Assembly (NCBI RefSeq): GCF_013466985.1
Contig: NZ_CP059164.1
Coordinates: 1,497,001 to 1,561,000, forward strand
DNA length: 64,000 bases
Source of the DNA: Nocardioides ungokensis
GTDB taxonomy: Bacteria; Actinomycetota; Actinomycetes; Propionibacteriales; Nocardioidaceae
Direction of reading: 5' to 3'
A program made the position numbers and the translations under genes. This document shows positions 1 to 64,000 of the stretch, piece by piece. Positions within the stretch are counted from its first letter, which is position 1, and every line of letters begins with the position of its first letter. The notes beneath the pieces were generated by a model, which searched no databases, was not told where the DNA came from, and saw nothing but the letters and a program-made list of their open reading frames with translations.

Positions 1-121
1 GTTCATCGTCCGGGTGGACGGAACCACGGTGCCGATCTGACCCTTGGCGGGTGAGTGGCGCTGAGCAAGGGCCGGCATGCCGGATGGGCATGATCGCGCG
101 CTATGCCGCAGATCCGATCAC

Positions 122-325
122 TCACCCCACACTGACGTCGATGACGACATCTCGCCCGTCGACGTGCAGGTTTGCGCGGTCGGCACGGAACGGACCTGCG
201 GGGTAGATCTCGCCGGGACGCTTCACGCGAACTACCCAGCCCAGGTCGCGGGCCTGTAGCTCGGCGTCCGCGACCGGAAGCCCTGCCAAGTGCTTGGGCA
301 GTGGGCCGAGTTCGCCGGAAGCCAT
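122..325 (-). CDS. small I78-type peptidase inhibitor-like protein
   Basis: A 67-residue protein. Its second half resembles the peptidase inhibitor I78 motif: a conserved Gly-Trp followed by an Arg-x-x-x-x-Gly stretch, then an acidic/Arg pair and an Asn-Leu-His-Val segment ending in a hydrophobic strand with a terminal Gly (DLGWVVRVKRPGE, then FRADRANLHVDGRD). Family members are short inhibitors of serine peptidases, and this is about the right size for the mature domain. There is no signal peptide, which is unusual for an inhibitor acting outside the cell, so a cytoplasmic role or a start lost upstream is possible. The final Cys seen in many members is absent. The assignment rests on motif resemblance only. 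Confidence 0.5.
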   Translation of the reverse strand: MASGELGPLPKHLAGLPVADAELQARDLGWVVRVKRPGEIYPAGPFRADRANLHVDGRDVVIDVSVG

Positions 326-477
326 CGACGCCTCCCTTCAATTCGGCCATCGTAGAGCGAGCGTTCGCCCTCATCTCGGCAGATCCGGTCGGCTCCCGGT
401 GTCAACAACCTCGTGAGGTGCAACACTCGGTTATGGCTGCGGAGGTCAGCGTGGTTGAACGGTGACGGGTGACTGGA

Positions 478-1701
478 TCACGAAGACTTCGCCGCCGTCG
501 CTGGGCAGGCACCGGTGTTGCTGGTTGGTGTGCTGGTGTAGCCGCCGCTGGCCGTCACGCGGTCGCCTGCGCGAGCGACCTCGATCCCGGTCGAGTCGCT
601 GATGACGAGGGTTCCGTGGTCAGCGATGGCGGCGGTGTATCCAGCGGGCCAGATGACGTAGGTGCGTGAGTTCCCGGGTCCGGCGAGGTAGGGGCAGGAG
701 TCGTTGTCGACCGAGAGAAGTCCTGCGCCGGTGGCGAGCATGCTGGGGTCTCCGGGCCGCCAGTTGGAGGTCGGCAGGTTGGCGGGGTTGTTCATGCGGA
801 CGCAGAGGTCGTTCGGTCCACAGGAGCCGTCCCGAGTGTCGGCCTGGACGAGCACGGTGACCGTCACGGCCGAACCCGTCGGGACGACGCTGCCGAACCC
901 GGGCTCGACACCGGTGACACCGCCCCCGCAGTACGCGTTTGGCAGACAGGCGACCGTCGCTACCTTGCTGGCGAGCCCGGCCTTCTCCAGTGCGGCGCGG
1001 GCGTCGTCGGGAGTCGAGCCCGGCTTCACGTAGGGGACGGTGACCTGGTCGTCGGGCAGCACCGTGAGCGACCGACGGATCGCGGCGAGTCGGCTCTCGG
1101 CGTTGTCGCCGAGGACGGTGGCGGCGAAGTAGGCGTCGAGGTCGGGGATGGCAAACGTCTGCATGCACTGGGTGCTGCCGGTGTTGCCCGAGGTCGAGAA
1201 GGCTTGGAGACAGTTCGGGGCGTTCTCGACGACTTGGTGTCCGTCCATGCGTCCGGCGGACTGGAGGTCGTCGAGAGGAGTCTCGCTGTAGGCATGCGTG
1301 GCGATGGCCACCGACGAGACTTGCCACGTGCGCTCCCTGACGCAGCCCTGCGGCCCGAAGTAGACCGTGCCCTCGAACCGACCGTTGCAGGAGGCGGCGT
1401 TGTCGGCCCAGGACGTGGGCACAGCGACCGCAACGTGCCCGATGCCGACCAGCCGAGTGCCCGGGACGGTGCCGTCGGCGACCATTCCGGAGTGGTCCTG
1501 CTGTCCGCCGCCGAGCACCTGGGTGCCGAGGGCCCCGACGCCCAGGGTGAGCACGGTAGCGGCCGCAACGGACCCCACGGCGGTGCGGCGCTGACGGCGC
1601 TTCGCGGCCCGCCCGGCGGTCAGGAGGTCGCCGATGGGGGCGTGTCCGGTGGGGATGTCGTCCCAGAGTCGGTCGAGGGTGGCGGGGGTCTTCTCGGTCA
1701 T
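478..1701 (-). CDS. membrane-anchored PASTA-domain protein paired with a SigE-type sigma factor
   Basis: About 407 residues. The start is the ATG at 1701, which overlaps the sigma factor stop (ATGA), so the two are translationally coupled. Residues 1-35 are cytoplasmic and hydrophilic (a possible sigma-contact segment). A basic patch and one membrane helix follow (about 38-62), then a long extracytoplasmic part rich in Cys. Around residues 210-275 there is a PASTA-like domain (VPYVKPGSTPDDARAAL and a VVPTGSAVTVTV strand). The remaining C-terminal part is Gly/Asn-rich and of unknown fold. The arrangement matches actinobacterial sigma/membrane protein pairs in which the partner restrains the sigma factor, but no zinc-finger anti-sigma domain is visible, so that role is inferred from context. 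The second such pair lies at 59997-61676. Confidence 0.7.
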   Translation of the reverse strand: MTEKTPATLDRLWDDIPTGHAPIGDLLTAGRAAKRRQRRTAVGSVAAATVLTLGVGALGTQVLGGGQQDHSGMVADGTVPGTRLVGIGHVAVAVPTSWADNAASCNGRFEGTVYFGPQGCVRERTWQVSSVAIATHAYSETPLDDLQSAGRMDGHQVVENAPNCLQAFSTSGNTGSTQCMQTFAIPDLDAYFAATVLGDNAESRLAAIRRSLTVLPDDQVTVPYVKPGSTPDDARAALEKAGLASKVATVACLPNAYCGGGVTGVEPGFGSVVPTGSAVTVTVLVQADTRDGSCGPNDLCVRMNNPANLPTSNWRPGDPSMLATGAGLLSVDNDSCPYLAGPGNSRTYVIWPAGYTAAIADHGTLVISDSTGIEVARAGDRVTASGGYTSTPTSNTGACPATAAKSS

Positions 1702-2207
1702 GACTGGGTCCCTTCGGCAAGGTCGACCAGGTGGGTGTTCGTGGCGAGTTGGGCGAGAGCGCGGGAGAGGCGGCTCTTCACGGTGCCGGGGGCGATGTTG
1801 AGGACCTGTGCGGTCTGCTGCTCGCTCAGGTGGGCGTAGTAGCGCAGCACGACGACCTCCCGGTTGACCTTGCTGAGGTCCGCCAGTGCTCGGTGCACGG
1901 CGTCGGCGGTCTCGACAGCGTCGGTCGCCTCGGTCCCGGCGGGTTGGTCCGGCAGCGTCTGGGTGGGCTGTTCGCCCCACCAACGGCGGCGTCGGCTGTC
2001 GCGGTGGCAGTTGAGCAGGATGCGGTAGACGTAGGCGTCGCGGTCGTCGGCCTTGTGTACCTTGCGCCAGGCGGTGTAGCAGCGCAGCAGCGTGGTCTGC
2101 ACCAGGTCGTGGGCTTCGTCGAGGGTGCAGCCGAGGAACACCGCCGACCGCACCAGCGTCGACCAGCGTGCGGTGGCGTAGGCGGAGAAGTCTCCGTCGT
2201 GATCCAT
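1698..2207 (-). CDS. RNA polymerase sigma-70 factor, SigE (ECF) family
   Basis: 169 residues. The region 2 helices lie near residues 10-75 (RSAVFLGCTLDEAHDLVQTT, then YRILLNCHRDSRRRRWW). The region 4 helix-turn-helix lies near 105-155 (HLSEQQTAQVLNIAPGTVKS). The arrangement Asp-Ala-hydrophobic-x-Tyr-Arg-Ile-Leu with a WW box is typical of the actinobacterial SigE/Sig-70-E subfamily. The start at 2207 is preceded by GGGGGACAG. It directs RNA polymerase to promoters, probably including its own. The downstream membrane PASTA protein overlaps it by four bases and is its likely regulatory partner. Confidence 0.88.
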   Translation of the reverse strand: MDHDGDFSAYATARWSTLVRSAVFLGCTLDEAHDLVQTTLLRCYTAWRKVHKADDRDAYVYRILLNCHRDSRRRRWWGEQPTQTLPDQPAGTEATDAVETADAVHRALADLSKVNREVVVLRYYAHLSEQQTAQVLNIAPGTVKSRLSRALAQLATNTHLVDLAEGTQS

Positions 2208-2577
2208 CTGTCCCCCATTCCGGTGCCGTCACTCGTCCGACGAGATGACGAGGGTCTCAGGTTCCATCGGTACCCGGACAGATCTCGGGACGCGACGCCA
2301 CTGTCCGGTCGCCCGGTGTCATCGGACGTTCACCGCGCGCGCGGGGCGGCGACACTATTCGGTTTCAAGTGGGAGTTCCGGGTTTCCCTTGGACCCCGTT
2401 CTACATCGACTCGACTCCCGTTCTACGGGCCCATGGCGACTGCCCGCCCAAGCCTGACCACTCCCAGCCGTCAGGATCCTCCGTCAAGGAGCCCTCGGCT
2501 TGGGCTTGGACGCCACAGGGTAGGTGCCTGGGTGTCGCGTCTCGCGACGTTGTTGGGCGCACGGATCGCGGGGCGGT
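2208..2577. other. intergenic region between sigma factor gene and IS element
   Basis: About 370 bases with no convincing gene. The part nearest 2208 must hold the promoter of the minus-strand sigma factor operon. No clear -35/-10 pair stands out, as expected if it uses its own ECF-type promoter. Short open frames here lack ribosome binding sites and protein-like composition. Confidence 0.5.
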
Positions 2578-2598
2578 CTCAATTGGTCAGCGCAACAC
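2578..2598 (+). repeat. left terminal inverted repeat of IS30-type element
   Basis: The sequence CTCAATTGGTCAGCGCAACA runs from 2578 with a final C at 2598. Reverse-complementing 3757-3777 gives the same sequence with three changes, all in positions 5-7. The repeat lies 24 bases before the transposase start and its GAGGAGG ribosome site. Confidence 0.8.
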
Positions 2599-2622
2599 TT
2601 TCCTTGATTCGAGGAGGTTGCG

Positions 2623-3768
2623 ATGGGACGTGGCTATCACCGGGTGACGCCGGCTGTTGAGGATGAGATCTGGGCTCGTCTGCGGGCGGGCTATGCGGCC
2701 AAGCCGACGGCTCGTGCGTTGGGGCTGTCGACCAGCGGAGTCCATGGCTACCTGGTGCGGTGTGGCGGGATCCGTCCAGCGCTGCTCGACGGCGTTCGAC
2801 GGGCCGGTTGAGTCTGCTCGAACGCGAGGAGATCTCCAGGGGTCTGGCAGCGGGATGGTCGTTGCGGACGATCGCGGCCGGCTTGGGCAGGGCGCCGTCG
2901 ACGGTGAGTCGTGAGGTCGCGGGCACGGCGGGCGGAGTCGGTACCGCGCGGCGAGGGCAGATGAGCAGGCGTGGGCTCGAGCTCGGCGTCCCCAGACCTG
3001 CAAGCTGGCCAGCCGGCCGCTACTGCGTGACATCGTGGCGGAGAAGCTGAGGCAGCGGTGGTCACCGCAGCAGATCGCGGGTTGGCTGAAGGCCACCTAC
3101 CCAGATGAACCGGAGATGCAGGTGTCGCACGAGACGATCTACCGCACCTTGTTCATCCAGTCCCGCGGTGCGCTGCGCAAAGAGCTGACCGCCTATCTGC
3201 GGACCAAGCGAGTACTTCGGCGGTCGGCAGGGATCCGGCTTCCTGATGGTCGTGGTGGCCGGCCCGGGATCCTCAACATCTCCGAGCGACCGGCTGAGGC
3301 CGACGACGCGCTGTGCCGGGTCATTGGGAGGGCGACTTGGTCTTCGGCAAGGGCATGACCCCAGTCGCGACTCTGGTCGAACGCTCGACTCGGTTCGTAT
3401 GCTCGTCGCGCTGCCCAACGGCCACAAGGCAGATCTGGTCGCAGACGCACTGGCTGCGAAGATCACGAACCTGCCAGCAGCGCTCACCAGGACTTTGACC
3501 TGGGACCAAGGCCACGAGATGTCCGAGCACGCCAAGTTCACTCAAGCCACCGGAGTCGAGGTCTACTTCTGTGATCCCAAGTCACCGTGGCAACGCGGGT
3601 CGAACGAGAACACCAACGGCCTGCTTCGCCAATACCTGCCCCGCACCCTCGACTTCCGGACCCTGACCCCCGGACTTCGACGCCATCGCCGACGAGCTGA
3701 ACGGACGACCTCGACAAACCCTCGGCTTCAAGACACCATCCCAAGCACTAGCCGAGGTGTTGCGCTGA
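2623..3768 (+). pseudogene. IS30-family transposase, several frameshifts
   Basis: The start ATG at 2623 follows a strong GAGGAGG. The protein begins MGRGYHRVTPAVEDEIW, continues with the IS30 N-terminal helix-turn-helix (LSLLEREEISRGLAAGWSLR then TIAAGLGRAPSTVSREV) and then the linker QQIAGWLKATYP with SHETIYRTLF. The catalytic core follows with the first Asp in [12 protein letters not shown], the second in LTWDQGHEM and a Glu in the RGSNENTNGLLRQY block, ending RQTLGFKTPSQALAEVL. These pieces lie in different frames, with shifts near 2790, 2930-3030, 3315-3400 and 3675. All three catalytic acidic residues are present in the DNA, but the gene cannot be translated as one protein, so the copy is probably inactive. 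Confidence 0.85.
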
Positions 3769-3777
3769 CCGCCTGAG
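3757..3777 (-). repeat. right terminal inverted repeat of IS30-type element
   Basis: The reverse complement of these bases matches 2578-2598 at 18 of 21 positions, and the 14 bases nearest the gene (3757-3770) are an exact match. The transposase stop codon TGA (3766-3768) lies inside the repeat. Confidence 0.8.
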
Positions 3778-3805
3778 CCCGCAGGCATGATCGGACGTTT
3801 CAGGC

Positions 3806-4162
3806 ATGTCGAGCGAGGGGTACAAGCCCACCATGGGGGCCCAGAACCGCGGAGGCAAAGCTCTCACCGCTGCGACCTGGGTCGTCCTCGCAGCGCTCTT
3901 CGTGGTCATTGTGGTCGTTCCAGCGATGGGTGGTGTCGGACCCGAGACAGGGAATCGAATCAAGTTCTTCGGGGTCGCCATCGCCCTTCCGATATGGTTC
4001 CTCGCCCTCGTTCGCATCTTCCCGAAGATCGACTCGGCGAATCGAGCTGGCCTGCGGTCAACGGAGGCTGTTCAACGAGCTCAGCGGTTCACCTTTTGGG
4101 CGGCTGTCATTGTCGCCGAGGGCACTTGGATCCTGGCGTGGCTGGCATTGGGTGCGCTCTAA
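3806..4162 (+). CDS. small membrane protein, three predicted helices
   Basis: 118 residues. There is a short polar N-terminus, then hydrophobic segments near 22-42 (VVLAALFVVIVVVPAMGG), 52-70 (FFGVAIALPIWFLALVRIF) and 95-117 (FWAAVIVAEGTWILAWLAL). I do not recognise the family. It starts 28 bases beyond the IS element's right repeat, so its original promoter may have been displaced by that insertion. Codon usage and hydrophobic pattern look genuine. Confidence 0.6.
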   Translation: MSSEGYKPTMGAQNRGGKALTAATWVVLAALFVVIVVVPAMGGVGPETGNRIKFFGVAIALPIWFLALVRIFPKIDSANRAGLRSTEAVQRAQRFTFWAAVIVAEGTWILAWLALGAL

Positions 4163-4499
4163 ACGGACGGAGTGCCACGTTGATCGGCAGGACCGCGCAC
4201 TCAGCGGAACGAGCGGGCGGCTCCTGGATACGGGACCGGACACTTGGAGGATGGCACGACTTGCGTCACGGAGCCCATGGCCTTTGACGGGGAACGCTCG
4301 GTCCCAATGGGATGGCTCGCTTCACGCGGGTGACGCTTTCGCGTCTGAACCGAGGCCTCACAGCCGACGCTCTCGGTGGAATGATCCGTCAACGCAACAG
4401 GTCTAGTCACGGGTTGCTTGGGGTCGGCGCGGGGTAAGGAGAGCCCGTGGTGTGGGTTGAACTTCCGAGGTTCCTGTCGACCTGTCGTGCGGCAGTCAA
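4163..4499. other. intergenic region, nothing recognised
   Basis: About 340 bases between two small membrane protein genes. Open frames on either strand read as arginine/serine-rich shadow sequence. No tRNA, terminator-like hairpin or clear promoter was found. Confidence 0.5.
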
Positions 4500-4994
4500 T
4501 TGGGAGCGGAAGCCCTAGTGGAGCCCGTCGAAGCCAAGGACGGGCACGTGCCGTCGCGTCCGAGGAGGGTGTATGTCGCGGCGGTGCTGACTAGCTTGTA
4601 TGCCCTCGCGGCCGGCGGCGTGGCCATCATTCTGCTGTGGCAGCTGATCACCGGTACGGGCGGTCCGGGCGATGAACGCCTGGAGCCGGTCTCGGTGTTC
4701 GGAGTCGCCATCTTTGCGATGGCGGTGAATGCCCTTGTTTTCGTTCTGATCATTGGGGCCCGTCGCGCCGCCGCTGGCCGCGGTCGGGGGCTGCTCGTTG
4801 CGCCTCTTCTGGTGTTCATCGCTGTGGGCAGTGCTGGGGAGCTGCACGACATCATGGGAACCGAGAGCGCGCGCAGTAACGTCATCGGCGCGACGATCTT
4901 GGTGCTGGCGGCGATTCCTGTGGTGATCGTTTACACGCCCGCCTCGAGGACCTGGTTTGCCCGTGTGCGGTCGGAGGACTCCATTGGCTCATGA
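4500..4994 (+). CDS. membrane protein with four predicted helices
   Basis: Up to 164 residues. The longest frame begins with TTG at 4500; a GTG at 4518 (after GGGAGCGGAAG) is a reasonable alternative start. Helices are predicted near residues 27-47 (AVLTSLYALAAGGVAIILLW), 67-87 (VFGVAIFAMAVNALVFVLII), 98-113 and 128-146 (NVIGATILVLAAIPVVIVY). The loops are short and the tail is charged. No family recognised, and no functional neighbour suggests a role. Confidence 0.6.
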   Translation: MGAEALVEPVEAKDGHVPSRPRRVYVAAVLTSLYALAAGGVAIILLWQLITGTGGPGDERLEPVSVFGVAIFAMAVNALVFVLIIGARRAAAGRGRGLLVAPLLVFIAVGSAGELHDIMGTESARSNVIGATILVLAAIPVVIVYTPASRTWFARVRSEDSIGS

Positions 4995-5024
4995 TCGGTC
5001 GTTGCAAATGCGGCGACAAGGAGG

Positions 5025-5264
5025 CTAACGCTGGCCCTGCTGCTTCTGCCATTCCTGCCTAACGTGATCCAGGCGCTGACTGCTCATGAAGACCCGTGAC
5101 GCCGTGGGCGCGCTTCGCCAGCCGCAGGGACAAACGGCCTGGAATTCCTGCGGTGCGACCTCGCCATCGGGCATCTGACGAAGAGGCAGATAGATCACCT
5201 CTGCGCGATGTCTGCGCGCGAAGCGCAAAGGGGGACGGCCGAGCATGCTGACAGTCTGAACCAT
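5025..5264 (-). CDS. small hypothetical protein with a CxCGW motif
   Basis: 79 residues with a CPCGWRS motif near residue 45 and a helical, Gln-rich tail. A Cys-x-Cys-Gly-Trp motif of this kind occurs in small actinobacterial and mobile-element proteins, sometimes as half of a metal site, but only two Cys are present here. It lies just downstream of the primase gene on the same strand and may be the last gene of the element's operon. No function can be assigned. Confidence 0.45.
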   Translation of the reverse strand: MVQTVSMLGRPPLRFARRHRAEVIYLPLRQMPDGEVAPQEFQAVCPCGWRSAPTASRVFMSSQRLDHVRQEWQKQQGQR

Positions 5265-5360
5265 TCAGGCAGGCTGCCCGCACATCGGCAGATCAGTGCG
5301 GTTCGCACGCGGTCAGCTGGCGGCGAAAGGGGCCGCGCCGGCGACCGTTGGACCCTGTGC

Positions 5361-6449
5361 TCAGGCCAGATGTCGAACGGGTGTGGTTTGACGACGACCG
5401 GTCGCCGCTGGCGCGAGGCTCTCAGGTGGGGCGCTTACGGCGTCGGTGAGTTCACGGGTGACCGTTCCCTGGCCCAGGCCGAGGACCGATGTCAGTCGCG
5501 TGGCATGAGTGTTGATGTCGCCTGTGCCGAGGCGGGCGAGGACGCGGCTGACCTCGCGAAGGCAGGCGACTCGCGCTTCCGCGTTTTCGCTCAGGTTGGG
5601 CCAGGCATCGAGGTGCTCGTCGACGATGGCCTGGGCGAGGGGGCGCAGCCGTGTCAGGCAGCGGCTCAGTCCTTCGGGGCCTTCTTGGACGAGGGTCTCG
5701 GCAGGGTCTGCGTGGTGGGGCAGTGCGGCGGCGAAGGGGTTTCTCAGGTGGCCGCTGATGGCGGCACAGGTCCGCTCAGCAGCCTTGAGTCCAGCGGGGT
5801 CGCGGTCGAAGGCGACTATGACGTGGCTGCGGACCAGGCGACCGAGGATCTCGCCGTGGCGGGTGGTGACGGCTGTTCCGCAGGCAGCCAGCGGGGCGAG
5901 TCTCCTGTTGCCATCATTGAGGAGATCGACGGCCAGCGCGTCGAGAGGGCCCTCGACCAGTACCAGGTTCGCTCCGGCCCGCAGGTTCGCCCGCTGTTCC
6001 CCGAGGCCGAAGAGGACGGACGACTTGTCGTAAAGGGCGGTGTGCGGGGTGTTGAGATACTTTGGGACGCCCTGGGCAGCGCCGGGTGCGCAGCGGGCGG
6101 TGAACCCGGCGAGGTTGCCGTCGACGTCGCGGATGCCGAACGTGAGCCGTTCGCGGAATCGGTCGATCGCCCCTCCACGGCGGGTGGCGCAGGTCAGGCC
6201 GGCCGACTGCAGGACCTCCGGCGGGAAGCCCAACCGGGTCAGATGATCGCGCACCGCCGTCCAGCCGCCGGGCGCGAAGCCGACCGTCCACGACGATTCC
6301 TGGAGGAGGTGCGCGAAGCCTCGGGACTCGAGGTAGGACCGCGGTCCTGTCGCGGACGGGGCGAGAAGCTGCGAGCGGAAGAAGTGGGCGGCCTGTTCGT
6401 TGGCTTCGACCAGTTCGCGGCGCGACAACTCGGACGGCGTCGTGTTCAT
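5361..6449 (-). CDS. DnaG-like primase, zinc-finger-less, TOPRIM domain
   Basis: 362 residues. Residues about 10-130 match the DnaG catalytic-core N-terminal region (ARSYLESRG-like block, then the GIRDVDGNLAGFTARC motif common to DnaG, followed by PKYLNTPHTALYDKS). A TOPRIM domain follows with its Glu in VLVEGPLDALA (about 163) and the DxD in VAFDRDPAGL (about 208). The N-terminal CHC2 zinc-binding domain of chromosomal DnaG is missing, and the C-terminal DnaB-binding domain is replaced by a short helical tail. Such truncated primases are typical of actinobacterial plasmids and integrative elements, where they start lagging-strand synthesis after transfer. The start ATG overlaps the upstream gene's stop by four bases. 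Confidence 0.88.
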   Translation of the reverse strand: MNTTPSELSRRELVEANEQAAHFFRSQLLAPSATGPRSYLESRGFAHLLQESSWTVGFAPGGWTAVRDHLTRLGFPPEVLQSAGLTCATRRGGAIDRFRERLTFGIRDVDGNLAGFTARCAPGAAQGVPKYLNTPHTALYDKSSVLFGLGEQRANLRAGANLVLVEGPLDALAVDLLNDGNRRLAPLAACGTAVTTRHGEILGRLVRSHVIVAFDRDPAGLKAAERTCAAISGHLRNPFAAALPHHADPAETLVQEGPEGLSRCLTRLRPLAQAIVDEHLDAWPNLSENAEARVACLREVSRVLARLGTGDINTHATRLTSVLGLGQGTVTRELTDAVSAPPESLAPAATGRRQTTPVRHLA

Positions 6450-7795
6450 CGCTGCGCCGATCGCGACAGGGCGAGGTCTCGACGAGTCGATGGCGACGGC
6501 ACCGGGGCAGGGTTTGGCTGCCGGTCGCTCGAACTTTGGGCGCTGAGGATTCGCCGTACGGTTCGAGCGGCGACCTCGGACGACGTCCCGGCGTCCCGGA
6601 ACCGGGCGGCAAGCTCGCCGGCGTGGGCGGGTGAGATGGGGCGCCAGGCCAAGGAGAGATGTCCGGGTTCGCGCGCTCTCGCGACCAGTCCGTTCTGGGA
6701 TTGCAGGCCGCTGATCGCGGCCGCGGCGTCCGTGCCGAGGCGGGGGAGTGCCGCGAATAGGGCGACGCGGATTCCCAGGCCACGCTGCTCGGAGCTACGC
6801 AGGTGCTCGATCGCATGCCCGTAGAGGCCGGGCGCGCGGGTGGTGCCGACGATCGTCTGAGTCAGGTCCTGCGCCGCCCGAAACCAGCTCTCATGGGCGG
6901 CTTCCACATGGTCGCGGGCCTGGGCTCGGTCGAGTCGTGCCAGGACGGTCGACGGCTCGGGCAGCCAGGAGAAATCGGGGTTTGTGACGGAGACCCCGAG
7001 CAACGCGAGATCGCGAAGGCTCGTCGGGCTGGCCGGCACCTGTCCACGCGCCTGGCCGAAAGTCAGCTGGCTCAGGACGCGTAGCGCTTCGAGCTGGGAA
7101 TCGAACGCGCGGCTGCCGGAGCCGACCCGCATCAGCGGTGCGGGCGCCAGCGAGGACAGGGTCCGGTCGGCCTCACCGCGGTCGGTGCGGGAGACGTCCA
7201 GGGTGGCTGCTTTGGCGAAGGGCAGCAGCGAAGCAGCCCAACGGCGTAGCTCGCTCAGCTGAGACGGCGGGATGGGTCGTGGCTGGAGATCCCTCTGCGA
7301 GCGGGCCGCCGCGGCGGCCAGGTCCTCGCCGGCGCTGACGGCGTCCATCACCAGTTCCGTCAGCGCGCGGGCAGGTGCGTGTGCGGCAGATGGTGTCACC
7401 ACGTCCTCGGCCTCGGGGGTCTTGGGCTGCTGACTCGAGTCGAGGTGGGTGGCAAGCAGGTCGTGGCCGGCGCCCAGCGCCTGGGCTGCCCGCAGCCAGT
7501 TGCTGGGTGGGCAGTCTTGGCTGGAGATCCCGGTGAGCCGGTTGACCAGGTGGCGTTGCTCGCCGGTCTGCTCGTGGTGGAACCGCGCGAGCAGACCCAA
7601 GTGGAATCCGCTGGTGCGGAGGAACTGCTGGTAGCCGACGAGCTCTGCATGTGCCTCGTCGGGACCTAGCTGCCGGCGGTGCGGCAATAGGATGGCGTTT
7701 CTGGCTGCGTCGCAGGCGTCCTCGAACAAGTCGCCGTAAGTGGCCTGGGCAGGTCTGATGGGTTCGGTTTCGGGCATGGGGGCATGCGCCAGCAC
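6446..7795 (-). CDS. conserved mobile-element protein, function unknown
   Basis: Up to 449 residues; an ATG at 7777 (MPETEPIRPAQATYGDLFED) is an alternative start. The protein is Ala/Arg/Leu-rich and almost entirely helical, with no membrane segment or enzyme motif I can identify. It lies between the relaxase and primase genes, separated from the relaxase stop by about 40 bases and overlapping the primase by four, so it should be made together with them. A replication accessory or DNA-binding role is plausible from position only. Confidence 0.65.
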   Translation of the reverse strand: MLAHAPMPETEPIRPAQATYGDLFEDACDAARNAILLPHRRQLGPDEAHAELVGYQQFLRTSGFHLGLLARFHHEQTGEQRHLVNRLTGISSQDCPPSNWLRAAQALGAGHDLLATHLDSSQQPKTPEAEDVVTPSAAHAPARALTELVMDAVSAGEDLAAAAARSQRDLQPRPIPPSQLSELRRWAASLLPFAKAATLDVSRTDRGEADRTLSSLAPAPLMRVGSGSRAFDSQLEALRVLSQLTFGQARGQVPASPTSLRDLALLGVSVTNPDFSWLPEPSTVLARLDRAQARDHVEAAHESWFRAAQDLTQTIVGTTRAPGLYGHAIEHLRSSEQRGLGIRVALFAALPRLGTDAAAAISGLQSQNGLVARAREPGHLSLAWRPISPAHAGELAARFRDAGTSSEVAARTVRRILSAQSSSDRQPNPAPVPSPSTRRDLALSRSAQR

Positions 7796-7834
7796 GGCAC
7801 CTCCCGAGTCAGGGGCGCTGGGATGTGGAGGGGG

Positions 7835-10800
7835 TCAGCGACTCAGGCGAGGGCCTCGCTGCTGAGACATGGTGGGTCGGCTCTGAATGGGCTCGTCGTG
7901 TTGGCGAGGGTCCGTGGGGTCTGTGGAGGGGAGGGGCTGGTCGGCCTGCGCCTCACGACAGGCGGCTGCGTACGCCGCCTCCTGGCGAGTGCCGGTTTCA
8001 GGAGGTGGCCCGAGCGCCCCGGGGCCCGGGTCGGAGATGCCGTACTGGTCGCGGTAGGCCGCGCTCAGCGACCCGAGCTCGCCGGCCCGCGCACGGATGA
8101 GGGCCGAGCGCTCGCGCAGGTAAGGCAGCCATCCGGGGTGTCCGACGTCGGGGGCTGGTAGCCAGGGCAGCGGCGCGTCCGCCGGCGGACGGTCGGGGAC
8201 GCCGAGGGTGCGGGGGCAATCCTGGATGCGGCTGGCCAGGACCAAGGCGGGGGAGCGCACGTTGCTCATGTCCTCGAACGCGAACGCCGCCGTTACCAGC
8301 GCTCGTGGGTCGGCGCCCTGTCCCGCCGCCGCGGCGACCACGCGGGCCAGGTGCGGCGCGGCGGGATCACCCAAGATCCGGTTGCGCTCGGTCGCGGGCC
8401 AGTGGTCCAGCGCCAGGCCGAGTGCCTCGAGCGAGGCGAGGTTGCGGGCGTGGTCGTAGCGCGCGACCAGGGTGCGCAGCGATGAGGCCTCTTCGAAGAC
8501 GGCTCGGGTGGTCTCGGTGGCCGAGTCCTCGGCACCCGTACGGGCCAGGACTGTGCCGAGCAGCTCGTCCGCAGTACGGGGAGTGTCGGGCTCGTGGTGG
8601 CAGTCGACGTCCAGGACCTCTTCGGTGGCGGCGTACCAGGTTGTCTTCTCGCGCCCCCGGGTGGAGGCGACGTAGAGGGACTCGCGGGTCATCTCCGGGG
8701 TGACAAGCGCGTGCGCGGTGTCGGTGGTCATGCCTTGGACCCGGTGGGCGGTGGCGGCGTAGGCGAGCTCGACCGAGTCGGCGACGTACTCGCCGCCGAG
8801 CCGGACCGTGCCGCCGTTGCCGAGATGTCGCACCGTGAGGGACCCGTCGCGGTGCCGTTGCGTCACCTGCCAGGTGTCACCGTTTTGCACCCACCTGCCG
8901 CGTCCGTAGCGGAGTGTGCGTGCGTTGCTGCGGGTGACGACCCAATCGCCGGCCGCAGCGGTGTTGCCGTTGTGCAGCGCGAGTCCGTCGTGCTCGACCT
9001 GTCCGGCCGCGACGCGCTCGGCGCGGGCCCGAGCGTTCAGCGCGGTGACGTCGTCTGTGGCGGCGGCGACCAGCACCGAGGTCTTGCCCTCGCGCACGTC
9101 GGCGGCCCACCGGTCGTAGGCCAGCTCGAGCATCGACTCGCGAGGGCCGGCTTCTATCCGGTGATGCAGCCGGTAGAAGGCCAACGCGGCCGGGTCGCCA
9201 GCCCGCAGCTGCAGCGTGGCCTCGCCCTCTGAAGGGTCGCGGAACCGGTGCAGGTCGGTCAGGTACGCCGCGCCGACCTCGCGCTCCAACAGCCGCAGCG
9301 CACCGCCGGCGTCGACGGCGGCCAGCTGGGCGGGGTCGCCAAGCAGCCGGACCGATGCTCCGGCCGCGGTGGCGAGCTCGAGCAGTCGGGCCAGGTGCAG
9401 GGTGCCGGCCATCCCGGCCTCGTCGAGGAGGACGACGTCGCCCTCGCCCAGCGCGAACCACGGCTCGCGGGACCGGCGGTCGTACTCGTGGAGGAACTTG
9501 TGCAGGTTCTCGGCGCGCACACCGAGCTCTTGACCCAGGACTTCTGCCGCCTTCGAGCTGGTCGCAAGCGGCACCACGCGTCCGCCGTTGGCGGACCAGG
9601 CGTCGGCGAACGCGCGCATCGCGGTGGTCTTGCCCGACCCCGCCGGGCCGATCCCGACCGCCAGCCGCGCGGGGGCCGTGGCGAACCGCTCCACCATGAC
9701 CCGCTGCCCGGGGTCGAGGGTGACCCCGGCGCCGGCCTCGTAGATCGCCAAGGCGGCCTCGAGAACGATCGGGTCGAGGTGCGGACCGTCGCACGTGCGC
9801 CCGGCCGCGACCAGGCGGTCCTCGGCGAGCAGGACCTCGCTGGTGGTGAACCGCTCGGATCCGTGCGGTACGAACACGCTCTGGCCGTCGCTGTCCCGGA
9901 CCAGTGCCGGGGCTTCGGCGATCAGCTCGGGTTCGGCGATTCGGATGGACAGTCCCGGTCCGGTGGCCCGGTCCACGACCGCACCGGTCACCTGCTCACG
10001 GCGCTCGGGGGAGTCGAATCGTAGCGGGCGCAGGTGCCGCTCGGCCTCGGCGTACACGTTCCACACGGTCCAGGTCGACCGCTCCTCTGCCACTCGCCGG
10101 ACCACCTGGGCGGCCAAGTCCCGCAGCTGCTGCTCGTCCGGCTCGTACGTCTGCTGATCACGGCCCACGCAGTCTCGAACCATTCGTGAGGTCCGGCGCT
10201 CGCTGAGGACCGCTTTTGCCTGGGCGGTCCAGTCGGCCACCTGCTCGGCCAGGGTCCGCGCTGGGCCCTTGCCCTCCCGGGTTTCCAGTGTCGCCTGCTG
10301 GGAGAGCTGCAGCTGGGTACTCCGGTCGGGCTCCCGGCCGTGTGCGGTCCGGTACTCCCGGCGCAGCTCCGCGTAACGGTCCTCGATCGCGGCGCGGCGC
10401 CGGGAGAAGTGACGGATCAGCTCACGCGGGACTCCGGCGATCTCCCGGATCGGTCGCTTGCCGGCGACGCCGCCGGGACGCTCCTCGAAGACCACGCCGA
10501 GCCGGCGGGCCAACGCGTCCTCGAACCTGGTGTTGTAGTGCTCCGACGCCGCGACCCCGAGGCCGTACAGGTTCCGCGCGTCGAGGGAACGCCACTTCCC
10601 GTCCATGCCGCAGACCTTGTTCGCCACTGCTACGTGCGTGTGCAGGTCGGGGTCGCCGGATCGGGACTCGCGGTGGTCGAACGCGGCACAGACCAGTCCA
10701 GTTGCGTCGATCTGCGCCGCGCCACCGTGCCCGGACCGCGTGTACGACGCGTGCTGCTCGATCCAGCCGAGGGCGGAGGCCACTGCCTCGTGGTGTGCCT

Positions 10801-11323
10801 CCTCGACCGCCTCCCTGGCTGCCGGTCCGCCGAGACCCCACAGCAGGGACGCCGACTTCACCGGGGTGAACACCATGTCGAAACCGGCCACCGCCCGCCG
10901 ACCCCGGCGAGCCTCCTTCGCCGCAATCTGGTTGCGTTGGGTCGGGGACGGTGACCGGCCGTGCTCGGCCTCGAACGCCGCGAAAGCATCGGCGATGCGC
11001 TCGGCGTACGGCGCCAGGTCGGCGTACGAGGGGTAGGCGGCTCCCAGCTTCGTGGCCGAGTCAGGTGTTCCGGCCGCGAGCATCGCGTCGCGGTTGGGGT
11101 GCCTGCCCTGGCCGAAGAGCGCCTTCATCTGAGACTCGGTCACGGGGGAGCCCGCGACACCGAGCTGTTCGGCTCCCTTGCCCATCCACACTCCGGGCGG
11201 GTTGCCGCGGTCCACGTAGTAGTCCGCGAGGGACTGGCCGGCCGGTCGGACCTCGTCCGCCGACGCCACCTGGCGGGTCAGGTACGTGTACCCGTCGCCC
11301 GCCGTGAGCTTGTGGACCGTCAT
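7835..11323 (-). CDS. MobF-family relaxase with SF1B helicase (TraA/TrwC type)
   Basis: 1,162 residues from the ATG at 11323. I chose this over the longer frame because MobF relaxases begin with a short MTVxKL-type leader followed by the Tyr-rich nicking segment (MTVHKLTAGDGYTYLTRQVA). The TrwC relaxase domain spans about 1-330. The candidate nucleophile Tyr residues are near 12-14, and the metal-binding His motif is PDLHTHVAVAN (about 228). A RecD/TraI-type helicase follows, with Walker A GPAGSGKTT (about 555), Walker B VVLLDEAGMAG (about 625) and motif VI region AATAHRVQGMTTDTAH (about 855), and then a helical C-terminus. The protein nicks oriT and unwinds the strand to be transferred. About 190 bases upstream are free and could hold oriT. 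Confidence 0.93.
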   Translation of the reverse strand: MTVHKLTAGDGYTYLTRQVASADEVRPAGQSLADYYVDRGNPPGVWMGKGAEQLGVAGSPVTESQMKALFGQGRHPNRDAMLAAGTPDSATKLGAAYPSYADLAPYAERIADAFAAFEAEHGRSPSPTQRNQIAAKEARRGRRAVAGFDMVFTPVKSASLLWGLGGPAAREAVEEAHHEAVASALGWIEQHASYTRSGHGGAAQIDATGLVCAAFDHRESRSGDPDLHTHVAVANKVCGMDGKWRSLDARNLYGLGVAASEHYNTRFEDALARRLGVVFEERPGGVAGKRPIREIAGVPRELIRHFSRRRAAIEDRYAELRREYRTAHGREPDRSTQLQLSQQATLETREGKGPARTLAEQVADWTAQAKAVLSERRTSRMVRDCVGRDQQTYEPDEQQLRDLAAQVVRRVAEERSTWTVWNVYAEAERHLRPLRFDSPERREQVTGAVVDRATGPGLSIRIAEPELIAEAPALVRDSDGQSVFVPHGSERFTTSEVLLAEDRLVAAGRTCDGPHLDPIVLEAALAIYEAGAGVTLDPGQRVMVERFATAPARLAVGIGPAGSGKTTAMRAFADAWSANGGRVVPLATSSKAAEVLGQELGVRAENLHKFLHEYDRRSREPWFALGEGDVVLLDEAGMAGTLHLARLLELATAAGASVRLLGDPAQLAAVDAGGALRLLEREVGAAYLTDLHRFRDPSEGEATLQLRAGDPAALAFYRLHHRIEAGPRESMLELAYDRWAADVREGKTSVLVAAATDDVTALNARARAERVAAGQVEHDGLALHNGNTAAAGDWVVTRSNARTLRYGRGRWVQNGDTWQVTQRHRDGSLTVRHLGNGGTVRLGGEYVADSVELAYAATAHRVQGMTTDTAHALVTPEMTRESLYVASTRGREKTTWYAATEEVLDVDCHHEPDTPRTADELLGTVLARTGAEDSATETTRAVFEEASSLRTLVARYDHARNLASLEALGLALDHWPATERNRILGDPAAPHLARVVAAAAGQGADPRALVTAAFAFEDMSNVRSPALVLASRIQDCPRTLGVPDRPPADAPLPWLPAPDVGHPGWLPYLRERSALIRARAGELGSLSAAYRDQYGISDPGPGALGPPPETGTRQEAAYAAACREAQADQPLPSTDPTDPRQHDEPIQSRPTMSQQRGPRLSR

Positions 11324-11511
11324 CACTGCGACCACCCCCGCGGACGGGCGACCAAACCTGCAACCTGGCTGGCGAGTGCGGCCGAATCTGTGGACGAAAC
11401 GTCTCGCGAAGGGCCGGAAATTGGGAGACATTCCGGGACGGCTGGGACGCGTTTGCCCAGATCAGACGGCAAGTACGGGTCGCCGTGCAACGGCCGGGAC
11501 GGGGCTGGAGC

Positions 11512-11557
11512 GGGCTCATAACCCAGAGGTCGCAGGTTCAAATCCTGCCCCCGCTAC
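11512..11557 (+). other. 3' fragment of a CAU tRNA gene (Met or Ile2), probable att site
   Basis: Bases 11512-11514 and 11522-11524 pair as the top of an anticodon stem (GGG/CCC) around the loop CTCATAA, giving a CAU anticodon. A variable loop follows, then a perfect TpsiC arm (GCAGG, loop TTCAAAT, CCTGC), the acceptor 3' strand CCCCGCT, an A discriminator and CAA. The D arm and the 5' acceptor strand are missing, so this is not a working tRNA. Sequence identity with the tRNA 3' end plus the native-looking terminator just after it fits the distal attachment site left when an element integrates in a tRNA gene. The intact tRNA would then lie to the left, outside the window. Alternatively it is an internally deleted tRNA gene. 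Confidence 0.7.
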
Positions 11558-11562
11558 AAAGT

Positions 11563-11601
11563 GCACGAGGCCCTCACAGTCAGACTGTGAGGGCCTCGTG
11601 C
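11563..11601 (+). terminator. strong hairpin after the tRNA fragment
   Basis: A perfect 18-base-pair stem (11563-11580 with 11584-11601) closes a CAG loop. There is no T-run; the sequence TGTGCGCAACCAT follows instead. The position directly behind a tRNA 3' end makes a transcription terminator the simplest reading. Closely related hairpins with the same trailing sequence occur at 15740 and 43846. Confidence 0.7.
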
Positions 11602-11848
11602 ATGTGCGCAACCATTCCCGCGCGGAGTCTCAGCACGGTGTCCTTGGCGCTGAACGGAACGCCGTTGTCTCGCTACAAGGCAACAGCAGCGGGTCAGATG
11701 CGGTCTTCGGGGAGATCCGTGGACCGTCTCATGCTCCGTGGGGCCGAACTGAGCTGCGATCCCGCCTGGGTTGCCGCCCGAGGTCGAGGACGCATCCGGC
11801 ACGTCGCCTCGTGGGGAGTGACGGAGAACGCTCGCGATCCAGAGATCC
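11602..11848. other. intergenic region, nothing recognised
   Basis: About 250 bases between the tRNA-end terminator and a small open frame. All open frames here look like shadow sequence. This would be chromosomal flank if the attachment site interpretation is right. Confidence 0.4.
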
Positions 11849-11944
11849 TCATCGGGTGGTGGCGCTCAGGAAGTCTTGGCAGAAGTCGGTGGTGACGATG
11901 GTGCGCCGGCTGGTTCCCCGTCTGGTTGGTCCCTTCTCGGTCAT
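11849..11944 (-). CDS. possible 31-residue peptide with strong ribosome site
   Basis: The ATG at 11944 is preceded by AAGGAGTGTG, one of the best Shine-Dalgarno sequences in this region, and the frame runs 31 codons (MTEKGPTRRGTSRRTIVTTD and so on) to a TGA. It lies 55 bases downstream of the stop of the membrane protein gene at 12000 on the same strand, so it could be the last gene of that transcript. It is basic and has no recognisable family. It may be a small protein or a truncated remnant. Confidence 0.3.
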   Translation of the reverse strand: MTEKGPTRRGTSRRTIVTTDFCQDFLSATTR

Positions 11945-11999
11945 CACACTCCTTAGTCTTGTGTGCGCGGGACTCCGGGTTCGTTGGTCTCGGTATGGC

Positions 12000-12737
12000 T
12001 CAGCCGGGGAGCTGAGCAGGGCGCGCCTGCTTCGTGGGGCGGGCGGGCAGGAAGGCGTCGTTCGGCATGCGCCACAGGGCGATGGAGGCTCCTGCGAACC
12101 CGAGGCCGGCAACGAGGAGGCCGATCCCCTGGACCGTGTGCCCGAGTGCACCGAGGAATGGGTGGGTGAAACCGCCGATGGCCAGGGCGATTCCGTAGAG
12201 GGGTGGGACGGCGCCGGACCTGGCCAGGGCGATGCCGAGCAGGAGCAGCCCGATGACGATTCCCACGATGAACAGCAGTGAGCTGACTGCAAACTGCGGC
12301 AGGGCCCACAGCGCCTCGTCGAGGTTCGAGATCTGGCGTACGTCGAGCTGCTTGGTGTGGGTGAGAAGGGCGAGCGCCGTGTCGTTCGGCCCCGAGAATC
12401 CCAAGGCGAAGCCAGGGACCGTGAGCACGATGCCCCAGGCCGCGAGGCGGGGGCGGGCCTGCCTGCTCACCGCGGCCACGCCGATCACGGCGGGGATGAG
12501 AAAGGCGAACCAGGCCACAGAGAGCCACAGGCTCAGCTGGACGACGGTCTCTTGACGGGCCGCCGAGGCGACGATGTCGTGGAACGAGCTGTCGCCGGGC
12601 ATGTCGAGGAGGATGTAGTTGAGGCCCATCGCGGTCATCGGTAGCGGCGCCACCACGGCGAGGGCGATCCGGTAGAAGCTCCGGTCGTCTCGCATCGGTG
12701 TCGAGGAGCCGGTGGCGGGTGCGGTGGTGGAAACCAT
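12000..12737 (-). CDS. membrane protein, about six helices
   Basis: 245 residues from the ATG at 12737, chosen because AAAGGACG lies just upstream; the frame stays open to 12827 without a better site. A polar N-terminus is followed by helices near 25-45, 65-90, 100-120, 143-170 (FAVSSLLFIVGIVIGLLLLG), 178-200 and 205-225, with a basic tail. It resembles DUF4386-like or general actinobacterial integral membrane proteins, but I cannot name the family. It is transcribed away from the kinase/regulator pair at 12907, which is often the target arrangement for such systems. Confidence 0.7.
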   Translation of the reverse strand: MVSTTAPATGSSTPMRDDRSFYRIALAVVAPLPMTAMGLNYILLDMPGDSSFHDIVASAARQETVVQLSLWLSVAWFAFLIPAVIGVAAVSRQARPRLAAWGIVLTVPGFALGFSGPNDTALALLTHTKQLDVRQISNLDEALWALPQFAVSSLLFIVGIVIGLLLLGIALARSGAVPPLYGIALAIGGFTHPFLGALGHTVQGIGLLVAGLGFAGASIALWRMPNDAFLPARPTKQARPAQLPG

Positions 12738-12825
12738 GTCAGCGTCCTTTCGCTGGTAGTCACGAATCTCTGGTGATGACAAGCGTCCGGGTTCCTCCAT
12801 CCCGGGCGCACGGGTCTCCGGGCGC

Positions 12826-12854
12826 ACCGGCCCGGGAAAGATTCCCGGGCCGGT
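12826..12854. promoter_or_regulatory. perfect 13-bp palindrome between divergent genes
   Basis: ACCGGCCCGGGAA and its exact complement flank an AGA loop. It sits about 90 bases upstream of the membrane protein gene and 53 bases upstream of the histidine kinase gene. In this position it precedes both genes, so an operator or RNA-level control element is more likely than a terminator. The response regulator encoded next door is an obvious candidate binder, but that is inference. Confidence 0.45.
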
Positions 12855-12906
12855 CTGGGGGCCAGACCCCTAGTCGGAGTCGGCGTGAGGCGAGGATCAT
12901 GGCGTC

Positions 12907-14889
12907 ATGGTCGAGGTGGTCGTGGGGGCCGGTGTGAGCCGCAGGCGCGTGCTCGCAGACGCCTGTCTTCTCCTCCTGGCCGCGCAGATCGCTCTGACGC
13001 TGCTGGCCACCCCGCGGTCGGGCCTCTCACATCAGGAGCTGGTCGGCGACGGTCTCGTGGTCAGCAACGCGGTCCTCGGCGCCTGCCTCGGGTTGTCCGG
13101 CTACCCGGTCGCTCGGGTGCGCCCGGGCCATCCGGTCGGCTGGCTGCTGCTCGCGGCGGGGCTGTGCTACACGGCAAGCGCGTGTGGGTTCGTCGCGATG
13201 GCGTGGCTGACCGACCCGGGTGAAGGCGGTCTCGGCTGGCGGGTTGTCGCGTTGATGACGAGCATCGGGTGGGCGCTGGTGGTCGGGGTGTTGATGCCCG
13301 CGACGTTGCTGGTCTTCCCCGACGGCCACTTCCTGCCCGGCGCGTGGTGGCGAGGTGGCTCGATCCTGGCGCTCGCGGGTGGGGCACTCTTCGCGGTCAG
13401 GAACTCGACCGCGCCCCGGCATCTGGGATCCGAGCTGGACGTGACGCCCTTGGTCACCTGGCCGACGGCCACCGACCTGGGTGGCTTCGGGGCCGTGGGC
13501 GATGTCTGGTTCGCGCTGATCTACCCGTTCGCGATCGTGGTGCTGGTCCTTCGGTACCGCCGTGGCGTCGACCGCGAGCGACGGCAGGTTTTGTGGCTCC
13601 TGCTGGGCACCCTGCTGATGACTGCGTGCTTCGTCGCGGGCGCGTTGTTCCTGCCGGAGAGCTGGCTGGGCATCTACCCGATCGTGCTGGTTCCTGCGGC
13701 GATCGCGGTCGCGATCGTGGTCGACGACCTCTTCGACATCCGACGCGCCACCGCACGCATGGTCCTCTACCTCATCCTCACCGGCCTCGCGATCACGACC
13801 TACGCCGCTGTGGTCGCTGGCACCACGGCTGCCTTGTCGCCACGAGCCCCGTTCGGCTCGGCCGTCATCGCAGCGCTGACGGTGGCGATCGGCTTCAACC
13901 CGGCGCGCACGTTCCTCCAGCGACGCATAGACCGACTCCTGTACGGCGGCCGGACCGAGCCCGCCAGAGCCGTCGCGAGGATCGTCGATCGGCTCGACGA
14001 GCCGAAGCTCGACACGGTGCTTGATGCGCTGTGCGACACCATGCGGCTACCTTCGGCCGAAGTCCTGGACCGCGCCCACGTCGTCGCCCGCTCCGGCCCG
14101 CCGGCCACGCGCTGGCACGAGTTGTCGCTGGGAGACTCCGGCCGGCTGCGGGTCGGCCTCCGCTCGGGTGAGGCAGCGCTCAGCCCACGCGACCTCGAGA
14201 TCCTCAGCCCGGTGGCTCGCTCGCTCACGGTCGCGCTCCGGGCCGAACGGAGCGCAACGGACCTCCAGGTTGCGCGTTCCGAGCTCGTCACGGCCCGGGA
14301 AGAAGAACGCCGACGCCTCGGTCGGGAGCTGCACGATGGCGTCGGGTCTGCCCTCGCCGCCATCATCCTGACTGCGGACGCCGCCCGTCGCCGGGCGCCC
14401 GCTGACCATCCGTCCGGCGACCTGCTCGGCGACGTCGGCAGACAGGCCCGTGACGTCGCCGACGAGGTTCGACGCCTGGCCCGCGACCTGAGACCACCCA
14501 ACCTCGACTCGCTCGGATTCGAGACCGCAGTCCACGAATATGCCAGGCTGCTCGCTCCGCTCGAGGTCACCGTGCACATCGCCGACCTGCCCCGTCTCCC
14601 CGCCGCCGTCGAGGTCGCGGCGTACCGCATCATCACCGAAGCGCTCACCAACGTTGTCCGACACTCCGGTGCGACCCACGCCCGTGTCGTCCTCGCCTGC
14701 GAGTCCGGAGCGCTCGGCGTCCTCGTGGAGGACGACGGACCCGGCTCCAGCAACTGGTCCTCCGGGGTCGGCCTGCAGTCCATGGCCGAGCGAGCCTCGG
14801 AGCTCGGTGGGTCCCTGCGAGCCGGCCCACCGCCCCACCGGCCGGGCGGCCGGGTGGAGGCGACACTCCCCGTGGTGCTGGCGCCGTGA
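12907..14889 (+). CDS. membrane sensor histidine kinase, NarL/DesK type (HisKA_3)
   Basis: 660 residues. The N-terminal 310 residues hold about eight hydrophobic segments and no large extracellular loop, suggesting a sensor for membrane or intracellular signals. A GAF-like linker follows (about 325-450). The dimerisation box is RRRLGRELHDGVGSALAAI with the phospho-acceptor His near 475. The ATPase domain has the N box EALTNVVRHSG (about 580) and G boxes EDDGPG and GVGLQSMAERA. It phosphorylates the response regulator encoded immediately downstream; the two genes overlap by four bases (GTGA). The start ATG at 12907 lacks a strong ribosome site. Confidence 0.9.
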   Translation: MVEVVVGAGVSRRRVLADACLLLLAAQIALTLLATPRSGLSHQELVGDGLVVSNAVLGACLGLSGYPVARVRPGHPVGWLLLAAGLCYTASACGFVAMAWLTDPGEGGLGWRVVALMTSIGWALVVGVLMPATLLVFPDGHFLPGAWWRGGSILALAGGALFAVRNSTAPRHLGSELDVTPLVTWPTATDLGGFGAVGDVWFALIYPFAIVVLVLRYRRGVDRERRQVLWLLLGTLLMTACFVAGALFLPESWLGIYPIVLVPAAIAVAIVVDDLFDIRRATARMVLYLILTGLAITTYAAVVAGTTAALSPRAPFGSAVIAALTVAIGFNPARTFLQRRIDRLLYGGRTEPARAVARIVDRLDEPKLDTVLDALCDTMRLPSAEVLDRAHVVARSGPPATRWHELSLGDSGRLRVGLRSGEAALSPRDLEILSPVARSLTVALRAERSATDLQVARSELVTAREEERRRLGRELHDGVGSALAAIILTADAARRRAPADHPSGDLLGDVGRQARDVADEVRRLARDLRPPNLDSLGFETAVHEYARLLAPLEVTVHIADLPRLPAAVEVAAYRIITEALTNVVRHSGATHARVVLACESGALGVLVEDDGPGSSNWSSGVGLQSMAERASELGGSLRAGPPPHRPGGRVEATLPVVLAP

Positions 14890-15521
14890 TCCGGGTAGCA
14901 GTAGTCGACGACCACGCCCTGGTCCTCGCCGGGCTCAACGCCCTCCTTGCGACCGTGGACGACATCGAGCTCATCGCGTCGGCGCCCACCGCGGAGGGCG
15001 CTCGACGGATCGGCGCGAACGACCGGCCCGACGTCCTGATTCTCGACATCAACCTCCCCGACGGTTCGGGCATCGACGTCGTACGCGTGTTGCGCCGTAC
15101 GGCACCCACTGTTGCCGTGCTCATGCTCACCATGCATGACGACGACCAGTCGGTGCTGGCAGCCATGCGAGCCGGTGCACGCGGCTATGTGGTCAAGACC
15201 GCCGACCCCGAGGAGGTGCTCCGAGCCGTCCGCTCGGTTGCCGAGGGCGGGGCAGTTCTCGGTGCAGGTGTCGCTCATCGGGCACTCGACGTCTTCGCCG
15301 CCGCACCCCGCACCCCACCATTTCCGAGCCTGACCGTCCGCGAGCAAGAGGTGCTGGAGCTGATCGCGCAAGGTGTGGGGAACGCCACCATCGCCCGGCG
15401 TCTCGGGATGGCATCCAAGACCGTCAGCAACCATGTGACCAACATCTTCGCCAAGCTCCAGGTTTCGGACCGATCAGCAGCGATCATCAAGGCACGCGAG
15501 AACGGGCTCGGCCGAGCCTGA
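14886..15521 (+). CDS. response regulator, NarL/FixJ family
   Basis: 211 residues from a GTG that overlaps the kinase stop. The receiver domain has the acidic pair at 8-9, phospho-acceptor Asp54 (DVLILDINLPDGSG), the Thr and the Lys in GYVVKTADPEEV. The LuxR-type helix-turn-helix at about 145-205 is clear (LTVREQEVLELIAQGVGNAT, then IARRLGMASKTVSNHVTNIF). It is the DNA-binding output partner of the upstream membrane kinase. Likely targets are its own operon or the divergent membrane gene. Confidence 0.92.
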   Translation: MIRVAVVDDHALVLAGLNALLATVDDIELIASAPTAEGARRIGANDRPDVLILDINLPDGSGIDVVRVLRRTAPTVAVLMLTMHDDDQSVLAAMRAGARGYVVKTADPEEVLRAVRSVAEGGAVLGAGVAHRALDVFAAAPRTPPFPSLTVREQEVLELIAQGVGNATIARRLGMASKTVSNHVTNIFAKLQVSDRSAAIIKARENGLGRA

Positions 15522-15739
15522 GCCGCGCTGCCGTCCACGGGCTGCCTGCCTTGAACGGCGTGTCGCTACAGCAGGAGGCCGCCCCTGTGCGCGAGATCTA
15601 CCTGAGTGTCCCTGTGAGGTGGTTCGATGCGAGCATGAGCAACGGGTGGCGGATGCCAGGGCAGACCGCTAGCGACGCGGAAGCCTTGCGACGGGTCAGA
15701 AGACGAGCGCAGATCTGCGCGGTCCCCCCGCTACAAGAT

Positions 15740-15774
15740 GAAGTGGCCCTCACAGTGACTGTGAGGGCCGCTTC
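15740..15774 (+). terminator. hairpin terminator, second copy of the tRNA-end motif
   Basis: A 16-base-pair stem with one G-T pair (15740-15755 with 15759-15774) and a TGA loop. The core GGCCCTCACAG/CTGTGAGGGCC is shared with the hairpin at 11563. The sequence just before it, CCCCCGCTACAA (15726-15737), equals the tRNA 3' end at 11548-11559, and TGTGCAACCAT follows. No tRNA is attached here. It lies about 220 bases after the response regulator gene and could end that transcript. Confidence 0.6.
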
Positions 15775-15875
15775 TGTTTGTGCAACCATCCACGCGCTGT
15801 CGCGGCACCCGGTCGCTACGGCGTCTCCCTGCCGCTCCCATGTGGGAAGCGGCCTTGTCGAGCGCGGTCCTTTCC

Positions 15876-17348
15876 TCAGGGTGCTGTCGGAGGCGTCCCC
15901 GACCGCCGCGGCAGAGTCGGCCCCTCCGGGGGCCTTCGGCAACGGCGTACGGCCTCGGCAATCGCATGGACGCCGAGGACGAGCTGCTGCTCGGTGAGGT
16001 TGCTGAACGAGAGCAGAAGTGCGGGATCTGCGGGCTTGCGGGTGAGTCGGTAGCGTCCGAGCCCGCTGATGCGGACCTCGAGTGTTCGCGCGGCCTCGAC
16101 GACCGCGTCCTCCGAGACGTCGGTGGGTAGAGCGAGCACGGCGTGGCAGCCGGCGGCGAGGCCGTGGAGGCTGTCGGGACCGAAGACGGCCGTGACCTCG
16201 CGAGTCAGGACATCGCGGCGGGTGCGGTAGAGGTCGCGCATGCGTCTGAGATGGCGGTCGAACCGGCCGGACTCGATGAGCAGAGCGAGCGCCTCCTGGT
16301 CCAGCCCCGGGGCGCCGCGGCTGCTGAGGTGCTTCTCCTCCGTCAACGCGTCCACAAAACGATGTGGTGTGAGGATCCAGCCGATCCGGATGGCGGGGGC
16401 GAGCGTCTTGCTGACCGACCCCAGCGCGATGACACGGTCGGGTGCCAGCCCCTGCAAGGATCCGACGGGCTGTCGGTCGTAGCGGAACTCGGCGTCGTAG
16501 TCGTCCTCGAGGATCACCCCGTCGACCTCGTCGGCCCACGCGACCAGGGCGCGGCGTCGCGCAGGGCTGAGGGCGACACCGGTGGGGCACTGGTGCGCCG
16601 GAGTGACGAGGACGGCTCGTGCCGGGGTCCTGCGGAGCGCCGGGACGTCGAGGCCTTCGGCATCGACCGGTACGGGCACCGCCGTCAGGCCGGCCCGCCC
16701 AGCGATCCGATCGTGCTCCCGCGGACCGGGGTCTTCGAGGCCGACCGCGTCGATCCCCATGCGTCCCAGTGTTGCCAGGACGAATGCCAGTCCCTGGCGG
16801 AACCCGCTGACCACGATGGCGTCGTCGGTGTTCGCGCAGCCCGCGCGGACGCGACGGTGGTAGGCGGTGATCACCTCGCGGAGGTGGCGGGAGCCGGCAG
16901 GGTCCTCATCCCCGAGCCCGGCGGTCGGCATGGTTCTGGTGGCCTCCCCAACGGCCCAGGCCCAGTCCCTGAGCGGGACCGACCTGAGGTCCGGGATGCC
17001 GTACTCGAAGTCGAACCGGGCTGTCGACATGGCCGGTGGTGCCACAGGCCGCTGGCTGTCGCGACGAGCGTCACCGCCGAGCAGCTCGGCGACGCGGGTA
17101 CCGGATCCGACCGCCGAGTCGACGTACCCCTCGGCGACCAGCTGCTCGTAGACCTCCACCACGGTGCCGCGCGAGACGCCCAGGTGGTCGGCCAGCCGAC
17201 GGGTTGACGGCAGACGCTCGCCCGCCGCGAGCCGACCTTCGCGGATGGCGACGCGCAGGTGCTCCTGGATCTGGACGGCGAGCGGTGCCCCGGTTCGGTC
17301 CAACGTGATCGTCAGGTCCGGACCGCTGCGGCGCCAGTCGACAGGCAT
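15876..17348 (-). CDS. MocR/PdxR-type regulator: GntR domain fused to aminotransferase
   Basis: 490 residues. The GntR winged helix covers about 15-90 (LRVAIREGRLAAGERLPSTR, then LADHLGVSRGTVVEVYEQL). A fold-type I aminotransferase domain fills the rest, with the PLP Lys in GSVSKTLAPAIRIGW (about 311), the Asp/Tyr cofactor region EDDYDAEFRYDR, and an Arg near the C-terminus for the substrate carboxylate. Such proteins sense PLP or an amino-acid adduct and usually control the adjacent divergent gene, here the EamA transporter. The start ATG at 17348 follows GGGAG. Confidence 0.92.
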   Translation of the reverse strand: MPVDWRRSGPDLTITLDRTGAPLAVQIQEHLRVAIREGRLAAGERLPSTRRLADHLGVSRGTVVEVYEQLVAEGYVDSAVGSGTRVAELLGGDARRDSQRPVAPPAMSTARFDFEYGIPDLRSVPLRDWAWAVGEATRTMPTAGLGDEDPAGSRHLREVITAYHRRVRAGCANTDDAIVVSGFRQGLAFVLATLGRMGIDAVGLEDPGPREHDRIAGRAGLTAVPVPVDAEGLDVPALRRTPARAVLVTPAHQCPTGVALSPARRRALVAWADEVDGVILEDDYDAEFRYDRQPVGSLQGLAPDRVIALGSVSKTLAPAIRIGWILTPHRFVDALTEEKHLSSRGAPGLDQEALALLIESGRFDRHLRRMRDLYRTRRDVLTREVTAVFGPDSLHGLAAGCHAVLALPTDVSEDAVVEAARTLEVRISGLGRYRLTRKPADPALLLSFSNLTEQQLVLGVHAIAEAVRRCRRPPEGPTLPRRSGTPPTAP

Positions 17349-17431
17349 GTCTCCCAGTCAACCAAATGGTCCACTGCAGTACGGAAGAAGTGGCACTGCC
17401 GAGCGGACCGATCAGGCACGAGCATCGACAC
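17349..17431. promoter_or_regulatory. divergent promoter/operator region of MocR regulator and transporter
   Basis: An 83-base gap shared by two divergent genes. It contains ATGGTCCACTGCAG and, 14 bases on, AAGTGGCACTGCC; the two share a TGGxxCACTGC-like core. Repeated half-sites of this kind are typical of MocR operators, which usually overlap both promoters. The assignment is positional. Confidence 0.4.
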
Positions 17432-18268
17432 ATGGGCATCGGACTCGTCTTGGCACTCACCTCGGCGCTCGCCTACGGAGCCGGCGACTTCGTCGGAGGC
17501 ACGGGCTCGCGACGGCACTCCCCGTGGCGGCTCGTCGTCGTCGGGCAGCTCTCCGGGGCGGTGCTGATGGTTGCGTGCGACGTCCTCATGCCCGCGACAC
17601 CTCGACCGAGCGACTTCCTGTGGGCGCTGCTCGCCGGTGCCGGCTCGGGGGCCGGGAGCATGTTCCTGTTCCGGGGTCTCTCCCGGGGCCGGATGGGACT
17701 GGTCGCGCCCGTCTCTGCGGTCGGCGCAGCGGCGTTCCCGGTCCTGGTCGGCGTCGCTCTCGGCGAACGCCCCACCGCGTACGCCTGGCTCGGCGTCCTG
17801 GTGGCGCTGCCCGGCATCTGGCTCGTCTCGCGGCAATCCACCTCGCCGGCCGCGGGCGCCCGTGGCGTGCTCGTCGACGGCGCCGCCGCGGGCGCGGGCT
17901 TCGGTCTGCTCTTCGTCGCGCTCGGTCAGCTGTCCAGCACGGCTGGATTCCTGCCGCTGGCCGTCAACCAGCTGTTCGGCCTGGCGGTGACGATCGGCGT
18001 GGCGGCCTCGCTGAAGCAGGCGTGGCTGCCCTCGCCGGCTGCCGTCGGCTGGGGCGGAGCATCTGGCGTGCTGGGGGCCACGGGCACCTTGGCGTTCCTG
18101 GCGTCGACCCGCTTCACCGACCTCGGCATGGCCGCCGTGCTGGCATCCCTGTACCCGGCGGTGACGGCGCTGCTCGCCTCGGCCGTGCTGGGCGAGCGTC
18201 TCGGCAACGGACAGCGACTCGGCATCGGTGTCTGCACCCTGGCCGTCGCAGCGCTCGCGATCGGCTGA
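17432..18268 (+). CDS. EamA/DMT-family membrane transporter
   Basis: 278 residues from the ATG at 17432, which starts directly at the first membrane helix (MGIGLVLALTSALAYGAGDF); the frame is open to 17366, but that extension is polar and unlike the family. Ten hydrophobic segments form two EamA repeats (about 1-135 and 145-278). Family members export metabolites such as amino acids or take up small solutes. The divergent MocR regulator suggests a substrate linked to PLP or amino-acid metabolism. It is followed after 30 bases by a DHFR-like gene. Confidence 0.85.
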   Translation: MGIGLVLALTSALAYGAGDFVGGTGSRRHSPWRLVVVGQLSGAVLMVACDVLMPATPRPSDFLWALLAGAGSGAGSMFLFRGLSRGRMGLVAPVSAVGAAAFPVLVGVALGERPTAYAWLGVLVALPGIWLVSRQSTSPAAGARGVLVDGAAAGAGFGLLFVALGQLSSTAGFLPLAVNQLFGLAVTIGVAASLKQAWLPSPAAVGWGGASGVLGATGTLAFLASTRFTDLGMAAVLASLYPAVTALLASAVLGERLGNGQRLGIGVCTLAVAALAIG

Positions 18269-18298
18269 GCACCACCAACATCACGAAGGAGAAGTCGC

Positions 18299-18928
18299 AT
18301 GCGCAAGCTCATCGTCCTCATGCAGACAACGCTGGACGGCCGGATCAGCCAGGCGGACGGGGGCTTCTGGCAGCCGTTCGCATGGGGCGAGGAAGAGACG
18401 GCATACGTCAACGACACGTACGCCAGAGCGGACACGTGGGTCATGTCCCGCAAGTTGTACGACGTCGTGGTGCCCTACTGGGAGCGGGTGGCCGAGGGGA
18501 CCACGACCGACACAGAGGTTCTCGAAAGCCCGGCCAGCCTCGAGTTCGCCAGGCTTCTGGGAGGTATGACGAAGCTGGTGTTCTCGCGCCGCCTGGCCGG
18601 CGACCCTGCCACGCGTCGTGAGGTGAGATCAGGAGACGCCGTCGCGCACCTCCGCGAGCTCAAGCAGCAGGACGGCGCCGATGTCATCGCCTCCTTCGGT
18701 CCTGTGACGCTCGGCCCGCTGGCCGACGTACCGGGTCTGATCGACGAGTACCTCCTCATCATCCATCCGGCCGTCCTCGCATCGGGACCCCGGCTCTTCG
18801 ACCACGTCACGCACGACCTGAGCTTCTCGCTGGCCTCCGCCCGCATCTTCGACAGCGGCGCTGCGGTGATGCGCTACAGCACGCTGGCGGAGACGACACG
18901 GAGCACGCCAGCGCCGAGCGATGACTGA
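18299..18928 (+). CDS. dihydrofolate reductase-family protein (RibD C-terminal type)
   Basis: 209 residues, with a good ribosome site GAAGGAG before the ATG. It begins MRKLIVLMQTTLDGRISQADG, the standard opening of YwjB/RibD-C-like reductases, and carries the NADPH-binding block VIASFGPVTLGPLAD and IDEYLLIIHPAVLASGPRLF. These proteins bind NAD(P)H and reduce pterin- or riboflavin-like substrates; the true substrate is unknown for most. It is probably cotranscribed with the upstream transporter. Confidence 0.87.
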   Translation: MRKLIVLMQTTLDGRISQADGGFWQPFAWGEEETAYVNDTYARADTWVMSRKLYDVVVPYWERVAEGTTTDTEVLESPASLEFARLLGGMTKLVFSRRLAGDPATRREVRSGDAVAHLRELKQQDGADVIASFGPVTLGPLADVPGLIDEYLLIIHPAVLASGPRLFDHVTHDLSFSLASARIFDSGAAVMRYSTLAETTRSTPAPSDD

Positions 18929-19094
18929 CGAGCGGGTCGGGGAGCGCCGGAGCTTGGTCCCCCAGCTCGCCCCTTGTGATTCGCGAGACGGGCCGCGGCG
19001 AGCTCGGTGCCCAAAACTGGGGTTTCTGCGCCGATCGTCCGAGGTCTACGTTCGAGTGACGGGGGCCACATCCCAACCCGCGGAGGGCAGCGTC

Positions 19095-20527
19095 ATGACC
19101 GTTTCTGTGGCAACCCTGACGGGCACCGAGGCTCAGATCGACGAGGAGAGCCTCGAAGAGCTCCGAATGATGGTGCGAGGTGATGTGCTCACCCGCAACG
19201 ATCCCGGATACGCGGCGGTCCGCCGGCCGTACAACGCCATGCATCCCGGGACGCCGTCCCTGGTCGTGCGTCCCACCGGAACCGCCGACGTCGTGGTTGC
19301 GGTGAACTTCGCCCGCAGCCGCGGCCTTGTGGTCGCGGTCCGCGGCGGGGGTCACTCGATCGCCGGGCTCTCGAGCGTCGACGGAGGCATGCTGCTCGAC
19401 CTCGGCCGGATGGACGGTGTCGACGTCGACCCCGACGCTCGCACCGTGCGGGCCCAGGGCGGGGCCTTGATCGGCGACATGGACCACGAGACTCAGGCGT
19501 TCGGGCTCGTCGCACCCTCCGGCATCGTCTCCGACACCGGCGTCGCCGGGCTCACCCTCGGGGGCGGGGAGGGCTGGGTCCGGCGCAAGTACGGACTGTC
19601 GGTCGACAACCTGCTCTCGGCCCAGGTGGTCGGTGCCGACGGCCAGGTGCGGACCGCATCGGCGGACTCGAACCCGGACCTGTTCTGGGCGCTCCGCGGA
19701 GGTGGCGGGAACTTCGGCGTTGTCACGTCGTTCACCTTCCGCTGCCACCCGGTGGGTCCGATCGTGGCCTTCGCCGGGGTCTTCCACCCGGCGGAGGATG
19801 CCGAGAACGTCTACCCGAGGTTCCGAGACTGGGCGCAGTCGGCTCCCGACGAGATCTCGGCGTTGATCGGCTGCACGACGCTCCCGGCCAGCGAGAACAC
19901 GCCGCCCGAGATCCACAACCGGCCCTTCATCGTCACGGGCGCCCTCTACACGGGGGATCCGCTGGAGGGCATGAAGATCATCCAGCCCCTCCGCGAGATC
20001 GGGACCCCGCTCGCCGACATCTCCGGGCCCCTGCCCTTCGTCGCGGTCCAGGCGGCGTTCGACGAGTTCTACCAGCGCGGAACGCTGCGCAGCTACTGGA
20101 AGTCGACGTACGTCGAGGAGCTGACCGACCCGGTCCTCGATCTCCTCGTGGACCGGGCTCTCAACCGTCCCCATGACCGGGTCTTCGTGGTCGCGTTCCA
20201 GATGGGCGGCGCGATCAATCGAGTCGGGGCGCAGGCGACCCCCTACAGCGAGCGGTCGGCGAACTGGATGGTCTCGATCGACGGTAACTGGCTGGATGCG
20301 AGCGACGATGACCGGGTCATCTCGTGGTTCGCGACGCATGGGCCGGGGTGCACGCGCTAGGAACCGGCACGACGTACTTGAACTTCACGGGCGTCGAGGA
20401 CGAAGCGGTCACGACGGGGGTGGAGAGCGCGTTCGGCCAGAACCTCGCACGCCTCGCCGAGATCAAGGCGAAGTACGACCCCGAGAACCTCTTCCGCCTG
20501 AACAACAACATCCTCCCCAGTTCCTAG
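19095..20527 (+). CDS. FAD-dependent oxidase, berberine-bridge-like (one frameshift)
   Basis: The start ATG at 19095 is preceded by CGGAGGG. An FAD-binding PCMH domain covers residues about 45-215, with the covalent-FAD His in VRGGGHSIAGLSSVDGG and SGIVSDTGVAGLTLGGGEGW. The substrate domain follows, and the BBE C-terminus (KYDPENLFRLNNNI) lies in another frame. One base is missing near 20332: restoring it gives WFRDAWAGVHALGTG and continues to the stop at 20527. The enzyme is expected to oxidise an alcohol, sugar or alkaloid-like substrate with oxygen. The Cys that makes a second FAD link in some relatives is not evident. The break is probably a sequence error, since both parts are well conserved. 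Confidence 0.85.
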
Positions 20528-20785
20528 TCGGTGCGGGGTACCCGGTGTCCGCGCTCGAGGAGGTGCGCGACGTGCGCCCGGATGGAGGGCCGGGTCCTGT
20601 TGGCAGGGAGCGCCTGCGGGTCGGTTGGCACGGCCACAGTTCCGCTCGCCTTCGGCATCGCCGACGCTGATTGCAACCGACCACGCGAGGGTTTCCGGCG
20701 GCGCCGGCTGACCAGCAGCGCGCCTTCGGAATAGCCCCGCTTGCACTCGGGCGACTGCCTGGTCGCGACCGCCGGTCAACGCACA

Positions 20786-21061
20786 TCAAACGGCGAGATG
20801 CCTCGATCCCAGTTCAGTACCTTCCGCGCCTGCACCCGCGTCGCCTCCGGCCCCCGCCTGCCGCAGCCGGTCCAGCACGGCACGTTCGACCAGGATGGGC
20901 ACGAACTCCCGGATCGGCCGGCCGTCGAACTCCTCCAGTGCGTCCGCGATCGCCTGGTCAATCGTCGCGGCTCGCTGGTGGGGGAGCACGCGGCGCAGAC
21001 GCTGAGAGAGGTGATGGAGCGCCTGAGCTTCGTCCGGCCCGGCGGTGGCTGGCTCGCTCAC
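20786..21061 (-). CDS. three-helix-bundle dimerisation-domain protein
   Basis: 91 residues from a GTG. The central part (LSQRLRRVLPHQRAATIDQA, IADALEEFDGRPIREFVPIL and VERAVLDRL) matches the small helical domain annotated in actinobacteria as a three-helix bundle dimerisation domain. The role of the family is not established. The gene is isolated and convergent with the oxidase gene. Confidence 0.6.
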   Translation of the reverse strand: MSEPATAGPDEAQALHHLSQRLRRVLPHQRAATIDQAIADALEEFDGRPIREFVPILVERAVLDRLRQAGAGGDAGAGAEGTELGSRHLAV

Positions 21062-21168
21062 GCTTCAGTGAAGCACCCTGGAGGAGGGAGCCTCCATGCC
21101 CAGATCGGGGGTCTTCCGAGATCCGACCAGGGCCGGTTCTGTTCACCTTGCTGTGGTCGACTCGCCGC

Positions 21169-21585
21169 ATGGCAGTCACGCGCTTGACGGGGATCGATGG
21201 TCGGGTCGAGCTCACGCTCGAGGGGCTCACGTTCCGGCGCTCCAAGTCGGCGGCCCTCGCCCGTGGCACCCGGCGACTCCACGAGGTGGAGTGGGCACAC
21301 ATCCTCAGCGCGGAGGTGGCCTGGTCGCGCAAGGGGCGTCCGATCGTGCGCATCGCCGTCGAGGGCGCCCGGCGCGCGTCCCGGCATCGCGAGGATCCGC
21401 ATGCCGTCAAGGTCCCGCGCAAGTCGGCCGCACAGGCCATCGAGTTCGTCGAGCTCGTCAACGAGGAGATCGCACTGCGGCAACGGTGGCGGGCTGCTGC
21501 CCCCACCGTCCAGGAGGACCCATCAGATGGTGTCGACGGGTCGCCCGACGATGACGATGACAGCGAGCTGGCGCCCGGGGCGTAG
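21169..21585 (+). CDS. hypothetical protein, possible PH-like fold
   Basis: 138 residues from the ATG at 21169. The pattern of short strands (GIDGRVELTLEGLTFRRS, then HEVEWAHILSAEVAW, then RPIVRIAVEG) followed by an amphipathic helix (AAQAIEFVELVNEEIALRQ) resembles the PH-like or DUF4429-type domains of actinobacteria. The acidic tail (DDDDDSE) overlaps an open frame on the other strand. The frame stays open far upstream, but that part is arginine/proline-rich shadow sequence. Confidence 0.6.
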   Translation: MAVTRLTGIDGRVELTLEGLTFRRSKSAALARGTRRLHEVEWAHILSAEVAWSRKGRPIVRIAVEGARRASRHREDPHAVKVPRKSAAQAIEFVELVNEEIALRQRWRAAAPTVQEDPSDGVDGSPDDDDDSELAPGA

Positions 21586-21751
21586 CGCGCCTCCGCCCAC
21601 GGTGCGCGCAGTGCAGTCGCGCAGGCAGGTCAGTCCGGCGGGCGGCTGCCTGGACGGGGGTGGGGCCGACGAGGCTGAGGGCGACGGCGAGGACGGCGGT
21701 GACCGCGGCGGCGATCCGGTGTCGGGTGGTGAACAGTCGGGTGGCGGTCAT
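21458..21751 (-). CDS. possible short secreted protein
   Basis: The ATG at 21751 follows a strong AAGGAGGG and opens with a convincing signal peptide (basic start, hydrophobic AAAVTAVLAVALSLVG, cleavage near VQAAARR). After about 50 residues the sequence becomes Arg/Pro-rich and overlaps the 3' end of the gene at 21169 on the other strand, so the mature part looks like out-of-frame or lost sequence. It lies 60 bases downstream of the DUF305 gene on the same strand. It is probably a truncated exported protein, perhaps related to the DUF305 operon. Confidence 0.4.
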   Translation of the reverse strand: MTATRLFTTRHRIAAAVTAVLAVALSLVGPTPVQAAARRTDLPARLHCAHRGRRRATPRAPARCHRHRRATRRHHLMGPPGRWGQQPATVAAVRSPR

Positions 21752-21810
21752 GGTGGCGCCCTCCTTGGCGCATCCTCGGGTGGTCCGGGCCGGTGGCCCG
21801 TGGGGTTGGG

Positions 21811-22638
21811 TCAGCGCATCATCTGGGGGCCCATGCCGCCCCGGTCGCCGTTCCACCAGCCGTGGCTACGGTCCTGGTGGCGGTAGGGCGTGTCCCACCG
21901 GTGGTCATGCATCCAGCGGTAGCCGCCCATCATCGAGCGGCGGCCCATCATCCAGCGGTACCCGCGGCCGGTCATCCAGCCGTAGCCGCCGTGCCAGGTC
22001 TCGCCGTACCAGCCGTGGAGCCACCGCTGCATCCGGTAGATCTCGGCGTGCTGCTGGTCGCGGATGTTGCGCGCCAGGTGGGCCACCTCGGAGTGGGTGG
22101 CCAGCCCGCGGACGAGCAGCTGCTGGGACATCATCACCGCGGCCATGTGGTGGATGGTCATGTCGCGCAGGAAGGCCCGGTCCAAGGCGCCACCGGACAG
22201 GCCGGACAGGTCGCGCATCATCGGCTGGTAGCCGGTGTCGGTGGGCTGGTCGGGGTACCACCGGTGCAGCCAGGCGACCATCTGGTGGATCTGCGCGGTT
22301 TGGGTCCGGACGATGTCGGTGCCGAAGGCGCGCAGCTGGGGGCGGTCGGAGCGTCGGAGCTGGCGGGCGGCGGTGACGGCTTCCTGGTGGTGGGCCACCA
22401 TCCGGCTCAGGTAGTCGGCCTCGTTGAGCACCTGCCCGCCGTGCATCCACGCCCAGGGCACCCCTCGCCCGGAGTTGCTGGCGGCGCTCTGTCTGGCGGT
22501 GGCCCGACCCGCGGGCGTGTTGTCGTCCCCGCGGCCGAGGGTGATCACGGCCGCTGCGGTGGTGGCGGCGATGAGCACGACCGCGGCCGCGGCCGCGAGG
22601 ATCAGCCAGGTCCGGGCATGAGCCCGAGGGGTCGGCAC
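21811..22638 (-). CDS. DUF305 protein with Met/His/Trp-rich tail
   Basis: About 276 residues from the GTG at 22638; a TTG at 22695 would add 19. A short cytoplasmic part and one membrane helix (WLILAAAAAVVLIAATTAAA) anchor the protein. The ferritin-like DUF305 domain follows with two His-Met motifs: SRMVAHHQEAVTAARQL and MTIHHMAAVMMSQQL. The last 60 residues are unusual: repeats of GYxWMxGR and clusters of Met, His and Trp. DUF305 proteins are linked to periplasmic copper or silver handling in some bacteria. A metal-binding role at the outer face of the membrane is plausible here but not shown. Confidence 0.8.
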   Translation of the reverse strand: MPTPRAHARTWLILAAAAAVVLIAATTAAAVITLGRGDDNTPAGRATARQSAASNSGRGVPWAWMHGGQVLNEADYLSRMVAHHQEAVTAARQLRRSDRPQLRAFGTDIVRTQTAQIHQMVAWLHRWYPDQPTDTGYQPMMRDLSGLSGGALDRAFLRDMTIHHMAAVMMSQQLLVRGLATHSEVAHLARNIRDQQHAEIYRMQRWLHGWYGETWHGGYGWMTGRGYRWMMGRRSMMGGYRWMHDHRWDTPYRHQDRSHGWWNGDRGGMGPQMMR

Positions 22639-22695
22639 ACACCCAGACTGCGGCCGGGACTCACGGCTGGTCAGGGTCGTTGGACACGGCCGCAA

Positions 22696-23449
22696 GGGCG
22701 TAGGTCACGCCAGCATGCAGCGGTTTCGACACACCCGCGGCAGCGCGGCGTTCCGGCGGTCACACCCGTGCAGGACGTACGCCCCTGCTTTGGTTGGCCG
22801 GCCCGTCGAAGGCTGGACCCGCGATCGTTCTCATCACCATGCTGACCGGCACTCCCGGCTTCGCGGTCACCACAGCGCAGGCGGCCGGGACCACTCCGGT
22901 CACCGCCGCGCCCAGCACCAGCCAGACCACCAGCACAACCGCCGGCCGCCGGCACTGCCAGCGACACCACCACCGCTGTGGTGCCGGCACCACCATCGCC
23001 GGTGTCACCACCGCTGACGTCGCACGCTCGTGCCCGGCGTGGGATGCCGGACTCGAACCCTTCGCGTACCCCAAGAGGCATCAGGCGTGGTGCGCGACCA
23101 ACGGCGCGAACGTGCACACGCCCCATGTGCGGGCTGTTGTGGCGAGGACGAACTTGGTGCTGTGCGCCTAGTCGCGTCGGTGTGCCTACGCGATCCGGTC
23201 GACCACTTCACATCCCTTGACCACGTCCGTGCTTCCCGCGCCCGCAGTGGATCCGGTCGGGGTGACCGTCATTGGCGGCGACGACCAAGTCTTTGCCTGC
23301 GCCCATACGCAGACGGTCGTAGTCGCGCCGAGGGAGCCGGCCGAGTCGATGTACGCCGGGTCGTTGCCAGGCCCGCCGAGCGCGCCTCAACGCAGCATGA
23401 GCGGAGGTTGGCGGAGTGGAGCTATGCCGCCGGGGGCGCTCTAAGTAGG
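22696..23449. other. intergenic region without a convincing gene
   Basis: About 750 bases. A plus-strand frame at 22794-23171 starts with a weak secretion-like segment but then turns into His/Arg/Cys-rich sequence. The minus-strand frames are also low quality. GGACTCGAACCC near 23051 recalls the T-arm of a tRNA read from the other strand, but the stem does not pair. This may be decayed DNA. Confidence 0.4.
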
Positions 23450-24826
23450 TCACTTCGCCAGTGGTTCGTTGTTCCGGAGCGATGTGACGACATCGAGGAT
23501 CGCCTGGGTGGTGGCCTTGGCGTACCGCTCGCTGTAAATCAGCGCCGGATGGCTGGCGCCCTCGACGACGCGATGCGAGGTGTTCGTCGACAGCGTTGCC
23601 AGCTTGTTCTGCGCAGCATCATGGGTGGCGTCGGTATCGGCGCCGGCAGTGAGGACGACCAGCGGTTTGTCACCGAAGTCGGTGAGCATCGCGGCCTCTG
23701 CTCCGGAGGCGTTGGCCTGGACGAACTCGTCGATCCAGCCCGAGGCGTAGTCGGCGGTTGCGGTCTTCGCACGGACCTCGTCACGTGACTGCGGGGGCAA
23801 GTCACCGTAAGCGAGGCTGCCGACCAGGCGCACTAACCCGACACGTGCAGCCGCAGCGCCGAGTGCTGCGACACGGTCCGTGGCTGCGTCGTAGGAGCCG
23901 GTGTCATACGCCTTTGCTTTGGTCGGGTCGGCGTGCGTGCCCGGGTTGGTGGAGTCGATCAGGACCAGGCCGGCAACGTCGCTGGGGTAGCGATCGGCGT
24001 AGGTGAGGACGTAGAGGCCTCCGAAGGAGTGACCGGGCAGCACATAGGGGCCTGGAACGTTTCCGCGTTGCAGCAGCGTATGCAGGTCACTTGCTATCCG
24101 GTTGGCGTCCTGAGGGCCTGCGGGGTCGCTCCAGCCGCGACCCGCTCGGTCGTAGACGCAGACCCGGGTGTCGGCGGCCACGGCGGGCGCTATCCACGCC
24201 AGGACCGAGGAGAAGTCGCCGCCTCCCGGTTGCAGGACCACGGTGGGGCTGCCGGAGCCCGTGCAGCTGAGGTGGAGCCGGTGTCCACCGACGTCGATCA
24301 GCTGACCCGACATGGGGTACCTGCTCGCATCCAGGTGCTCGCGCACGGTCTCGTAACCGCCGCCCACTGAGACAACGGCCATCAGGGCGATGACCGGGTA
24401 GAGCAGCCATCGACGAGTAGGGCTCCGCAGGTGGCGGTGGGCTTGCAGGCCCATCCAGATCGACAAAGCAAGCAGGGCAGGAGGCCATGCCCAGTTCAGC
24501 ACCGCTCGCGAGTCGCCGCCGAAGGCGATGAGGAGAAGACCGCTCAGACCCATGAACAGCGCAGGTGCGGCAGCCCATCGTTGGGGTTGGTCGGTGGACC
24601 GCGACGAGAGGATGGCCAACATCGCCCAACCCACAGCGAATCCGCAAAGCACGGCGCCCGTGACGTCGTTCTCCCCTGGGGAGATGAACGGGGCGGCGGC
24701 GAGAAGGAGAGCGGCGACGAGCCCAGTTGCTAGTGACCCGGCCACAATCCGGCCGATATGGCCAGATGCAGGAGCGGACCCGTCGCCAGACCGGACCTGA
24801 ACGGGGTCGGTTGGGGTGGTGGCCAT
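23450..24826 (-). CDS. alpha/beta hydrolase with N-terminal membrane domain
   Basis: 458 residues from the ATG at 24826, which follows GAGGAG; the frame is open to 24895 but that part is not supported. About five hydrophobic segments occupy residues 20-165. An alpha/beta hydrolase domain follows: oxyanion region VVLQPGGGDFSS, nucleophile Ser in VLPGHSFGGLYVL and catalytic His in VVEGASHPALI. The active site should face outside the membrane given one terminal anchor. Related actinobacterial proteins are annotated only as hydrolases. No neighbour gives a substrate. Confidence 0.82.
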   Translation of the reverse strand: MATTPTDPVQVRSGDGSAPASGHIGRIVAGSLATGLVAALLLAAAPFISPGENDVTGAVLCGFAVGWAMLAILSSRSTDQPQRWAAAPALFMGLSGLLLIAFGGDSRAVLNWAWPPALLALSIWMGLQAHRHLRSPTRRWLLYPVIALMAVVSVGGGYETVREHLDASRYPMSGQLIDVGGHRLHLSCTGSGSPTVVLQPGGGDFSSVLAWIAPAVAADTRVCVYDRAGRGWSDPAGPQDANRIASDLHTLLQRGNVPGPYVLPGHSFGGLYVLTYADRYPSDVAGLVLIDSTNPGTHADPTKAKAYDTGSYDAATDRVAALGAAAARVGLVRLVGSLAYGDLPPQSRDEVRAKTATADYASGWIDEFVQANASGAEAAMLTDFGDKPLVVLTAGADTDATHDAAQNKLATLSTNTSHRVVEGASHPALIYSERYAKATTQAILDVVTSLRNNEPLAK

Positions 24827-25073
24827 GAACGCAACTCCTCGCGCAGCTGGCGCAGCGCGAGCGCAGTCGACTGCACTGGAGACACGTTCCGTCATCTAGG
24901 ACAGTACGCGCATTGACGTCGAGCTGGACTGCCCGAGGATGACCAGATCAGCGACTGCCGGAAGGTGGCTGCAAGCGTTCCCAGTCCACGCTCACGCCGA
25001 CCGCTCATCGGCAGGACCGTGCACAACTCGACAGTTGAGTGCACTTCGGAGCCCAGTAGGGAGAAGTCTCAGG

Positions 25074-25409
25074 TCAGAGCCGTCTTGCCCATTCCGGCGT
25101 CCTGCGTTTCGTGGGCCGCCACGACTCCTTGGCGAGCCACACTCCTGAGCCGAGAAAGACCACCGAGACGACCGCGACCACGTAACGAAGCCAAACCCCG
25201 GCGTCGGAGTCGAAGAACGTGAACAGCGCAACCAATACTGCCATCGCGGTAGACCCAATCGCTGCGGGCAGTGCGATGTAGCCGATGCTCGCCAGCTTCG
25301 CCGCTTCTCGTTCATGAGTCGTGAACCGGCTCATGAAGTACCGCCCGGTGCGCCACCGCCAGTGCATCCACCAACCTGCTCCGGCCAAGACCACAGTGAA
25401 CGCAATCAT
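25074..25409 (-). CDS. small membrane protein, three helices
   Basis: 111 residues from an ATG at 25409 that begins the first helix (MIAFTVVLAGAGWWMHW); the frame is open to 25499. Further helices lie near 45-68 (IGYIALPAAIGSTAMAVLVA) and 75-98 (YVVAVVSVVFLGSGVWLA). The tail is basic. The family is not recognised. Confidence 0.5.
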   Translation of the reverse strand: MIAFTVVLAGAGWWMHWRWRTGRYFMSRFTTHEREAAKLASIGYIALPAAIGSTAMAVLVALFTFFDSDAGVWLRYVVAVVSVVFLGSGVWLAKESWRPTKRRTPEWARRL

Positions 25410-25625
25410 CCAGCCAGTTGTCTCAGGCGGCGGGCCTCGGCAGCAGACGCCGCCAGCGAGGCGAAGGACAGAAGGCCGGGTGAGGACATGGAGGCGCATG
25501 CTATGCCTTCACGGATCACGGCGAGACCGCGAACAACGCGGCATGAGCGCGTACGGCTAGCGCACTCGTGTGGGCTGGTGCTCGCCGCGAATCCACACCA
25601 TGAAAGAAGACATTGCCGACGACAG

Positions 25626-25799
25626 TCAGCCGACGAGGCTTGACCCCAACTCCCGATGGCCGAGCAAGAGGGCCGCGGTTCCACCAAGGCCGGCCAGGAC
25701 GATCAGGAATGCGGCGCAAAGTCGGAGACCGCGCAGATTCGCAAGGTCTGGAGCGGACCTCGTGATCGCAACCGCACCGTACTGGCGCGGGCGCTGCAT
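25626..25799 (-). CDS. possible single-helix peptide
   Basis: 57 residues from an ATG at 25799, with a basic N-terminus and one hydrophobic segment (LCAAFLIVLAGLGGTAALLL). The ribosome site is weak and the frame lies alone in an otherwise poor region, so it may not be translated. Confidence 0.25.
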   Translation of the reverse strand: MQRPRQYGAVAITRSAPDLANLRGLRLCAAFLIVLAGLGGTAALLLGHRELGSSLVG

Positions 25800-26008
25800 G
25801 AGAGCGCTTCGGATTGCCTGGGCTCCCAGGCGTACGACAAGGCTCGATGGTCTCGGCGAAACACCAGCCCGCTGTAGTAGTCGCCGTCGATATCGATGCG
25901 GGCGGTCACGGTCGGCTCGCTCGGGGGTACGAGTAACCCGCGATGAACGCTCCGGGGGTGTTGCTTCGAGTCCGGCTGGGGGGCTCTGTAGGAAGGTCGG
26001 GGGCATGG

Positions 26009-26042
26009 AGAAGGGCCCGGAGCTAGTGCTCCGGGCCCTTCT
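26009..26042 (-). terminator. hairpin terminator after small membrane gene
   Basis: A perfect 15-base-pair stem (26009-26023 with 26028-26042) closes a four-base TAGT loop. It begins two bases after the stop codon of the small minus-strand gene at 26044, so it most likely ends that transcript; by symmetry it could act both ways. Confidence 0.65.
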
Positions 26043-26043
26043 G

Positions 26044-26154
26044 TCACGTCAGGGCCTTCCACAGGAAGGGGACAAGCAGGAAGAGCAGGAACAGCACCAT
26101 GCCTATCACCCATGATTGGGCTTGCAGCCGGATGAATCGCTCTTTGTTGGTCAT
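26044..26154 (-). CDS. 36-residue single-helix membrane peptide
   Basis: MTNKERFIRLQAQSW is followed by one strong membrane helix (VIGMVLFLLFLLVPFLW) and a short tail. The immediate terminator and clean amphipathic start argue that it is a real small protein. No Shine-Dalgarno is visible, so a leaderless transcript or a longer upstream frame (open to 26322) is possible. Function unknown. Confidence 0.45.
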   Translation of the reverse strand: MTNKERFIRLQAQSWVIGMVLFLLFLLVPFLWKALT

Positions 26155-26208
26155 CTTGCAAGGCCCATCCCGAACAGCCAGTGCCGGCGGGCTCCGCAGC
26201 AGCAGCGA

Positions 26209-26233
26209 TGCCGGCGTCGTAATGACGCCGGCA
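26209..26233. promoter_or_regulatory. 10-bp inverted repeat upstream of small membrane gene
   Basis: TGCCGGCGTC and its complement flank GTAAT. It lies about 55 bases upstream of the 36-residue membrane peptide gene and away from any gene end, so it may be an operator or part of a leader hairpin. Confidence 0.3.
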
Positions 26234-26326
26234 CGGGGAAGCAGAACACGCCCGAGATGGCCGCACCTGACGCTCTCATAGGGCAACTCTTTCACGCTCG
26301 AAGGACGAGGCGGGGCAGTCACGACC

Positions 26327-26647
26327 TCAAGAGTGACTTGTCCGCACGCCGGCAGGGACCGACCATGACGCGAAGATCCGGGTCTGGTGGAGGTGGCCCG
26401 TCTCGGGGTTGATGTTGGCGAGGAAGCCCCGGATGTGGTGCCTCAACTCGTCGTCAGTGTGCACCCCGGATGACCGTCGTGAGGAGTACCCGTAGCCGGC
26501 GTCAGGCCCGGTCATCCACGAGAGATCGACTTGTCCAGGAAGGTCCAGGCGAGTGGTCACGTCGAAGACTCGCCATCGACCTCGAGGCGACGGATCGGAT
26601 CGGACGTCATGTCCCATTGCCCGGTGGACGCTCCGCAGGGTCGCCAT
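26327..26647 (-). CDS. hypothetical protein
   Basis: Up to 106 residues from an ATG at 26647. The middle part (RWRVFDVTTRLDLPGQVDLS, then GVHTDDELRHHIRGFLANIN) reads like protein, not shadow sequence, but no family is recognised and there is no strong ribosome site. It is divergent from the cupin gene and shares a 99-base gap with it. Confidence 0.35.
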   Translation of the reverse strand: MATLRSVHRAMGHDVRSDPSPRGRWRVFDVTTRLDLPGQVDLSWMTGPDAGYGYSSRRSSGVHTDDELRHHIRGFLANINPETGHLHQTRIFASWSVPAGVRTSHS

Positions 26648-26746
26648 CTCGACGCACTCAGTTCGGCAGGACCGCGCAAGAGGCGATCGCCTCATGTGCG
26701 AGCACAGGTCTCCTCGGCACCGTCGCAGAGAGAAGGGAGCGAGCAC

Positions 26747-27115
26747 ATGCCGAAGGTGTCCGCAAAGACAACCGCGAAGGTCGACGACTTTGGTGTCGCG
26801 GTCGACCGCAACGACGAACTCGATGGCTACGCCTTCAGCTTCGTCACCATCAACGAGGATCACAGCCTCGCGCCGATGCTGTCCGGTCTACGCGAGGGAC
26901 GCTGCTGGTGCCCTCACTGGGGCTACGTCTTCAAGGGCCAGATCACGGTGACCTACGCCGATCGGGATGAGGTATACGAAGCCGGCGATGCCTTCTACAT
27001 GACGCCGGGTCACGTGCCGGCCGCGACGAAGGGCAGCGAGTTCTTGCAGATCAGCCCGGCCGAGGCCCTGAACGAAACGGTTGCCGCGATCCAAGCGTCG
27101 ATGCAGGAGACGTAG
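26747..27115 (+). CDS. cupin-domain protein
   Basis: 122 residues from the ATG at 26747 (ribosome site GAAGGGAG). It is predicted to fold as a single small beta-barrel: the segment CWCPHWGYVFKGQITVTYAD and the later YEAGDAFYMTPGHVPAA correspond to the two cupin motifs. His in the first and second motifs could bind a metal. The substrate is unknown; such stand-alone cupins often act as small-molecule isomerases or sensors. Confidence 0.75.
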   Translation: MPKVSAKTTAKVDDFGVAVDRNDELDGYAFSFVTINEDHSLAPMLSGLREGRCWCPHWGYVFKGQITVTYADRDEVYEAGDAFYMTPGHVPAATKGSEFLQISPAEALNETVAAIQASMQET

Positions 27116-27142
27116 AGGTGGGTGGTGAGGACCTTGCTCATG

Positions 27143-27613
27143 TCAGCGCCACCGCTCGCCGCGTGCCACGACGAGCTGCCGGACGACGTGGCGCCACGGC
27201 ACGACGGCGATGATGATGACCACCCACAGCACGGCAGCCGCCTGTTCACGTGTCGCTGCGGTGAGGTCGCCGCCCAGCCACAGCGGTAGCGCGACGACGC
27301 CGAGCCAGATCAGCTTCCACCCGACCTCGAACAGCAGGATCGGCAGCATCCGCTGCGGGTAGCGCAGCCCCACCAGCGCAAGCACCGACATCGCCACGAG
27401 CATCGTCAGGACGGTGCCCTCAGCGAGCTCCCAGGGCCCGTGGGCCAAGAACTCGGGCCACTTGGTGGCCGCCAGCCCGACGACCATGACGAGATAGCCC
27501 ACGCGCATGACGTTGAGGCGCCACGTCGGCAGGGATGCCGGGTCACGGGTGGAGCCCTCTCGGGGGTTCGGGGGGAGGGTGGCGGGGCGGGTTGGTTGCA
27601 GGAGCGGGTACAT
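27143..27613 (-). CDS. membrane protein, four helices
   Basis: 156 residues from the ATG at 27613, preceded by GAAGGGAACC. A polar 35-residue N-terminus is followed by helices near 36-52 (VGYLVMVVGLAATKW), 66-86 (VLTMLVAMSVLALVGL), 91-112 (ILLFEVGWKLIWLGVVALPL) and 126-143 (AAVLWVVIIIAVVPW). It is convergent with the cupin gene. The family is not named, but the composition is typical of a genuine integral membrane protein. Confidence 0.7.
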   Translation of the reverse strand: MYPLLQPTRPATLPPNPREGSTRDPASLPTWRLNVMRVGYLVMVVGLAATKWPEFLAHGPWELAEGTVLTMLVAMSVLALVGLRYPQRMLPILLFEVGWKLIWLGVVALPLWLGGDLTAATREQAAAVLWVVIIIAVVPWRHVVRQLVVARGERWR

Positions 27614-27813
27614 GGCGGTTCCCTTCGAGGGATCGGTGGCGGCTGCGGATGTGGCTGCCGGTGTCCCTCAGACTCGTCGTGCTGACCGGCTTCGCGCATC
27701 GGCCGGCTGACTACGCCGGGGAGGTCGCAGGGTGACGGGTGGGCGCGGTGAGTACCGCCTTTCGGAGTTGCTGCTGTCGACTTTCGTCGATGCCCGCGGC
27801 CGTCGCGCGGGAC

Positions 27814-27819
27814 TACGCT
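27814..27819 (+). promoter_or_regulatory. -10 element for a leaderless histidine kinase transcript
   Basis: TACGCT is followed by six bases and then the GTG start at 27826. In actinobacteria a TANNNT box about seven bases before a GTG or ATG marks a transcript that begins at the start codon. No Shine-Dalgarno is present, which agrees. Confidence 0.5.
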
Positions 27820-27825
27820 GAGGCC

Positions 27826-29058
27826 GTGTCCTGGTCGCGCTGGTCGTGGGCCGCGCTGGCGAGGCCTGTGGCGGCGTCAGACGACCTGCCCCTGCCTGAC
27901 CCGACCGACCACGACGCTGGACGTGAACGGGTGATCGACGTTCTCGGGATCCTCGTCGCCGTTGGTCTCGGTGCGCTGTTCCTCAGCCCGGAGCTGCACG
28001 ACAACCCGGACGCCCTCTCCGGCACGCAGGTCGCCGTGGACGTCGGCGCCGGTGCGCTGGCCTGCACTTCGCTGTGGTGGCGGCGCCGGTGGCCGGTCGG
28101 CGTCGCGCTCGTGTGTCTGCTGCTCGGGACGGTCTCGACTTCCGCGACCCCCGCCGGGTTGCTGGCGCTGTCGTCGCTGGCGGTGCACCGGCCGGCCCGG
28201 CCGGCCGTCCTGGTCACGGCGCTGTGGCTGCCGTCGGTACTGGTCTTCGCCGCCTACAGCCCCACGACCGGTCCGATCGCGGTGGTGCTGTTCGTCATGC
28301 CGCTGGCGCTGGCCGCGAGCGGGTGGGGCATGTTCATCCGGGCGCGCCGGCAGCTGCTCTGGTCGCTGCGCGAGCGAGCCCTGCGCGCCGAGGCCGACCA
28401 GGCGCTGCACGAGGACCGGGCACGGGTGGCCGAACGGACCCGGATCGCCCGCGAGATGCACGACGTACTGGCACACCGGATCTCGCTGCTGGCACTGCAC
28501 GCCGGGGGGCTCGAGGTGCGTCCGGACCTGCCGCCGGCCCAGGTCCAGGAGACCGCCGCCCTGCTGCGCGTCACGGCGCGCCAGGCACTCGAGGAGCTGC
28601 GCAGCGTGATCGGCCTGCTCCGCGACGACGCCGGGAAGGACCTGGCCCCCGCGGCCCCGCAGCCGACGCTGCGCAATCTTCACCGGCTCGTCGAGGAGAT
28701 CCGAGTCGCCGGAGGGGACATCGACTTCGAGATGAACGTCGTGGGCGTCGACGACGTACCGGCCACGCTGGGACGCGACGCGTACCGCGTCGTGCAGGAG
28801 GCACTCACCAACGTCGCCAAGCACGCTCGAGGCGCCGCGACCCGGGTGCGGGTCGCGGGGGCACCCGGCGACGGGCTGCGCATCAGTGTCCGCAACCGCC
28901 AGCCAGTCCCGGCCCACGGCGCCGCGACACTGCCCGGCTCGGGTGCGGGGCTGCTGGGCCTACAGGAACGCGTCGCGCTGGCGGGCGGCACCCTCGTCGT
29001 GGGCCACGACGGTACCGGCGACTTCGTCGTGGAGGCAGAGCTGACATGGCGCCCGTGA
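27826..29058 (+). CDS. membrane sensor histidine kinase, NarL/DesK type
   Basis: 410 residues from the GTG at 27826 (VSWSRWSWAALARP). I prefer it to the longer frame because of the -10 box just before it. Four to six hydrophobic segments (about 40-165) form a compact sensor domain. The His-containing helix is ERTRIAREMHDVLAHRISLL, with the phospho-acceptor His at about 212. The ATPase domain has the N box EALTNVAKHARG (about 325) and a GAGLLGLQERV G box. It shares 13 bases with the downstream response regulator, its partner. Confidence 0.9.
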   Translation: MSWSRWSWAALARPVAASDDLPLPDPTDHDAGRERVIDVLGILVAVGLGALFLSPELHDNPDALSGTQVAVDVGAGALACTSLWWRRRWPVGVALVCLLLGTVSTSATPAGLLALSSLAVHRPARPAVLVTALWLPSVLVFAAYSPTTGPIAVVLFVMPLALAASGWGMFIRARRQLLWSLRERALRAEADQALHEDRARVAERTRIAREMHDVLAHRISLLALHAGGLEVRPDLPPAQVQETAALLRVTARQALEELRSVIGLLRDDAGKDLAPAAPQPTLRNLHRLVEEIRVAGGDIDFEMNVVGVDDVPATLGRDAYRVVQEALTNVAKHARGAATRVRVAGAPGDGLRISVRNRQPVPAHGAATLPGSGAGLLGLQERVALAGGTLVVGHDGTGDFVVEAELTWRP

Positions 29059-29702
29059 AGGTGTTGCTGGTCGACGACGACGCCCTGGTCCGCGCCGGGC
29101 TGCGTCTGATCCTCTCCTCGGCCGAGGACATCGAGGTCGTCGGCGAGACCGACGACGGCTCCGGAGCGGTGGCAGCGGTCCGTCAGTACCGTCCCGACGT
29201 GGTCCTCATGGACATCCGGATGCCGGGGGTCGACGGGATCAAGGCCACCGAGGCGCTCCGCCGGCTCGACCCCGCACCGCAGGTCGTCGTGCTCACCACG
29301 TTCCAGGCGGACGACCAGGTGGTGGCCGCCCTGCGCGCCGGGGCGAGTGGGTTCCTGGTCAAGGACACGCCGCCGGCCGACATCATCAACGCAGTCCGGC
29401 TGGTGGCCGCCGGTGACGCCATCGTCTCGCCCTCCGTCACCCGCACCCTGCTGTCCCACTTCGGGAGCACCGACGCCTCCGAGCGCCACCGAGCAGCTGC
29501 GCAGCGGCTGGTCACCCTCACCGATCGGGAGCGGGAGGTGGCGACCGCGGTCGGGTTGGGGGCCACCAACGCCGAGATCGCCGCCTCGCTCTTCATGAGC
29601 GAGGCAACGGTCAAGGCTCATGTGTCGCGGCTGCTGAGCAAGCTCGAGGTCAGCAACCGGGTGCAGGTCGCGATCATGGTGCACGACGCAACGAACGCCT
29701 GA
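29046..29702 (+). CDS. response regulator, NarL/FixJ family
   Basis: 218 residues. The receiver has acidic residues 10-12, phospho-acceptor Asp56 (DVVLMDIRMPGVDG) and the switch Lys in GFLVKDTPPADI. The LuxR helix-turn-helix (LTDREREVATAVGLGATNAE, then IAASLFMSEATVKAHVSRLL) covers about 155-210. The gene starts 13 bases inside the end of the kinase gene, so the pair is coupled. Its target is not evident; the decayed TetR gene and small membrane gene follow. Confidence 0.92.
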   Translation: MAPVKVLLVDDDALVRAGLRLILSSAEDIEVVGETDDGSGAVAAVRQYRPDVVLMDIRMPGVDGIKATEALRRLDPAPQVVVLTTFQADDQVVAALRAGASGFLVKDTPPADIINAVRLVAAGDAIVSPSVTRTLLSHFGSTDASERHRAAAQRLVTLTDREREVATAVGLGATNAEIAASLFMSEATVKAHVSRLLSKLEVSNRVQVAIMVHDATNA

Positions 29703-29734
29703 GACAGCGCCTGGCTTCCGTCAGCCGCCAACCC

Positions 29735-29977
29735 GCTGGGTCGGGTCGCGACGCCGTCGAGCACGACCTCGATACCGACGTCGAGGTCGTTGCCGTCGCT
29801 GTAGCCCGGTTGCCGGACGCGCTCGACGTCAGCTCGAACGGGAAGGGGAAGTCCTCGGCCTGCAACTGATCCATGATCGCGCCCGTCATCGCGGGCCAGC
29901 TCGGCCTCGTCGCGGAAGGGCAGTTTCCCCTTCTGCAGTACGAACCCGTTTACGTAGCCGGTCCTCGGGGTGCGATT
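29735..29977 (-). pseudogene. remnant of a TetR/AcrR regulator C-terminal domain
   Basis: Reading the minus strand with two frame changes gives GYVNGFVLQKGKLPFRDEAE, then MDQLQAEDFPFPFEL, then a GNDLDVGIEVVLDGV ending. This is the ligand-binding end of a TetR_C-type repressor (family pattern: a GFVLQE helix, DEAELA, and a final FxxGLxxxLDGL helix). The DNA-binding domain and dimer helices are absent upstream. It is therefore the tail of a lost repressor gene. Confidence 0.6.
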
Positions 29978-30173
29978 GCCCAAGGTGCGCGGCTGGTCCA
30001 GCGACGGCCCCCGCCGACTCCGTGGCCGCGGGTCGGCGCCATGTGGACGCCGAGTACGAGCGCGCAGACCGAGGTCGCCCACCGGCGGTGCCCCTGGTGG
30101 CGCGGATCTGCCGTTGCCGCCCGGCAATGTCAATCGACGCTCGTGGCGACGACAGTCCGCTTACCATCTACGC

Positions 30174-30374
30174 ATGACCGCCCTGCAGCCCAAGTCCGAC
30201 GCATGGAAGGACTGGCTGCTTCTGGCTGCGGTCGCCTGCGTCGGAGTGGGGGTGAGCCTGTGGGCGACCGACACGGACGACCGGTACGTGGGGCTTGGCA
30301 CCTGGGGAGTGTTGATCCTGGCCACCGTGGGCTTCATCTATCGGGGGCATCGGAGTCGGGGGTCCAAGCGATAG
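30174..30374 (+). CDS. small two-helix membrane protein
   Basis: 66 residues, two hydrophobic segments (WLLLAAVACVGVGVSLWAT and GLGTWGVLILATVGFIY) and a basic tail. The sequence just before the ATG (TTACCATCTACGC) lacks a Shine-Dalgarno and could hold a -10 element for a leaderless message. Function unknown. Confidence 0.6.
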   Translation: MTALQPKSDAWKDWLLLAAVACVGVGVSLWATDTDDRYVGLGTWGVLILATVGFIYRGHRSRGSKR

Positions 30375-30419
30375 CGGTCATCCGGCCGGGCGTCAGGCAC
30401 CGGTCCGCGGGTCCGCTCC

Positions 30420-31023
30420 TCAACGCCCGTCCTCAGGGCCGCAAGCCCGGCCGAAGGCAACGGTGCACACCGCGGCGCCGACGAGCGCGACGCCGAACCA
30501 CACGATCCGTACGGCGTGCGGGAAGTCACCGATCGGGTAGAGGCTGCCCCAGCTGAACATCCCCGTGAGTGTCACCGGCGCCACTGCGGCCAGGGCGACC
30601 ACCGGCGCGAGCAGCGCGCCGGGCGTCTGCACCAGTCGGCGGGAGGCCAGGGCCGCGGAGCCGGTGACGAGAGGAGCGTGGCGCCACCCAGCAGCCACCA
30701 GCCCGGCCGCACGAATGGAACGTCGCCGGGACGCAGCGCCACCACCACGACCCAGACCGACAGCGGCAGCAGCGTCACACCGAGCCGGGCGGTCCGGCGC
30801 CAGCCCGCGCCACGCGGCGTCACCGCCACCACCGGAAGGGCGTCCTCGTCGTAGACGAACGCAGCCGCGCCGGCACAGCAGGCGCGAGAACGGTGGGGGC
30901 GAGCACCCCCGCCACGTCCGGCCAGCGCACCACGAGCAGTGCGGTGGCGGCGGCGGCCGCGCAACACGCGAGGACGGGGAGCCAGGCGACGCCGTGACGG
31001 AGGTACCACAGCCGAGCGCTCAC
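30420..31023 (-). CDS. ABC transporter membrane protein, second subunit (two frameshifts)
   Basis: The start ATG at 31023 overlaps the stop of the preceding permease (ATGA). The pieces MSARLWYLRHGVAWLPVLAC, then YDEDALPVVAVTPRGAGWR, then MFSWGSLYPIGDFPHAV lie in three frames, with shifts near 30880 and 30680. Joined, they make a protein of about 200 residues with five or six membrane helices. It is the last gene of the sigma factor/ABC operon and probably forms a heteromeric channel with the gene before it. Both breaks look like single-base errors. Confidence 0.6.
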
Positions 31024-31912
31024 GCTGTCACCCTCGACGGGATCGGGTCGGAGTCCCGGTTGTCGTGGCTGCCTGTCGTTGCTGCCACCGCGAAGAGCAC
31101 CAGCGCGCTCGCCGCGACAGCTGCGACGAGAGCGCGGAACCGCGGTGTCCGGGCGTGCGGTCGTGCCACATCGCGCCCAGGACGGCGAGGACGCAGAGGG
31201 CCAGCATGTAGCCCAGGTAGGCGCCGGGGTTGCCGGCGATCAGCGTCTGGGTTCCGTCCGCGTTGTCCCCGGTGTGGAAGATCGCCCACGGCACCCAGAG
31301 CCGCCACTCCGAGCTGGTGGTCTCGAGGAGCGGGGCCTGGCCGAGCAGGCTGACCACGATGAGGGCCACCACCGCCATGGCCGAGGCGCCCCGGAACCGG
31401 AGCCAGCGGGCGGTCAGGACGCCCAGCAGCGCACCACCGAGACACGCGGCCGGGCACATCAGCAGGATGCTCCACACCTGCCAGTCGGGCAGCGTGCCGA
31501 ACCACCACTCCTGCGGGGCCACGCCCTGGACCTGGGCGACGACGACCAGGACGAGCGAGAATGCCAGCCCGGCCAGGAACGCCGGGATGCCGGTCGCGGC
31601 GAGCGCGAGCGTCCGGCGGGCCTCGGTGCCGGGGGCCGTGGCGACGGCCTCGGCGGCGACCTCGGTGGAGCTGGTGAGCCGCGCGGCGGCGATCACGCTG
31701 GTCAGGCCGATGTAGAACGCGCCCAGCAGCGGGAGCGTCAGCACGTCCGGGACTCCCTCCTCCTTCTTCGTGGCCAGGAAGAGCCCCAGCACGACGAAGG
31801 CGAGGACGACGCCGAGCAGGAAGACGGGCTGACGCGCCATCCGGCGCGCCTCGATGACGGCCATCGCACGGTGACCGGCGAGGCCGGACGCGGGCACGGA
31901 AAGACTGCTCAT
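31020..31912 (-). CDS. ABC transporter permease (one frameshift)
   Basis: The start ATG at 31912 follows GGAGCGACC. About 297 residues once repaired, with six hydrophobic segments (for example FLLGVVLAFVVLGLFLA and LLGAFYIGLTSVIAAARL). The frame breaks near 31158, where one C is missing from CCC; repair yields WHDRTP plus RFRALVAAVAASALVLF and a stop that overlaps the next start. It is fed by the ATPase encoded upstream. The substrate is unknown; ATPases of this type usually serve small exporters or immunity and stress functions. Confidence 0.75.
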
Positions 31913-31952
31913 GGTCGCTCCAGGTGTGGTCGGAATGAGTGGGACCGGCAGG

Positions 31953-32829
<877 letters not shown>

Positions 32830-32833
<4 letters not shown>

Positions 32834-33665
32834 AGCGCCACCCCCCGCTGCCGGTCGATGCGGAGCCGGATCGCGATGACCGCGCAGGCGGCCACCGCCA
32901 GTGCGAGGTAGACGCCCTGCTGACCGGCTTCGACCGGCCAGGCCGGGTCCAGGCCGCCGCGCGTCGAGGCGACCACGACGGAGGACCATCCGAGCAGCAC
33001 GATCGTTGCCGCGGCCCGGGGGCCGACGAAGCCGGCCAGCGCCAGCAGCACCGGCACCAGCGAGAGGGCCGGGCCGAGCCACGCGGCGGCGAGCCACGGA
33101 GGCCCGGGCACGGCGAGACCGAGCAGGGCGGTGACCGGCAGCACCGAGACCAGGACGGCGAGCGTGCGCAGCAGGATCAGCCGGGTCCGGCCGTACGGTG
33201 CAGTGGCGACCAACGCCTCGAGCGGGTCCTGCCGCGGGCCGTAGGCGGCGGCGACGCCGAGCACCGGCGCCAGCGGTGCGATGAGGAGGAAGGGCGCCAG
33301 CGCGGTCCCGCCGGACACGTACGCCGCAAGGGTGGCGAAGGACAGCGACAGGAACGCGCGACCAGCCAGGCGCTGCGCAGGGAGGCCGCGCCGGCGAGCA
33401 GCACGGCGTTCGGCTCCGGGAGCCCGCACCTGCGCGCCAGGCGCAGGGAGTGTGGCAGGGGCGGACGCTCCACGGCGTCGCGGATGCCGGCCCAGGTGCG
33501 GTCCACCAGCCCGGGCTCGAGCAGGGGCCCCACCGACCGCCGGCAGCTCTCGCACCGGCTGACGTGCTGCTCGACCGACGCGCCGGTGACGGCGTCCAGC
33601 GCGCCCGCGAGGTAGCGCTCCAGCAGCGCCGGGTCTGCGTGCCATCGCTGGGCCTCGGTGGTCAT
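32830..33665 (-). CDS. zinc-finger anti-sigma-like protein with large membrane domain (one frameshift)
   Basis: Starts at the ATG at 33665, seven bases after AGGAGG and overlapping the sigma stop. Residues 1-75 form a zf-HC2 domain (SVEQHVSRCESCRRSVGPLL: His-x3-Cys-x2-Cys), typical of anti-sigma factors that hold an ECF sigma at the membrane. The rest is a hydrophobic domain with six helices (AGRAFLSLSFATLAAYVSGG, then APFLLIAPLAPVLGVAAAYG). A frameshift near 33369 separates the two parts. The very large membrane domain is unusual for an anti-sigma factor and may be an additional transporter-like or sensing part. Confidence 0.75.
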
Positions 33666-34230
33666 CGCCATCCCTCCTGCGGTTCGGTGAGTGCAGCCCT
33701 CAGCTGCGCCTTGGCGCGGTGGAGCCGGGTCTTCACGGTGTTCTCGCGGACGCCCAGCAGTCGCCCTGCCTCCTTCGTGGTCAGACCGTCGAGCACGACC
33801 GCCTGCACCACCGAGCGGAACTCCGGCGACAGGCGCCGCAGCGCCGGGGCCAGGTCGCCGTACTCGACGCCGAGGAGCACCTGGTCCTCGGCGGACGGCA
33901 GCACCCGCTGCGGCGCCGTCACCACGTCCCACTCGGGAAGGAGCACGACATCCCGGCGTGAGCGCAGCCTCGACACCATCCGCCGGAACGCGATGCCCCA
34001 CAGCCATGCGCCGACCTCACCGTCGTGGCGGAAGCGCCGCGCGTCCTTCCACAGCGCCACGAAGGTGTCCTGCACGACCTCGACGACGACCTCGCGGTCG
34101 TTGCAGCGGCGGAGCAGCCGGGCGTGCAACCAGGCGCCGTGCCGCTCGTACAGCTCGCGCAGCGCCCCTGTCTCCCGTCAGCGAGCGCGGCGACCAGTGC
34201 CGCGTCGGTGACCGTCGGGATGGTGCCCAT
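33662..34230 (-). CDS. ECF sigma factor (one frameshift)
   Basis: The N-terminus MGTIPTVTDAALVAALADGR begins at 34230; one G is missing from a G-run near 34165, and restoring it continues as GALRELYERHGAWLHARLL. Region 2 (EVVVEVVQDTFVALWKDARR) and region 4 (GLTTKEAGRLLGVRENTVKT) are clear. It begins an operon with a zinc-finger membrane partner, an ABC ATPase and two permeases, each overlapping or nearly touching the next. It probably activates its own operon when the zinc-finger protein releases it. Confidence 0.85.
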
Positions 34231-34376
34231 ACTTCTACTGTCGCAGTGACGGCGCGGATTCGTTCCCGGCTGCCGAGGTCAGATCCTGACACCTCGTGAC
34301 GCCGCGCGACTCCACGCACGAACCGTGGGGTCCGGCGGCTGCCCCGGGCGTGGTTCGCCGTTCCTGCGGGGCGCGG

Positions 34377-34865
34377 CTACTGGGTGTCGCCGCCGGGGAG
34401 GGAGTCGACGCGGTCGAGCATCTCGGTGAGATGGGACCGCAGCCGAGTGCGGTGCTCGGTCGCAAGCTGCTGAAGCTGCGCGACGGCCTCGTCGTGGCGA
34501 CTGCGGACGGCCCTCGTCTCCTCCTGCACCCGGTGGGCCTCGGCGCGCGCACTGTCCACCATCTGCGTGGCCTCGTTCCGCGCCGTGGCCACGAGCCCGT
34601 CGGCCTCCGCATGGGCCGAGGCCACGAGCCTGCCGGCCTCGTCGCGGGCAGCCTGCACGAGCTTCTCGGCCTCCGCGCGGGCCCCGGCCACGATCGCGGC
34701 AGCCTCGTCCTTGGCGTCGGAGCGCCACTGGTCCGTTTCGTTGGCGATCTTCTCCAACATGCGTGCGGCGGTCTGGGAGCTGTCCGGGTGGTCGTCCGAG
34801 GAAGCCGAAGGGCTCGCGGGGGCGGGGGATACACCGTCGCCGTGGAGGTGTGCGTTGATGCTCAT
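34377..34865 (-). CDS. coiled-coil protein, DivIVA/Wag31-like
   Basis: 162 residues from the ATG at 34865 (AGAGAAG upstream). After a 40-residue Ser/Pro-rich start, almost the whole protein is a heptad-rich helix (AARMLEKIANETDQWRSDAK, AAIVAGARAEAEKLVQAARD, EAGRLVASAHAEADGLVATA). The repeated Ala-x-x-Glu-Ala pattern resembles the C-terminal coiled coil of DivIVA and the stalk of F-type ATPase subunit b. The conserved DivIVA N-terminal membrane-binding motif is absent. A scaffold or cell-envelope-associated role is plausible. Confidence 0.6.
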   Translation of the reverse strand: MSINAHLHGDGVSPAPASPSASSDDHPDSSQTAARMLEKIANETDQWRSDAKDEAAAIVAGARAEAEKLVQAARDEAGRLVASAHAEADGLVATARNEATQMVDSARAEAHRVQEETRAVRSRHDEAVAQLQQLATEHRTRLRSHLTEMLDRVDSLPGGDTQ

Positions 34866-35078
34866 GGTCTTCTCTCTGACGGTTCGGGGGGTGGGGCGGG
34901 CCGAGCAGCATTCCGGGGTGGAGGCGCCGTTCCGCTCCGAGTTCGAGCGTCCGCGGGCACGTCGTCGTCCTGCAACGCTAGTACGGGGAGTGCCATCCCG
35001 ACAGACCACGCCCATTTGAAGGCCGCCTGACGGTCGAGCTCCGACCTCGTGCACCGCACCGGTCCGCCGGGCGTCAGG

Positions 35079-36497
35079 TCAGCCCACGCGGTCCGTTGCC
35101 GCCAGCAGACCGCGGATCCTGGCAGCGAGATCGTCGTCGAAACCGTGAGCGGGCGCCTGCCAGGACCAGTTGCCCGACGCGGTGCCGGGTGTGTTCATCC
35201 GGCTCTCGCTGCCGAGTGCGAGAAGGTCCTGGGCCGGTACGACGGCCAGCCGGGCCGTCGACTCCAGGGCGAGCCGGATCAACGCCCAGGGCATCGGCTC
35301 GTCGGGGTCGGAGAGACTGGAGCGCACCTGGTCGCGGGTCCGCTCGTCCAGGAGCTGCCACCACCCCACGGTGGTGTCGTTGTCGTGGGTGCCGGTGTAG
35401 ACGACGCTCTGCCCCATGGCGGCTGGGAGATACGGGTTGTCGGGCTGCCGTCGAACGCGAACTGCAGGACCTTCATGCCGGGAGCTGGAACCGGATCCGT
35501 AGCTCCTCGACCTCCGGGGTGATCACCCGAGGTCCTCCGCCACCAGTGTCCCGGGACCTGCCGTGTCGACGAGGATGGTCAGGATCTCGGCGCCCGGCCC
35601 GGGGACCCAGTAGCCCTCCCTGGCCGTGGCCGCGTCGACGGGCACGTGCCAGGCTGCTTCGAAGCCGCGGAAGTGATCGATGCGGACCAGGTCGAAGAGG
35701 TCGCGCTGGCGCGCGATCCGCCGCCGCCACCAGGCGAACCCGTCGGCGGCCATCGCATCCCAGTCGTAGTGCGGGTTGTTCCAGCGCTGGCCGTCCGCTG
35801 CGAAGTAGTCGGGCGGGCAACCGGACACCGTGATCGGACGGCCGTGCCCGTCCAGCTGGAACAGCTCCCGCGAGGCCCACACGTCGGCACTGTCGAGGGA
35901 CACGAAGATCGGGAGGTCCCCGAACAGGAGCACGCCCTTGGACGCGGCGTACTCGCGAAGCCGCGCCCACTGCACCGCGAAGACCCACTGCTCGAAGCGC
36001 AGCGCCCGCACGCGGTCCGTGAGTCGGGTGAGCGCCTCCGCGACGGACTGCGGGTCTCGGTCCCGCAGGGCGGGTGTCCAGGTCGGCCAGGGAGCGTGGC
36101 CGTGCAGCTCGCGGAGGGCGGCGAACTCGACGTACGGCTCCAGCCACTCGGCCTGCTCGGCACACCACGCCACGAACGCGGACTGCTGGGGTTCCGCCAT
36201 TGCCGCGAGGTCCTCGAGGCACTGAGCGGCCCGGTGATCCCGGCTGATCAGCGCGGGGTTGCCCGCCATCGCGGACAGCGCGTTGTAGGGCGAACCATCC
36301 TCCGGGTGGGTCGGCGCCAGCGGCAGCACCTGCCAGACCGAACAGCCGGCCGCGGCGAGGAAGTCGACGAACCGGTAGGCCTCGTCACCGAGATCGCCGG
36401 ACGCCGAGCCCGTCGAGGTCCCAGGTCCGGGCAGGGAGGTCACGTGCAGCAGGACCCCCGCCCTGCGACGGTCGAACGGCCCGCTCTTCTCGCCCAT
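35079..36497 (-). CDS. malQ: 4-alpha-glucanotransferase (three frameshifts)
   Basis: The start ATG at 36497 follows GAAGGAG. It is a GH77 enzyme of the short (about 500-residue) type: RRAGVLLHVTSLPGPG, the block LLFGDLPIFVSLDSADVWA, RIDHFRGFEAAWHVP with the nucleophile Asp, VAEDLG with the acid/base Glu, and THDNDTTVGWW. Bases are missing near 35525 (GGG for GGGG), 35477 (GG for GGG) and 35430 (CCC for CCCC); repair yields one continuous protein. The enzyme moves glucan chains in maltodextrin and glycogen metabolism in the cytoplasm. All catalytic residues are present in the DNA, so I expect it to be functional. Confidence 0.87.
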
Positions 36498-36529
36498 GCA
36501 TCTCCTTCGGTCGCGATGGCGAGCGTAGC

Positions 36530-36691
36530 CGCCTCGAAGGGCTTCGGGTGGACGTGGACCAGGCGTTCGCGCTGCTGCGGGCATTCAGTCGTCGTCACCG
36601 GCTGGCGCTTCGCGATTTGGCTTCCCTGGTGATCAACGGTTCCCTGTCGGGCGCGCAGCTGGCGGAGGTGGCCGGTCACGAGGGGGGCTGA
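36530..36691 (+). pseudogene. C-terminal fragment of an ANTAR domain
   Basis: The open frame GLRVDVDQAFALLRAFSRRH continues with RLALRDLASLVINGSLSGAQ and ends at TGA 36689. This matches the second half of an ANTAR RNA-binding domain, in which an Asp-x-x-x-Ala-Phe helix is followed by a Ser-x-x-x-Asn/His-Leu-Arg-x-Leu-Ala helix. There is no start codon in frame, and the first ANTAR helices and any GAF or receiver domain are absent. It lies between the glucanotransferase start and the RsbP-like gene, suggesting a deleted regulator gene. Confidence 0.55.
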
Positions 36692-36728
36692 CGCCCGCGA
36701 CAGCTGCGGGTGCCCGCGATCGCCCGGA

Positions 36729-37885
36729 TCAGCTGCGCGGCGAGAAGGTCACGATGGCGATGTCGTCGCTCGCGTTGCCACCCTGGTAGTCGAGCGCATC
36801 ACGAGCAATACCTTCGGTGAGGCCGCGTGAGTCGCTGGGGAGGTTGCCGATCAGGTCGTTCAGCCTCTCCTCGCCGTAGAGGCCGTCGGCGCCGCGGGCT
36901 TCGGTGACTCCATCCGTGTACAGGGTGACGGTCCCCTGGGTGAGGCGGTGCCGGACGGTGTGGAAGTGCGGGTCGTGGACGAGTCCGACCGGCGTGCCGG
37001 GCACGCCGAGGGGAGTCACGATCCCGTCCGGGGTCCTCAGGAGCGCGGGTGGGTGGCCGGCGAGGCCCAGCGCGAGCTCCCAGATGTCGTCGTGGCGGTC
37101 GAGTCGGGCCACGACGAGGGTGCAGTAGCGGTCGGTGTCGTTGGCTTGCAGTACGGCGTCGACGTGGTGGAGCAGGTCGGGGGGTCGGGGTGCTCGATGG
37201 CGAACGACCTGACGGTGTACCGGACCAGCGACGTGACGGTGGCGGCCGGGATGCCCTTGCCGCTGACGTCACCGACGACGACGACCCATGCCGAGGGGCT
37301 GACCTGGAAGACGTCGTAGAAGTCGCCGCCGACCTCGCGGCCGTTGCCGGCCGGCCGGTAGGCGGCCGCGATGTCCAGGTGCGGGATCTGTGGTGGCGCG
37401 GGCGGGATGAGCGTCTGCTGGAGCGTCTGGGCGAGCGCTGCGGCGTTCTCGAGGGCGTTCTCGGCCGTGCGGGTCGCTTGTCGCAGGTCCTTCTCGTAAC
37501 GGTGCCGGTCGCGCGCTTCGAGGACCACGGCGCGCAGCGCGAGGCCGCCGCCCGGAAGGGTCAGGCTGGCGTTGAGCAGTACGGGGACCCTGCTGCCGTC
37601 GGGGCGGACGAGGTCGAGGTCGATCTCGCGGACGACGTCGGTGTTGCGAAGCATCGGGTACAGGTGGGTCTCGACGAAGATCCGTCCGCCGACCGTCAGC
37701 AGGCTCGTGAGCGTGCGGACGGAGATCACGTCGTCCGCAGTCCTCTGGACGGTGCGGAGGAACTCGGAGTTGGCACGGACGATCAGGCCGTCGTCGTTCG
37801 TGACGACGTATCCGCACGGGGCGTCCCCGAAGTAGTCCGGGGTGCCGGTGACGCCGCCGTTCGGGCTGTCGGTGTCGGATCCCAT
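36729..37885 (-). CDS. RsbP-like PAS-PP2C phosphatase (one frameshift)
   Basis: About 385 residues. The PAS domain covers 15-125 (FGDAPCGYVVTNDDGLIVRA). A coiled linker follows (about 130-165), then a SpoIIE/PP2C domain with the metal-binding GREVGGDFYDVFQ, VVVVGDVSGKGIPAATVTS, LYTDGVTEARGADG and a final NASDDIAIVTF. One C is missing from a C-run at 37179-37184; repair gives DPPDLLHHVDAVLQAND. The domain order and length match B. subtilis RsbP. It starts three bases after the RsbQ-like hydrolase gene stop, so the two form an energy-stress signalling pair that would dephosphorylate an anti-anti-sigma factor encoded elsewhere. Confidence 0.85.
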
Positions 37886-37888
37886 GGG

Positions 37889-38686
37889 TCAGCGGGCGGT
37901 GACGAACGTCCGGATGGCCTCGATGGTCCGGCCGGGTGCGCTCAGGTGCGGGCAGTGCCCGTGGGTGTCGATGACGGTCAGGACGGATCCGTCGGTGTGG
38001 TCATGGACGAACTCGCCGGCCGTCAGCGGCGCGATCGCGTCGTCGCTCGACTGCAGGATGAGGGTGGGGACGTGGACGTCCGCGAGGTCGGTGCGGTTGT
38101 CACCGCGGAACGTGACGGCCGCGAACTGGGCGGCGATGTCAGGACGGGTGCGGCAGAAGCTGTCCTCGAGCTCCTGCTTGACCTCCGGCTGCGCGGCGCC
38201 GGCGACGAGACCAGCGAGCGGGTCCTGCCAGCCGAGGTGGTTGCGGCTCATGAGGTCGAGCAGCTCCTCGATGTCGGACTCGGCGAACCCGCCGACGTAC
38301 TCGTCGTCGTCGAGGTAGCGCGCCGACGGCGCCACGAGGACGAGCTGCCCGACGAGCTCCGGGGCTGCGTTGGCGACAAGGACGCCGATCATGGCGGAGA
38401 CCGAGTGCCCGACGAGGACCACATCGGACAGGTCGAGCTCACGGAGAAGGGCGACGACGTCGTCGCGGTAGGCCTCGAGGTTCGTGTAGCGCTCGGCGGT
38501 GTACATCGACAGGTCCGAGTCACCGGAGCCCGGCAGGTCGAAGAGCACGACACGGTGGTCGATCTCGAAGGCGGGCGCGACGTGGCGCCACATCTGCTGA
38601 CCGCAGCCGAACCCGTGCACGAAGACGATGGGGTTCGCATCCGCCGGCCCGAGGAGGGTGACGTTCAGCCGGCTGGCCAGGTCCAT
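37889..38686 (-). CDS. RsbQ-like alpha/beta hydrolase
   Basis: 265 residues, same length as B. subtilis RsbQ and similar throughout: oxyanion motif FVHGFGCGQQMWRHVAPAFE, DHRVVLFDLPGSGDSDL, nucleophile Ser in VVLVGHSVSAMIG, the cap-helix block NHLGWQDPLAGLVAGA, Asp in LILQSSDDAIAPL and catalytic His in DTHGHCPHLSAPG. RsbQ is the small-molecule-binding hydrolase needed for RsbP phosphatase activity; the plant KAI2 and D14 receptors belong to the same family. Its gene stands directly upstream of the PAS-PP2C gene, as in Bacillus. Confidence 0.92.
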   Translation of the reverse strand: MDLASRLNVTLLGPADANPIVFVHGFGCGQQMWRHVAPAFEIDHRVVLFDLPGSGDSDLSMYTAERYTNLEAYRDDVVALLRELDLSDVVLVGHSVSAMIGVLVANAAPELVGQLVLVAPSARYLDDDEYVGGFAESDIEELLDLMSRNHLGWQDPLAGLVAGAAQPEVKQELEDSFCRTRPDIAAQFAAVTFRGDNRTDLADVHVPTLILQSSDDAIAPLTAGEFVHDHTDGSVLTVIDTHGHCPHLSAPGRTIEAIRTFVTAR

Positions 38687-38829
38687 GCCCGCAGACTACC
38701 GGTGTGGACCGTTCCCCCTGGTCCTGCTGAAGCACGTGGGGGTCAGCCACCGGCCGGGTCAGGTCCATCCCGAAGCTGCTCGCCCTGCGGACCGCTGGCG
38801 CCCTCAGCATGCTGGCCTACGCTTCTGGC

Positions 38830-40186
38830 ATGGGTGGATCGGGTCTGGACCCCGCCCGGGTGGCTGCGCTCAAGGAGCGCGAGGACGCCGCCTTCGTGGA
38901 GATGCGCCCACGCAGCCGGGAGCTGTGGGCCTCGGGGCAGGCAGTGATGCCGAACGGCGTGCCGATGAGCTGGCTGCGCACGTCGTACGACCACCCGCCG
39001 CTGTTCATCGAGTCGGCCGGCGGATCACGCCTGCGTGACGTCGACGGACACGAGTACGCCGACTTCAACATCGCCGACATGTCCATGTTCACCGGCTATG
39101 GCCCGGCAGCTGTGGTCGAGGCGGTGAGCCGGCAGGTGGGCCTTGGATCGCAGTACCTGCTGCCGACCGAGGACTCGATCTGGGTCGCAGGCGAGCTGGC
39201 GCGGCGCTACGGCCTTCCACTGTGGCAGTTCACGCTCTCGCGCGACGAGCGCCAACACCGAGGTCATCCGGATCGCCCGCGCCTCGACCGGCCGCGAGAA
39301 GGTGCTGTTCTTCGACGGGAAGTACCACGGCCACTTCGACGACGTCCTGGTGGAGATCGAGGACGGCCACCTGGTGCCGGAGGAGGACGGCCTGCCGCAC
39401 GACGTCACCACACGGACGCGCGTCGTGCCGTTCAACGACCTCGAGGCCCTGGAGCGCGTCCTCTCGGCGCGCGACGTGGCCGTGGTCATCACCGAGCCCG
39501 CCCTCACCAACAACGTGGGCCCGCTGATGCCGGACGACGGCTTCCACGAGGGCCTGCGCGAGGTGACCCGTCGTACCGGCACGTTGCTGGCCTACGACGA
39601 GACCCACACCCAGGTCGTCGGCCCCGGTGGGCTCACCCGACGGTGGGGGCTCGCGTCCGACTTCGTGACGGTCGGGAAGTCGATCGCCGCGGGGATCCCG
39701 CTGGGGGCGTACGGGATGACCGAGGAGGTGGCGGCCGTGCTGCAGCGCCCGGACGGCCGCGACGACGACAAGCCGCAGGTCGCGGTCGGCGGCACACTGT
39801 TCGGCAACCCGCTCTCCATGGCCGCGGCGCGGGCGGCCATGAGCGAGGTGTTGACCGACGACGCCTACGCGCACAGTCAACGCCTCGGCTCCCGGCTGGC
39901 CGACGGGCTGTCCCAGGTCGTGGCCGCGGCGGGACTGGAGTGGACGACCCATCGGTTCTGGCCCCGCAGCGGGCTGTCGTTCAGCCCGTCCCCGCCGCGT
40001 ACTGCGGCCGAGGCGATGGAGGACTTCGACGTGCCGTTGCGCAGGCTCCTGCGCGTCCACCTCGCGAACCGGGGTGTCTGGGACGCCATCGTCGGGGCCG
40101 GGCCCACCTGCTCGGTCGCCGCGACCGATGAGGACGTCGACGCCTACCTCGCCGCCTTCGCCGACCTCATCGGCGAGCTGGTCTGA
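38830..40186 (+). CDS. class III aminotransferase, glutamate-1-semialdehyde aminomutase-like (one frameshift)
   Basis: About 450 residues from the ATG at 38830. The first 138 codons (AVMPNGVPMSWLRTSYDHPP, DVDGHEYADFNIADMSMFTG) and the remainder (SANTEVIRIARASTGREKVL, FDGKYHGHFDDVLVE) are joined by one extra base near 39243. The PLP Lys is in FVTVGKSIAAGIPLGAYG and the Asp/Glu pocket in LLAYDETHTQV. It belongs to the GSA-aminomutase-like group, whose members use varied amine substrates. Since it stands alone without tetrapyrrole genes, it is unlikely to be the housekeeping HemL. Confidence 0.85.
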
Positions 40187-40326
40187 CCCGCGGCGCATCG
40201 AGATGCAGGGGAGCCAGAGGGACAGCACCGGTCCTGCGCTCAGCTGCCGGACCCGCCAGCACCAGGGTTCGCGGATACCTCACGTGGTGGTGTCACCTGA
40301 GTCGAGTAACGGCTAGCGTCCCCAGC

Positions 40327-40911
40327 ATGAGCGGCCCAGGAGAGGGACCCTGTCGCGTCGTTCGGGGGGCGACGTTGGCACTGGTCTGCTGCGGCCTGCC
40401 CCTCTTGGGGCACAATCCGGACAGGATTCTGAACCGAGGCTCGATCATCGGGTTGATGATCCTGGTGCTGGTGGGAGTTGGTCTCCGACTGGCTGTCCGT
40501 CAGGTGTCCTGGCTGAGTCTGGCAGGGATGATCATTGCGGGGCAGTTGGCCATGCACGCCCTGCTCAAGGTGACGGTCGACCGTCGTGATCCCGAGCAAG
40601 TCTGGACGTATCACGCTCACTTCCCGCCCGTGGGGTGGGCGTTCGGCGCTCAGGGCACCGCCCGGATGCTTGCCACCCATCTCGTGCTGGACCTGCTCGT
40701 TGCCGCTGTCCTCTATGGCTTTGAGAGCAACCTCTGGACATGGTTCCGCATCGCCGCCCTCCGCGTGCTGTGCCCGATGCCGTCGCCGGCTCTTCCCATC
40801 ACCCCGGACACGCCGACCCTGCCGCCCGTCCCTGACGAGCCGACGTTTCGTCCCCTGTTGTTGGTCTCGGCCTCCGGACGACGTGGCCCGCCCGGACTGT
40901 CCACCGCCTGA
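40327..40911 (+). CDS. membrane protein, four helices
   Basis: 194 residues. Hydrophobic segments lie near 12-28, 38-55 (IIGLMILVLVGVGLRLAV), 60-80 (SWLSLAGMIIAGQLAMHALL) and 115-135 (MLATHLVLDLLVAAVLYGF), with a Pro-rich tail. His residues recur in the loops (HALLK, YHAHFPPVG, THLVLD). I do not recognise the family; the pattern resembles small actinobacterial membrane proteins found near copper genes, but there is no such gene here. Confidence 0.6.
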   Translation: MSGPGEGPCRVVRGATLALVCCGLPLLGHNPDRILNRGSIIGLMILVLVGVGLRLAVRQVSWLSLAGMIIAGQLAMHALLKVTVDRRDPEQVWTYHAHFPPVGWAFGAQGTARMLATHLVLDLLVAAVLYGFESNLWTWFRIAALRVLCPMPSPALPITPDTPTLPPVPDEPTFRPLLLVSASGRRGPPGLSTA

Positions 40912-41181
40912 AGCAGAGCCCGCACCGGGGACTTCGTCCCCGTTCAGCGCGACCGATGATCGGGGGACCGGCAACCGGTCCTGCGGTGGTCGCGCCACCT
41001 CTCGAGCTTGTTCAGTCCCAACGCGACCCGCTGTGTAGCGCGCGCGACCAGACGCGCGCAGCCAGCGGCGAACCGCTGCGCTCGACCTGCTCGCCGACCA
41101 CACGCGCCGCGCGGCGCCGATGAGGCCGGGCCCGAACCCAGCCCCGCCCATCAGCGCGCTCGGCCATGCAAAGGACGCCAG

Positions 41182-41997
41182 ATGAACGATCGACCAAGAA
41201 CAACGACCACCTACACCGACGTCGACACCCACGATGCCGAGCAGTACGCCGCAGCCCACGACGGGTGGGGCGTCTACGCCAGGTACTTCCATTCACGCCT
41301 CCATGCAGTCACTCAGCAGCTCGCACCCATCAGCGGTGGCTGCCTGCTCGACGTCGGCTGTGGTCCCGGCATGCTTGTCCGCCACCTCACGGAGACCCGC
41401 CCCGGGGACTTCAAGGTCCACGCCCTGGACCAGTCGCCTGCCATGATCCGGGCAGCCGAGATGCGCTTGCGCGACACCGCGGGCGTGGAGTTCTGCGTCG
41501 GTGCGGCCGAAGACATGCCCCTACCGGACGCCAGCTTCGACGTCGTGCTGGCCATGGGGGTGCTCGAATACGCGGACGTTCCACGCAGCCTCGCCGAGAT
41601 CTGCCGCGTGACCCGACCGGGCGGGGTCGTGGTGGTGACCATGCTGAATCCGCACAGCTTCTACCGACTGGTCGAGTGGGGCCTCTTCTGGCCGGGCCTT
41701 CGGCTGCTCGGCCGCCTCGAGGAAGCGCTGGGCGTCCCGGCCGCGCAGCGTCACGGATGTGCCAAGACCGGCATCCGGGCGCTCACCGTGCGCGGTCTTG
41801 GCAGAGCCCTGCGCGCGGCCGGACTGGAACCTCACGATCTCGTCTACTTCGACCTGACCCCGACCGTGCCGCCTCTGGATCGACTGGCTCGCCGGATGAA
41901 CCGCCGCTGGCGGGACCACCCCGAGACCACCATCGGATCGCGGATGCGAGGAGTGTTCGGAACCGCCTACCTCGTCACCTCGCGAAAGGCCTCGTGA
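41182..41997 (+). CDS. SAM-dependent methyltransferase
   Basis: 271 residues from the ATG at 41182 (AAAGGACG upstream). Class I fold: motif I LLDVGCGPGMLVRHL, motif II ALDQSPAMI, motif III AAEDMPLPDASFDVVLAM, then VTRPGGVVVVTMLNP. The C-terminal 100 residues are helical and Arg-rich and form the substrate cap. Sequence style suggests small-molecule or lipid methylation (UbiE/arsenite-like subgroup). No neighbour identifies the substrate. Confidence 0.85.
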   Translation: MNDRPRTTTTYTDVDTHDAEQYAAAHDGWGVYARYFHSRLHAVTQQLAPISGGCLLDVGCGPGMLVRHLTETRPGDFKVHALDQSPAMIRAAEMRLRDTAGVEFCVGAAEDMPLPDASFDVVLAMGVLEYADVPRSLAEICRVTRPGGVVVVTMLNPHSFYRLVEWGLFWPGLRLLGRLEEALGVPAAQRHGCAKTGIRALTVRGLGRALRAAGLEPHDLVYFDLTPTVPPLDRLARRMNRRWRDHPETTIGSRMRGVFGTAYLVTSRKAS

Positions 41998-42140
41998 ACG
42001 ACCGACCGCTGGTGGGGCGGCCGCTATCAGGGCCGCCGCCCCACCAGTCCACGACGTGATACTCCGGCTCGGTGGGCCGGGTGTCCTCGGAGTCGTCCTC
42101 GCCGTGCGCGACTGCTCGCGGCCTCGCGTGGCTGGGCCCT

Positions 42141-42198
42141 CAGCGCGCTGTGGCTTGGCCCGTCCCCACCGCGTACGGCGGCTGAGGCCATGGAGGTC
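42141..42198 (+). repeat. 58-bp degenerate copy of part of the aminomutase-like gene
   Basis: These bases match 39967-40024, inside the coding region for FSPSPPRTAAEAMED, at 48 of 58 positions. The copy has no open frame of its own and lies just downstream of the VOC gene's stop. It looks like the last trace of a second copy of that gene, so the genes from 40.2 to 42.1 kb may once have been flanked by duplicates. Confidence 0.6.
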
Positions 42199-42211
42199 AG
42201 ACCCCGACGGG

Positions 42212-42589
42212 TTACCGACCAGCGGGCGCGGCGGGCACGGCGCAGAACCGGTTGCCCTCGGGGTCGGTGTAGACCGTCCAGCGGCCCTGCGGGTCGTCCC
42301 AGTCGTGGACGGCGCCGAGCTCGATGAGCCTGTCGGCGCCGCAGGTCGCGTCGAGTCGTACGTCGAGGTGGAGTCGCCCGCCCACCGGCGCGAGGTCGTC
42401 GGCGGGGCTGATCCACACGTGGAGTCCGTCCCTGCGGCCGAGGAGCACCGACTCGTCGTCCGCCAGGGTCCCGTCGGCGATGGCCGAGACGTCCGCGGGA
42501 TCGATCGGCAGGTCGAGGACGGCCGACCAGAACTCGGCCAGCCTCGACGGCCGGCGGGCGTGGATGGTGATCGCCTCGAGGTGGGGCAC
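42212..42589 (-). CDS. VOC (glyoxalase/bleomycin-resistance) domain protein
   Basis: 125 residues with a paired beta-alpha-beta-beta-beta pattern: LEAITIHARRPSRLAEFWSA, VLDLPIDPADVS, then LHLDVRLDA and a closing GRWTVYTDPEGNRFCAVPA. The terminal DPEGNxFCxV block is the hallmark of the Glyoxalase_6-type group. His and Glu residues that could bind metal are present in both halves. The role cannot be narrowed further. Confidence 0.85.
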   Translation of the reverse strand: MPHLEAITIHARRPSRLAEFWSAVLDLPIDPADVSAIADGTLADDESVLLGRRDGLHVWISPADDLAPVGGRLHLDVRLDATCGADRLIELGAVHDWDDPQGRWTVYTDPEGNRFCAVPAAPAGR

Positions 42590-42783
42590 AGCACTCCTGG
42601 TGTCGTCTCGGCTGGCGGGTCAGGGTATGTCCCGCCCGTCGGCGCGGTCGCTCGATTTCCCGCGCCGTCGATCTGAGTCAGCGCGACACGACCCGGCAAC
42701 GTTCATCGTGGTGTCGACCGGCAGTCGACTCCGGTTGGTCGGGGACTGGCTGAGTGGGGGCCACCAGCGGCAAGGTGGAAGTG

Positions 42784-43686
42784 GTGAGCAAGACGATGCG
42801 ATGGCGACGCCGCGGAACGGCACGCCCGGTCCGCGTGGCCGCGCTGACCGTCGTACGGGACGAGCGGGCGATGCTGCCGCGCTGGGTCCGCTACTACGGC
42901 GACCAGCTGGGGGTGGAGAACCTGCTGGTCGTCGACGACTGCACGACCGACGGCTCGACCGCCGACCTCCCGTGCCGTGTGATTCCGTCCGGAGGCTTCC
43001 CCGAAGGGCGGTTCGAGAAGGCCAGGATGGCCCTGGTCTCCCGGCTCGGGGCGGAGCTGCTGCGCGACCACGACGCCGTGATCTTCACCGATGCCGACGA
43101 GTTCCTCCTCGCCGACCCTGACCGTTACGAGGGTCTGCGCGACTTCGTGGCCCGTCGGCCCGAGGTCCGCGTGGGCGCCGGGCTCGGGTTCAACGTCCTG
43201 CACCACCTCGACCACGAGGCGGCACTGGTGGAAGGACTGCCCGTCCTCGGCCAGCGACGGTTCGGGAAGCTCGTGGGCCAGCTCAGCAAGCCGTCGCTCA
43301 AGCGGGTCCGGGCGCCGTGGGTCAAGGCCTCGCACGGCATCGAGGCGGCGTACACGCCGTTGCCCGACCTGCTGATGGTCCACCTCAAGTTCGCCGACTT
43401 CGACCTGACCCGGCGCACCACGGACCTTCGGAACTCGGTGCGCGTGCAGTCCGGGCTGACGGAGAACAGCGCGTGGGCGATGACGGGTGACTCGATGGCG
43501 GACGAGTTCCGGAGCTTCCTGAACGGCGGCCCCGAGGTGCCCGAGCTCGATCCTGACCTGGTCGACCCCACCCAGCTCGTCTCCGAACGGGACGGCGTCT
43601 GGCGAGCCAGCGGTCCGCGACAGATGAACGTCATGCGCCACGGACCGCTGCTGCGGGTGCCGGCCAGGTATCACGGCATGGTGTGA
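42784..43686 (+). CDS. glycosyltransferase family 2-like protein
   Basis: About 300 residues from the GTG at 42784 (AAGGTGG upstream); the frame is open from 42754. The opening VRVAALTVVRDERAMLPRW is typical of the Glyco_tranf_2_4 group, followed by LLVVDDCTTDGS and the metal-binding DxD in VIFTDADEFLLADP (about 103). Later residues include HLKFADFDLTRR. It should transfer a sugar from a nucleotide donor to a cell-surface or small-molecule acceptor. No membrane helix is evident. Confidence 0.82.
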   Translation: MSKTMRWRRRGTARPVRVAALTVVRDERAMLPRWVRYYGDQLGVENLLVVDDCTTDGSTADLPCRVIPSGGFPEGRFEKARMALVSRLGAELLRDHDAVIFTDADEFLLADPDRYEGLRDFVARRPEVRVGAGLGFNVLHHLDHEAALVEGLPVLGQRRFGKLVGQLSKPSLKRVRAPWVKASHGIEAAYTPLPDLLMVHLKFADFDLTRRTTDLRNSVRVQSGLTENSAWAMTGDSMADEFRSFLNGGPEVPELDPDLVDPTQLVSERDGVWRASGPRQMNVMRHGPLLRVPARYHGMV

Positions 43687-43845
43687 GCCGGGCCTTCCAC
43701 GAACGGGTGCAGCAAGGTGGCCGCGGAGGTGCCGGCGCGCCGCCGCGCGCGTCGTCCACCTCCTTGTCGATGAGGGGGCCGCCGTCCGACAGGGGGCACC
43801 GATCGCCCGGATCGACTGAGCGGCCGGCACGAGTCCACCCGCAGA

Positions 43846-43884
43846 GCAGAAGGCCCCTCACGGTCACGGTGAGGGGCCTTCTGC
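43846..43884 (+). terminator. hairpin terminator, third copy of the motif
   Basis: A perfect 16-base-pair stem (43846-43861 with 43869-43884) around a seven-base loop, followed by GTGCGCAACCGT. The arms share the GGCCCCTCAC/GTGAGGGGCC core and the trailing GTGCGCAACC with the copies at 11563 and 15740. It lies 160 bases after the glycosyltransferase stop and 64 bases before the convergent gene's end, so it may end both. Confidence 0.6.
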
Positions 43885-43947
43885 GTGCGCAACCGTCGCC
43901 TGTCCAGGAGACAGGTTGGAGACAGGTAGGCGACCTAGGTACCCACG

Positions 43948-44979
43948 TCAGGGGGCGTCGGTCGGCCGCGGCGCGGAGGTTCGCTCGCAGTCGCCGCCGG
44001 TGCAGCGGACCCCTGCGCTCCGGTGCGGGCCGTGCACCTCGCCGACCCAGGTGTCCGGCCCCTCCCAGCCTTGGACGTCGATCCAGCCACCCGTGACTCG
44101 CCACGCGGCCTGCCACTGGCCCCGCACGCTGCGCATCAGCACCTGCGAGGGACCGGCCCCGTCACTGAGCAGGGCGACCGACGTCAGGTGTCGACCGTCC
44201 GGGGAGAACCGCTCCACCCGCTCGTCGCAGCTGCGCCAGAGACGGGTCGCGGGCTGGTTCAGGCGGCGCAGCACGCTGCACCCGCCCTGGTAGGGGTCGT
44301 CGGTGAGGGTGGCGAGCAGGCCGTGGGTGAGGTCGGCGCGGTAGCCGGCCTGGTGGGCGACAGTGAGCAGCCGGCCGGTGTCGAGCTGCCAGGTGCGGGT
44401 CCGGGCCGGGGCCCAGGAGCCGAGCACCACGCGGGAGCTGTCCAGGGTCAGCACCGACGACCCGTCGCGGAAGGTCCGGCGTGCCACCGTCGACCCGTCG
44501 GCGGTGGAGCGGACGACCACCCGGGTCGCGTCTCCGTCGAACCGGGACGAGGCGACCAGGCGGCCGTCCTCGCTGTAGGTCATGGTGTACGGCGAGAGCC
44601 CGGTGGCGATCCGCTTCCGGGTGCCGTCGGCGTCCACGCGGATCGTGACCCAACGGCCGTGCAGCCGGGTGCCCACGAGGTGGTTCTCGACGCCGTACCC
44701 GACCAGCACGGCCCGGCGGCCGGGGATCCTGACCGAGAGGTCGCCGTGCACGAGCCGCTGGCCCTCCAGGTGCGCGTCGCTGCGGGCCGGTCCGCGGTCG
44801 AGCGCCGAGGGACTGACGTCGGTGACGTGACGCGCCGCGGCCTGTGCGGCTCCCGGGTCGGCGGCCAGCAGCGGCGCGGCCAGCACGAGTGCGCCGGCGG
44901 CGCCGGTGACCAGCAGGGCGAGCCGGCGACGCAGCCGGCCGGTCGGGGACGTGCGAGAGATGGTGGCGTGTTCACGCAT
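43948..44979 (-). CDS. exported beta-propeller-like protein
   Basis: 343 residues. An Arg-rich start and hydrophobic core (LALLVTGAAGALVLAAPLLA) with an Ala-x-Ala site near 47 make a clear signal peptide. The mature part has repeated short strands with SEDGRLVASS, SPDGRHLTSVALL and Trp-containing blocks (TRTWQLDTGRLL, WQAAWRVTGGW), the pattern of WD40/TolB-like propellers. Four Cys could form two disulphides. No enzyme motif is seen; it may bind peptides or carbohydrate outside the cell. Confidence 0.7.
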   Translation of the reverse strand: MREHATISRTSPTGRLRRRLALLVTGAAGALVLAAPLLAADPGAAQAAARHVTDVSPSALDRGPARSDAHLEGQRLVHGDLSVRIPGRRAVLVGYGVENHLVGTRLHGRWVTIRVDADGTRKRIATGLSPYTMTYSEDGRLVASSRFDGDATRVVVRSTADGSTVARRTFRDGSSVLTLDSSRVVLGSWAPARTRTWQLDTGRLLTVAHQAGYRADLTHGLLATLTDDPYQGGCSVLRRLNQPATRLWRSCDERVERFSPDGRHLTSVALLSDGAGPSQVLMRSVRGQWQAAWRVTGGWIDVQGWEGPDTWVGEVHGPHRSAGVRCTGGDCERTSAPRPTDAP

Positions 44980-45210
44980 GGGTCGGCTCCTGGTGCCTCG
45001 AGATTCGCCGGGATGGTCCCGGCACGCCTGCTAGACGCCGTCCTGGCGCCAGGGGTTGCAGTCCGGTGCCGTCGGCTGCCGGCCACGGGCCGGGTGGAGC
45101 GGCTACGCGCGGCGTTGCCGACCGTTGTCGCTCGGCGGGGGCTCTGCAAGGCTGAAGAGGATCGGTCGGCAGGCCGTGTCGACCGCACCGACGAGCACCG
45201 GGAGCGCGGT

Positions 45211-45790
45211 ATGCCCTCAGACCAGACCCACTACAAGGTCGGCTACTTCATCGGCAGCCTCTCCTCGACGTCGATCAACCGGGTCCTCAGTCGGGCCCTG
45301 TTCACGTTGGCGCCGCCGGAGCTGGAGTTCACCGAGATCCCGATCGGGAACCTCCCGCTCTACAGCCCGGACTTCGACAGCGACTACCCGCCGGAGGCCC
45401 GGACCCTCAAGGACGCGATCAAGGCCTCGGACGCGGTCCTGTTCATCACCCCCGAGTACAACCGGTCGATCCCCGCCCCTGAAGAACGCGATCGACTGGG
45501 CCTCGCGACCGTGGGGGCAGAACTCCTTCGACCACGTGCCCGCCGCGGTGATCGGTGCCTCGCCCGGGCAGATCGGGACCGCGGTCGGCCAGCAGAGCCT
45601 CCGTGCGGTGCTCAGCTTCTGCAACGCCCGCCAGATGACCGCGCCCGAGGCGTACGTGCACTTCCGACCCGGGCTCTTCACCGACACCGGTGAGGTCACC
45701 GACGACTCCACGGCCGCGTTCCTCCGCGACTTCATGCAGGAGTTCCACGACCACGTCGAGCGGGTCCTCACCGTGCTCCCCAGGAGCTGA
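45211..45790 (+). CDS. NADPH-dependent FMN reductase (one frameshift)
   Basis: About 193 residues from the ATG at 45211. Flavodoxin-like fold: VGYFIGSLSSTSINRVLSRA, IPIGNLPLYSPDFD, SDAVLFITPEYNRSIPA. One C is missing from a C-run near 45478; restored, it continues PLKNAIDWASRPWG and HVPAAVIGASPGQIGTAVGQ, the standard FMN-binding end. The enzyme reduces FMN, quinones or azo compounds with NADPH. Confidence 0.85.
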
Positions 45791-45831
45791 GGCCGCCGGA
45801 GATCGGCGCGCGTGGTGCTGCTGCCTCAGGG

Positions 45832-46590
45832 CTACGTGAGGTCGCGCTGCAGGGCAGAGCGGGTGCCCACGACAGCGATCAGCACGGTCCAACCGGCCAG
45901 CACCAGCAGTCCGAGCCACCACGGGGTGAGCATGTCCTGGTTGCCGGTCCAGGTCCCGATCTGGAGCGCCGCTCCGGTCGCACCGGCAGGGCTCCACCTC
46001 GCGGCGTCGGGAAGCAGCCCGGCCAGGGCCCCCTCGATGATGAACACCCAGGTCAGCGAGCCGGCGATGGCGGCGATCTGGTTGCGCACCAGCGCTCCGA
46101 TCGCGATGCCGAGCAGGCCGTAGAGCATCATCACCAGCACGGCCGCGACGAGCACGTCGGCGACCTGGCCGTCCCAGATGATGGTGCCGCCTTCAGCCCG
46201 GATCAGCACGACGCTCAGCGGCACGGCCACCACCATCGAGACGAGTGCGAACACGAGTCCGGCGATGGTGAGGGCAGCGAGCTTGGCGCCGACGACGCGG
46301 CCGCGCCGCGGGGTGACCAGGAACGTCGAGGTGGCGGTGCCGAAGCGGAGCTCCTGGCTCATGGCCAGGATGCCCATGATCATCACGATGATCTCTCCGG
46401 CACTCGCACTCGCCACGGCCACGGCGAGCAGTGCGGATCCTGCCGCTGGGCGTGCCCGGTGCCGGCTTGAGCGCCGAGCACGAGGGCGAGGACCTCCAGC
46501 CACGACGACGGTCAGCGTCGCCACCAGCAGCCAGGCGGTCACCTGGACGGTGCGGAGCTTGAACAGCTCGGCACGGATCAGGGCGGTCAT
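45832..46590 (-). CDS. ABC-2 type permease (probable paired indels)
   Basis: 252 residues from the ATG at 46590, overlapping the ATPase stop. Six helices: the first near VQVTAWLLVATLTVVVAG, later IIVMIMGILAMSQEL and VLVAAVLVMMLYGLLGIAIG. The pattern FRFGTATxTxLxTPRR is that of the ABC-2/NatB group that exports lipids, drugs or bacteriocins. Between 46440 and 46505 the frame reads as Arg/Pro-rich sequence, whereas another frame gives VLALVLGAQAGTGHA; two opposite indels probably bracket this stretch. Confidence 0.82.
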   Translation of the reverse strand: MTALIRAELFKLRTVQVTAWLLVATLTVVVAGGPRPRARRSSRHRARPAAGSALLAVAVASASAGEIIVMIMGILAMSQELRFGTATSTFLVTPRRGRVVGAKLAALTIAGLVFALVSMVVAVPLSVVLIRAEGGTIIWDGQVADVLVAAVLVMMLYGLLGIAIGALVRNQIAAIAGSLTWVFIIEGALAGLLPDAARWSPAGATGAALQIGTWTGNQDMLTPWWLGLLVLAGWTVLIAVVGTRSALQRDLT

Positions 46591-47498
46591 GGCGACACGT
46601 CCGCCGTCAGCGTCAGGAACAGGTCCTCCAGCCCCACGGTCGACTCGACGAGACGATGGACGGCGATGCCATGTGCCGCAGCGAGGTCGCCGACGACCGA
46701 GGGCGGCGCATCGGCCACGAGTCGCCCCGGCCCGACGACGGAGGAGGGGTAGCCGGCCGCGGTGAGCAACAGGTCGAGCTCCTGCGCGTGAGGGGTGCGG
46801 ATGTCCGCTCCGTGTGCGTGCTCGGCGCGGAGCTCGGACAGGCTGGTCTGACGAACCAGCTGCCCGTGTGCCAGCAGCAGCACGTCGTCCGCGGTCTGCT
46901 CGACCTCCGGCAGCACGTGACTGGAGACCAGCACCGTCCGTCCTTCCTGTGCCAGGCCGCACAGGAACTCGCGCAGCCATCTGATGCCGTGCGGGTCCAG
47001 GCCGTTGGCCGGCTCGTCGAGCACCAGCACCGGCGGGTCGCCGAGCAGCGCAGCAGCCAGCCCGAGGCGTTGCCGCATGCCAAGCGAGAACCCACCCACC
47101 TTGCGGTCGGCGGCGTCGGCGAGTCCGACGGTCTCGAGGACCCGCCCGGGTGCCCGGGGATCGAGGCGAGCAGCCACGGCGATCGTCCTCAGGTGGTTGA
47201 CGGCGGTGCGGCTCGGGTGGAAGCCAGTCGCCTCGAGCAGGGCGCCGACCTGGCGGACCGGGTGCGAGAGCTCGTCGTACCGACGGCCGTCGAACGTCGC
47301 GGTTCCCCTGCTCGGAGTGACGAGACCGAGCAACATGCGCAAGGTGGTGGTCTTGCCGGCACCGTTCGGGCCGAGGAAAGCGGTGACGACACCGGGCCGG
47401 ACGGTGGCGCTGAGCTCGTGGACCGCGTGGGTCTGCCCGAACTGCTTGGTGAGGCCGTCGAACACGATGGTCGTGGCCACGTCACCGCGGGCCGTCAC
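46587..47498 (-). CDS. ABC transporter ATP-binding protein
   Basis: 303 residues. Walker A FLGPNGAGKTTTLRM, Q-loop region GALLEATGFHPSRTA, signature VGGFSLGMRQRLGLAAALLG, Walker B VLVLDEPANGLDPHG and switch His SSHVLPEV. The C-terminal extension (about 215-303) is typical of the DrrA/CcmA-like antibiotic or lipid export group. It overlaps genes on both sides by four bases, so the three-gene operon is tightly coupled. A kinase/regulator pair is transcribed divergently from it. Confidence 0.93.
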   Translation of the reverse strand: MTARGDVATTIVFDGLTKQFGQTHAVHELSATVRPGVVTAFLGPNGAGKTTTLRMLLGLVTPSRGTATFDGRRYDELSHPVRQVGALLEATGFHPSRTAVNHLRTIAVAARLDPRAPGRVLETVGLADAADRKVGGFSLGMRQRLGLAAALLGDPPVLVLDEPANGLDPHGIRWLREFLCGLAQEGRTVLVSSHVLPEVEQTADDVLLLAHGQLVRQTSLSELRAEHAHGADIRTPHAQELDLLLTAAGYPSSVVGPGRLVADAPPSVVGDLAAAHGIAVHRLVESTVGLEDLFLTLTADVSP

Positions 47499-48142
47499 GT
47501 CGTCACCCCGTCACGGTCGGCGCGCAGCAGGCTGACCCCGAGCCCGACGAACATCAGCATCCAGATGCCGATCGCGATCCGCCCGGCCACCATCGGGCCG
47601 AACACGGCAGGAAACAGGACCAGGAAGAGGTACAGACCCAGGGCCAGCAGCACCCACCGGCCGAGCCCGCTGAGCACGGGGTGTCGCATGAGTCCGGCGC
47701 CGGCCAGCACCAGCCCGATGCCCAGCACGGTCATCGGGACGCCGTAGGCGTTGTCGACCGCGTCGGCGCGGGCACTGCCGACGATGGCGTCGGCGGCCGT
47801 GATCGCGACGATCTCGCACACCGTCAGGGCCACCATGCCGACCAGGCACAGCACCAGCCCCGTGCGCGTGGGTCGGCTGGACCGGCGCCAGGCCACCAGC
47901 GTGATCCCGCACAGGCCGGCCAGCAGGCCGAGATGCTGGACCGCGAAGGAAACCTGGGCGACGACGAACCCGGTCGAGTCGAAGGGATAGCTGTAGTGCC
48001 GGTCGGACACCTGGTCGGGCCAGGCGAGGACGGCTACGGCCTGAGCGGCGCCGACCGCCCCCGCGAGGACGGTCAGCCAGCCGAGCGTGCGAAGGCGGGT
48101 CGGGGCGGTCTGCGGTACGGGCCGGGTCACGGTGGCAGTCAT
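47495..48142 (-). CDS. membrane protein, first gene of ABC operon
   Basis: 215 residues from the ATG at 48142 (GAGGAGCCCACC upstream). About six helices (LGWLTVLAGAVGAAQAVAVL, then LGLLAGLCGITLVAWRRS, MVALTVCEIVAITAADAIVG, WVLLALGLYLFLVLFPAVFG). The family is not named. Overlap with the ATPase gene and position ahead of it suggest a sensor or accessory subunit of the exporter. Confidence 0.75.
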   Translation of the reverse strand: MTATVTRPVPQTAPTRLRTLGWLTVLAGAVGAAQAVAVLAWPDQVSDRHYSYPFDSTGFVVAQVSFAVQHLGLLAGLCGITLVAWRRSSRPTRTGLVLCLVGMVALTVCEIVAITAADAIVGSARADAVDNAYGVPMTVLGIGLVLAGAGLMRHPVLSGLGRWVLLALGLYLFLVLFPAVFGPMVAGRIAIGIWMLMFVGLGVSLLRADRDGVTT

Positions 48143-48281
48143 CGGTGGGCTCCTCGGGACGTCGATGGGTTGCTTCGACGCTAAGGAGGGAGGAGGGGGC
48201 CCACATCGGTGCCAGCACGCATCGCGATGTCGGTGCGCGCACCTTTGCGCGGTGGCCGCGGGCGGGAGGAAGATTTTGACC

Positions 48282-50250
48282 GTGAGCACCCTGAGGGTCC
48301 GGTCGGTTCCCGGGTTCCTGCTCGCCCTGACGGTGGTGGCGGAGCTCGCGTCGGTGCCGCTGTCGTGGGGTCTCGAGCCGGCCTACGACACCCTGCTCTA
48401 TGCCGTGTTCTCCTTGGTGCTCGCCGCGACCGGCCTGCTGATCCTGAGCCGGCACCGTCGCCACCCGATCGGCTGGCTGCTGTGCGGCCTCGGGGTCGCG
48501 AACGCCGTCACCTCCGACCTCGCCCAGGGCTGGGGGCTCCGAGCCGCCACCGAGGGCTGGCCGGCCGGCACGTTCGCCGAGTGGGTCGGGGCCTCGGCCT
48601 GGTTGGCCTCGGCGCCCGGCCTCGTGCTGGTCCTGCTGCTGTTCCCGACAGGTCGTCTGCTCGGGCGTGGCTGGTCGGTCGTGGTCTGGGTCAGCATCGT
48701 CGGTGTCGTGGTCGGGGAGCCCGGCTGGGCGCTCGACCCGGGCACCGGCCAGGCGTTCGTCGGCGGCACCAACCCCTTCGCCGTCGAGGCACTGCCCACC
48801 GGCGTCCTGTTCGCCGTCGGCTTCGCCCTCACCGCGGCTGCGATGGTCGCCGCCCTCGCGTCCGCGACCCTGCGCTTCCGTCGCTCGACCGGTGTCGAGC
48901 GCCAGCAGATGAAGTGGTTTGCGCTCGCCAGCGTCCTTCTCGTCGTGGTGCTGTCGGTCTCCGGCGCACTCTGGAACGCCGTCCCTGTGCTCCACGTGTT
49001 CGCGGCTCTCGCCCTGACCGCATGGCCTGTCGCCATCGGGGTCGCGATCCTGCGCTACCGCCTCTACGACGTCGACCTGGTGATCAGCCGCACCTTCAGC
49101 TACGGCCTGCTGACCGTCCTCCTCGGTGTCGTGTACGCGGTCGCCGTGGTGGTCCTCGGAGCGTTGATCGGCCGAGACTCCGACTGGGTGACCGCAGGAG
49201 CCACGCTGCTGGCAGCGGTGGCGTTCCGGTTCCTGCACTCACGGGTCCAGGACAGTGTCGACCGTCGCTTCCGCCCAGCACGCCACGAGGCGCTACGGGT
49301 CGTCGCTAGCTTCGTCGACGCGCTGCGCAACGACCGCGCCGAACCCGAGCAGGTCGTGGACGTGCTCCGGGCCGCGTGCAGGGACCCCGGGCTCGAGCTC
49401 TGGTTCGTCCTCCAGCCGGACGAGCCACCCGTCGACGAGCGCGGTCGCCCCGTGAGTGCCGTGGTCGACGGCACGCGCGAGTGCTACGACGTGCGGCGGC
49501 GGCACGGTCCTGGGACAGGTCCTCTGGTCCCCGGGCAGCGACGAGGACCGGGCGTTGCTGCCGACCGTCGTCGGCGCGGCGGTGCTGGCCGTCGAGATGG
49601 CGCGCCTCCGCGTCGAGCTGCGTCGTCGTCTCCACGAGGTGGACGAGTCCCGGGCCCGGCTCGTCGCCGTGGCCGACGACGAACGACGGCGCATCGAGCG
49701 CGACCTGCACGACGGTGCGCAGCAGCGCCTGGTCTCCATCGGGTTGGCGCTTCGCCACGCCCAGCACCAGCTCGGCGCCGACCCGGACGAGGCGGGAAGG
49801 ACCCTGGACGGCGCGGTGGTGGAGATCAGCGCTGCGATCGACGAGCTCCGAGCGCTGGCGCACGGCCTCCGCCCGACCCTGCTGGAGGCAGGCCTGGGGC
49901 CCGCCCTCCGGCAGCTGGCGACGCGGGCGCCGATGCCGGTCGAGGTGACGGCCAGCGCCGATCGTTACCCGGCGGAGCTCGAGGCGGCCGCGTACTTCGT
50001 CGCGTGCGAGGGGCTCACGAACGCCGTCAAGCACGCGCATGCGGGTCAGGTCAGGCTGCGGGTGGTGCGACAGGACTCCACACTCGTGGTGAGCGTCGCC
50101 GATGACGGCGTGGGTGGGGCCACCGCGGGGCGAGGCACGGGCCTGACCGGGCTGTCGGACCGGGTCGCGGCGCGCGGCGGCAACCTCCAGATCCTCAGCG
50201 TCACGGGACGTGGCACCACGCTCAGTGCGGAGTTCCCGTGCGTGTCGTGA
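48282..50250 (+). CDS. membrane sensor histidine kinase, NarL/DesK type (one frameshift)
   Basis: About 656 residues. The GTG at 48282 is used here; a TTG at 48276 is better spaced from GGAGGAAG. Eight hydrophobic segments fill the first 330 residues (RSVPGFLLALTVVAELASVP onward). A GAF-like region follows; near 49495 the frame breaks, and the other frame carries GGGTVLGQVLWSPGSDEDRA. The His box is RRIERDLHDGAQQRLVSIGL (about 475), the N box EGLTNAVKHAHAG and the G box GTGLTGLSDRVAA. Overall similar to the kinase at 12907. It is divergent from the ABC operon and overlaps its response regulator gene. Confidence 0.88.
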
Positions 50251-50888
50251 TCGTCGAGGACCAGGTGCTGCTCCGCGAAGGGCTCGCGCGGCTCTTCGAC
50301 GACGGCGGCCACCAGGTCCTCTCGACCCTGGGTGACGGCAGCGCCGTCGCCGACGTCGTGGACGAACAGCGACCGGACCTGGTCGTCATCGACATCCGGA
50401 TGCCGCCGACCTTCACCGACGAAGGTGCTCGCGCTGCCCGCGAGATCAAGGACCGGCACCCGGAGGTCGGGGTCCTGGTCCTGTCCCAGCACGTCGAGAC
50501 CGAGCACGCCATGGACCTCGTCGGGCGGCCGGGGTTCGGCTATCTCCTGAAGGATCGCGTGCTCGCGGTCGATGACTTCCTGGAGACGGCAGGGCGGGTC
50601 GCCAGTGGTGGGTCGGCGCTCGACCCGACCGTGGTTGCCAAGCTGGTGATGCCTGCGGCCGGCAGCCCGCTGGCGCGGCTGTCCGAGAGGGAGCGCGGGG
50701 TGCTCGAGCTGATGGCCGAGGGGCTCACCAACACCGCCATCGCGCAGCGCCTGGTGCTCAGCCAGCGCACGGTCGAGACACACGTGCGGCACGTGTTGCT
50801 GAAGCTCGACATCGCCGAGAGCGAGGAGGGACATCGCCGGGTCCTCGCGGTCCTCGTCCTGCTTCGTGACGTGCACGACTGGCGCTGA
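50238..50888 (+). CDS. response regulator, NarL/FixJ family
   Basis: 216 residues from a GTG lying 13 bases inside the kinase gene. Receiver acidic residues 7-8, phospho-acceptor Asp52 (DLVVIDIRMPPTFTDEG), Lys in GYLLKDRVLAVDDF. The LuxR-type helix-turn-helix is LSERERGVLELMAEGLTNTA, then IAQRLVLSQRTVETHVRHVL. A natural target is the divergent ABC exporter operon. It converges with the SARP-hydrolase gene, leaving ten bases between stops. Confidence 0.92.
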   Translation: MRVVIVEDQVLLREGLARLFDDGGHQVLSTLGDGSAVADVVDEQRPDLVVIDIRMPPTFTDEGARAAREIKDRHPEVGVLVLSQHVETEHAMDLVGRPGFGYLLKDRVLAVDDFLETAGRVASGGSALDPTVVAKLVMPAAGSPLARLSERERGVLELMAEGLTNTAIAQRLVLSQRTVETHVRHVLLKLDIAESEEGHRRVLAVLVLLRDVHDWR

Positions 50889-50897
50889 GCCGAGTGC

Positions 50898-52503
50898 CTA
50901 CCCGGCGTACCGGCGTACGTGCTCGACGACCGCCTCCTCGATCTGCTCCAAGGTCGCGGCCTCGGGCAGGTGCACCCGGCCGTCGAGCGGCACGAACGTC
51001 GCGTGGGGGAGGCCCGCGGCGAGGTCCTGGCTGCCGCGGACGGGGATCAGCGGGTCCCTGCTGTAGTGGAGCACCAGCGCCGGCGCCGTCACGGACGGGA
51101 GCAGGTCGCTCACGTCGTGGTCGTACATCGAGAGCAGGTAGTCGGCGGCGACGTCCGCTGTGGCGGAGTCCCGGAAGACCTTGGCCAGGTGCCAGGCGGC
51201 GTCGTCGCAGGCACCGGGGCGGTAGAGGTCGGCGAAGATCTTCGAGCCCATGCTTCCAGTGGCTGCGGACGATGTCGACCATCATCTCCTTCATGTGCTG
51301 GTCCTTGAAGGTCGACGGCGCGTCCGCGAAGGTGCCGAACAGCACCAGGGAGCTCACCCACTCGGGCCGCCGGGCGGCGACCGTGACAGCGATCGGACGG
51401 CCGCCGACATCGCGAGCAGGGACACGGTGGCCCGACCACCCGGACGATCTCCGTCAGCTCCTCGACGCTGGCCTCGCGGCCGTAGTCCCGCACCGGACCG
51501 GGGGAGAGGCCGGTGCCTGCGCGGTCGTAGAGGGTCGTCGACAACGTCCCGGCCAGCCGCTCCAGCAGCGAGGAACGGGGGTCACGCCCCGACGCGACCA
51601 CGTCCAGGCTGGACACCCAGCCGAGCACCACCACGACGGGCGGTCCGGTGCCGGTGGTTCCGTAGGCCAGCACGTTGCCACGCTCGGTGCGCAGGTAGCG
51701 CACCTGCAGCCCAGGGAGGCCCGGGGGTGGGGTGCGCGGTTTCGTGAGCGCGGGGTGCGTCTCGACGACGGGGGTCCCGCAGGAGCTCGACCTGCAGGTC
51801 CTGCATGGCGCGCGACGGCTCCAGCCCGAGCCTCCTCGCCGACGAACGCGCGGTACTGCTGGTACTGGTCCAGGGCGTCGGCCGTGCGCCCCGCCGCCTG
51901 CAGCGCTCGCATGAGCGTGGCCCGGGCAGCCTCGTTCAGCGGGTGCGCGTGGGTGAAGGGCTGCAGCAGGTGGATCGCCTCGGCCGGGTCGCCGGCCGCG
52001 AGCAGGGCCTCGCCCAGCCGTTCCGTGGCGGTGAGCCGCATCTCCTCGAGCCGTACGGCGTCGACCCGGGCGATGTCGGAGTCCGCGAACCCGCCGTACG
52101 CCGGGCCCCGCCACAGCCCGAGTGCCCTCGCCAACGTGGCCGCCGCCTGCTCGGGCGGCTCGTCGCGCGCCCGCTGCACCAGCTCGGCGAAGACCGACGC
52201 GTCGAGGTCTCCGGGCTCGAGGACCAGCTGGTAGCCGTGGTCGCGGGTGCGCAGGAGGTGCCGGTCGCTCACCGCGCCGAGGTTCGCCCGCAGCTTGAAC
52301 ACCGCGCTGTGCAGGGAGGGGGCGGGCCGGTCCGGCGGCTCGTCCTCGCCCCAGAGCAGGTCGGTCAGCAGGTCCACGCTGACCACCTCGCCCACACGGG
52401 CGGCCAGGGCCGCGAGCAGCGCCTGGCGCCGGTGTCCGGGCAGTGCGGACACCGCGCCGCCTGCGTCCAGCAGCGTCACCGGCCCCAGCACTCCGACGAG
52501 CAC
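50898..52503 (-). CDS. SARP/BTAD transcription factor fused to alpha/beta hydrolase (about five frameshifts)
   Basis: About 535 residues if repaired. Residues 1-90 are an OmpR-like winged helix of SARP type (MLVGVLGPVTLLDAGGAVSA, then LLTDLLWGEDEPPDRPAPSL, LRTRDHGYQLVLEPGD). A BTAD helical domain follows (about 95-240: FAELVQRARDEPPEQAAATL, LMRALQAAGRTADALDQYQQ). Then comes an alpha/beta hydrolase: NVLAYGTTGTGPPVVVVLGW, TTLYDRAGTGLSPGPVRDYG, SLLAMSAA with the presumed nucleophile Ser, VSSLVLFGTFADAPS, then VTAPALVLHYSRDPLIPV and a final DGRVHLPEAAT with the His. Shifts fall near 51828, 51775, 51435, 51390 and 51245. The number of breaks is high, but all domains are intact, so sequence error is more likely than decay. 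Such fusions could couple ligand binding by the hydrolase to gene activation. Confidence 0.75.
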
Positions 52504-52507
52504 GTCT

Positions 52508-53143
52508 CTAGTGTGCCGTCCCCGCGCAGGGCGCGGTCCAGACCGGTTCCGAGGAGTCCGGGGTGCTGCGCCGCGCGAGCGCCACGATCGCGTGGCGGTC
52601 GACGCGCGGGGGGTCGAGCAGGCGGAGCGGCGCGTTCCCCTCCAGGACCCCGCCCTGGAAGGACGTCTTGATGCCGAGCCTGGACAGCAGCCGCAGGGAG
52701 GGCATGTTCTGGGCGTGCACCGTCGCTGCCACGCGGCGGACCCCGTTGACGGCGGCCACGGTGGTGACCGCGTCCAGCAGGGCGAGGCCCAGGCCGCGGC
52801 GCTGGTGCTCGTCGACGACCTCGAGCGCGAGCTCAGCGGTGCACGGGTCCTCGTCGGTCCGGACGTAGCGAGCGATCCCGGCCGGGCGGTCGTCGACAGA
52901 GGCCAGCCAGGCGACGTGCATCAAACCGTCGGTCGCGGCGAGCGCCCGGACGAACGCCCCCGTCAGTCGGGGCGCCCCGACCAGGTAGCGGTTGGCGCGG
53001 GACGCCGGGGACATCCCCGCGAACACGTCCAGCAAGGGACCGGTCTCGCCGTCCTGGAGGGGCCGGAGCAGCGCCGTACCTCCGTCGGCGAGTGGGACTC
53101 GGACCGACGCCGGTCGGCGCCGGGCCAGAGGAAGCACGGTCAT
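52508..53143 (-). CDS. GNAT-family N-acetyltransferase
   Basis: 211 residues from the ATG at 53143 (AGGAGACC upstream). The acetyl-CoA-binding motif is ELALEVVDEHQRRGLGLALL (Arg/Gln-x-x-Gly-x-Gly/Ala), with the preceding strand RPAGIARYVRTDEDP and the following RRVAATVHAQNMPSLRLLSR. The N-terminal part (TALLRPLQDGETGPLLDVFA) matches the group related to the acetyltransferase domains of bacterial protein lysine acetyltransferases. It starts five bases before the SARP-hydrolase gene on the same strand, so the two may be cotranscribed. Confidence 0.85.
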   Translation of the reverse strand: MTVLPLARRRPASVRVPLADGGTALLRPLQDGETGPLLDVFAGMSPASRANRYLVGAPRLTGAFVRALAATDGLMHVAWLASVDDRPAGIARYVRTDEDPCTAELALEVVDEHQRRGLGLALLDAVTTVAAVNGVRRVAATVHAQNMPSLRLLSRLGIKTSFQGGVLEGNAPLRLLDPPRVDRHAIVALARRSTPDSSEPVWTAPCAGTAH

Positions 53144-53316
53144 CGTGGTCTCCTGAGGTGAGTGGGGAGCGGACCTCCTCACCGTGCGCGGGACGCCTTC
53201 CCCGGCGCTTCCCGCCGGCTTCCTGTCGGCCGGATTCATCCTTGTCGGGTGACGCGGACGACCGCTCACGCGACGACGCTCGGGGGAGACCTACAGCCTC
53301 GACATCGGAGCGAACC

Positions 53317-53811
53317 ATGAGCAGCAACCAGCTTGACCCCAGGAGCATGGCCGACGTCCAGACCGTCAGCCACTTCGCCGCACCGGGCTCGCCGGAGTAC
53401 GAGCACGACTACCGGATGCGGCAGTCGGCTTGGGTGGCCTGGGTGAACTTCGCCGGGGTGATGCTCGTCCTCCTCGGCTCCTTCCACGTCATCGAGGGCC
53501 TGGTCGCGCTGTTCCGCGACGAGGTGTTCGTCGTCGGGCGGCAGGGGCTGGTCCTCAACGTCGACTACACCGCGTGGGGTTGGATGCACGTCGTGTTCGG
53601 CGTGCTCACCGTCCTGGTCGGCTCGTGCCTGCTCGCCGGGCAGATGTGGGCCCGGATCGTCGCGGTGATCGTGGCGGGCCTGAGCGCGCTCGCCAACGTC
53701 GCCTTCCTGCCCGCCTACCCGGTCCTGTCGGCCGTGATGATCGCGGTTGACATCATCGTGATCTGGGCGATCACCATCCACGGCGGCGAGCTGCGCGAAC
53801 CGAAGGCCTGA
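53317..53811 (+). CDS. DUF7144-type membrane protein
   Basis: 164 residues from the ATG at 53317 (GGAGCGAACC). A 35-residue polar start is followed by four helices: WVNFAGVMLVLLGSFHVIEG, WGWMHVVFGVLTVLVGSCLL, MWARIVAVIVAGLSALANVA and SAVMIAVDIIVIWAITIHGG. The Trp-rich helix starts are typical of the small four-helix membrane family that actinobacteria encode in many copies. Function unknown. Its last 97 bases overlap the open frame of the convergent cation ATPase. Confidence 0.8.
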   Translation: MSSNQLDPRSMADVQTVSHFAAPGSPEYEHDYRMRQSAWVAWVNFAGVMLVLLGSFHVIEGLVALFRDEVFVVGRQGLVLNVDYTAWGWMHVVFGVLTVLVGSCLLAGQMWARIVAVIVAGLSALANVAFLPAYPVLSAVMIAVDIIVIWAITIHGGELREPKA

Positions 53812-56603
53812 GCGCGGCCGCCTGCGGTCACGCGGTGGCCGCGTCGGGCACGACGTCGGCGGGGGACCGCCTCGTGCGCACTGCTCGACCGGCGGCGGGC
53901 CAGCTCCTTCCCGAGCTCCCACCCGGCGAACAGCACCAGCGCGGGCAGGGCTCCGAGGAGCCACTGCCGGCTGGTGAGGTCCGCGGTGCCGAGCAGCGAC
54001 GTCAGCAGACCGCCACGTGCGATCAGGATCGCCAGGGCGACCTCGACCAGGGCCGTGATGTTGAGCGCCCTGTTGTCGAAGGTCTCCACGGCCAGGATCG
54101 TCGCCTTCTCGTCGCGGCTCTCGAAGGCCGCGACCACGAGCATGAGTGAGAACGCCACGAGGCCCATGGTGCTGGCGGTGTCGATGTTGTCGTACCTGCT
54201 CTTCGCCGCCACGACCACCAGGTCGATGGCCAGTGACATGAACACTCCGGCGAGCCCCACGGTCGTCATGACGGCCGGGCTCATGATGGAGGCCTCGCGG
54301 GGCCGCGGCCGGCGCTTCATGAGCCCCGGGGTCTCCGCGTCCAGGCCCAGCGCGATGCCGACCGGCGCGGTGATCAGGAAGTTGATCCACAGGATCTGGA
54401 CGGCGGAGAACGGCTGCCCGTCGGCGATGTCGAAGAGGCTCGCCACCAGGAACGTCACCACGTAGGTCACCAGCGCGACGAGCATGAAGCGGATGTACTT
54501 CAGCATGTTGTCGTAGAGCTTGCGGCCCTCCGAGACGGCTCGCACGATCGTGGCGAAGTTGTCGTCGGTGAGGATCATCCGACCGGCGTTCTTCGCGACC
54601 TGGGTCCCCGTGCCCATCGCGATGCCGATGTCGGCCGCCTTGATCGCGGGGGCGTCGTTGACCCCGTCGCCGGTCATGGCGACGACCTCGTCCCGCTTGC
54701 GGAGGGTCTCGACCATCAGCACCTTGTGCTCGGGGGCGACGCGTCCGACCACGCCGATGTCGTCGATGCGGGCCAGCCGCTCGTCCTCGGACATCGCCGC
54801 CAGGTCGGTGCCGAGGACGGCCTCGCCGGGGATGCCGAGCTGCCTGGCGACCGCCGCGCCGGTGACCACGTCGTCGCCGGTCACCATGCGCACCCGGATG
54901 TTGGCCTCCTGGGCGGACCGGACCGCGTCCAGGGACTCGGGCCGGGGAGGGTCGATCATCCCGACCAGCGCGGTCAGCCGGAGGCCCTGGACCATGGAGA
55001 GCAGGTCACCTTCGGGATCGAAGCCCTCGGGGTCGATGTCCTTCGTGGCCGCGGCCATGATCCGCAGGCCGTTGCTGCCCAGCCGCGCCATCTCCTGGTC
55101 CGCGCGGCGGTTCTCCTGCTCACCCCAGGGCACGGTCTCGCCCTGGGCCAGGGCGCTGGTGGACCGCCCGATCACCGCGGGCGCGGCACCCTTGACGAAG
55201 ACCCGGACGACGGGCTTCCCGGACTCGTCCCTGGCCTCGCAGAAGGCAGCCATGAGCTTGTACGTGGGGTCGAACGGCAGGGTGGCGAGCCGGGGGTGGG
55301 CTTCCTGGGTGCCCTCCACGTCCAGCTTCACCTTGTGCCCCAGGACCAGCAGGGCACCCTCGGTGGGGTCTCCCACGACCTTGCCCTCGACCAGCTTCGC
55401 GTCGTTGGTGATCAGGAACGGCAGGATCGCCGGTTCGATGGTGTTCGTGTTGCCGGCGACGTGCTGGACCTCGCCGTCGAGGCCGTAGCCCGTCCCGGTG
55501 ACCTTGTAGCGGTCCGTCGGGTCGATCACCTCGACGACCGTCACCTGGTTCATGGTCAGGGTGCCGGTCTTGTCCGAGTTGATGGCCGAGGTCGAGCCCA
55601 GGGTCTCCACCGAGTCGAGGCTCTTCACGACCGCGCCGTGCGCCGCGAGCTCCCGGGACCCGCTGGAGAGGATGACCTGGAGGACGGTCGGCATGGCCAT
55701 GGGCACGGCTGCCAGCGCGAGCGCGATCGCCGTCGTGAAGATCGTCTGCGTCGAGTCGCCGCGGGCGATCCCGAGGGCGAACATGATCGCGATCGTCAGC
55801 CCGGCCGCCGCCGCGATCCACAACGTCAACGTGTCGAGCTGCCTGGTGAGTGGTGTCTTGAGGTTGGGCGCGGACTTCAGCATCCCGGAGATGTTGCCCA
55901 CCGCAGTGCCGGCGCCGGTCCCGGTCACGATCATCACGCCGCTGCCGTGCGTCACCGGGGTGTTCATGAACGCCATGTTCGACTGGTCGCCGAGCACGGG
56001 GTCGGGCTCCGTGATCACCTCGGTGCTCTTCGAGGCGGGGACGCTCTCGCCGGTCAGCGCGGACTCGTCGATCTGCAACGAGGTGGCCTCGACCAGCCGT
56101 CCGTCGGCGCACACGTCGTCACCCGCCGTGAGCAGGACGACGTCGCCCGCCACCACCTGGTCGGCATCGACCTGGACCTCGGTGCCGTCGCGGCGGACCC
56201 GTGCGGAGGTCTTCAGCATCGACTGCAGGGCGTTCATGGCGCTCTCCGCCTTGCCCTGCTGGCGCAGGCCTCCCAGCGCGTTGAGCGCGGTGATCAGGAG
56301 TACGGCGAGGCCCGTCGCGAACTGGCCGATCAGGAGCGAGGCGACCGCAGCCCCGACCAGGATGATCTGCATGTAGGACCGGTACTGGGCCAGGAACAGC
56401 CGCCACCCCGGCGGCGGCTCCTCGGCGGGAAGCGCGTTCGGACCATCCGTCCTCAGCACCTCCGCGGCCCTGGCTGCCGAGAGGCCACCGGCCGGATCGA
56501 CGTCCAGCCTCCGCGCGACCTCGTCCGGCGCGAGCGCATACCACTTCGCGGTCGCGCCGGCCGGTGCCTCACCCGTGCCTGACGTCACGGCCTCGTCCGT
56601 CAT
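53715..56603 (-). CDS. P-type cation-transporting ATPase
   Basis: 962 residues from the ATG at 56603 (GAGGAGTGGCG). Actuator motif LTGESVP (about 182), phosphorylation site SDKTGTLTMNQ (Asp about 344), nucleotide-binding VKGAAPAVIGR and hinge MTGDGVNDAPAI (about 644), ten membrane helices including the TVLQVILSSGSREL and FMLVALVTYVVTFL region. It belongs to the Ca2+/H+/Na+ group (P2/P3-like), not to the heavy-metal group, since there are no Cys-Pro-Cys or metal-binding domains. The last 40 residues are Arg-rich and run antisense into the neighbouring gene; another frame ends at 53828 with DVVPDAATA, so an indel near 53880 is likely and the real end is probably there. Confidence 0.9.
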   Translation of the reverse strand: MTDEAVTSGTGEAPAGATAKWYALAPDEVARRLDVDPAGGLSAARAAEVLRTDGPNALPAEEPPPGWRLFLAQYRSYMQIILVGAAVASLLIGQFATGLAVLLITALNALGGLRQQGKAESAMNALQSMLKTSARVRRDGTEVQVDADQVVAGDVVLLTAGDDVCADGRLVEATSLQIDESALTGESVPASKSTEVITEPDPVLGDQSNMAFMNTPVTHGSGVMIVTGTGAGTAVGNISGMLKSAPNLKTPLTRQLDTLTLWIAAAAGLTIAIMFALGIARGDSTQTIFTTAIALALAAVPMAMPTVLQVILSSGSRELAAHGAVVKSLDSVETLGSTSAINSDKTGTLTMNQVTVVEVIDPTDRYKVTGTGYGLDGEVQHVAGNTNTIEPAILPFLITNDAKLVEGKVVGDPTEGALLVLGHKVKLDVEGTQEAHPRLATLPFDPTYKLMAAFCEARDESGKPVVRVFVKGAAPAVIGRSTSALAQGETVPWGEQENRRADQEMARLGSNGLRIMAAATKDIDPEGFDPEGDLLSMVQGLRLTALVGMIDPPRPESLDAVRSAQEANIRVRMVTGDDVVTGAAVARQLGIPGEAVLGTDLAAMSEDERLARIDDIGVVGRVAPEHKVLMVETLRKRDEVVAMTGDGVNDAPAIKAADIGIAMGTGTQVAKNAGRMILTDDNFATIVRAVSEGRKLYDNMLKYIRFMLVALVTYVVTFLVASLFDIADGQPFSAVQILWINFLITAPVGIALGLDAETPGLMKRRPRPREASIMSPAVMTTVGLAGVFMSLAIDLVVVAAKSRYDNIDTASTMGLVAFSLMLVVAAFESRDEKATILAVETFDNRALNITALVEVALAILIARGGLLTSLLGTADLTSRQWLLGALPALVLFAGWELGKELARRRSSSAHEAVPRRRRARRGHRVTAGGRAQAFGSRSSPPWMVIAQITMMSTAIITADRTG

Positions 56604-56646
56604 CGCCACTCCTCTCGGTGAGTCGTTCGTGTCCGCGTACGTCGCC

Positions 56647-57510
56647 CTAGAAGGCGGTCGGGACGTGGCGCAGCGGAAGGTCTGGTTCGTGGTACCCGCG
56701 CGGGCTGGGCTTCTTCGGCATCGACACGTCCCGGGGCGGGAGCGGTTCGTACGGGACCTGGCTGAGCAGGTGGGAGATGATGTTGAGCCGGCCCCGTCGC
56801 TTGTCGTCGTTGTCAACGACGAACCACGGCGCCCATCCGGTGTCGGTGGCGGCCAGCATCGTGTCTCGCGCCCGGCAGTAGTCGTAGTGCCGGCTGTAGG
56901 ACTTCAGGTCCGTGGGGGAGAGCTTCCAGATCTTGCGGGGGTCCTCGATCCGGCTCTCGAGCCGCCGGGTCTGCTCGGCGACGCTGACGTTGAGCCAGTA
57001 CTTGATCAGGATGATCCCGTTGTCGACCATCGCCTTCTCGACCCCGGGCACCTGCTCGAGGAACTTCTCGGTCTGCTCCGGCGTGCAGTAGCCCATGACC
57101 GGCTCGACGCCGGCGCGGTTGTACCAGCTGCGGTCGAAGATGGCGACCTCGCCGGCCGCGGGGAAGTGGGCGATGTAGCGCTGGATGTACATCTGGGACT
57201 TCTCGCGCTCGGTCGGTGTTGGCAGGGCGATGTGCTTGAACACCCGGGGACTCGTGCGTTCGGTGATCCTTCGGATCGTGCCGCCCTTGCCCGCCGAGTC
57301 CATCCCCTCGAAGACGAGGCAGAGCTTGGCGCCGGAGGACTTGACCCACTCCTGCATCGCCACCAGCTCACCCTGCAGGCGACGCATCTCCTTCTCGTAC
57401 GGCTTCCTCTTCAGCTTCGGTCGGGAGGCGTCGCCGGCGGCTGCGGGAGACGAGGAGTCCGACCGCGTCGACCCGCGCGACCTCCCGGACTTCCTGGTCT
57501 TCTTGCCCAT
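56647..57510 (-). CDS. ppk2: polyphosphate kinase 2
   Basis: 287 residues. A basic, disordered 35-residue start precedes the PPK2 core: MRRLQGELVAMQEWVKSSGA, Walker A FEGMDSAGKGGTIRRI (about 69-77), Walker B region VAIFDRSWYNRAGVEPVMGY, lid IEDPRKIWKLSPTDLKS and the closing APWFVVDNDDKRRGRLNIIS. It phosphorylates nucleotides using polyphosphate, or makes polyphosphate. The gene starts 44 bases from the end of the cation ATPase gene upstream on the same strand, so the two may share a transcript. Confidence 0.95.
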   Translation of the reverse strand: MGKKTRKSGRSRGSTRSDSSSPAAAGDASRPKLKRKPYEKEMRRLQGELVAMQEWVKSSGAKLCLVFEGMDSAGKGGTIRRITERTSPRVFKHIALPTPTEREKSQMYIQRYIAHFPAAGEVAIFDRSWYNRAGVEPVMGYCTPEQTEKFLEQVPGVEKAMVDNGIILIKYWLNVSVAEQTRRLESRIEDPRKIWKLSPTDLKSYSRHYDYCRARDTMLAATDTGWAPWFVVDNDDKRRGRLNIISHLLSQVPYEPLPPRDVSMPKKPSPRGYHEPDLPLRHVPTAF

Positions 57511-57627
57511 GGCCCCGTCCCTCCCCGTCCCTCCCCGGACGTCGCCGCACCACGCCCATCGTCGGTCAGCGTCAGACTAGGTCTCCGGTCCGTCGCGCAA
57601 CTCATCCCTCAGGGATGGCGACTCGGG

Positions 57628-58227
57628 TCAGCTCGGCTGGCGCGGCCGCGCGGTGGAGCGGGCCCGGATGTGCATCCGCTCGCCCTCTCGACCGAAGATC
57701 GACAGGAACTCCACCGGCCGCTCGTCAGCGCCTCCGAACCAGTGCGGCAGCCGGGTGTCGAACTCGGCCACCTCGCCCGGCTCGAGCACGACGTCGTGCT
57801 CGCCGAGGACCATCCGGAGCCGGCCGTCGAGCACGTAGAGCCACTCGTAGCCCTCGTGCGTCTGCGGATCCGGCTCTCGTCGCTGCCTGCCCGACGGGAT
57901 GGTCAGCTTGTAGGCCTGCAGTCCGCCCGCCCGTCGGCTCAGCGGGACCATCGTCATTCCGCCGCGGGTGACCGGGCGCTGCCGCACCCTCGGGTCGCTG
58001 GGGGCGGCCACCTCCACGAGGTCGTCGAGGGCGATCCCGTGAGCGCGTGCGATCGGCAGCAGCAGCTCGAGGGTCGGCTTGCGCCCGCCGGACTCCAGCC
58101 GCGAGAGCGTGCTCACCGAGATGCCCGTGCTCGACGCCAGGTCGGCGAGGGTCATCTCCTTCTCCAGGCGCAGGGCCCGCAGGCGGGGACCCACGGCGCC
58201 CAGGACGCTGTCCACGGTCGGCTCCAT
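57628..58227 (-). CDS. XRE-family regulator with cupin sensor domain
   Basis: 199 residues from the ATG at 58227. The helix-turn-helix covers about 8-65 (LRALRLEKEMTLADLASSTG, then ISVSTLSRLESGGRKP). The C-terminal cupin (about 100-185) has THEGYEWLYVLDGRLRMVLG and LEPGEVAEFDTRLPHWFGG. Such proteins act as repressors or activators that sense small molecules in the cupin. It is divergent from the oxidoreductase/methyltransferase pair at 58319 and probably controls it across the 91-base gap. Confidence 0.92.
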   Translation of the reverse strand: MEPTVDSVLGAVGPRLRALRLEKEMTLADLASSTGISVSTLSRLESGGRKPTLELLLPIARAHGIALDDLVEVAAPSDPRVRQRPVTRGGMTMVPLSRRAGGLQAYKLTIPSGRQRREPDPQTHEGYEWLYVLDGRLRMVLGEHDVVLEPGEVAEFDTRLPHWFGGADERPVEFLSIFGREGERMHIRARSTARPRQPS

Positions 58228-58318
58228 GGGGAGAGTTTGCCATATCGGCAACAAGGCTTGTCGTCCTGCGCATCGCTCGCGCAGAGTGGGGCGCGACGGA
58301 ACGATCGAGGGAGAGCGC

Positions 58319-59245
58319 ATGGACTACGACTACGACGTGGTGATCATCGGGGGTGGCGCCGCGGGGCTGAGCGGGGCGGTCGCGCTGCTGCGGTCCCGAC
58401 GGCGGGTGCTCGTCGTGGACGCCGGCTCGCCGCGCAACGCACCCGCGGACGGCGTCCACAACCTGCTGACCCGCGACGGGCTGCCGCCGCTGGAGCTGGT
58501 CGAGCTGGGACGTGACGAGGTGCGCGGCTACGGCGGCGAGGTGCGGGAGGGGCGTGCGACCTCGGCGGCACCGCTGGGCGAGGGCTTCGAGGTGCGCCTC
58601 GACGGCGGTGCGCTGGTCACCGCCCGCCGGCTGCTGGTCGCCTCGGGGCTCGTCGACGAGCTGCCACGGCTGGAGGGGTTGCGTGAGCGCTGGGGACACC
58701 AGGTCCTGCACTGCCCCTACTGCCACGGCTGGGAGGTCCGCGACCAGCGGGTCGGTGTGCTCGCGACCGGGCCGACTGTCGTCCACCAGGCACTGCTGTT
58801 CTCGCAGCTGAGCGACGACGTCGTCGTGCTGGCGCACTCCGCGCCGCCGGGCGAGGAGGACCGCCGCCGGCTGGCCGCCGCGGGGGTGCGGATCCAGGAG
58901 GGCGAGGTCGTCGCCCTGGAGGGTCCGGCCGAGGGGCTGGAGGCCGCCCGGCTGGCTGACGGCACCCGGGTCCCGCTCGACGCCTTGGTGGTTGCACCGC
59001 GCATGCTGGCCCGCTCGGCGGTGCTGGACTCGCTGGGCCTGTCAGCGGAGGAGCATCCGTCCGGGATGGGGGAGCAGTACCCGAGCGGCCAGATGGGCCG
59101 CACCGACGTGCCGGGCGTGTGGATCGCGGGCAACGTGGCCGACCTGTCCGCGCAGGTCGTGGGCGCCGCCGCGGCGGGCACGATGGCGGGCGCCGCCATC
59201 AACCTGGACCTCATCGAGGCCGACCTCGCCGAGCGGGTCTCATGA
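58319..59245 (+). CDS. FAD-dependent oxidoreductase, thioredoxin-reductase-like
   Basis: 308 residues. The FAD-binding Rossmann motif is DVVIIGGGAAGLSGAVALLR at the start; the redox pair is VLHCPYCHGWEVRD (Cys-x-x-Cys, about 138), as in thioredoxin reductases but with Pro-Tyr between the Cys. A second Rossmann segment binds NAD(P)H (VGVLATGPTVVHQALL, lacking the usual Gly-x-Gly-x-x-Gly). FAD is closed by VPGVWIAGNVADLSAQVVGA. Without a thioredoxin gene nearby it may act on a low-molecular-weight thiol or another substrate. The next gene overlaps it by four bases. Confidence 0.9.
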   Translation: MDYDYDVVIIGGGAAGLSGAVALLRSRRRVLVVDAGSPRNAPADGVHNLLTRDGLPPLELVELGRDEVRGYGGEVREGRATSAAPLGEGFEVRLDGGALVTARRLLVASGLVDELPRLEGLRERWGHQVLHCPYCHGWEVRDQRVGVLATGPTVVHQALLFSQLSDDVVVLAHSAPPGEEDRRRLAAAGVRIQEGEVVALEGPAEGLEAARLADGTRVPLDALVVAPRMLARSAVLDSLGLSAEEHPSGMGEQYPSGQMGRTDVPGVWIAGNVADLSAQVVGAAAAGTMAGAAINLDLIEADLAERVS

Positions 59246-59925
59246 GCGGGGCGCACGAGCACCACCACGCAGGCGGGGACGCGTCCGACCCGGCCGCGAC
59301 GCCACTGTGGGACGCGGCGTACTGGGACGAGCGGTACGGCGCGTCCGAGGCGCTGTGGAGCGGGCACGTCAACGCGATCGTCCGCGACGAGACCGGGCAG
59401 CTGTCTCCCGGCCGGGCGCTCGACGTCGGCTGCGGCGAGGGCGGCGACGCGCTGTGGCTGGCCGGCCACGGTTGGGAGGTCGTCGGTGCGGACGTCTCGC
59501 GGGTAGCGCTCGACCGTGCGGCGTCGCGGGCCCGCGAGACCGGCCTGGACGGGCGGACCACCTGGGAGCAGCGCGACCTGCTGGCCTGGACCCCGCCGGC
59601 GGGTGCCTACGACCTGGTGTGCGCCGCGTTCATGCACCTCCCGACGACCGAACGGCGAGAGGTGTACGCCGGTCTCGCCGCGGCTGTCGCGCCGGGCGGG
59701 ACGTTCCTCGTCGCCGCGCACCACCCGAGCGACCGCGACGTGGTGCCCCGCCCGCCCCAGCCGGACCTGTTCTTCACCGCCGAGGAGCTGGTCGCCGACC
59801 TCCGCGACGGGCCGGGGTCGTGGGAGGTCGTCATCGCCGAGGCGAGGCCGCGCACCGCTCGGCACCCCGATGGCCACCAGGTCACCGTGCACGACACCGT
59901 GCTGCGCGCCCGCCGGACCTCCTGA
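59242..59925 (+). CDS. SAM-dependent methyltransferase
   Basis: 227 residues. A His-rich start (MSGAHEHHHAGGD) precedes WDAAYWDERYG, then motif I ALDVGCGEGGDALWLAGHG, motif II VVGADVSRVALDRA and the post-I region GAYDLVCAAFMHLP. This matches the thiopurine/tellurite-resistance (TehB-like) methyltransferase group that detoxifies small thiols or metalloids. Translational coupling to a thioredoxin-reductase-like enzyme fits a thiol- or metalloid-detoxifying pair under the divergent XRE-cupin regulator. Confidence 0.88.
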   Translation: MSGAHEHHHAGGDASDPAATPLWDAAYWDERYGASEALWSGHVNAIVRDETGQLSPGRALDVGCGEGGDALWLAGHGWEVVGADVSRVALDRAASRARETGLDGRTTWEQRDLLAWTPPAGAYDLVCAAFMHLPTTERREVYAGLAAAVAPGGTFLVAAHHPSDRDVVPRPPQPDLFFTAEELVADLRDGPGSWEVVIAEARPRTARHPDGHQVTVHDTVLRARRTS

Positions 59926-59996
59926 GACGGGGGCCGGACCGACGCAACCTTCCGCGGCTCGCCGGAGTCAGAGTGGGCAGAAGGGGGAGGTGTCCG

Positions 59997-60521
59997 ATGA
60001 TGCACACCGTGACGAGCAGCGCGACGGCGCCGACGTTCGAGGAGTACGCCGCCGCGACCTGGCCGTCGCTCTACCGCTACGCCTACCTGCTGGCCGGCAA
60101 CCACGCCGACGCCGAGGACGTCGCCCAGCAGACCCTGATGAAGGCGTACGCGTCGTGGGCTCGCGTGCAGGCCTCGGACTCGCCGACGGCGTACGTCCGC
60201 CGGATGCTCACCAACACCTACCTGTCACACCGACGACCGCAGGGGCGACGGCTCGAGCTGCTCACGGACGCCCCGCCCGAGCCGGTGCACGCGTCGGTCG
60301 GGGGGCCCGAGGAACGCATGGCGCTGTGGCCGCACGTGAAGTCGCTGCCGCCGCGCCAGCGTGCGGTGATCGTGCTGCGCTACTACGAGGACCTGAGCGA
60401 GCAGGAGATCGCCGACGCGCTCGGCTGCTCACGGGGGAACGTGAAATCCACTGCACACCGCGCCCTGAAGGCGCTGCGAGCCGCGATGGGCTCGGACGAC
60501 ACGGACGGGAGGGAGGACTGA
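59997..60521 (+). CDS. RNA polymerase sigma factor, SigE (ECF) family
   Basis: 174 residues from the ATG at 59997 (GGGGGAGG upstream; two ATGs follow one another). Region 2 LYRYAYLLAGNHADAEDVAQ and QASDSPTAYVRRMLTNTYLS, region 4 DLSEQEIADALGCSRGNVKS. It is the same subfamily as the sigma factor at 1698. The partner membrane protein starts one base after the stop. Confidence 0.92.
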   Translation: MMHTVTSSATAPTFEEYAAATWPSLYRYAYLLAGNHADAEDVAQQTLMKAYASWARVQASDSPTAYVRRMLTNTYLSHRRPQGRRLELLTDAPPEPVHASVGGPEERMALWPHVKSLPPRQRAVIVLRYYEDLSEQEIADALGCSRGNVKSTAHRALKALRAAMGSDDTDGRED

Positions 60522-60522
60522 C

Positions 60523-61676
60523 ATGTTCACCGATGTCGAAGAGACCCTGAGCCGGGAGCTGCGCGAGGTGGCCGACGGCCTGCCGATCCCACCCCTGCCG
60601 CGCTGCCGGAGCAGGCGCCCCGGCCGTCACGGCACTGGCAGCCGCTGCTGGTCGCCGCCGCGGTCGTGCTCGTCCTCGCCGGCGCATTCGTCGCCGTGGC
60701 AGGCACGCGGGGTGGTCACGATCCGCAGCCCGCACCGCCGGCGCCGAGCCGGACGGACTCGGGCCGGACGGACTCGGACCGGCCGATCCCGACCAGCGCG
60801 CCGACCGTGCCCTACGTGCTGGACCAGAAGCTGTACGTCGACGGCACGCAGGTGCCAGGCACCTGGTGGTCGGTGCAGTCCGGTGGCGCGGGGTGGCTCG
60901 CGCTCCGCACCGACAACACCTGGTGGTGGGGGCGAGGAGCCGAGCCGACGGCGATCGAGGCGCAGCTGGACGTGCCCCCGGTCCTCTCGCCCGACGGGAA
61001 GTACGTCGGTGAGGTGGTCGACGACAACGGGCAGGGCACGTTGAGCGGCTTCGGCACCGGGGCCGGCGGGGAGGGGCTCGGCGGCGTACCGATCGACCTC
61101 GGCGACCAGCAGGACGGCAGCACCGTCCGGGTCCGGGGCGTCACCGACGACGGTCGGGTGATCGCCCAGGGCACGAAGACCGCCGTGCTGTGGCTGCCGC
61201 TCGTCGACAACAGCACCGTGGACCTGACCCGGACCGCACCGGGGCTCCAGGTCCTGGGCAACACCCCGGCCGGGTTCATCGTGAACGACGGGGCGGACGG
61301 CGCGGTCGACGCCACGGTCGGAGCTCCCTACCTCGCGACGATCTCCGACGCCGGCGCGGTCACCCGGGTCGGCCCGGTCCCGAACCACGACGACCTCAGC
61401 GTCAGCCCCGGCGGGACCTGGCTTGTCTGGACGCCGGCCGGGACCACCGGCGGCGAGGTCACCGCGATCCCCACGCTCGAGACACAGGCCGTGGACGGCA
61501 CCCAGCAGGCGACCCTGGCCGCGCCGGACGGCTGGGGGTTCCAGGTCCGCGCGTGGGCGTGGGAGGACGACGACCACCTGGTCTCCCCGGTGGTGCGTGA
61601 CGGCGGCGACGGCGCCGAGCGGATGGCCCGGTGCAGCGTCCGGTCGAACCGCTGCGTGCTCGTGGACAGCCACTGA
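60523..61676 (+). CDS. membrane protein partner of the sigma factor (one frameshift)
   Basis: About 385 residues. The first 25 residues (MFTDVEETLSRELREVADGL) are soluble; one G is missing near 60602, and restoring it gives LPEQAPRPSRHW and the membrane helix LLVAAAVVLVLAGAFVAVAG. The extracytoplasmic part is a propeller-like domain with repeated strands (SVQSGGAGWLALRTDNTWWW, VSPGGTWLVWTPAGTTGGEV). The arrangement copies the sigma/PASTA pair at 478-2207: a short N-terminal segment, one helix, a large outer domain, and no zinc finger. It probably restrains the sigma factor in response to an external signal. Confidence 0.75.
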
Positions 61677-61732
61677 ACCGGTCCTGTCACTAGGCTCGAG
61701 CCGAACGGTCGTCACAAGCCGCAGGAGGCGTC

Positions 61733-63112
61733 ATGTCGCAGGTGCCGCAGCACAAGTTCCAGCTCGACGAGAGCCAGATGCCCACCCGCTGGTACAACGT
61801 GCTGCACGACCTGCCGACGCCCCCGCCGCCGGTGCTGCATCCGGGGACCGGGCAGCCGGTCGGGCCCGAGGACCTCGCGCCGCTCTTCCCGATGGACCTG
61901 ATCCTGCAGGAGGTGTCGACCGAGCAGTACGTCGACATCCCCGACGAGGTGCTCGACGTCTACCGGTTGTGGCGGCCGAGCCCGCTCTACCGGGCGCACC
62001 GGCTGGAGAAGGCGCTCGGGACTCCGGCGCGGATCTACTACAAGTACGAAGGGGTCTCGCCCGCCGGCTCGCACAAGCCGAACACGGCGGTGCCCCAGGC
62101 GTTCTACAACGCCAGGGCCGGGGTCGAGCGGCTCACCACCGAGACCGGGGCCGGCCAGTGGGGGACGGCCCTGGCGTTCGCGTGCGCCCAGTACGGCCTG
62201 GGCTGCGAGGTCTGGCAGGTGCGGGCGTCGTACGACCAGAAGCCGTACCGGCGGATGATGATCGAGACGTTCGGCGGCACCGTGCACCCCAGCCCGTCGG
62301 AGCTCACCGCGGCCGGTCGCGCGATCCTCGCCGAGCACCCGGACTCGACCGGCTCGCTCGGCATCGCGATCAGCGAGGCGGTCGAGGTGGCCGCCCAGGA
62401 CCCGACCACCAACTACGCGCTGGGCAGCGTGCTCAACCACGTGCTGATGCACCAGACGATCATCGGCGAGGAGGCGCTGCTCCAGCTCGCGCAGGCGGGG
62501 GAGACCCCCGACCTCCTCGTCGGCTGCACCGGCGGCGGGTCGAACTTCGGCGGCCTGATGTTCCCGTTCCTGCGGGAGAAGTGGGCCGGCCGGATGAACC
62601 CGACCGTGCGGGCCGTGGAGCCGGCCGCGTGCCCCTCGCTGACCCAGGGCACCTACGCCTACGACTTCGGCGACACCGCGGGCATGACGCCGTTGATGAA
62701 GATGCACACCCTGGGCCACGACTTCGTGCCGGACCCGATCCACGCCGGGGGCCTGCGCTACCACGGGATGAGCCCGCTGATCAGCCACCTGTACGAGACG
62801 CGCGAGATCGAGGCGGTCGCCAAGCCGCAGACCGAGTGCTTCTCTGCCGGCGTGCTCTTCGCGCGCACCGAGGGCATCGTGCCCGCCCCCGAGCCCACCC
62901 ACGCGCTCGCCGCCGCCGTCGAGGAGGCCCTGCGCTGCAAGGAGAGCGGCGAGGAGAAGGTGATCCTGACCGCGCTGTGCGGCCACGGCCACCTCGACCT
63001 GCCCGCCTACGACGCCTACCTGTCCGGCAGGGTCGTCGACCACGCGTGGGAGGACGCCGACATCCAGGCCGCGGTGGCCGAGGCGCTCGCCAAGCTGCCC
63101 ACGCTCGCCTGA
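61733..63112 (+). CDS. trpB2: tryptophan synthase beta-like protein, TrpB2 type
   Basis: 459 residues, the longer TrpB2 form. Opening [20 protein letters not shown] is diagnostic of this group; the PLP Lys is in [16 protein letters not shown] (about 114), the cofactor phosphate loop [15 protein letters not shown]. TrpB2 enzymes make tryptophan from indole and serine without needing TrpA, or act on phosphoserine-like substrates. It stands alone, outside a trp operon, as is common for this type. Confidence 0.95.
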
Positions 63113-63146
63113 GGTCGACCGGCGAGCGCGTCGAGCGTCCTGACGG

Positions 63147-63768
63147 CTACGACGTGACCGGCGCGTCCAGGCGCGGGGGAGCAGCGGCGACCAGCCGTTC
63201 GAGCAGGTCGCGGTCGCCGGTCACCGTCACGGCGTCCAGCCGTTGCTCGACGAACATCGCGTAGAGGGCGGCGGGGTCTGCCTCGACCACGACGTCGGGG
63301 TCGTCGACCGGCGCGCGGCGTACCTCGCCGTCGACCAGTGAGGCGACCTCGTCACCGACGCGGAACTCGAAGCTGCCCGCAGGCGCCACCGCCGCCAGAG
63401 CGATGTCCAGGGCGTTGGCCACCCAGCCGTCGAAGAGGCCCGACCCGGGCGTGGGCGGGCCGAGGGAGCGGGCACCCCAGAGGGCGAGCTCGCGCACGAC
63501 GGTCGCAGCGCGCGCCGTAGTCGGTCAGCTCGTAGATCCGTGAAGCCGCGGGTGGGGGCAGCGTGCGACGGCTGACCACGCCATGTGTCTCGAGGTCCCG
63601 CAGCCGGGTGGCGAGGATGTTGGTCCCGATCCCGGGCAGGCCCTCCACGAGGTCGGTGTAGCGCCTAGGGCCGTGCATCAGCTCGCGCACCACGAGCAGC
63701 GACCAACGATCGCCGACCAGGTCCAGGGCGTGCGCCATCGGGCAGTACTGGTCATACCGCTTTGCCAT
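63147..63768 (-). CDS. HxlR-family transcriptional regulator with C-terminal extension (one frameshift)
   Basis: About 207 residues. The winged helix covers 1-95: MAKRYDQYCPMAHALDLVGD, RWSLLVVRELMHGPRRYTDL, then VSRRTLPPPAASRIYELTDY. Near 63510 one base is missing; repair leads into VRELALWGARSLGPPTPG and a SCP2-like C-terminal domain (FEFRVGDEVASLVDGEV, DPDVVVEADPAALYAMFV). This longer form is common among actinobacterial HxlR regulators. It is divergent from the MFS exporter and presumably controls it. Confidence 0.87.
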
Positions 63769-63873
63769 GCCAAAACCTTACCACAAAATGACTAATTGCA
63801 TGTCGATGCTTCCAAAATGAAAGCGAGAGTGCCTACCGTCGTTCATCTGACTACGAAATTGAAAGGAAAGACG
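63769..63873. promoter_or_regulatory. divergent promoter/operator region of HxlR and MFS genes
   Basis: A 105-base gap much richer in A and T than the rest of the window, including TTACCACAAAATGACTAATT and ATGCTTCCAAAATGAAAG. Two copies of an AAAATGA element (63784-63790 and 63814-63820) may be half-sites for the regulator. Both gene starts flank it, so both promoters must lie here. Confidence 0.5.
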
Positions 63874-64000
63874 ATGGTCCACTCCGACCGCCGCAAGTGG
63901 TTGGCCCTCGCGCTCCTGTGCCTGGTCCAGTTCATGGTCGTCCTCGACATCGCGATCGTGAACGTCGCACTGCCCTCCATCCAGCTCGATCTCGGCTTCT
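63874..64000 (+). CDS. MFS exporter, DHA2 (EmrB/QacA) type, cut by window end
   Basis: Only the first 42 residues are in the window: a basic start, then the first membrane helix with WLALALLCLVQFMVVLDIAI, followed by VNVALPSIQLDLGF. The Asp-Ile-x-Ile-Val-Asn-Val-Ala-Leu-Pro-x-Ile block is the hallmark of 14-helix drug/H+ antiporters. The ATG at 63874 follows GAAAGGAAAG. A divergent HxlR regulator suggests drug-inducible export. Confidence 0.9.
   Translation, partial: MVHSDRRKWLALALLCLVQFMVVLDIAIVNVALPSIQLDLGF

What the first reader, a model, noticed from the sequence alone, without database searches (positions are those of the whole stretch)
50898..52503. SARP/BTAD regulator fused to an alpha/beta hydrolase
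A winged-helix plus BTAD module is followed in the same gene by a complete hydrolase fold with recognisable strand, nucleophile and His regions. In the related RsbQ/KAI2/D14 group, hydrolases serve as ligand receptors. Here the receptor-like part would be fused directly to a DNA-binding domain, a possible one-component sensor. The neighbouring GNAT gene on the same strand and the convergent two-component system are candidates for linked functions.
Basis: partly seen in the sequence, partly recalled or inferred. Interest (0 to 1): 0.55.

Follow-up and report, generated by a model that had tools for sequence, protein, structure and literature searches.

The report
Gene switch with built-in hydrolase sensor
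An actinobacterium carries a gene regulator fused to an enzyme-like domain that may sense a small molecule; this copy is broken in the sequence record, but relatives, a conserved partner gene and a repeated DNA element in front of it point to a real, uncharacterised switch.

Summary
On the minus strand, 52503-50898, an OmpR-type winged helix plus BTAD leads into an alpha/beta hydrolase domain spread over several frames (five frame changes). Four relatives carry the fusion in one open frame. This assembly shows frame breaks elsewhere too, so sequencing error is likely, though five in 1.6 kb is a local excess. The hydrolase keeps its Ser-Asp-His residues and changes more slowly than the DNA-binding half. 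Its relatives are fused to LuxR helices, cyclases or winged helices, so it looks like an interchangeable input domain. It is nearer to PcaD and esterases than to RsbQ or D14.

New here: (1) the upstream GNAT gene pairs with it in 4 of 4 close loci; the two-component system was not found beside five relatives. (2) Direct repeats of GGGGAAG at 11-bp spacing, the classical SARP operator layout, precede the pair. (3) The same repeat precedes an OsmC-flavoprotein-SARP operon elsewhere in this genome and in relatives. I propose a one-component SARP switch belonging to that regulon. Whether it binds the site or is only a target, its ligand, and its catalysis are untested. New variant of a known kind.

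The parts
51838..52503 (-). N-terminal OmpR-type winged helix plus BTAD (frame piece 1)
   Evidence: Pfam Trans_reg_C 2.9e-7, BTAD 7.3e-29; GTG start 4 nt after the GNAT stop
51434..51837 (-). end of BTAD, linker and first half of the hydrolase, in two further frames
   Evidence: frame translations; aligned to L155, L104, L105; third-position GC 0.92-1.00 in the pieces
51255..51433 (-). nucleophile region (readable LLAMSA) and following helix, in two further frames
   Evidence: intact close relatives read LAMSAAGP
50898..51254 (-). C-terminal hydrolase piece with the acid (HYSRD) and His (GRVHLP) regions, to the stop
   Evidence: open frame 50898-51251; 66% identical to the G255 hydrolase over residues 152-270; Asp and His conserved
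52508..53143 (-). GNAT acetyltransferase gene, first gene of the conserved pair (ORF open to 53269; ATG at 53143 assumed)
   Evidence: Acetyltransf_1 7.2e-12; nearest solved relatives are Pat-type lysine acetyltransferases, 4ava 1e-16; directly upstream in L104, L105, L155
53197..53225 (-). candidate SARP operator: three heptamers (CAGGAAG, CGGGAAG, GGGGAAG) at 11-bp spacing, 53-82 nt before the assumed GNAT ATG
   Evidence: dinucleotide shuffles reach the best pair score in 1 of 2000; one of 5 sites with at most one mismatch in the 4.6-Mb genome

Best explanation
The gene encodes a one-component regulator: an OmpR-type winged helix and BTAD (DNA binding and activation) joined to an alpha/beta hydrolase domain that binds, and perhaps slowly turns over, a small acyl- or lactone-type molecule. 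It is made from a two-gene unit with a GNAT acetyltransferase. The protein, alone or with the SARP-LAL regulator of the same regulon, acts at 11-bp-spaced GGGGAAG repeats in front of its own unit and of an OsmC-flavoprotein-SARP-LAL operon elsewhere in the genome. Shown by sequence: the fusion in relatives, conserved triad, conserved gene pair, shared repeat element. Inferred: the frame breaks here are sequencing errors; the hydrolase is the input domain; this protein binds the repeat. Not known: ligand, direction of regulation, catalysis.
For: Fusion in one open frame in L036, L105, L106 and L155. Same hydrolase family fused to GerE (31), cyclase (13) or Trans_reg_C (8, of which 5 with BTAD) in 52 of 55 relatives examined (3 without an output match). 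Ser 51, Asp 54, His 53 of 55. Hydrolase dN 0.16-0.27 against 0.30-0.35 for the DNA-binding half in window comparisons. GNAT directly upstream in 4 of 4 close loci, overlapping ATGA in L105. Repeats in front of all four units and of OsmC/MaoC/FADox genes. Motif-blind check: 8 of 10 GNAT-anchored loci hold an 11-bp pair scoring 12 or more of 14 and 5 of 10 score 13 or more; other spacings 8-14 give none at 13 or more; 0 of 13 background stretches. Layout agrees with SARP sites in a review (PMC10972967, passages).
Against: The gene is not open as sequenced, and five breaks in 1.6 kb exceed the genome's apparent average (9 in the 64-kb window, 9 in 100 kb elsewhere). The repeat also occurs in genomes where the family search showed no close SARP-hydrolase (G021, G045, G264), so the SARP-LAL may be its reader. 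Exact repeats are not above control genus-wide: 12 against 9, 9 of the 12 away from these genes. Only 4 of 11 OsmC-anchored loci carry the repeat. The more distant fusions L036 and L106 lack GNAT and repeat. No structure, ligand or binding data.
Confidence: 0.5

Rival explanations
1. In this strain the gene is a decaying pseudogene; the frame breaks are real, and only relatives have a working switch.
For: Five frame changes in 1.6 kb, more than the apparent average of the assembly.
Against: No stop codon inside the frame pieces, third-position GC 0.92-1.00 in all six, and window dN no higher than between relatives in the hydrolase (0.16-0.27 against 0.24-0.26). Frame breaks also occur elsewhere in the assembly (9 without nearby stop in 100 kb of 5 samples; 0 in 77 kb of G024).
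Confidence: 0.2
2. The SARP-LAL of the OsmC operon is the only reader of the GGGGAAG repeat; the SARP-hydrolase is merely one of its targets and acts on other DNA.
For: The repeat lies before MaoC/OsmC in genomes without a close SARP-hydrolase hit (G021, G045, G264), and SARP-LAL regulators are known to bind three heptamers with 4-nt spacers (PimR; PMC10972967, passage).
Against: Self-regulation through the unit's own promoter is common for such regulators (recalled); the two DNA-binding helices share an LHxA stretch in a small alignment (weak, one row of it was misframed).
Confidence: 0.3
3. The hydrolase is an ordinary enzyme that happens to be fused to a regulator; substrate turnover, not sensing, is its role.
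For: Triad conserved in 51-54 of 55; nearest solved proteins are esterases and PcaD.
Against: 52 of 55 relatives examined carry a DNA-binding or cyclase domain; four lack the Ser; the close group has Ala in place of both Gly of the usual GxSxG elbow (AMSAA).
Confidence: 0.15

Closest known systems
Small SARP regulators (ActII-ORF4, RedD type)
   Same: OmpR-type winged helix plus BTAD; 11-bp-spaced heptamer repeats in front of the gene unit
   Different: carries a C-terminal alpha/beta hydrolase; no NB-ARC, AAA or TPR architecture as in medium and large SARPs; the review passages read list no hydrolase type
LipJ (Rv1900c), bifunctional lipase/adenylate cyclase
   Same: related hydrolase as presumed input domain of a signalling protein (NF058673, 37.8-70.2 bits on four BTAD fusions)
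   Different: far below the family cut-off of 800 bits; output is DNA binding, not a cyclase; order of domains reversed
Alpha/beta hydrolase-LuxR (GerE) fusions of the same actinobacteria
   Same: same hydrolase family with a DNA-binding output (31 of 55)
   Different: C-terminal LuxR helix instead of N-terminal winged helix plus BTAD
RsbQ / KAI2 / D14 receptor hydrolases
   Same: fold and Ser-Asp-His triad; the idea of a hydrolase used as receptor
   Different: only superfamily-level similarity; nearer to PcaD and esterases

Membership tests
SARP | N-terminal OmpR-type winged helix followed by BTAD | tested here: met
   Pfam Trans_reg_C 2.9e-7 and BTAD 7.3e-29
SARP | heptameric direct repeats, classically 11 bp apart, at target promoters | tested here: met
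   sequence only: three heptamers at 53197-53225 and pairs in L104, L105, L155; binding not tested
SARP | activates transcription of its targets | not testable with these tools
   needs bench work
LipJ-type hydrolase-cyclase | C-terminal class III cyclase | tested here: not met
   no Guanylate_cyc in the X-joined window reading or in L036 and L037 nor in L155
LipJ-type hydrolase-cyclase | NCBIfam NF058673 score at or above cut-off | tested here: not met
   61.0, 47.1, 37.8 and 70.2 bits against 800
RsbQ/KAI2/D14 receptor hydrolases | Ser-Asp-His triad | tested here: met
   conserved columns in relatives; in the window the Ser region lies at a frame break
RsbQ/KAI2/D14 receptor hydrolases | closest sequence relatives are that group | tested here: not met
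   RsbQ 37th and D14 45th row behind PcaD and esterases
RsbQ/KAI2/D14 receptor hydrolases | four-helix lid forming the ligand pocket | not tested

The most novel reading that the evidence does not exclude
A self-contained signalling pair: the GNAT makes an acylated small molecule (or acetylates the regulator), and the regulator's hydrolase domain both perceives that molecule and slowly destroys it, so signal maker, receptor and signal terminator are encoded by two adjacent genes that control an oxidative-metabolism regulon through the GGGGAAG repeats.
Probability: 0.1. Interest if true: 0.8.

Novelty: new variant of a known kind. Interest (0 to 1): 0.5.

Why it matters
Hydrolase domains are fused to regulators and cyclases across these actinobacteria, yet I found no described ligand for this group in the papers searched. 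Here one such fusion comes with a conserved partner gene, a predicted operator and a predicted second target operon, so ligand, operator and output can be tested directly: bind the repeat in vitro, then look for compounds that alter binding, starting from substrates of the linked flavoproteins and the GNAT. It would also extend SARPs, mostly studied as antibiotic-cluster activators, to a metabolite-sensing form.

Tried and rejected
Rejected: kinship to RsbQ/KAI2/D14 beyond the superfamily. Rejected: the two-component system as a conserved partner (no hits in five loci). Rejected as too general: exact GGGGAAG repeats as a genus-wide signature (12 against 9 control hits in 215 genomes). Led nowhere: plasmid collection (4 records, at most 24% of the query covered); the genome-contig scan with L036's protein (29 loci, no clear whole-length fusion); literature on SARP-hydrolase fusions (no paper, listings only) and on OsmC-MaoC-SARP clusters (no paper). 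The nucleotide-cyclase survey PMC2447327 is held without its main text; only a reference-list passage was seen. Papers seen as passages only: PMC10972967, PMC8007912. One search's alignment contains one misframed row (G274), so I give it little weight. Rows dropped: the loci without a hydrolase hit, duplicates by identical last 200 residues, and the window's own fragment L119, leaving 55 of 56 kept references. The 55 are mostly the best-scoring loci of the searches, not an even sample. No structure was predicted or searched.

Full report
What is there. The window is 64 kb of a single-contig 4.62-Mb genome given as 91.66% complete. On the minus strand the finding's gene starts with GTG at 52503. 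Its first 665 bases or so encode an OmpR-type winged helix and a BTAD. The reading then moves through five more frame pieces to the stop at 50898. Read in order with X at the joins, it matches a gene of another genome of the same genus (G024, L036) over residues 3-533 at E 3.9e-87, 43% identity, in one open frame.

Are the breaks real? A codon-usage Viterbi scan found 9 frame changes without a nearby stop in the 64-kb window (one in this gene, one in the neighbouring kinase) and 9 in 100 kb from five other places of the same genome, but 0 in 77 kb of G024. The scan passes other breaks of this gene through its non-coding state, so its counts are low estimates. All six pieces keep third-position GC of 0.92-1.00 and have no internal stop, and the window's hydrolase is not evolving faster than its relatives' (dN 0.16-0.27 against 0.24-0.26). 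I take sequencing error as most likely, but five in 1.6 kb is a local excess and decay is not excluded. G255's orthologue also shows a frame change near the start of its winged helix.

Relatives. Among 341 genomes of the family, the close hydrolase occurs in 4: G000 itself, G255, G274 and G470, with G024 next at 46% (top candidates per genome only). Further BTAD-hydrolase fusions: G414 among 391 genomes of the order and G001 (L037, a different hydrolase subtype). Window identities to the close three are 65-75% in the hydrolase and 56-63% in the DNA-binding half. In 55 related hydrolase proteins drawn mostly from the best matches, Pfam finds GerE in 31, a cyclase in 13 and Trans_reg_C in 8, five of these with BTAD; three of ten checked singly have no output match and three are winged helix plus hydrolase without BTAD. 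So the hydrolase is a mobile input module.

Catalytic residues. Ser is kept in 51, Asp in 54 and His in 53 of 55. The close group (L155, L104, L105) has the elbow A-M-S-A-A where G-x-S-x-G is usual, G024 has G-S-S-A-A; in the window LLAMSA is readable up to a frame break. Four of the 55 lack the Ser (L149, L152, L153, L154). This allows either slow turnover or a receptor role. By profile the nearest solved proteins are a carboxylesterase and PcaD, with RsbQ and D14 far lower.

The GNAT partner. The GNAT gene ends 4 nt before the fusion's start. The same order holds in L104, L105 (overlapping ATGA) and L155, that is 4 of 4 close loci from four genera. It is related to Pat-type lysine acetyltransferases (4ava 1e-16; Pat model 68.1 bits against a cut-off of 460). 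Distant fusions L036, L037 and L106 lack it. Thirteen other genomes of the family hold a GNAT at 46-58% identity; in the ten of these that I fetched the fusion is absent, but 7 of 10 have OsmC and FAD-oxidoreductase genes beside the GNAT, and 8 of 10 a match to the large SARP.

The repeat and the regulon. In front of the GNAT in the window stand CAGGAAG, CGGGAAG and GGGGAAG with 4-nt spacers (53197-53225). The other three loci have pairs at 11 bp. Dinucleotide shuffles reach the observed pair score in 1, 1, 4 and 0 of 2000 for window, G274, G470 and G255; the motif was taken from these same regions, so this alone is circular. Away from them: with at most one mismatch the pattern occurs 5 times in this genome (control 2), three of the five at this system, namely once here and twice before an OsmC-FAD-oxidoreductase-second flavoprotein-SARP-LAL operon at C1:2234387-2234427. 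Over seven chosen genomes it is 22 hits against 4 for the control, 12 of the 22 at these genes, and all 4 exact matches are there. In ten GNAT-anchored loci fetched without regard to the motif, 8 hold a pair of score 12 or more and 5 of score 13 or more at 11 bp; spacings 8, 9, 10, 12, 13 and 14 give 1, 4, 3, 5, 0 and 1 at 12 or more and none at 13 or more; 13 background stretches give none. Against: genus-wide exact matches are 12 against 9 for the control and only 3 of 12 lie at these genes; only 4 of 11 OsmC-anchored loci carry the repeat; L173 and L174 have none. All four genomes with the close fusion have the OsmC genes, which reach E 1e-50 in only 9 of 96 relatives. A review describes SARP sites as heptameric direct repeats, classically 11 bp, with three repeats and 4-nt spacers for the SARP-LAL PimR (PMC10972967, passages). 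Names such as SARP-LAL (AAA_16 plus BTAD) and 'second flavoprotein' (my label from its N-terminal sequence, not domain-tested) are mine.

Mechanism. Most likely the protein is a one-component SARP whose hydrolase domain binds a small molecule, encoded with a GNAT, under control of the repeat, and part of the OsmC-flavoprotein regulon. Because the repeat persists in genomes with no close fusion found (G021, G045, G264), the SARP-LAL may be its main reader and the fusion a target, a co-reader, or both. Which of these holds is the main open point and is directly testable.

Verdict. A real, rare architecture; a new variant of known SARP and hydrolase-effector kinds.

Noticed in passing
window, e.g. 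30669, 33356, 37178, 39249, 45477, 49492, 60588, 63501: Frame changes without a nearby stop in other genes of the window; the assembly seems to carry indel errors (9 in the window counting 51250, 9 in 100 kb elsewhere, 0 in 77 kb of G024).
   Followed up: partly
L183 6388-12807 (G000:C1:2234387 onward): OsmC, FAD oxidoreductase, second flavoprotein and SARP-LAL operon of the same genome with up to four overlapping 11-bp GGGGAAG-type pairs in front; MaoC gene not found there.
   Followed up: yes
L155 4460-7388: In G470 the fusion gene is flanked by a MerR-DICT regulator and a phytoene/squalene synthase gene.
   Followed up: no
L036 9078-9719 and L106 9186-10244: Methyltransferase-like genes beside two of the more distant BTAD-hydrolase fusions.
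   Followed up: no
L037 6205-7878: A second BTAD-hydrolase subtype in G001 whose middle hydrolase stretch looks out of frame.
   Followed up: no
L140, L145, L148: Winged helix plus hydrolase without BTAD, a simpler one-component form in other actinobacteria.
   Followed up: no
window 53317-53811 (+): Small predicted membrane-type protein gene divergent from the GNAT unit; the repeat lies in the shared intergenic stretch. Start at 53317 is my reading.
   Followed up: no
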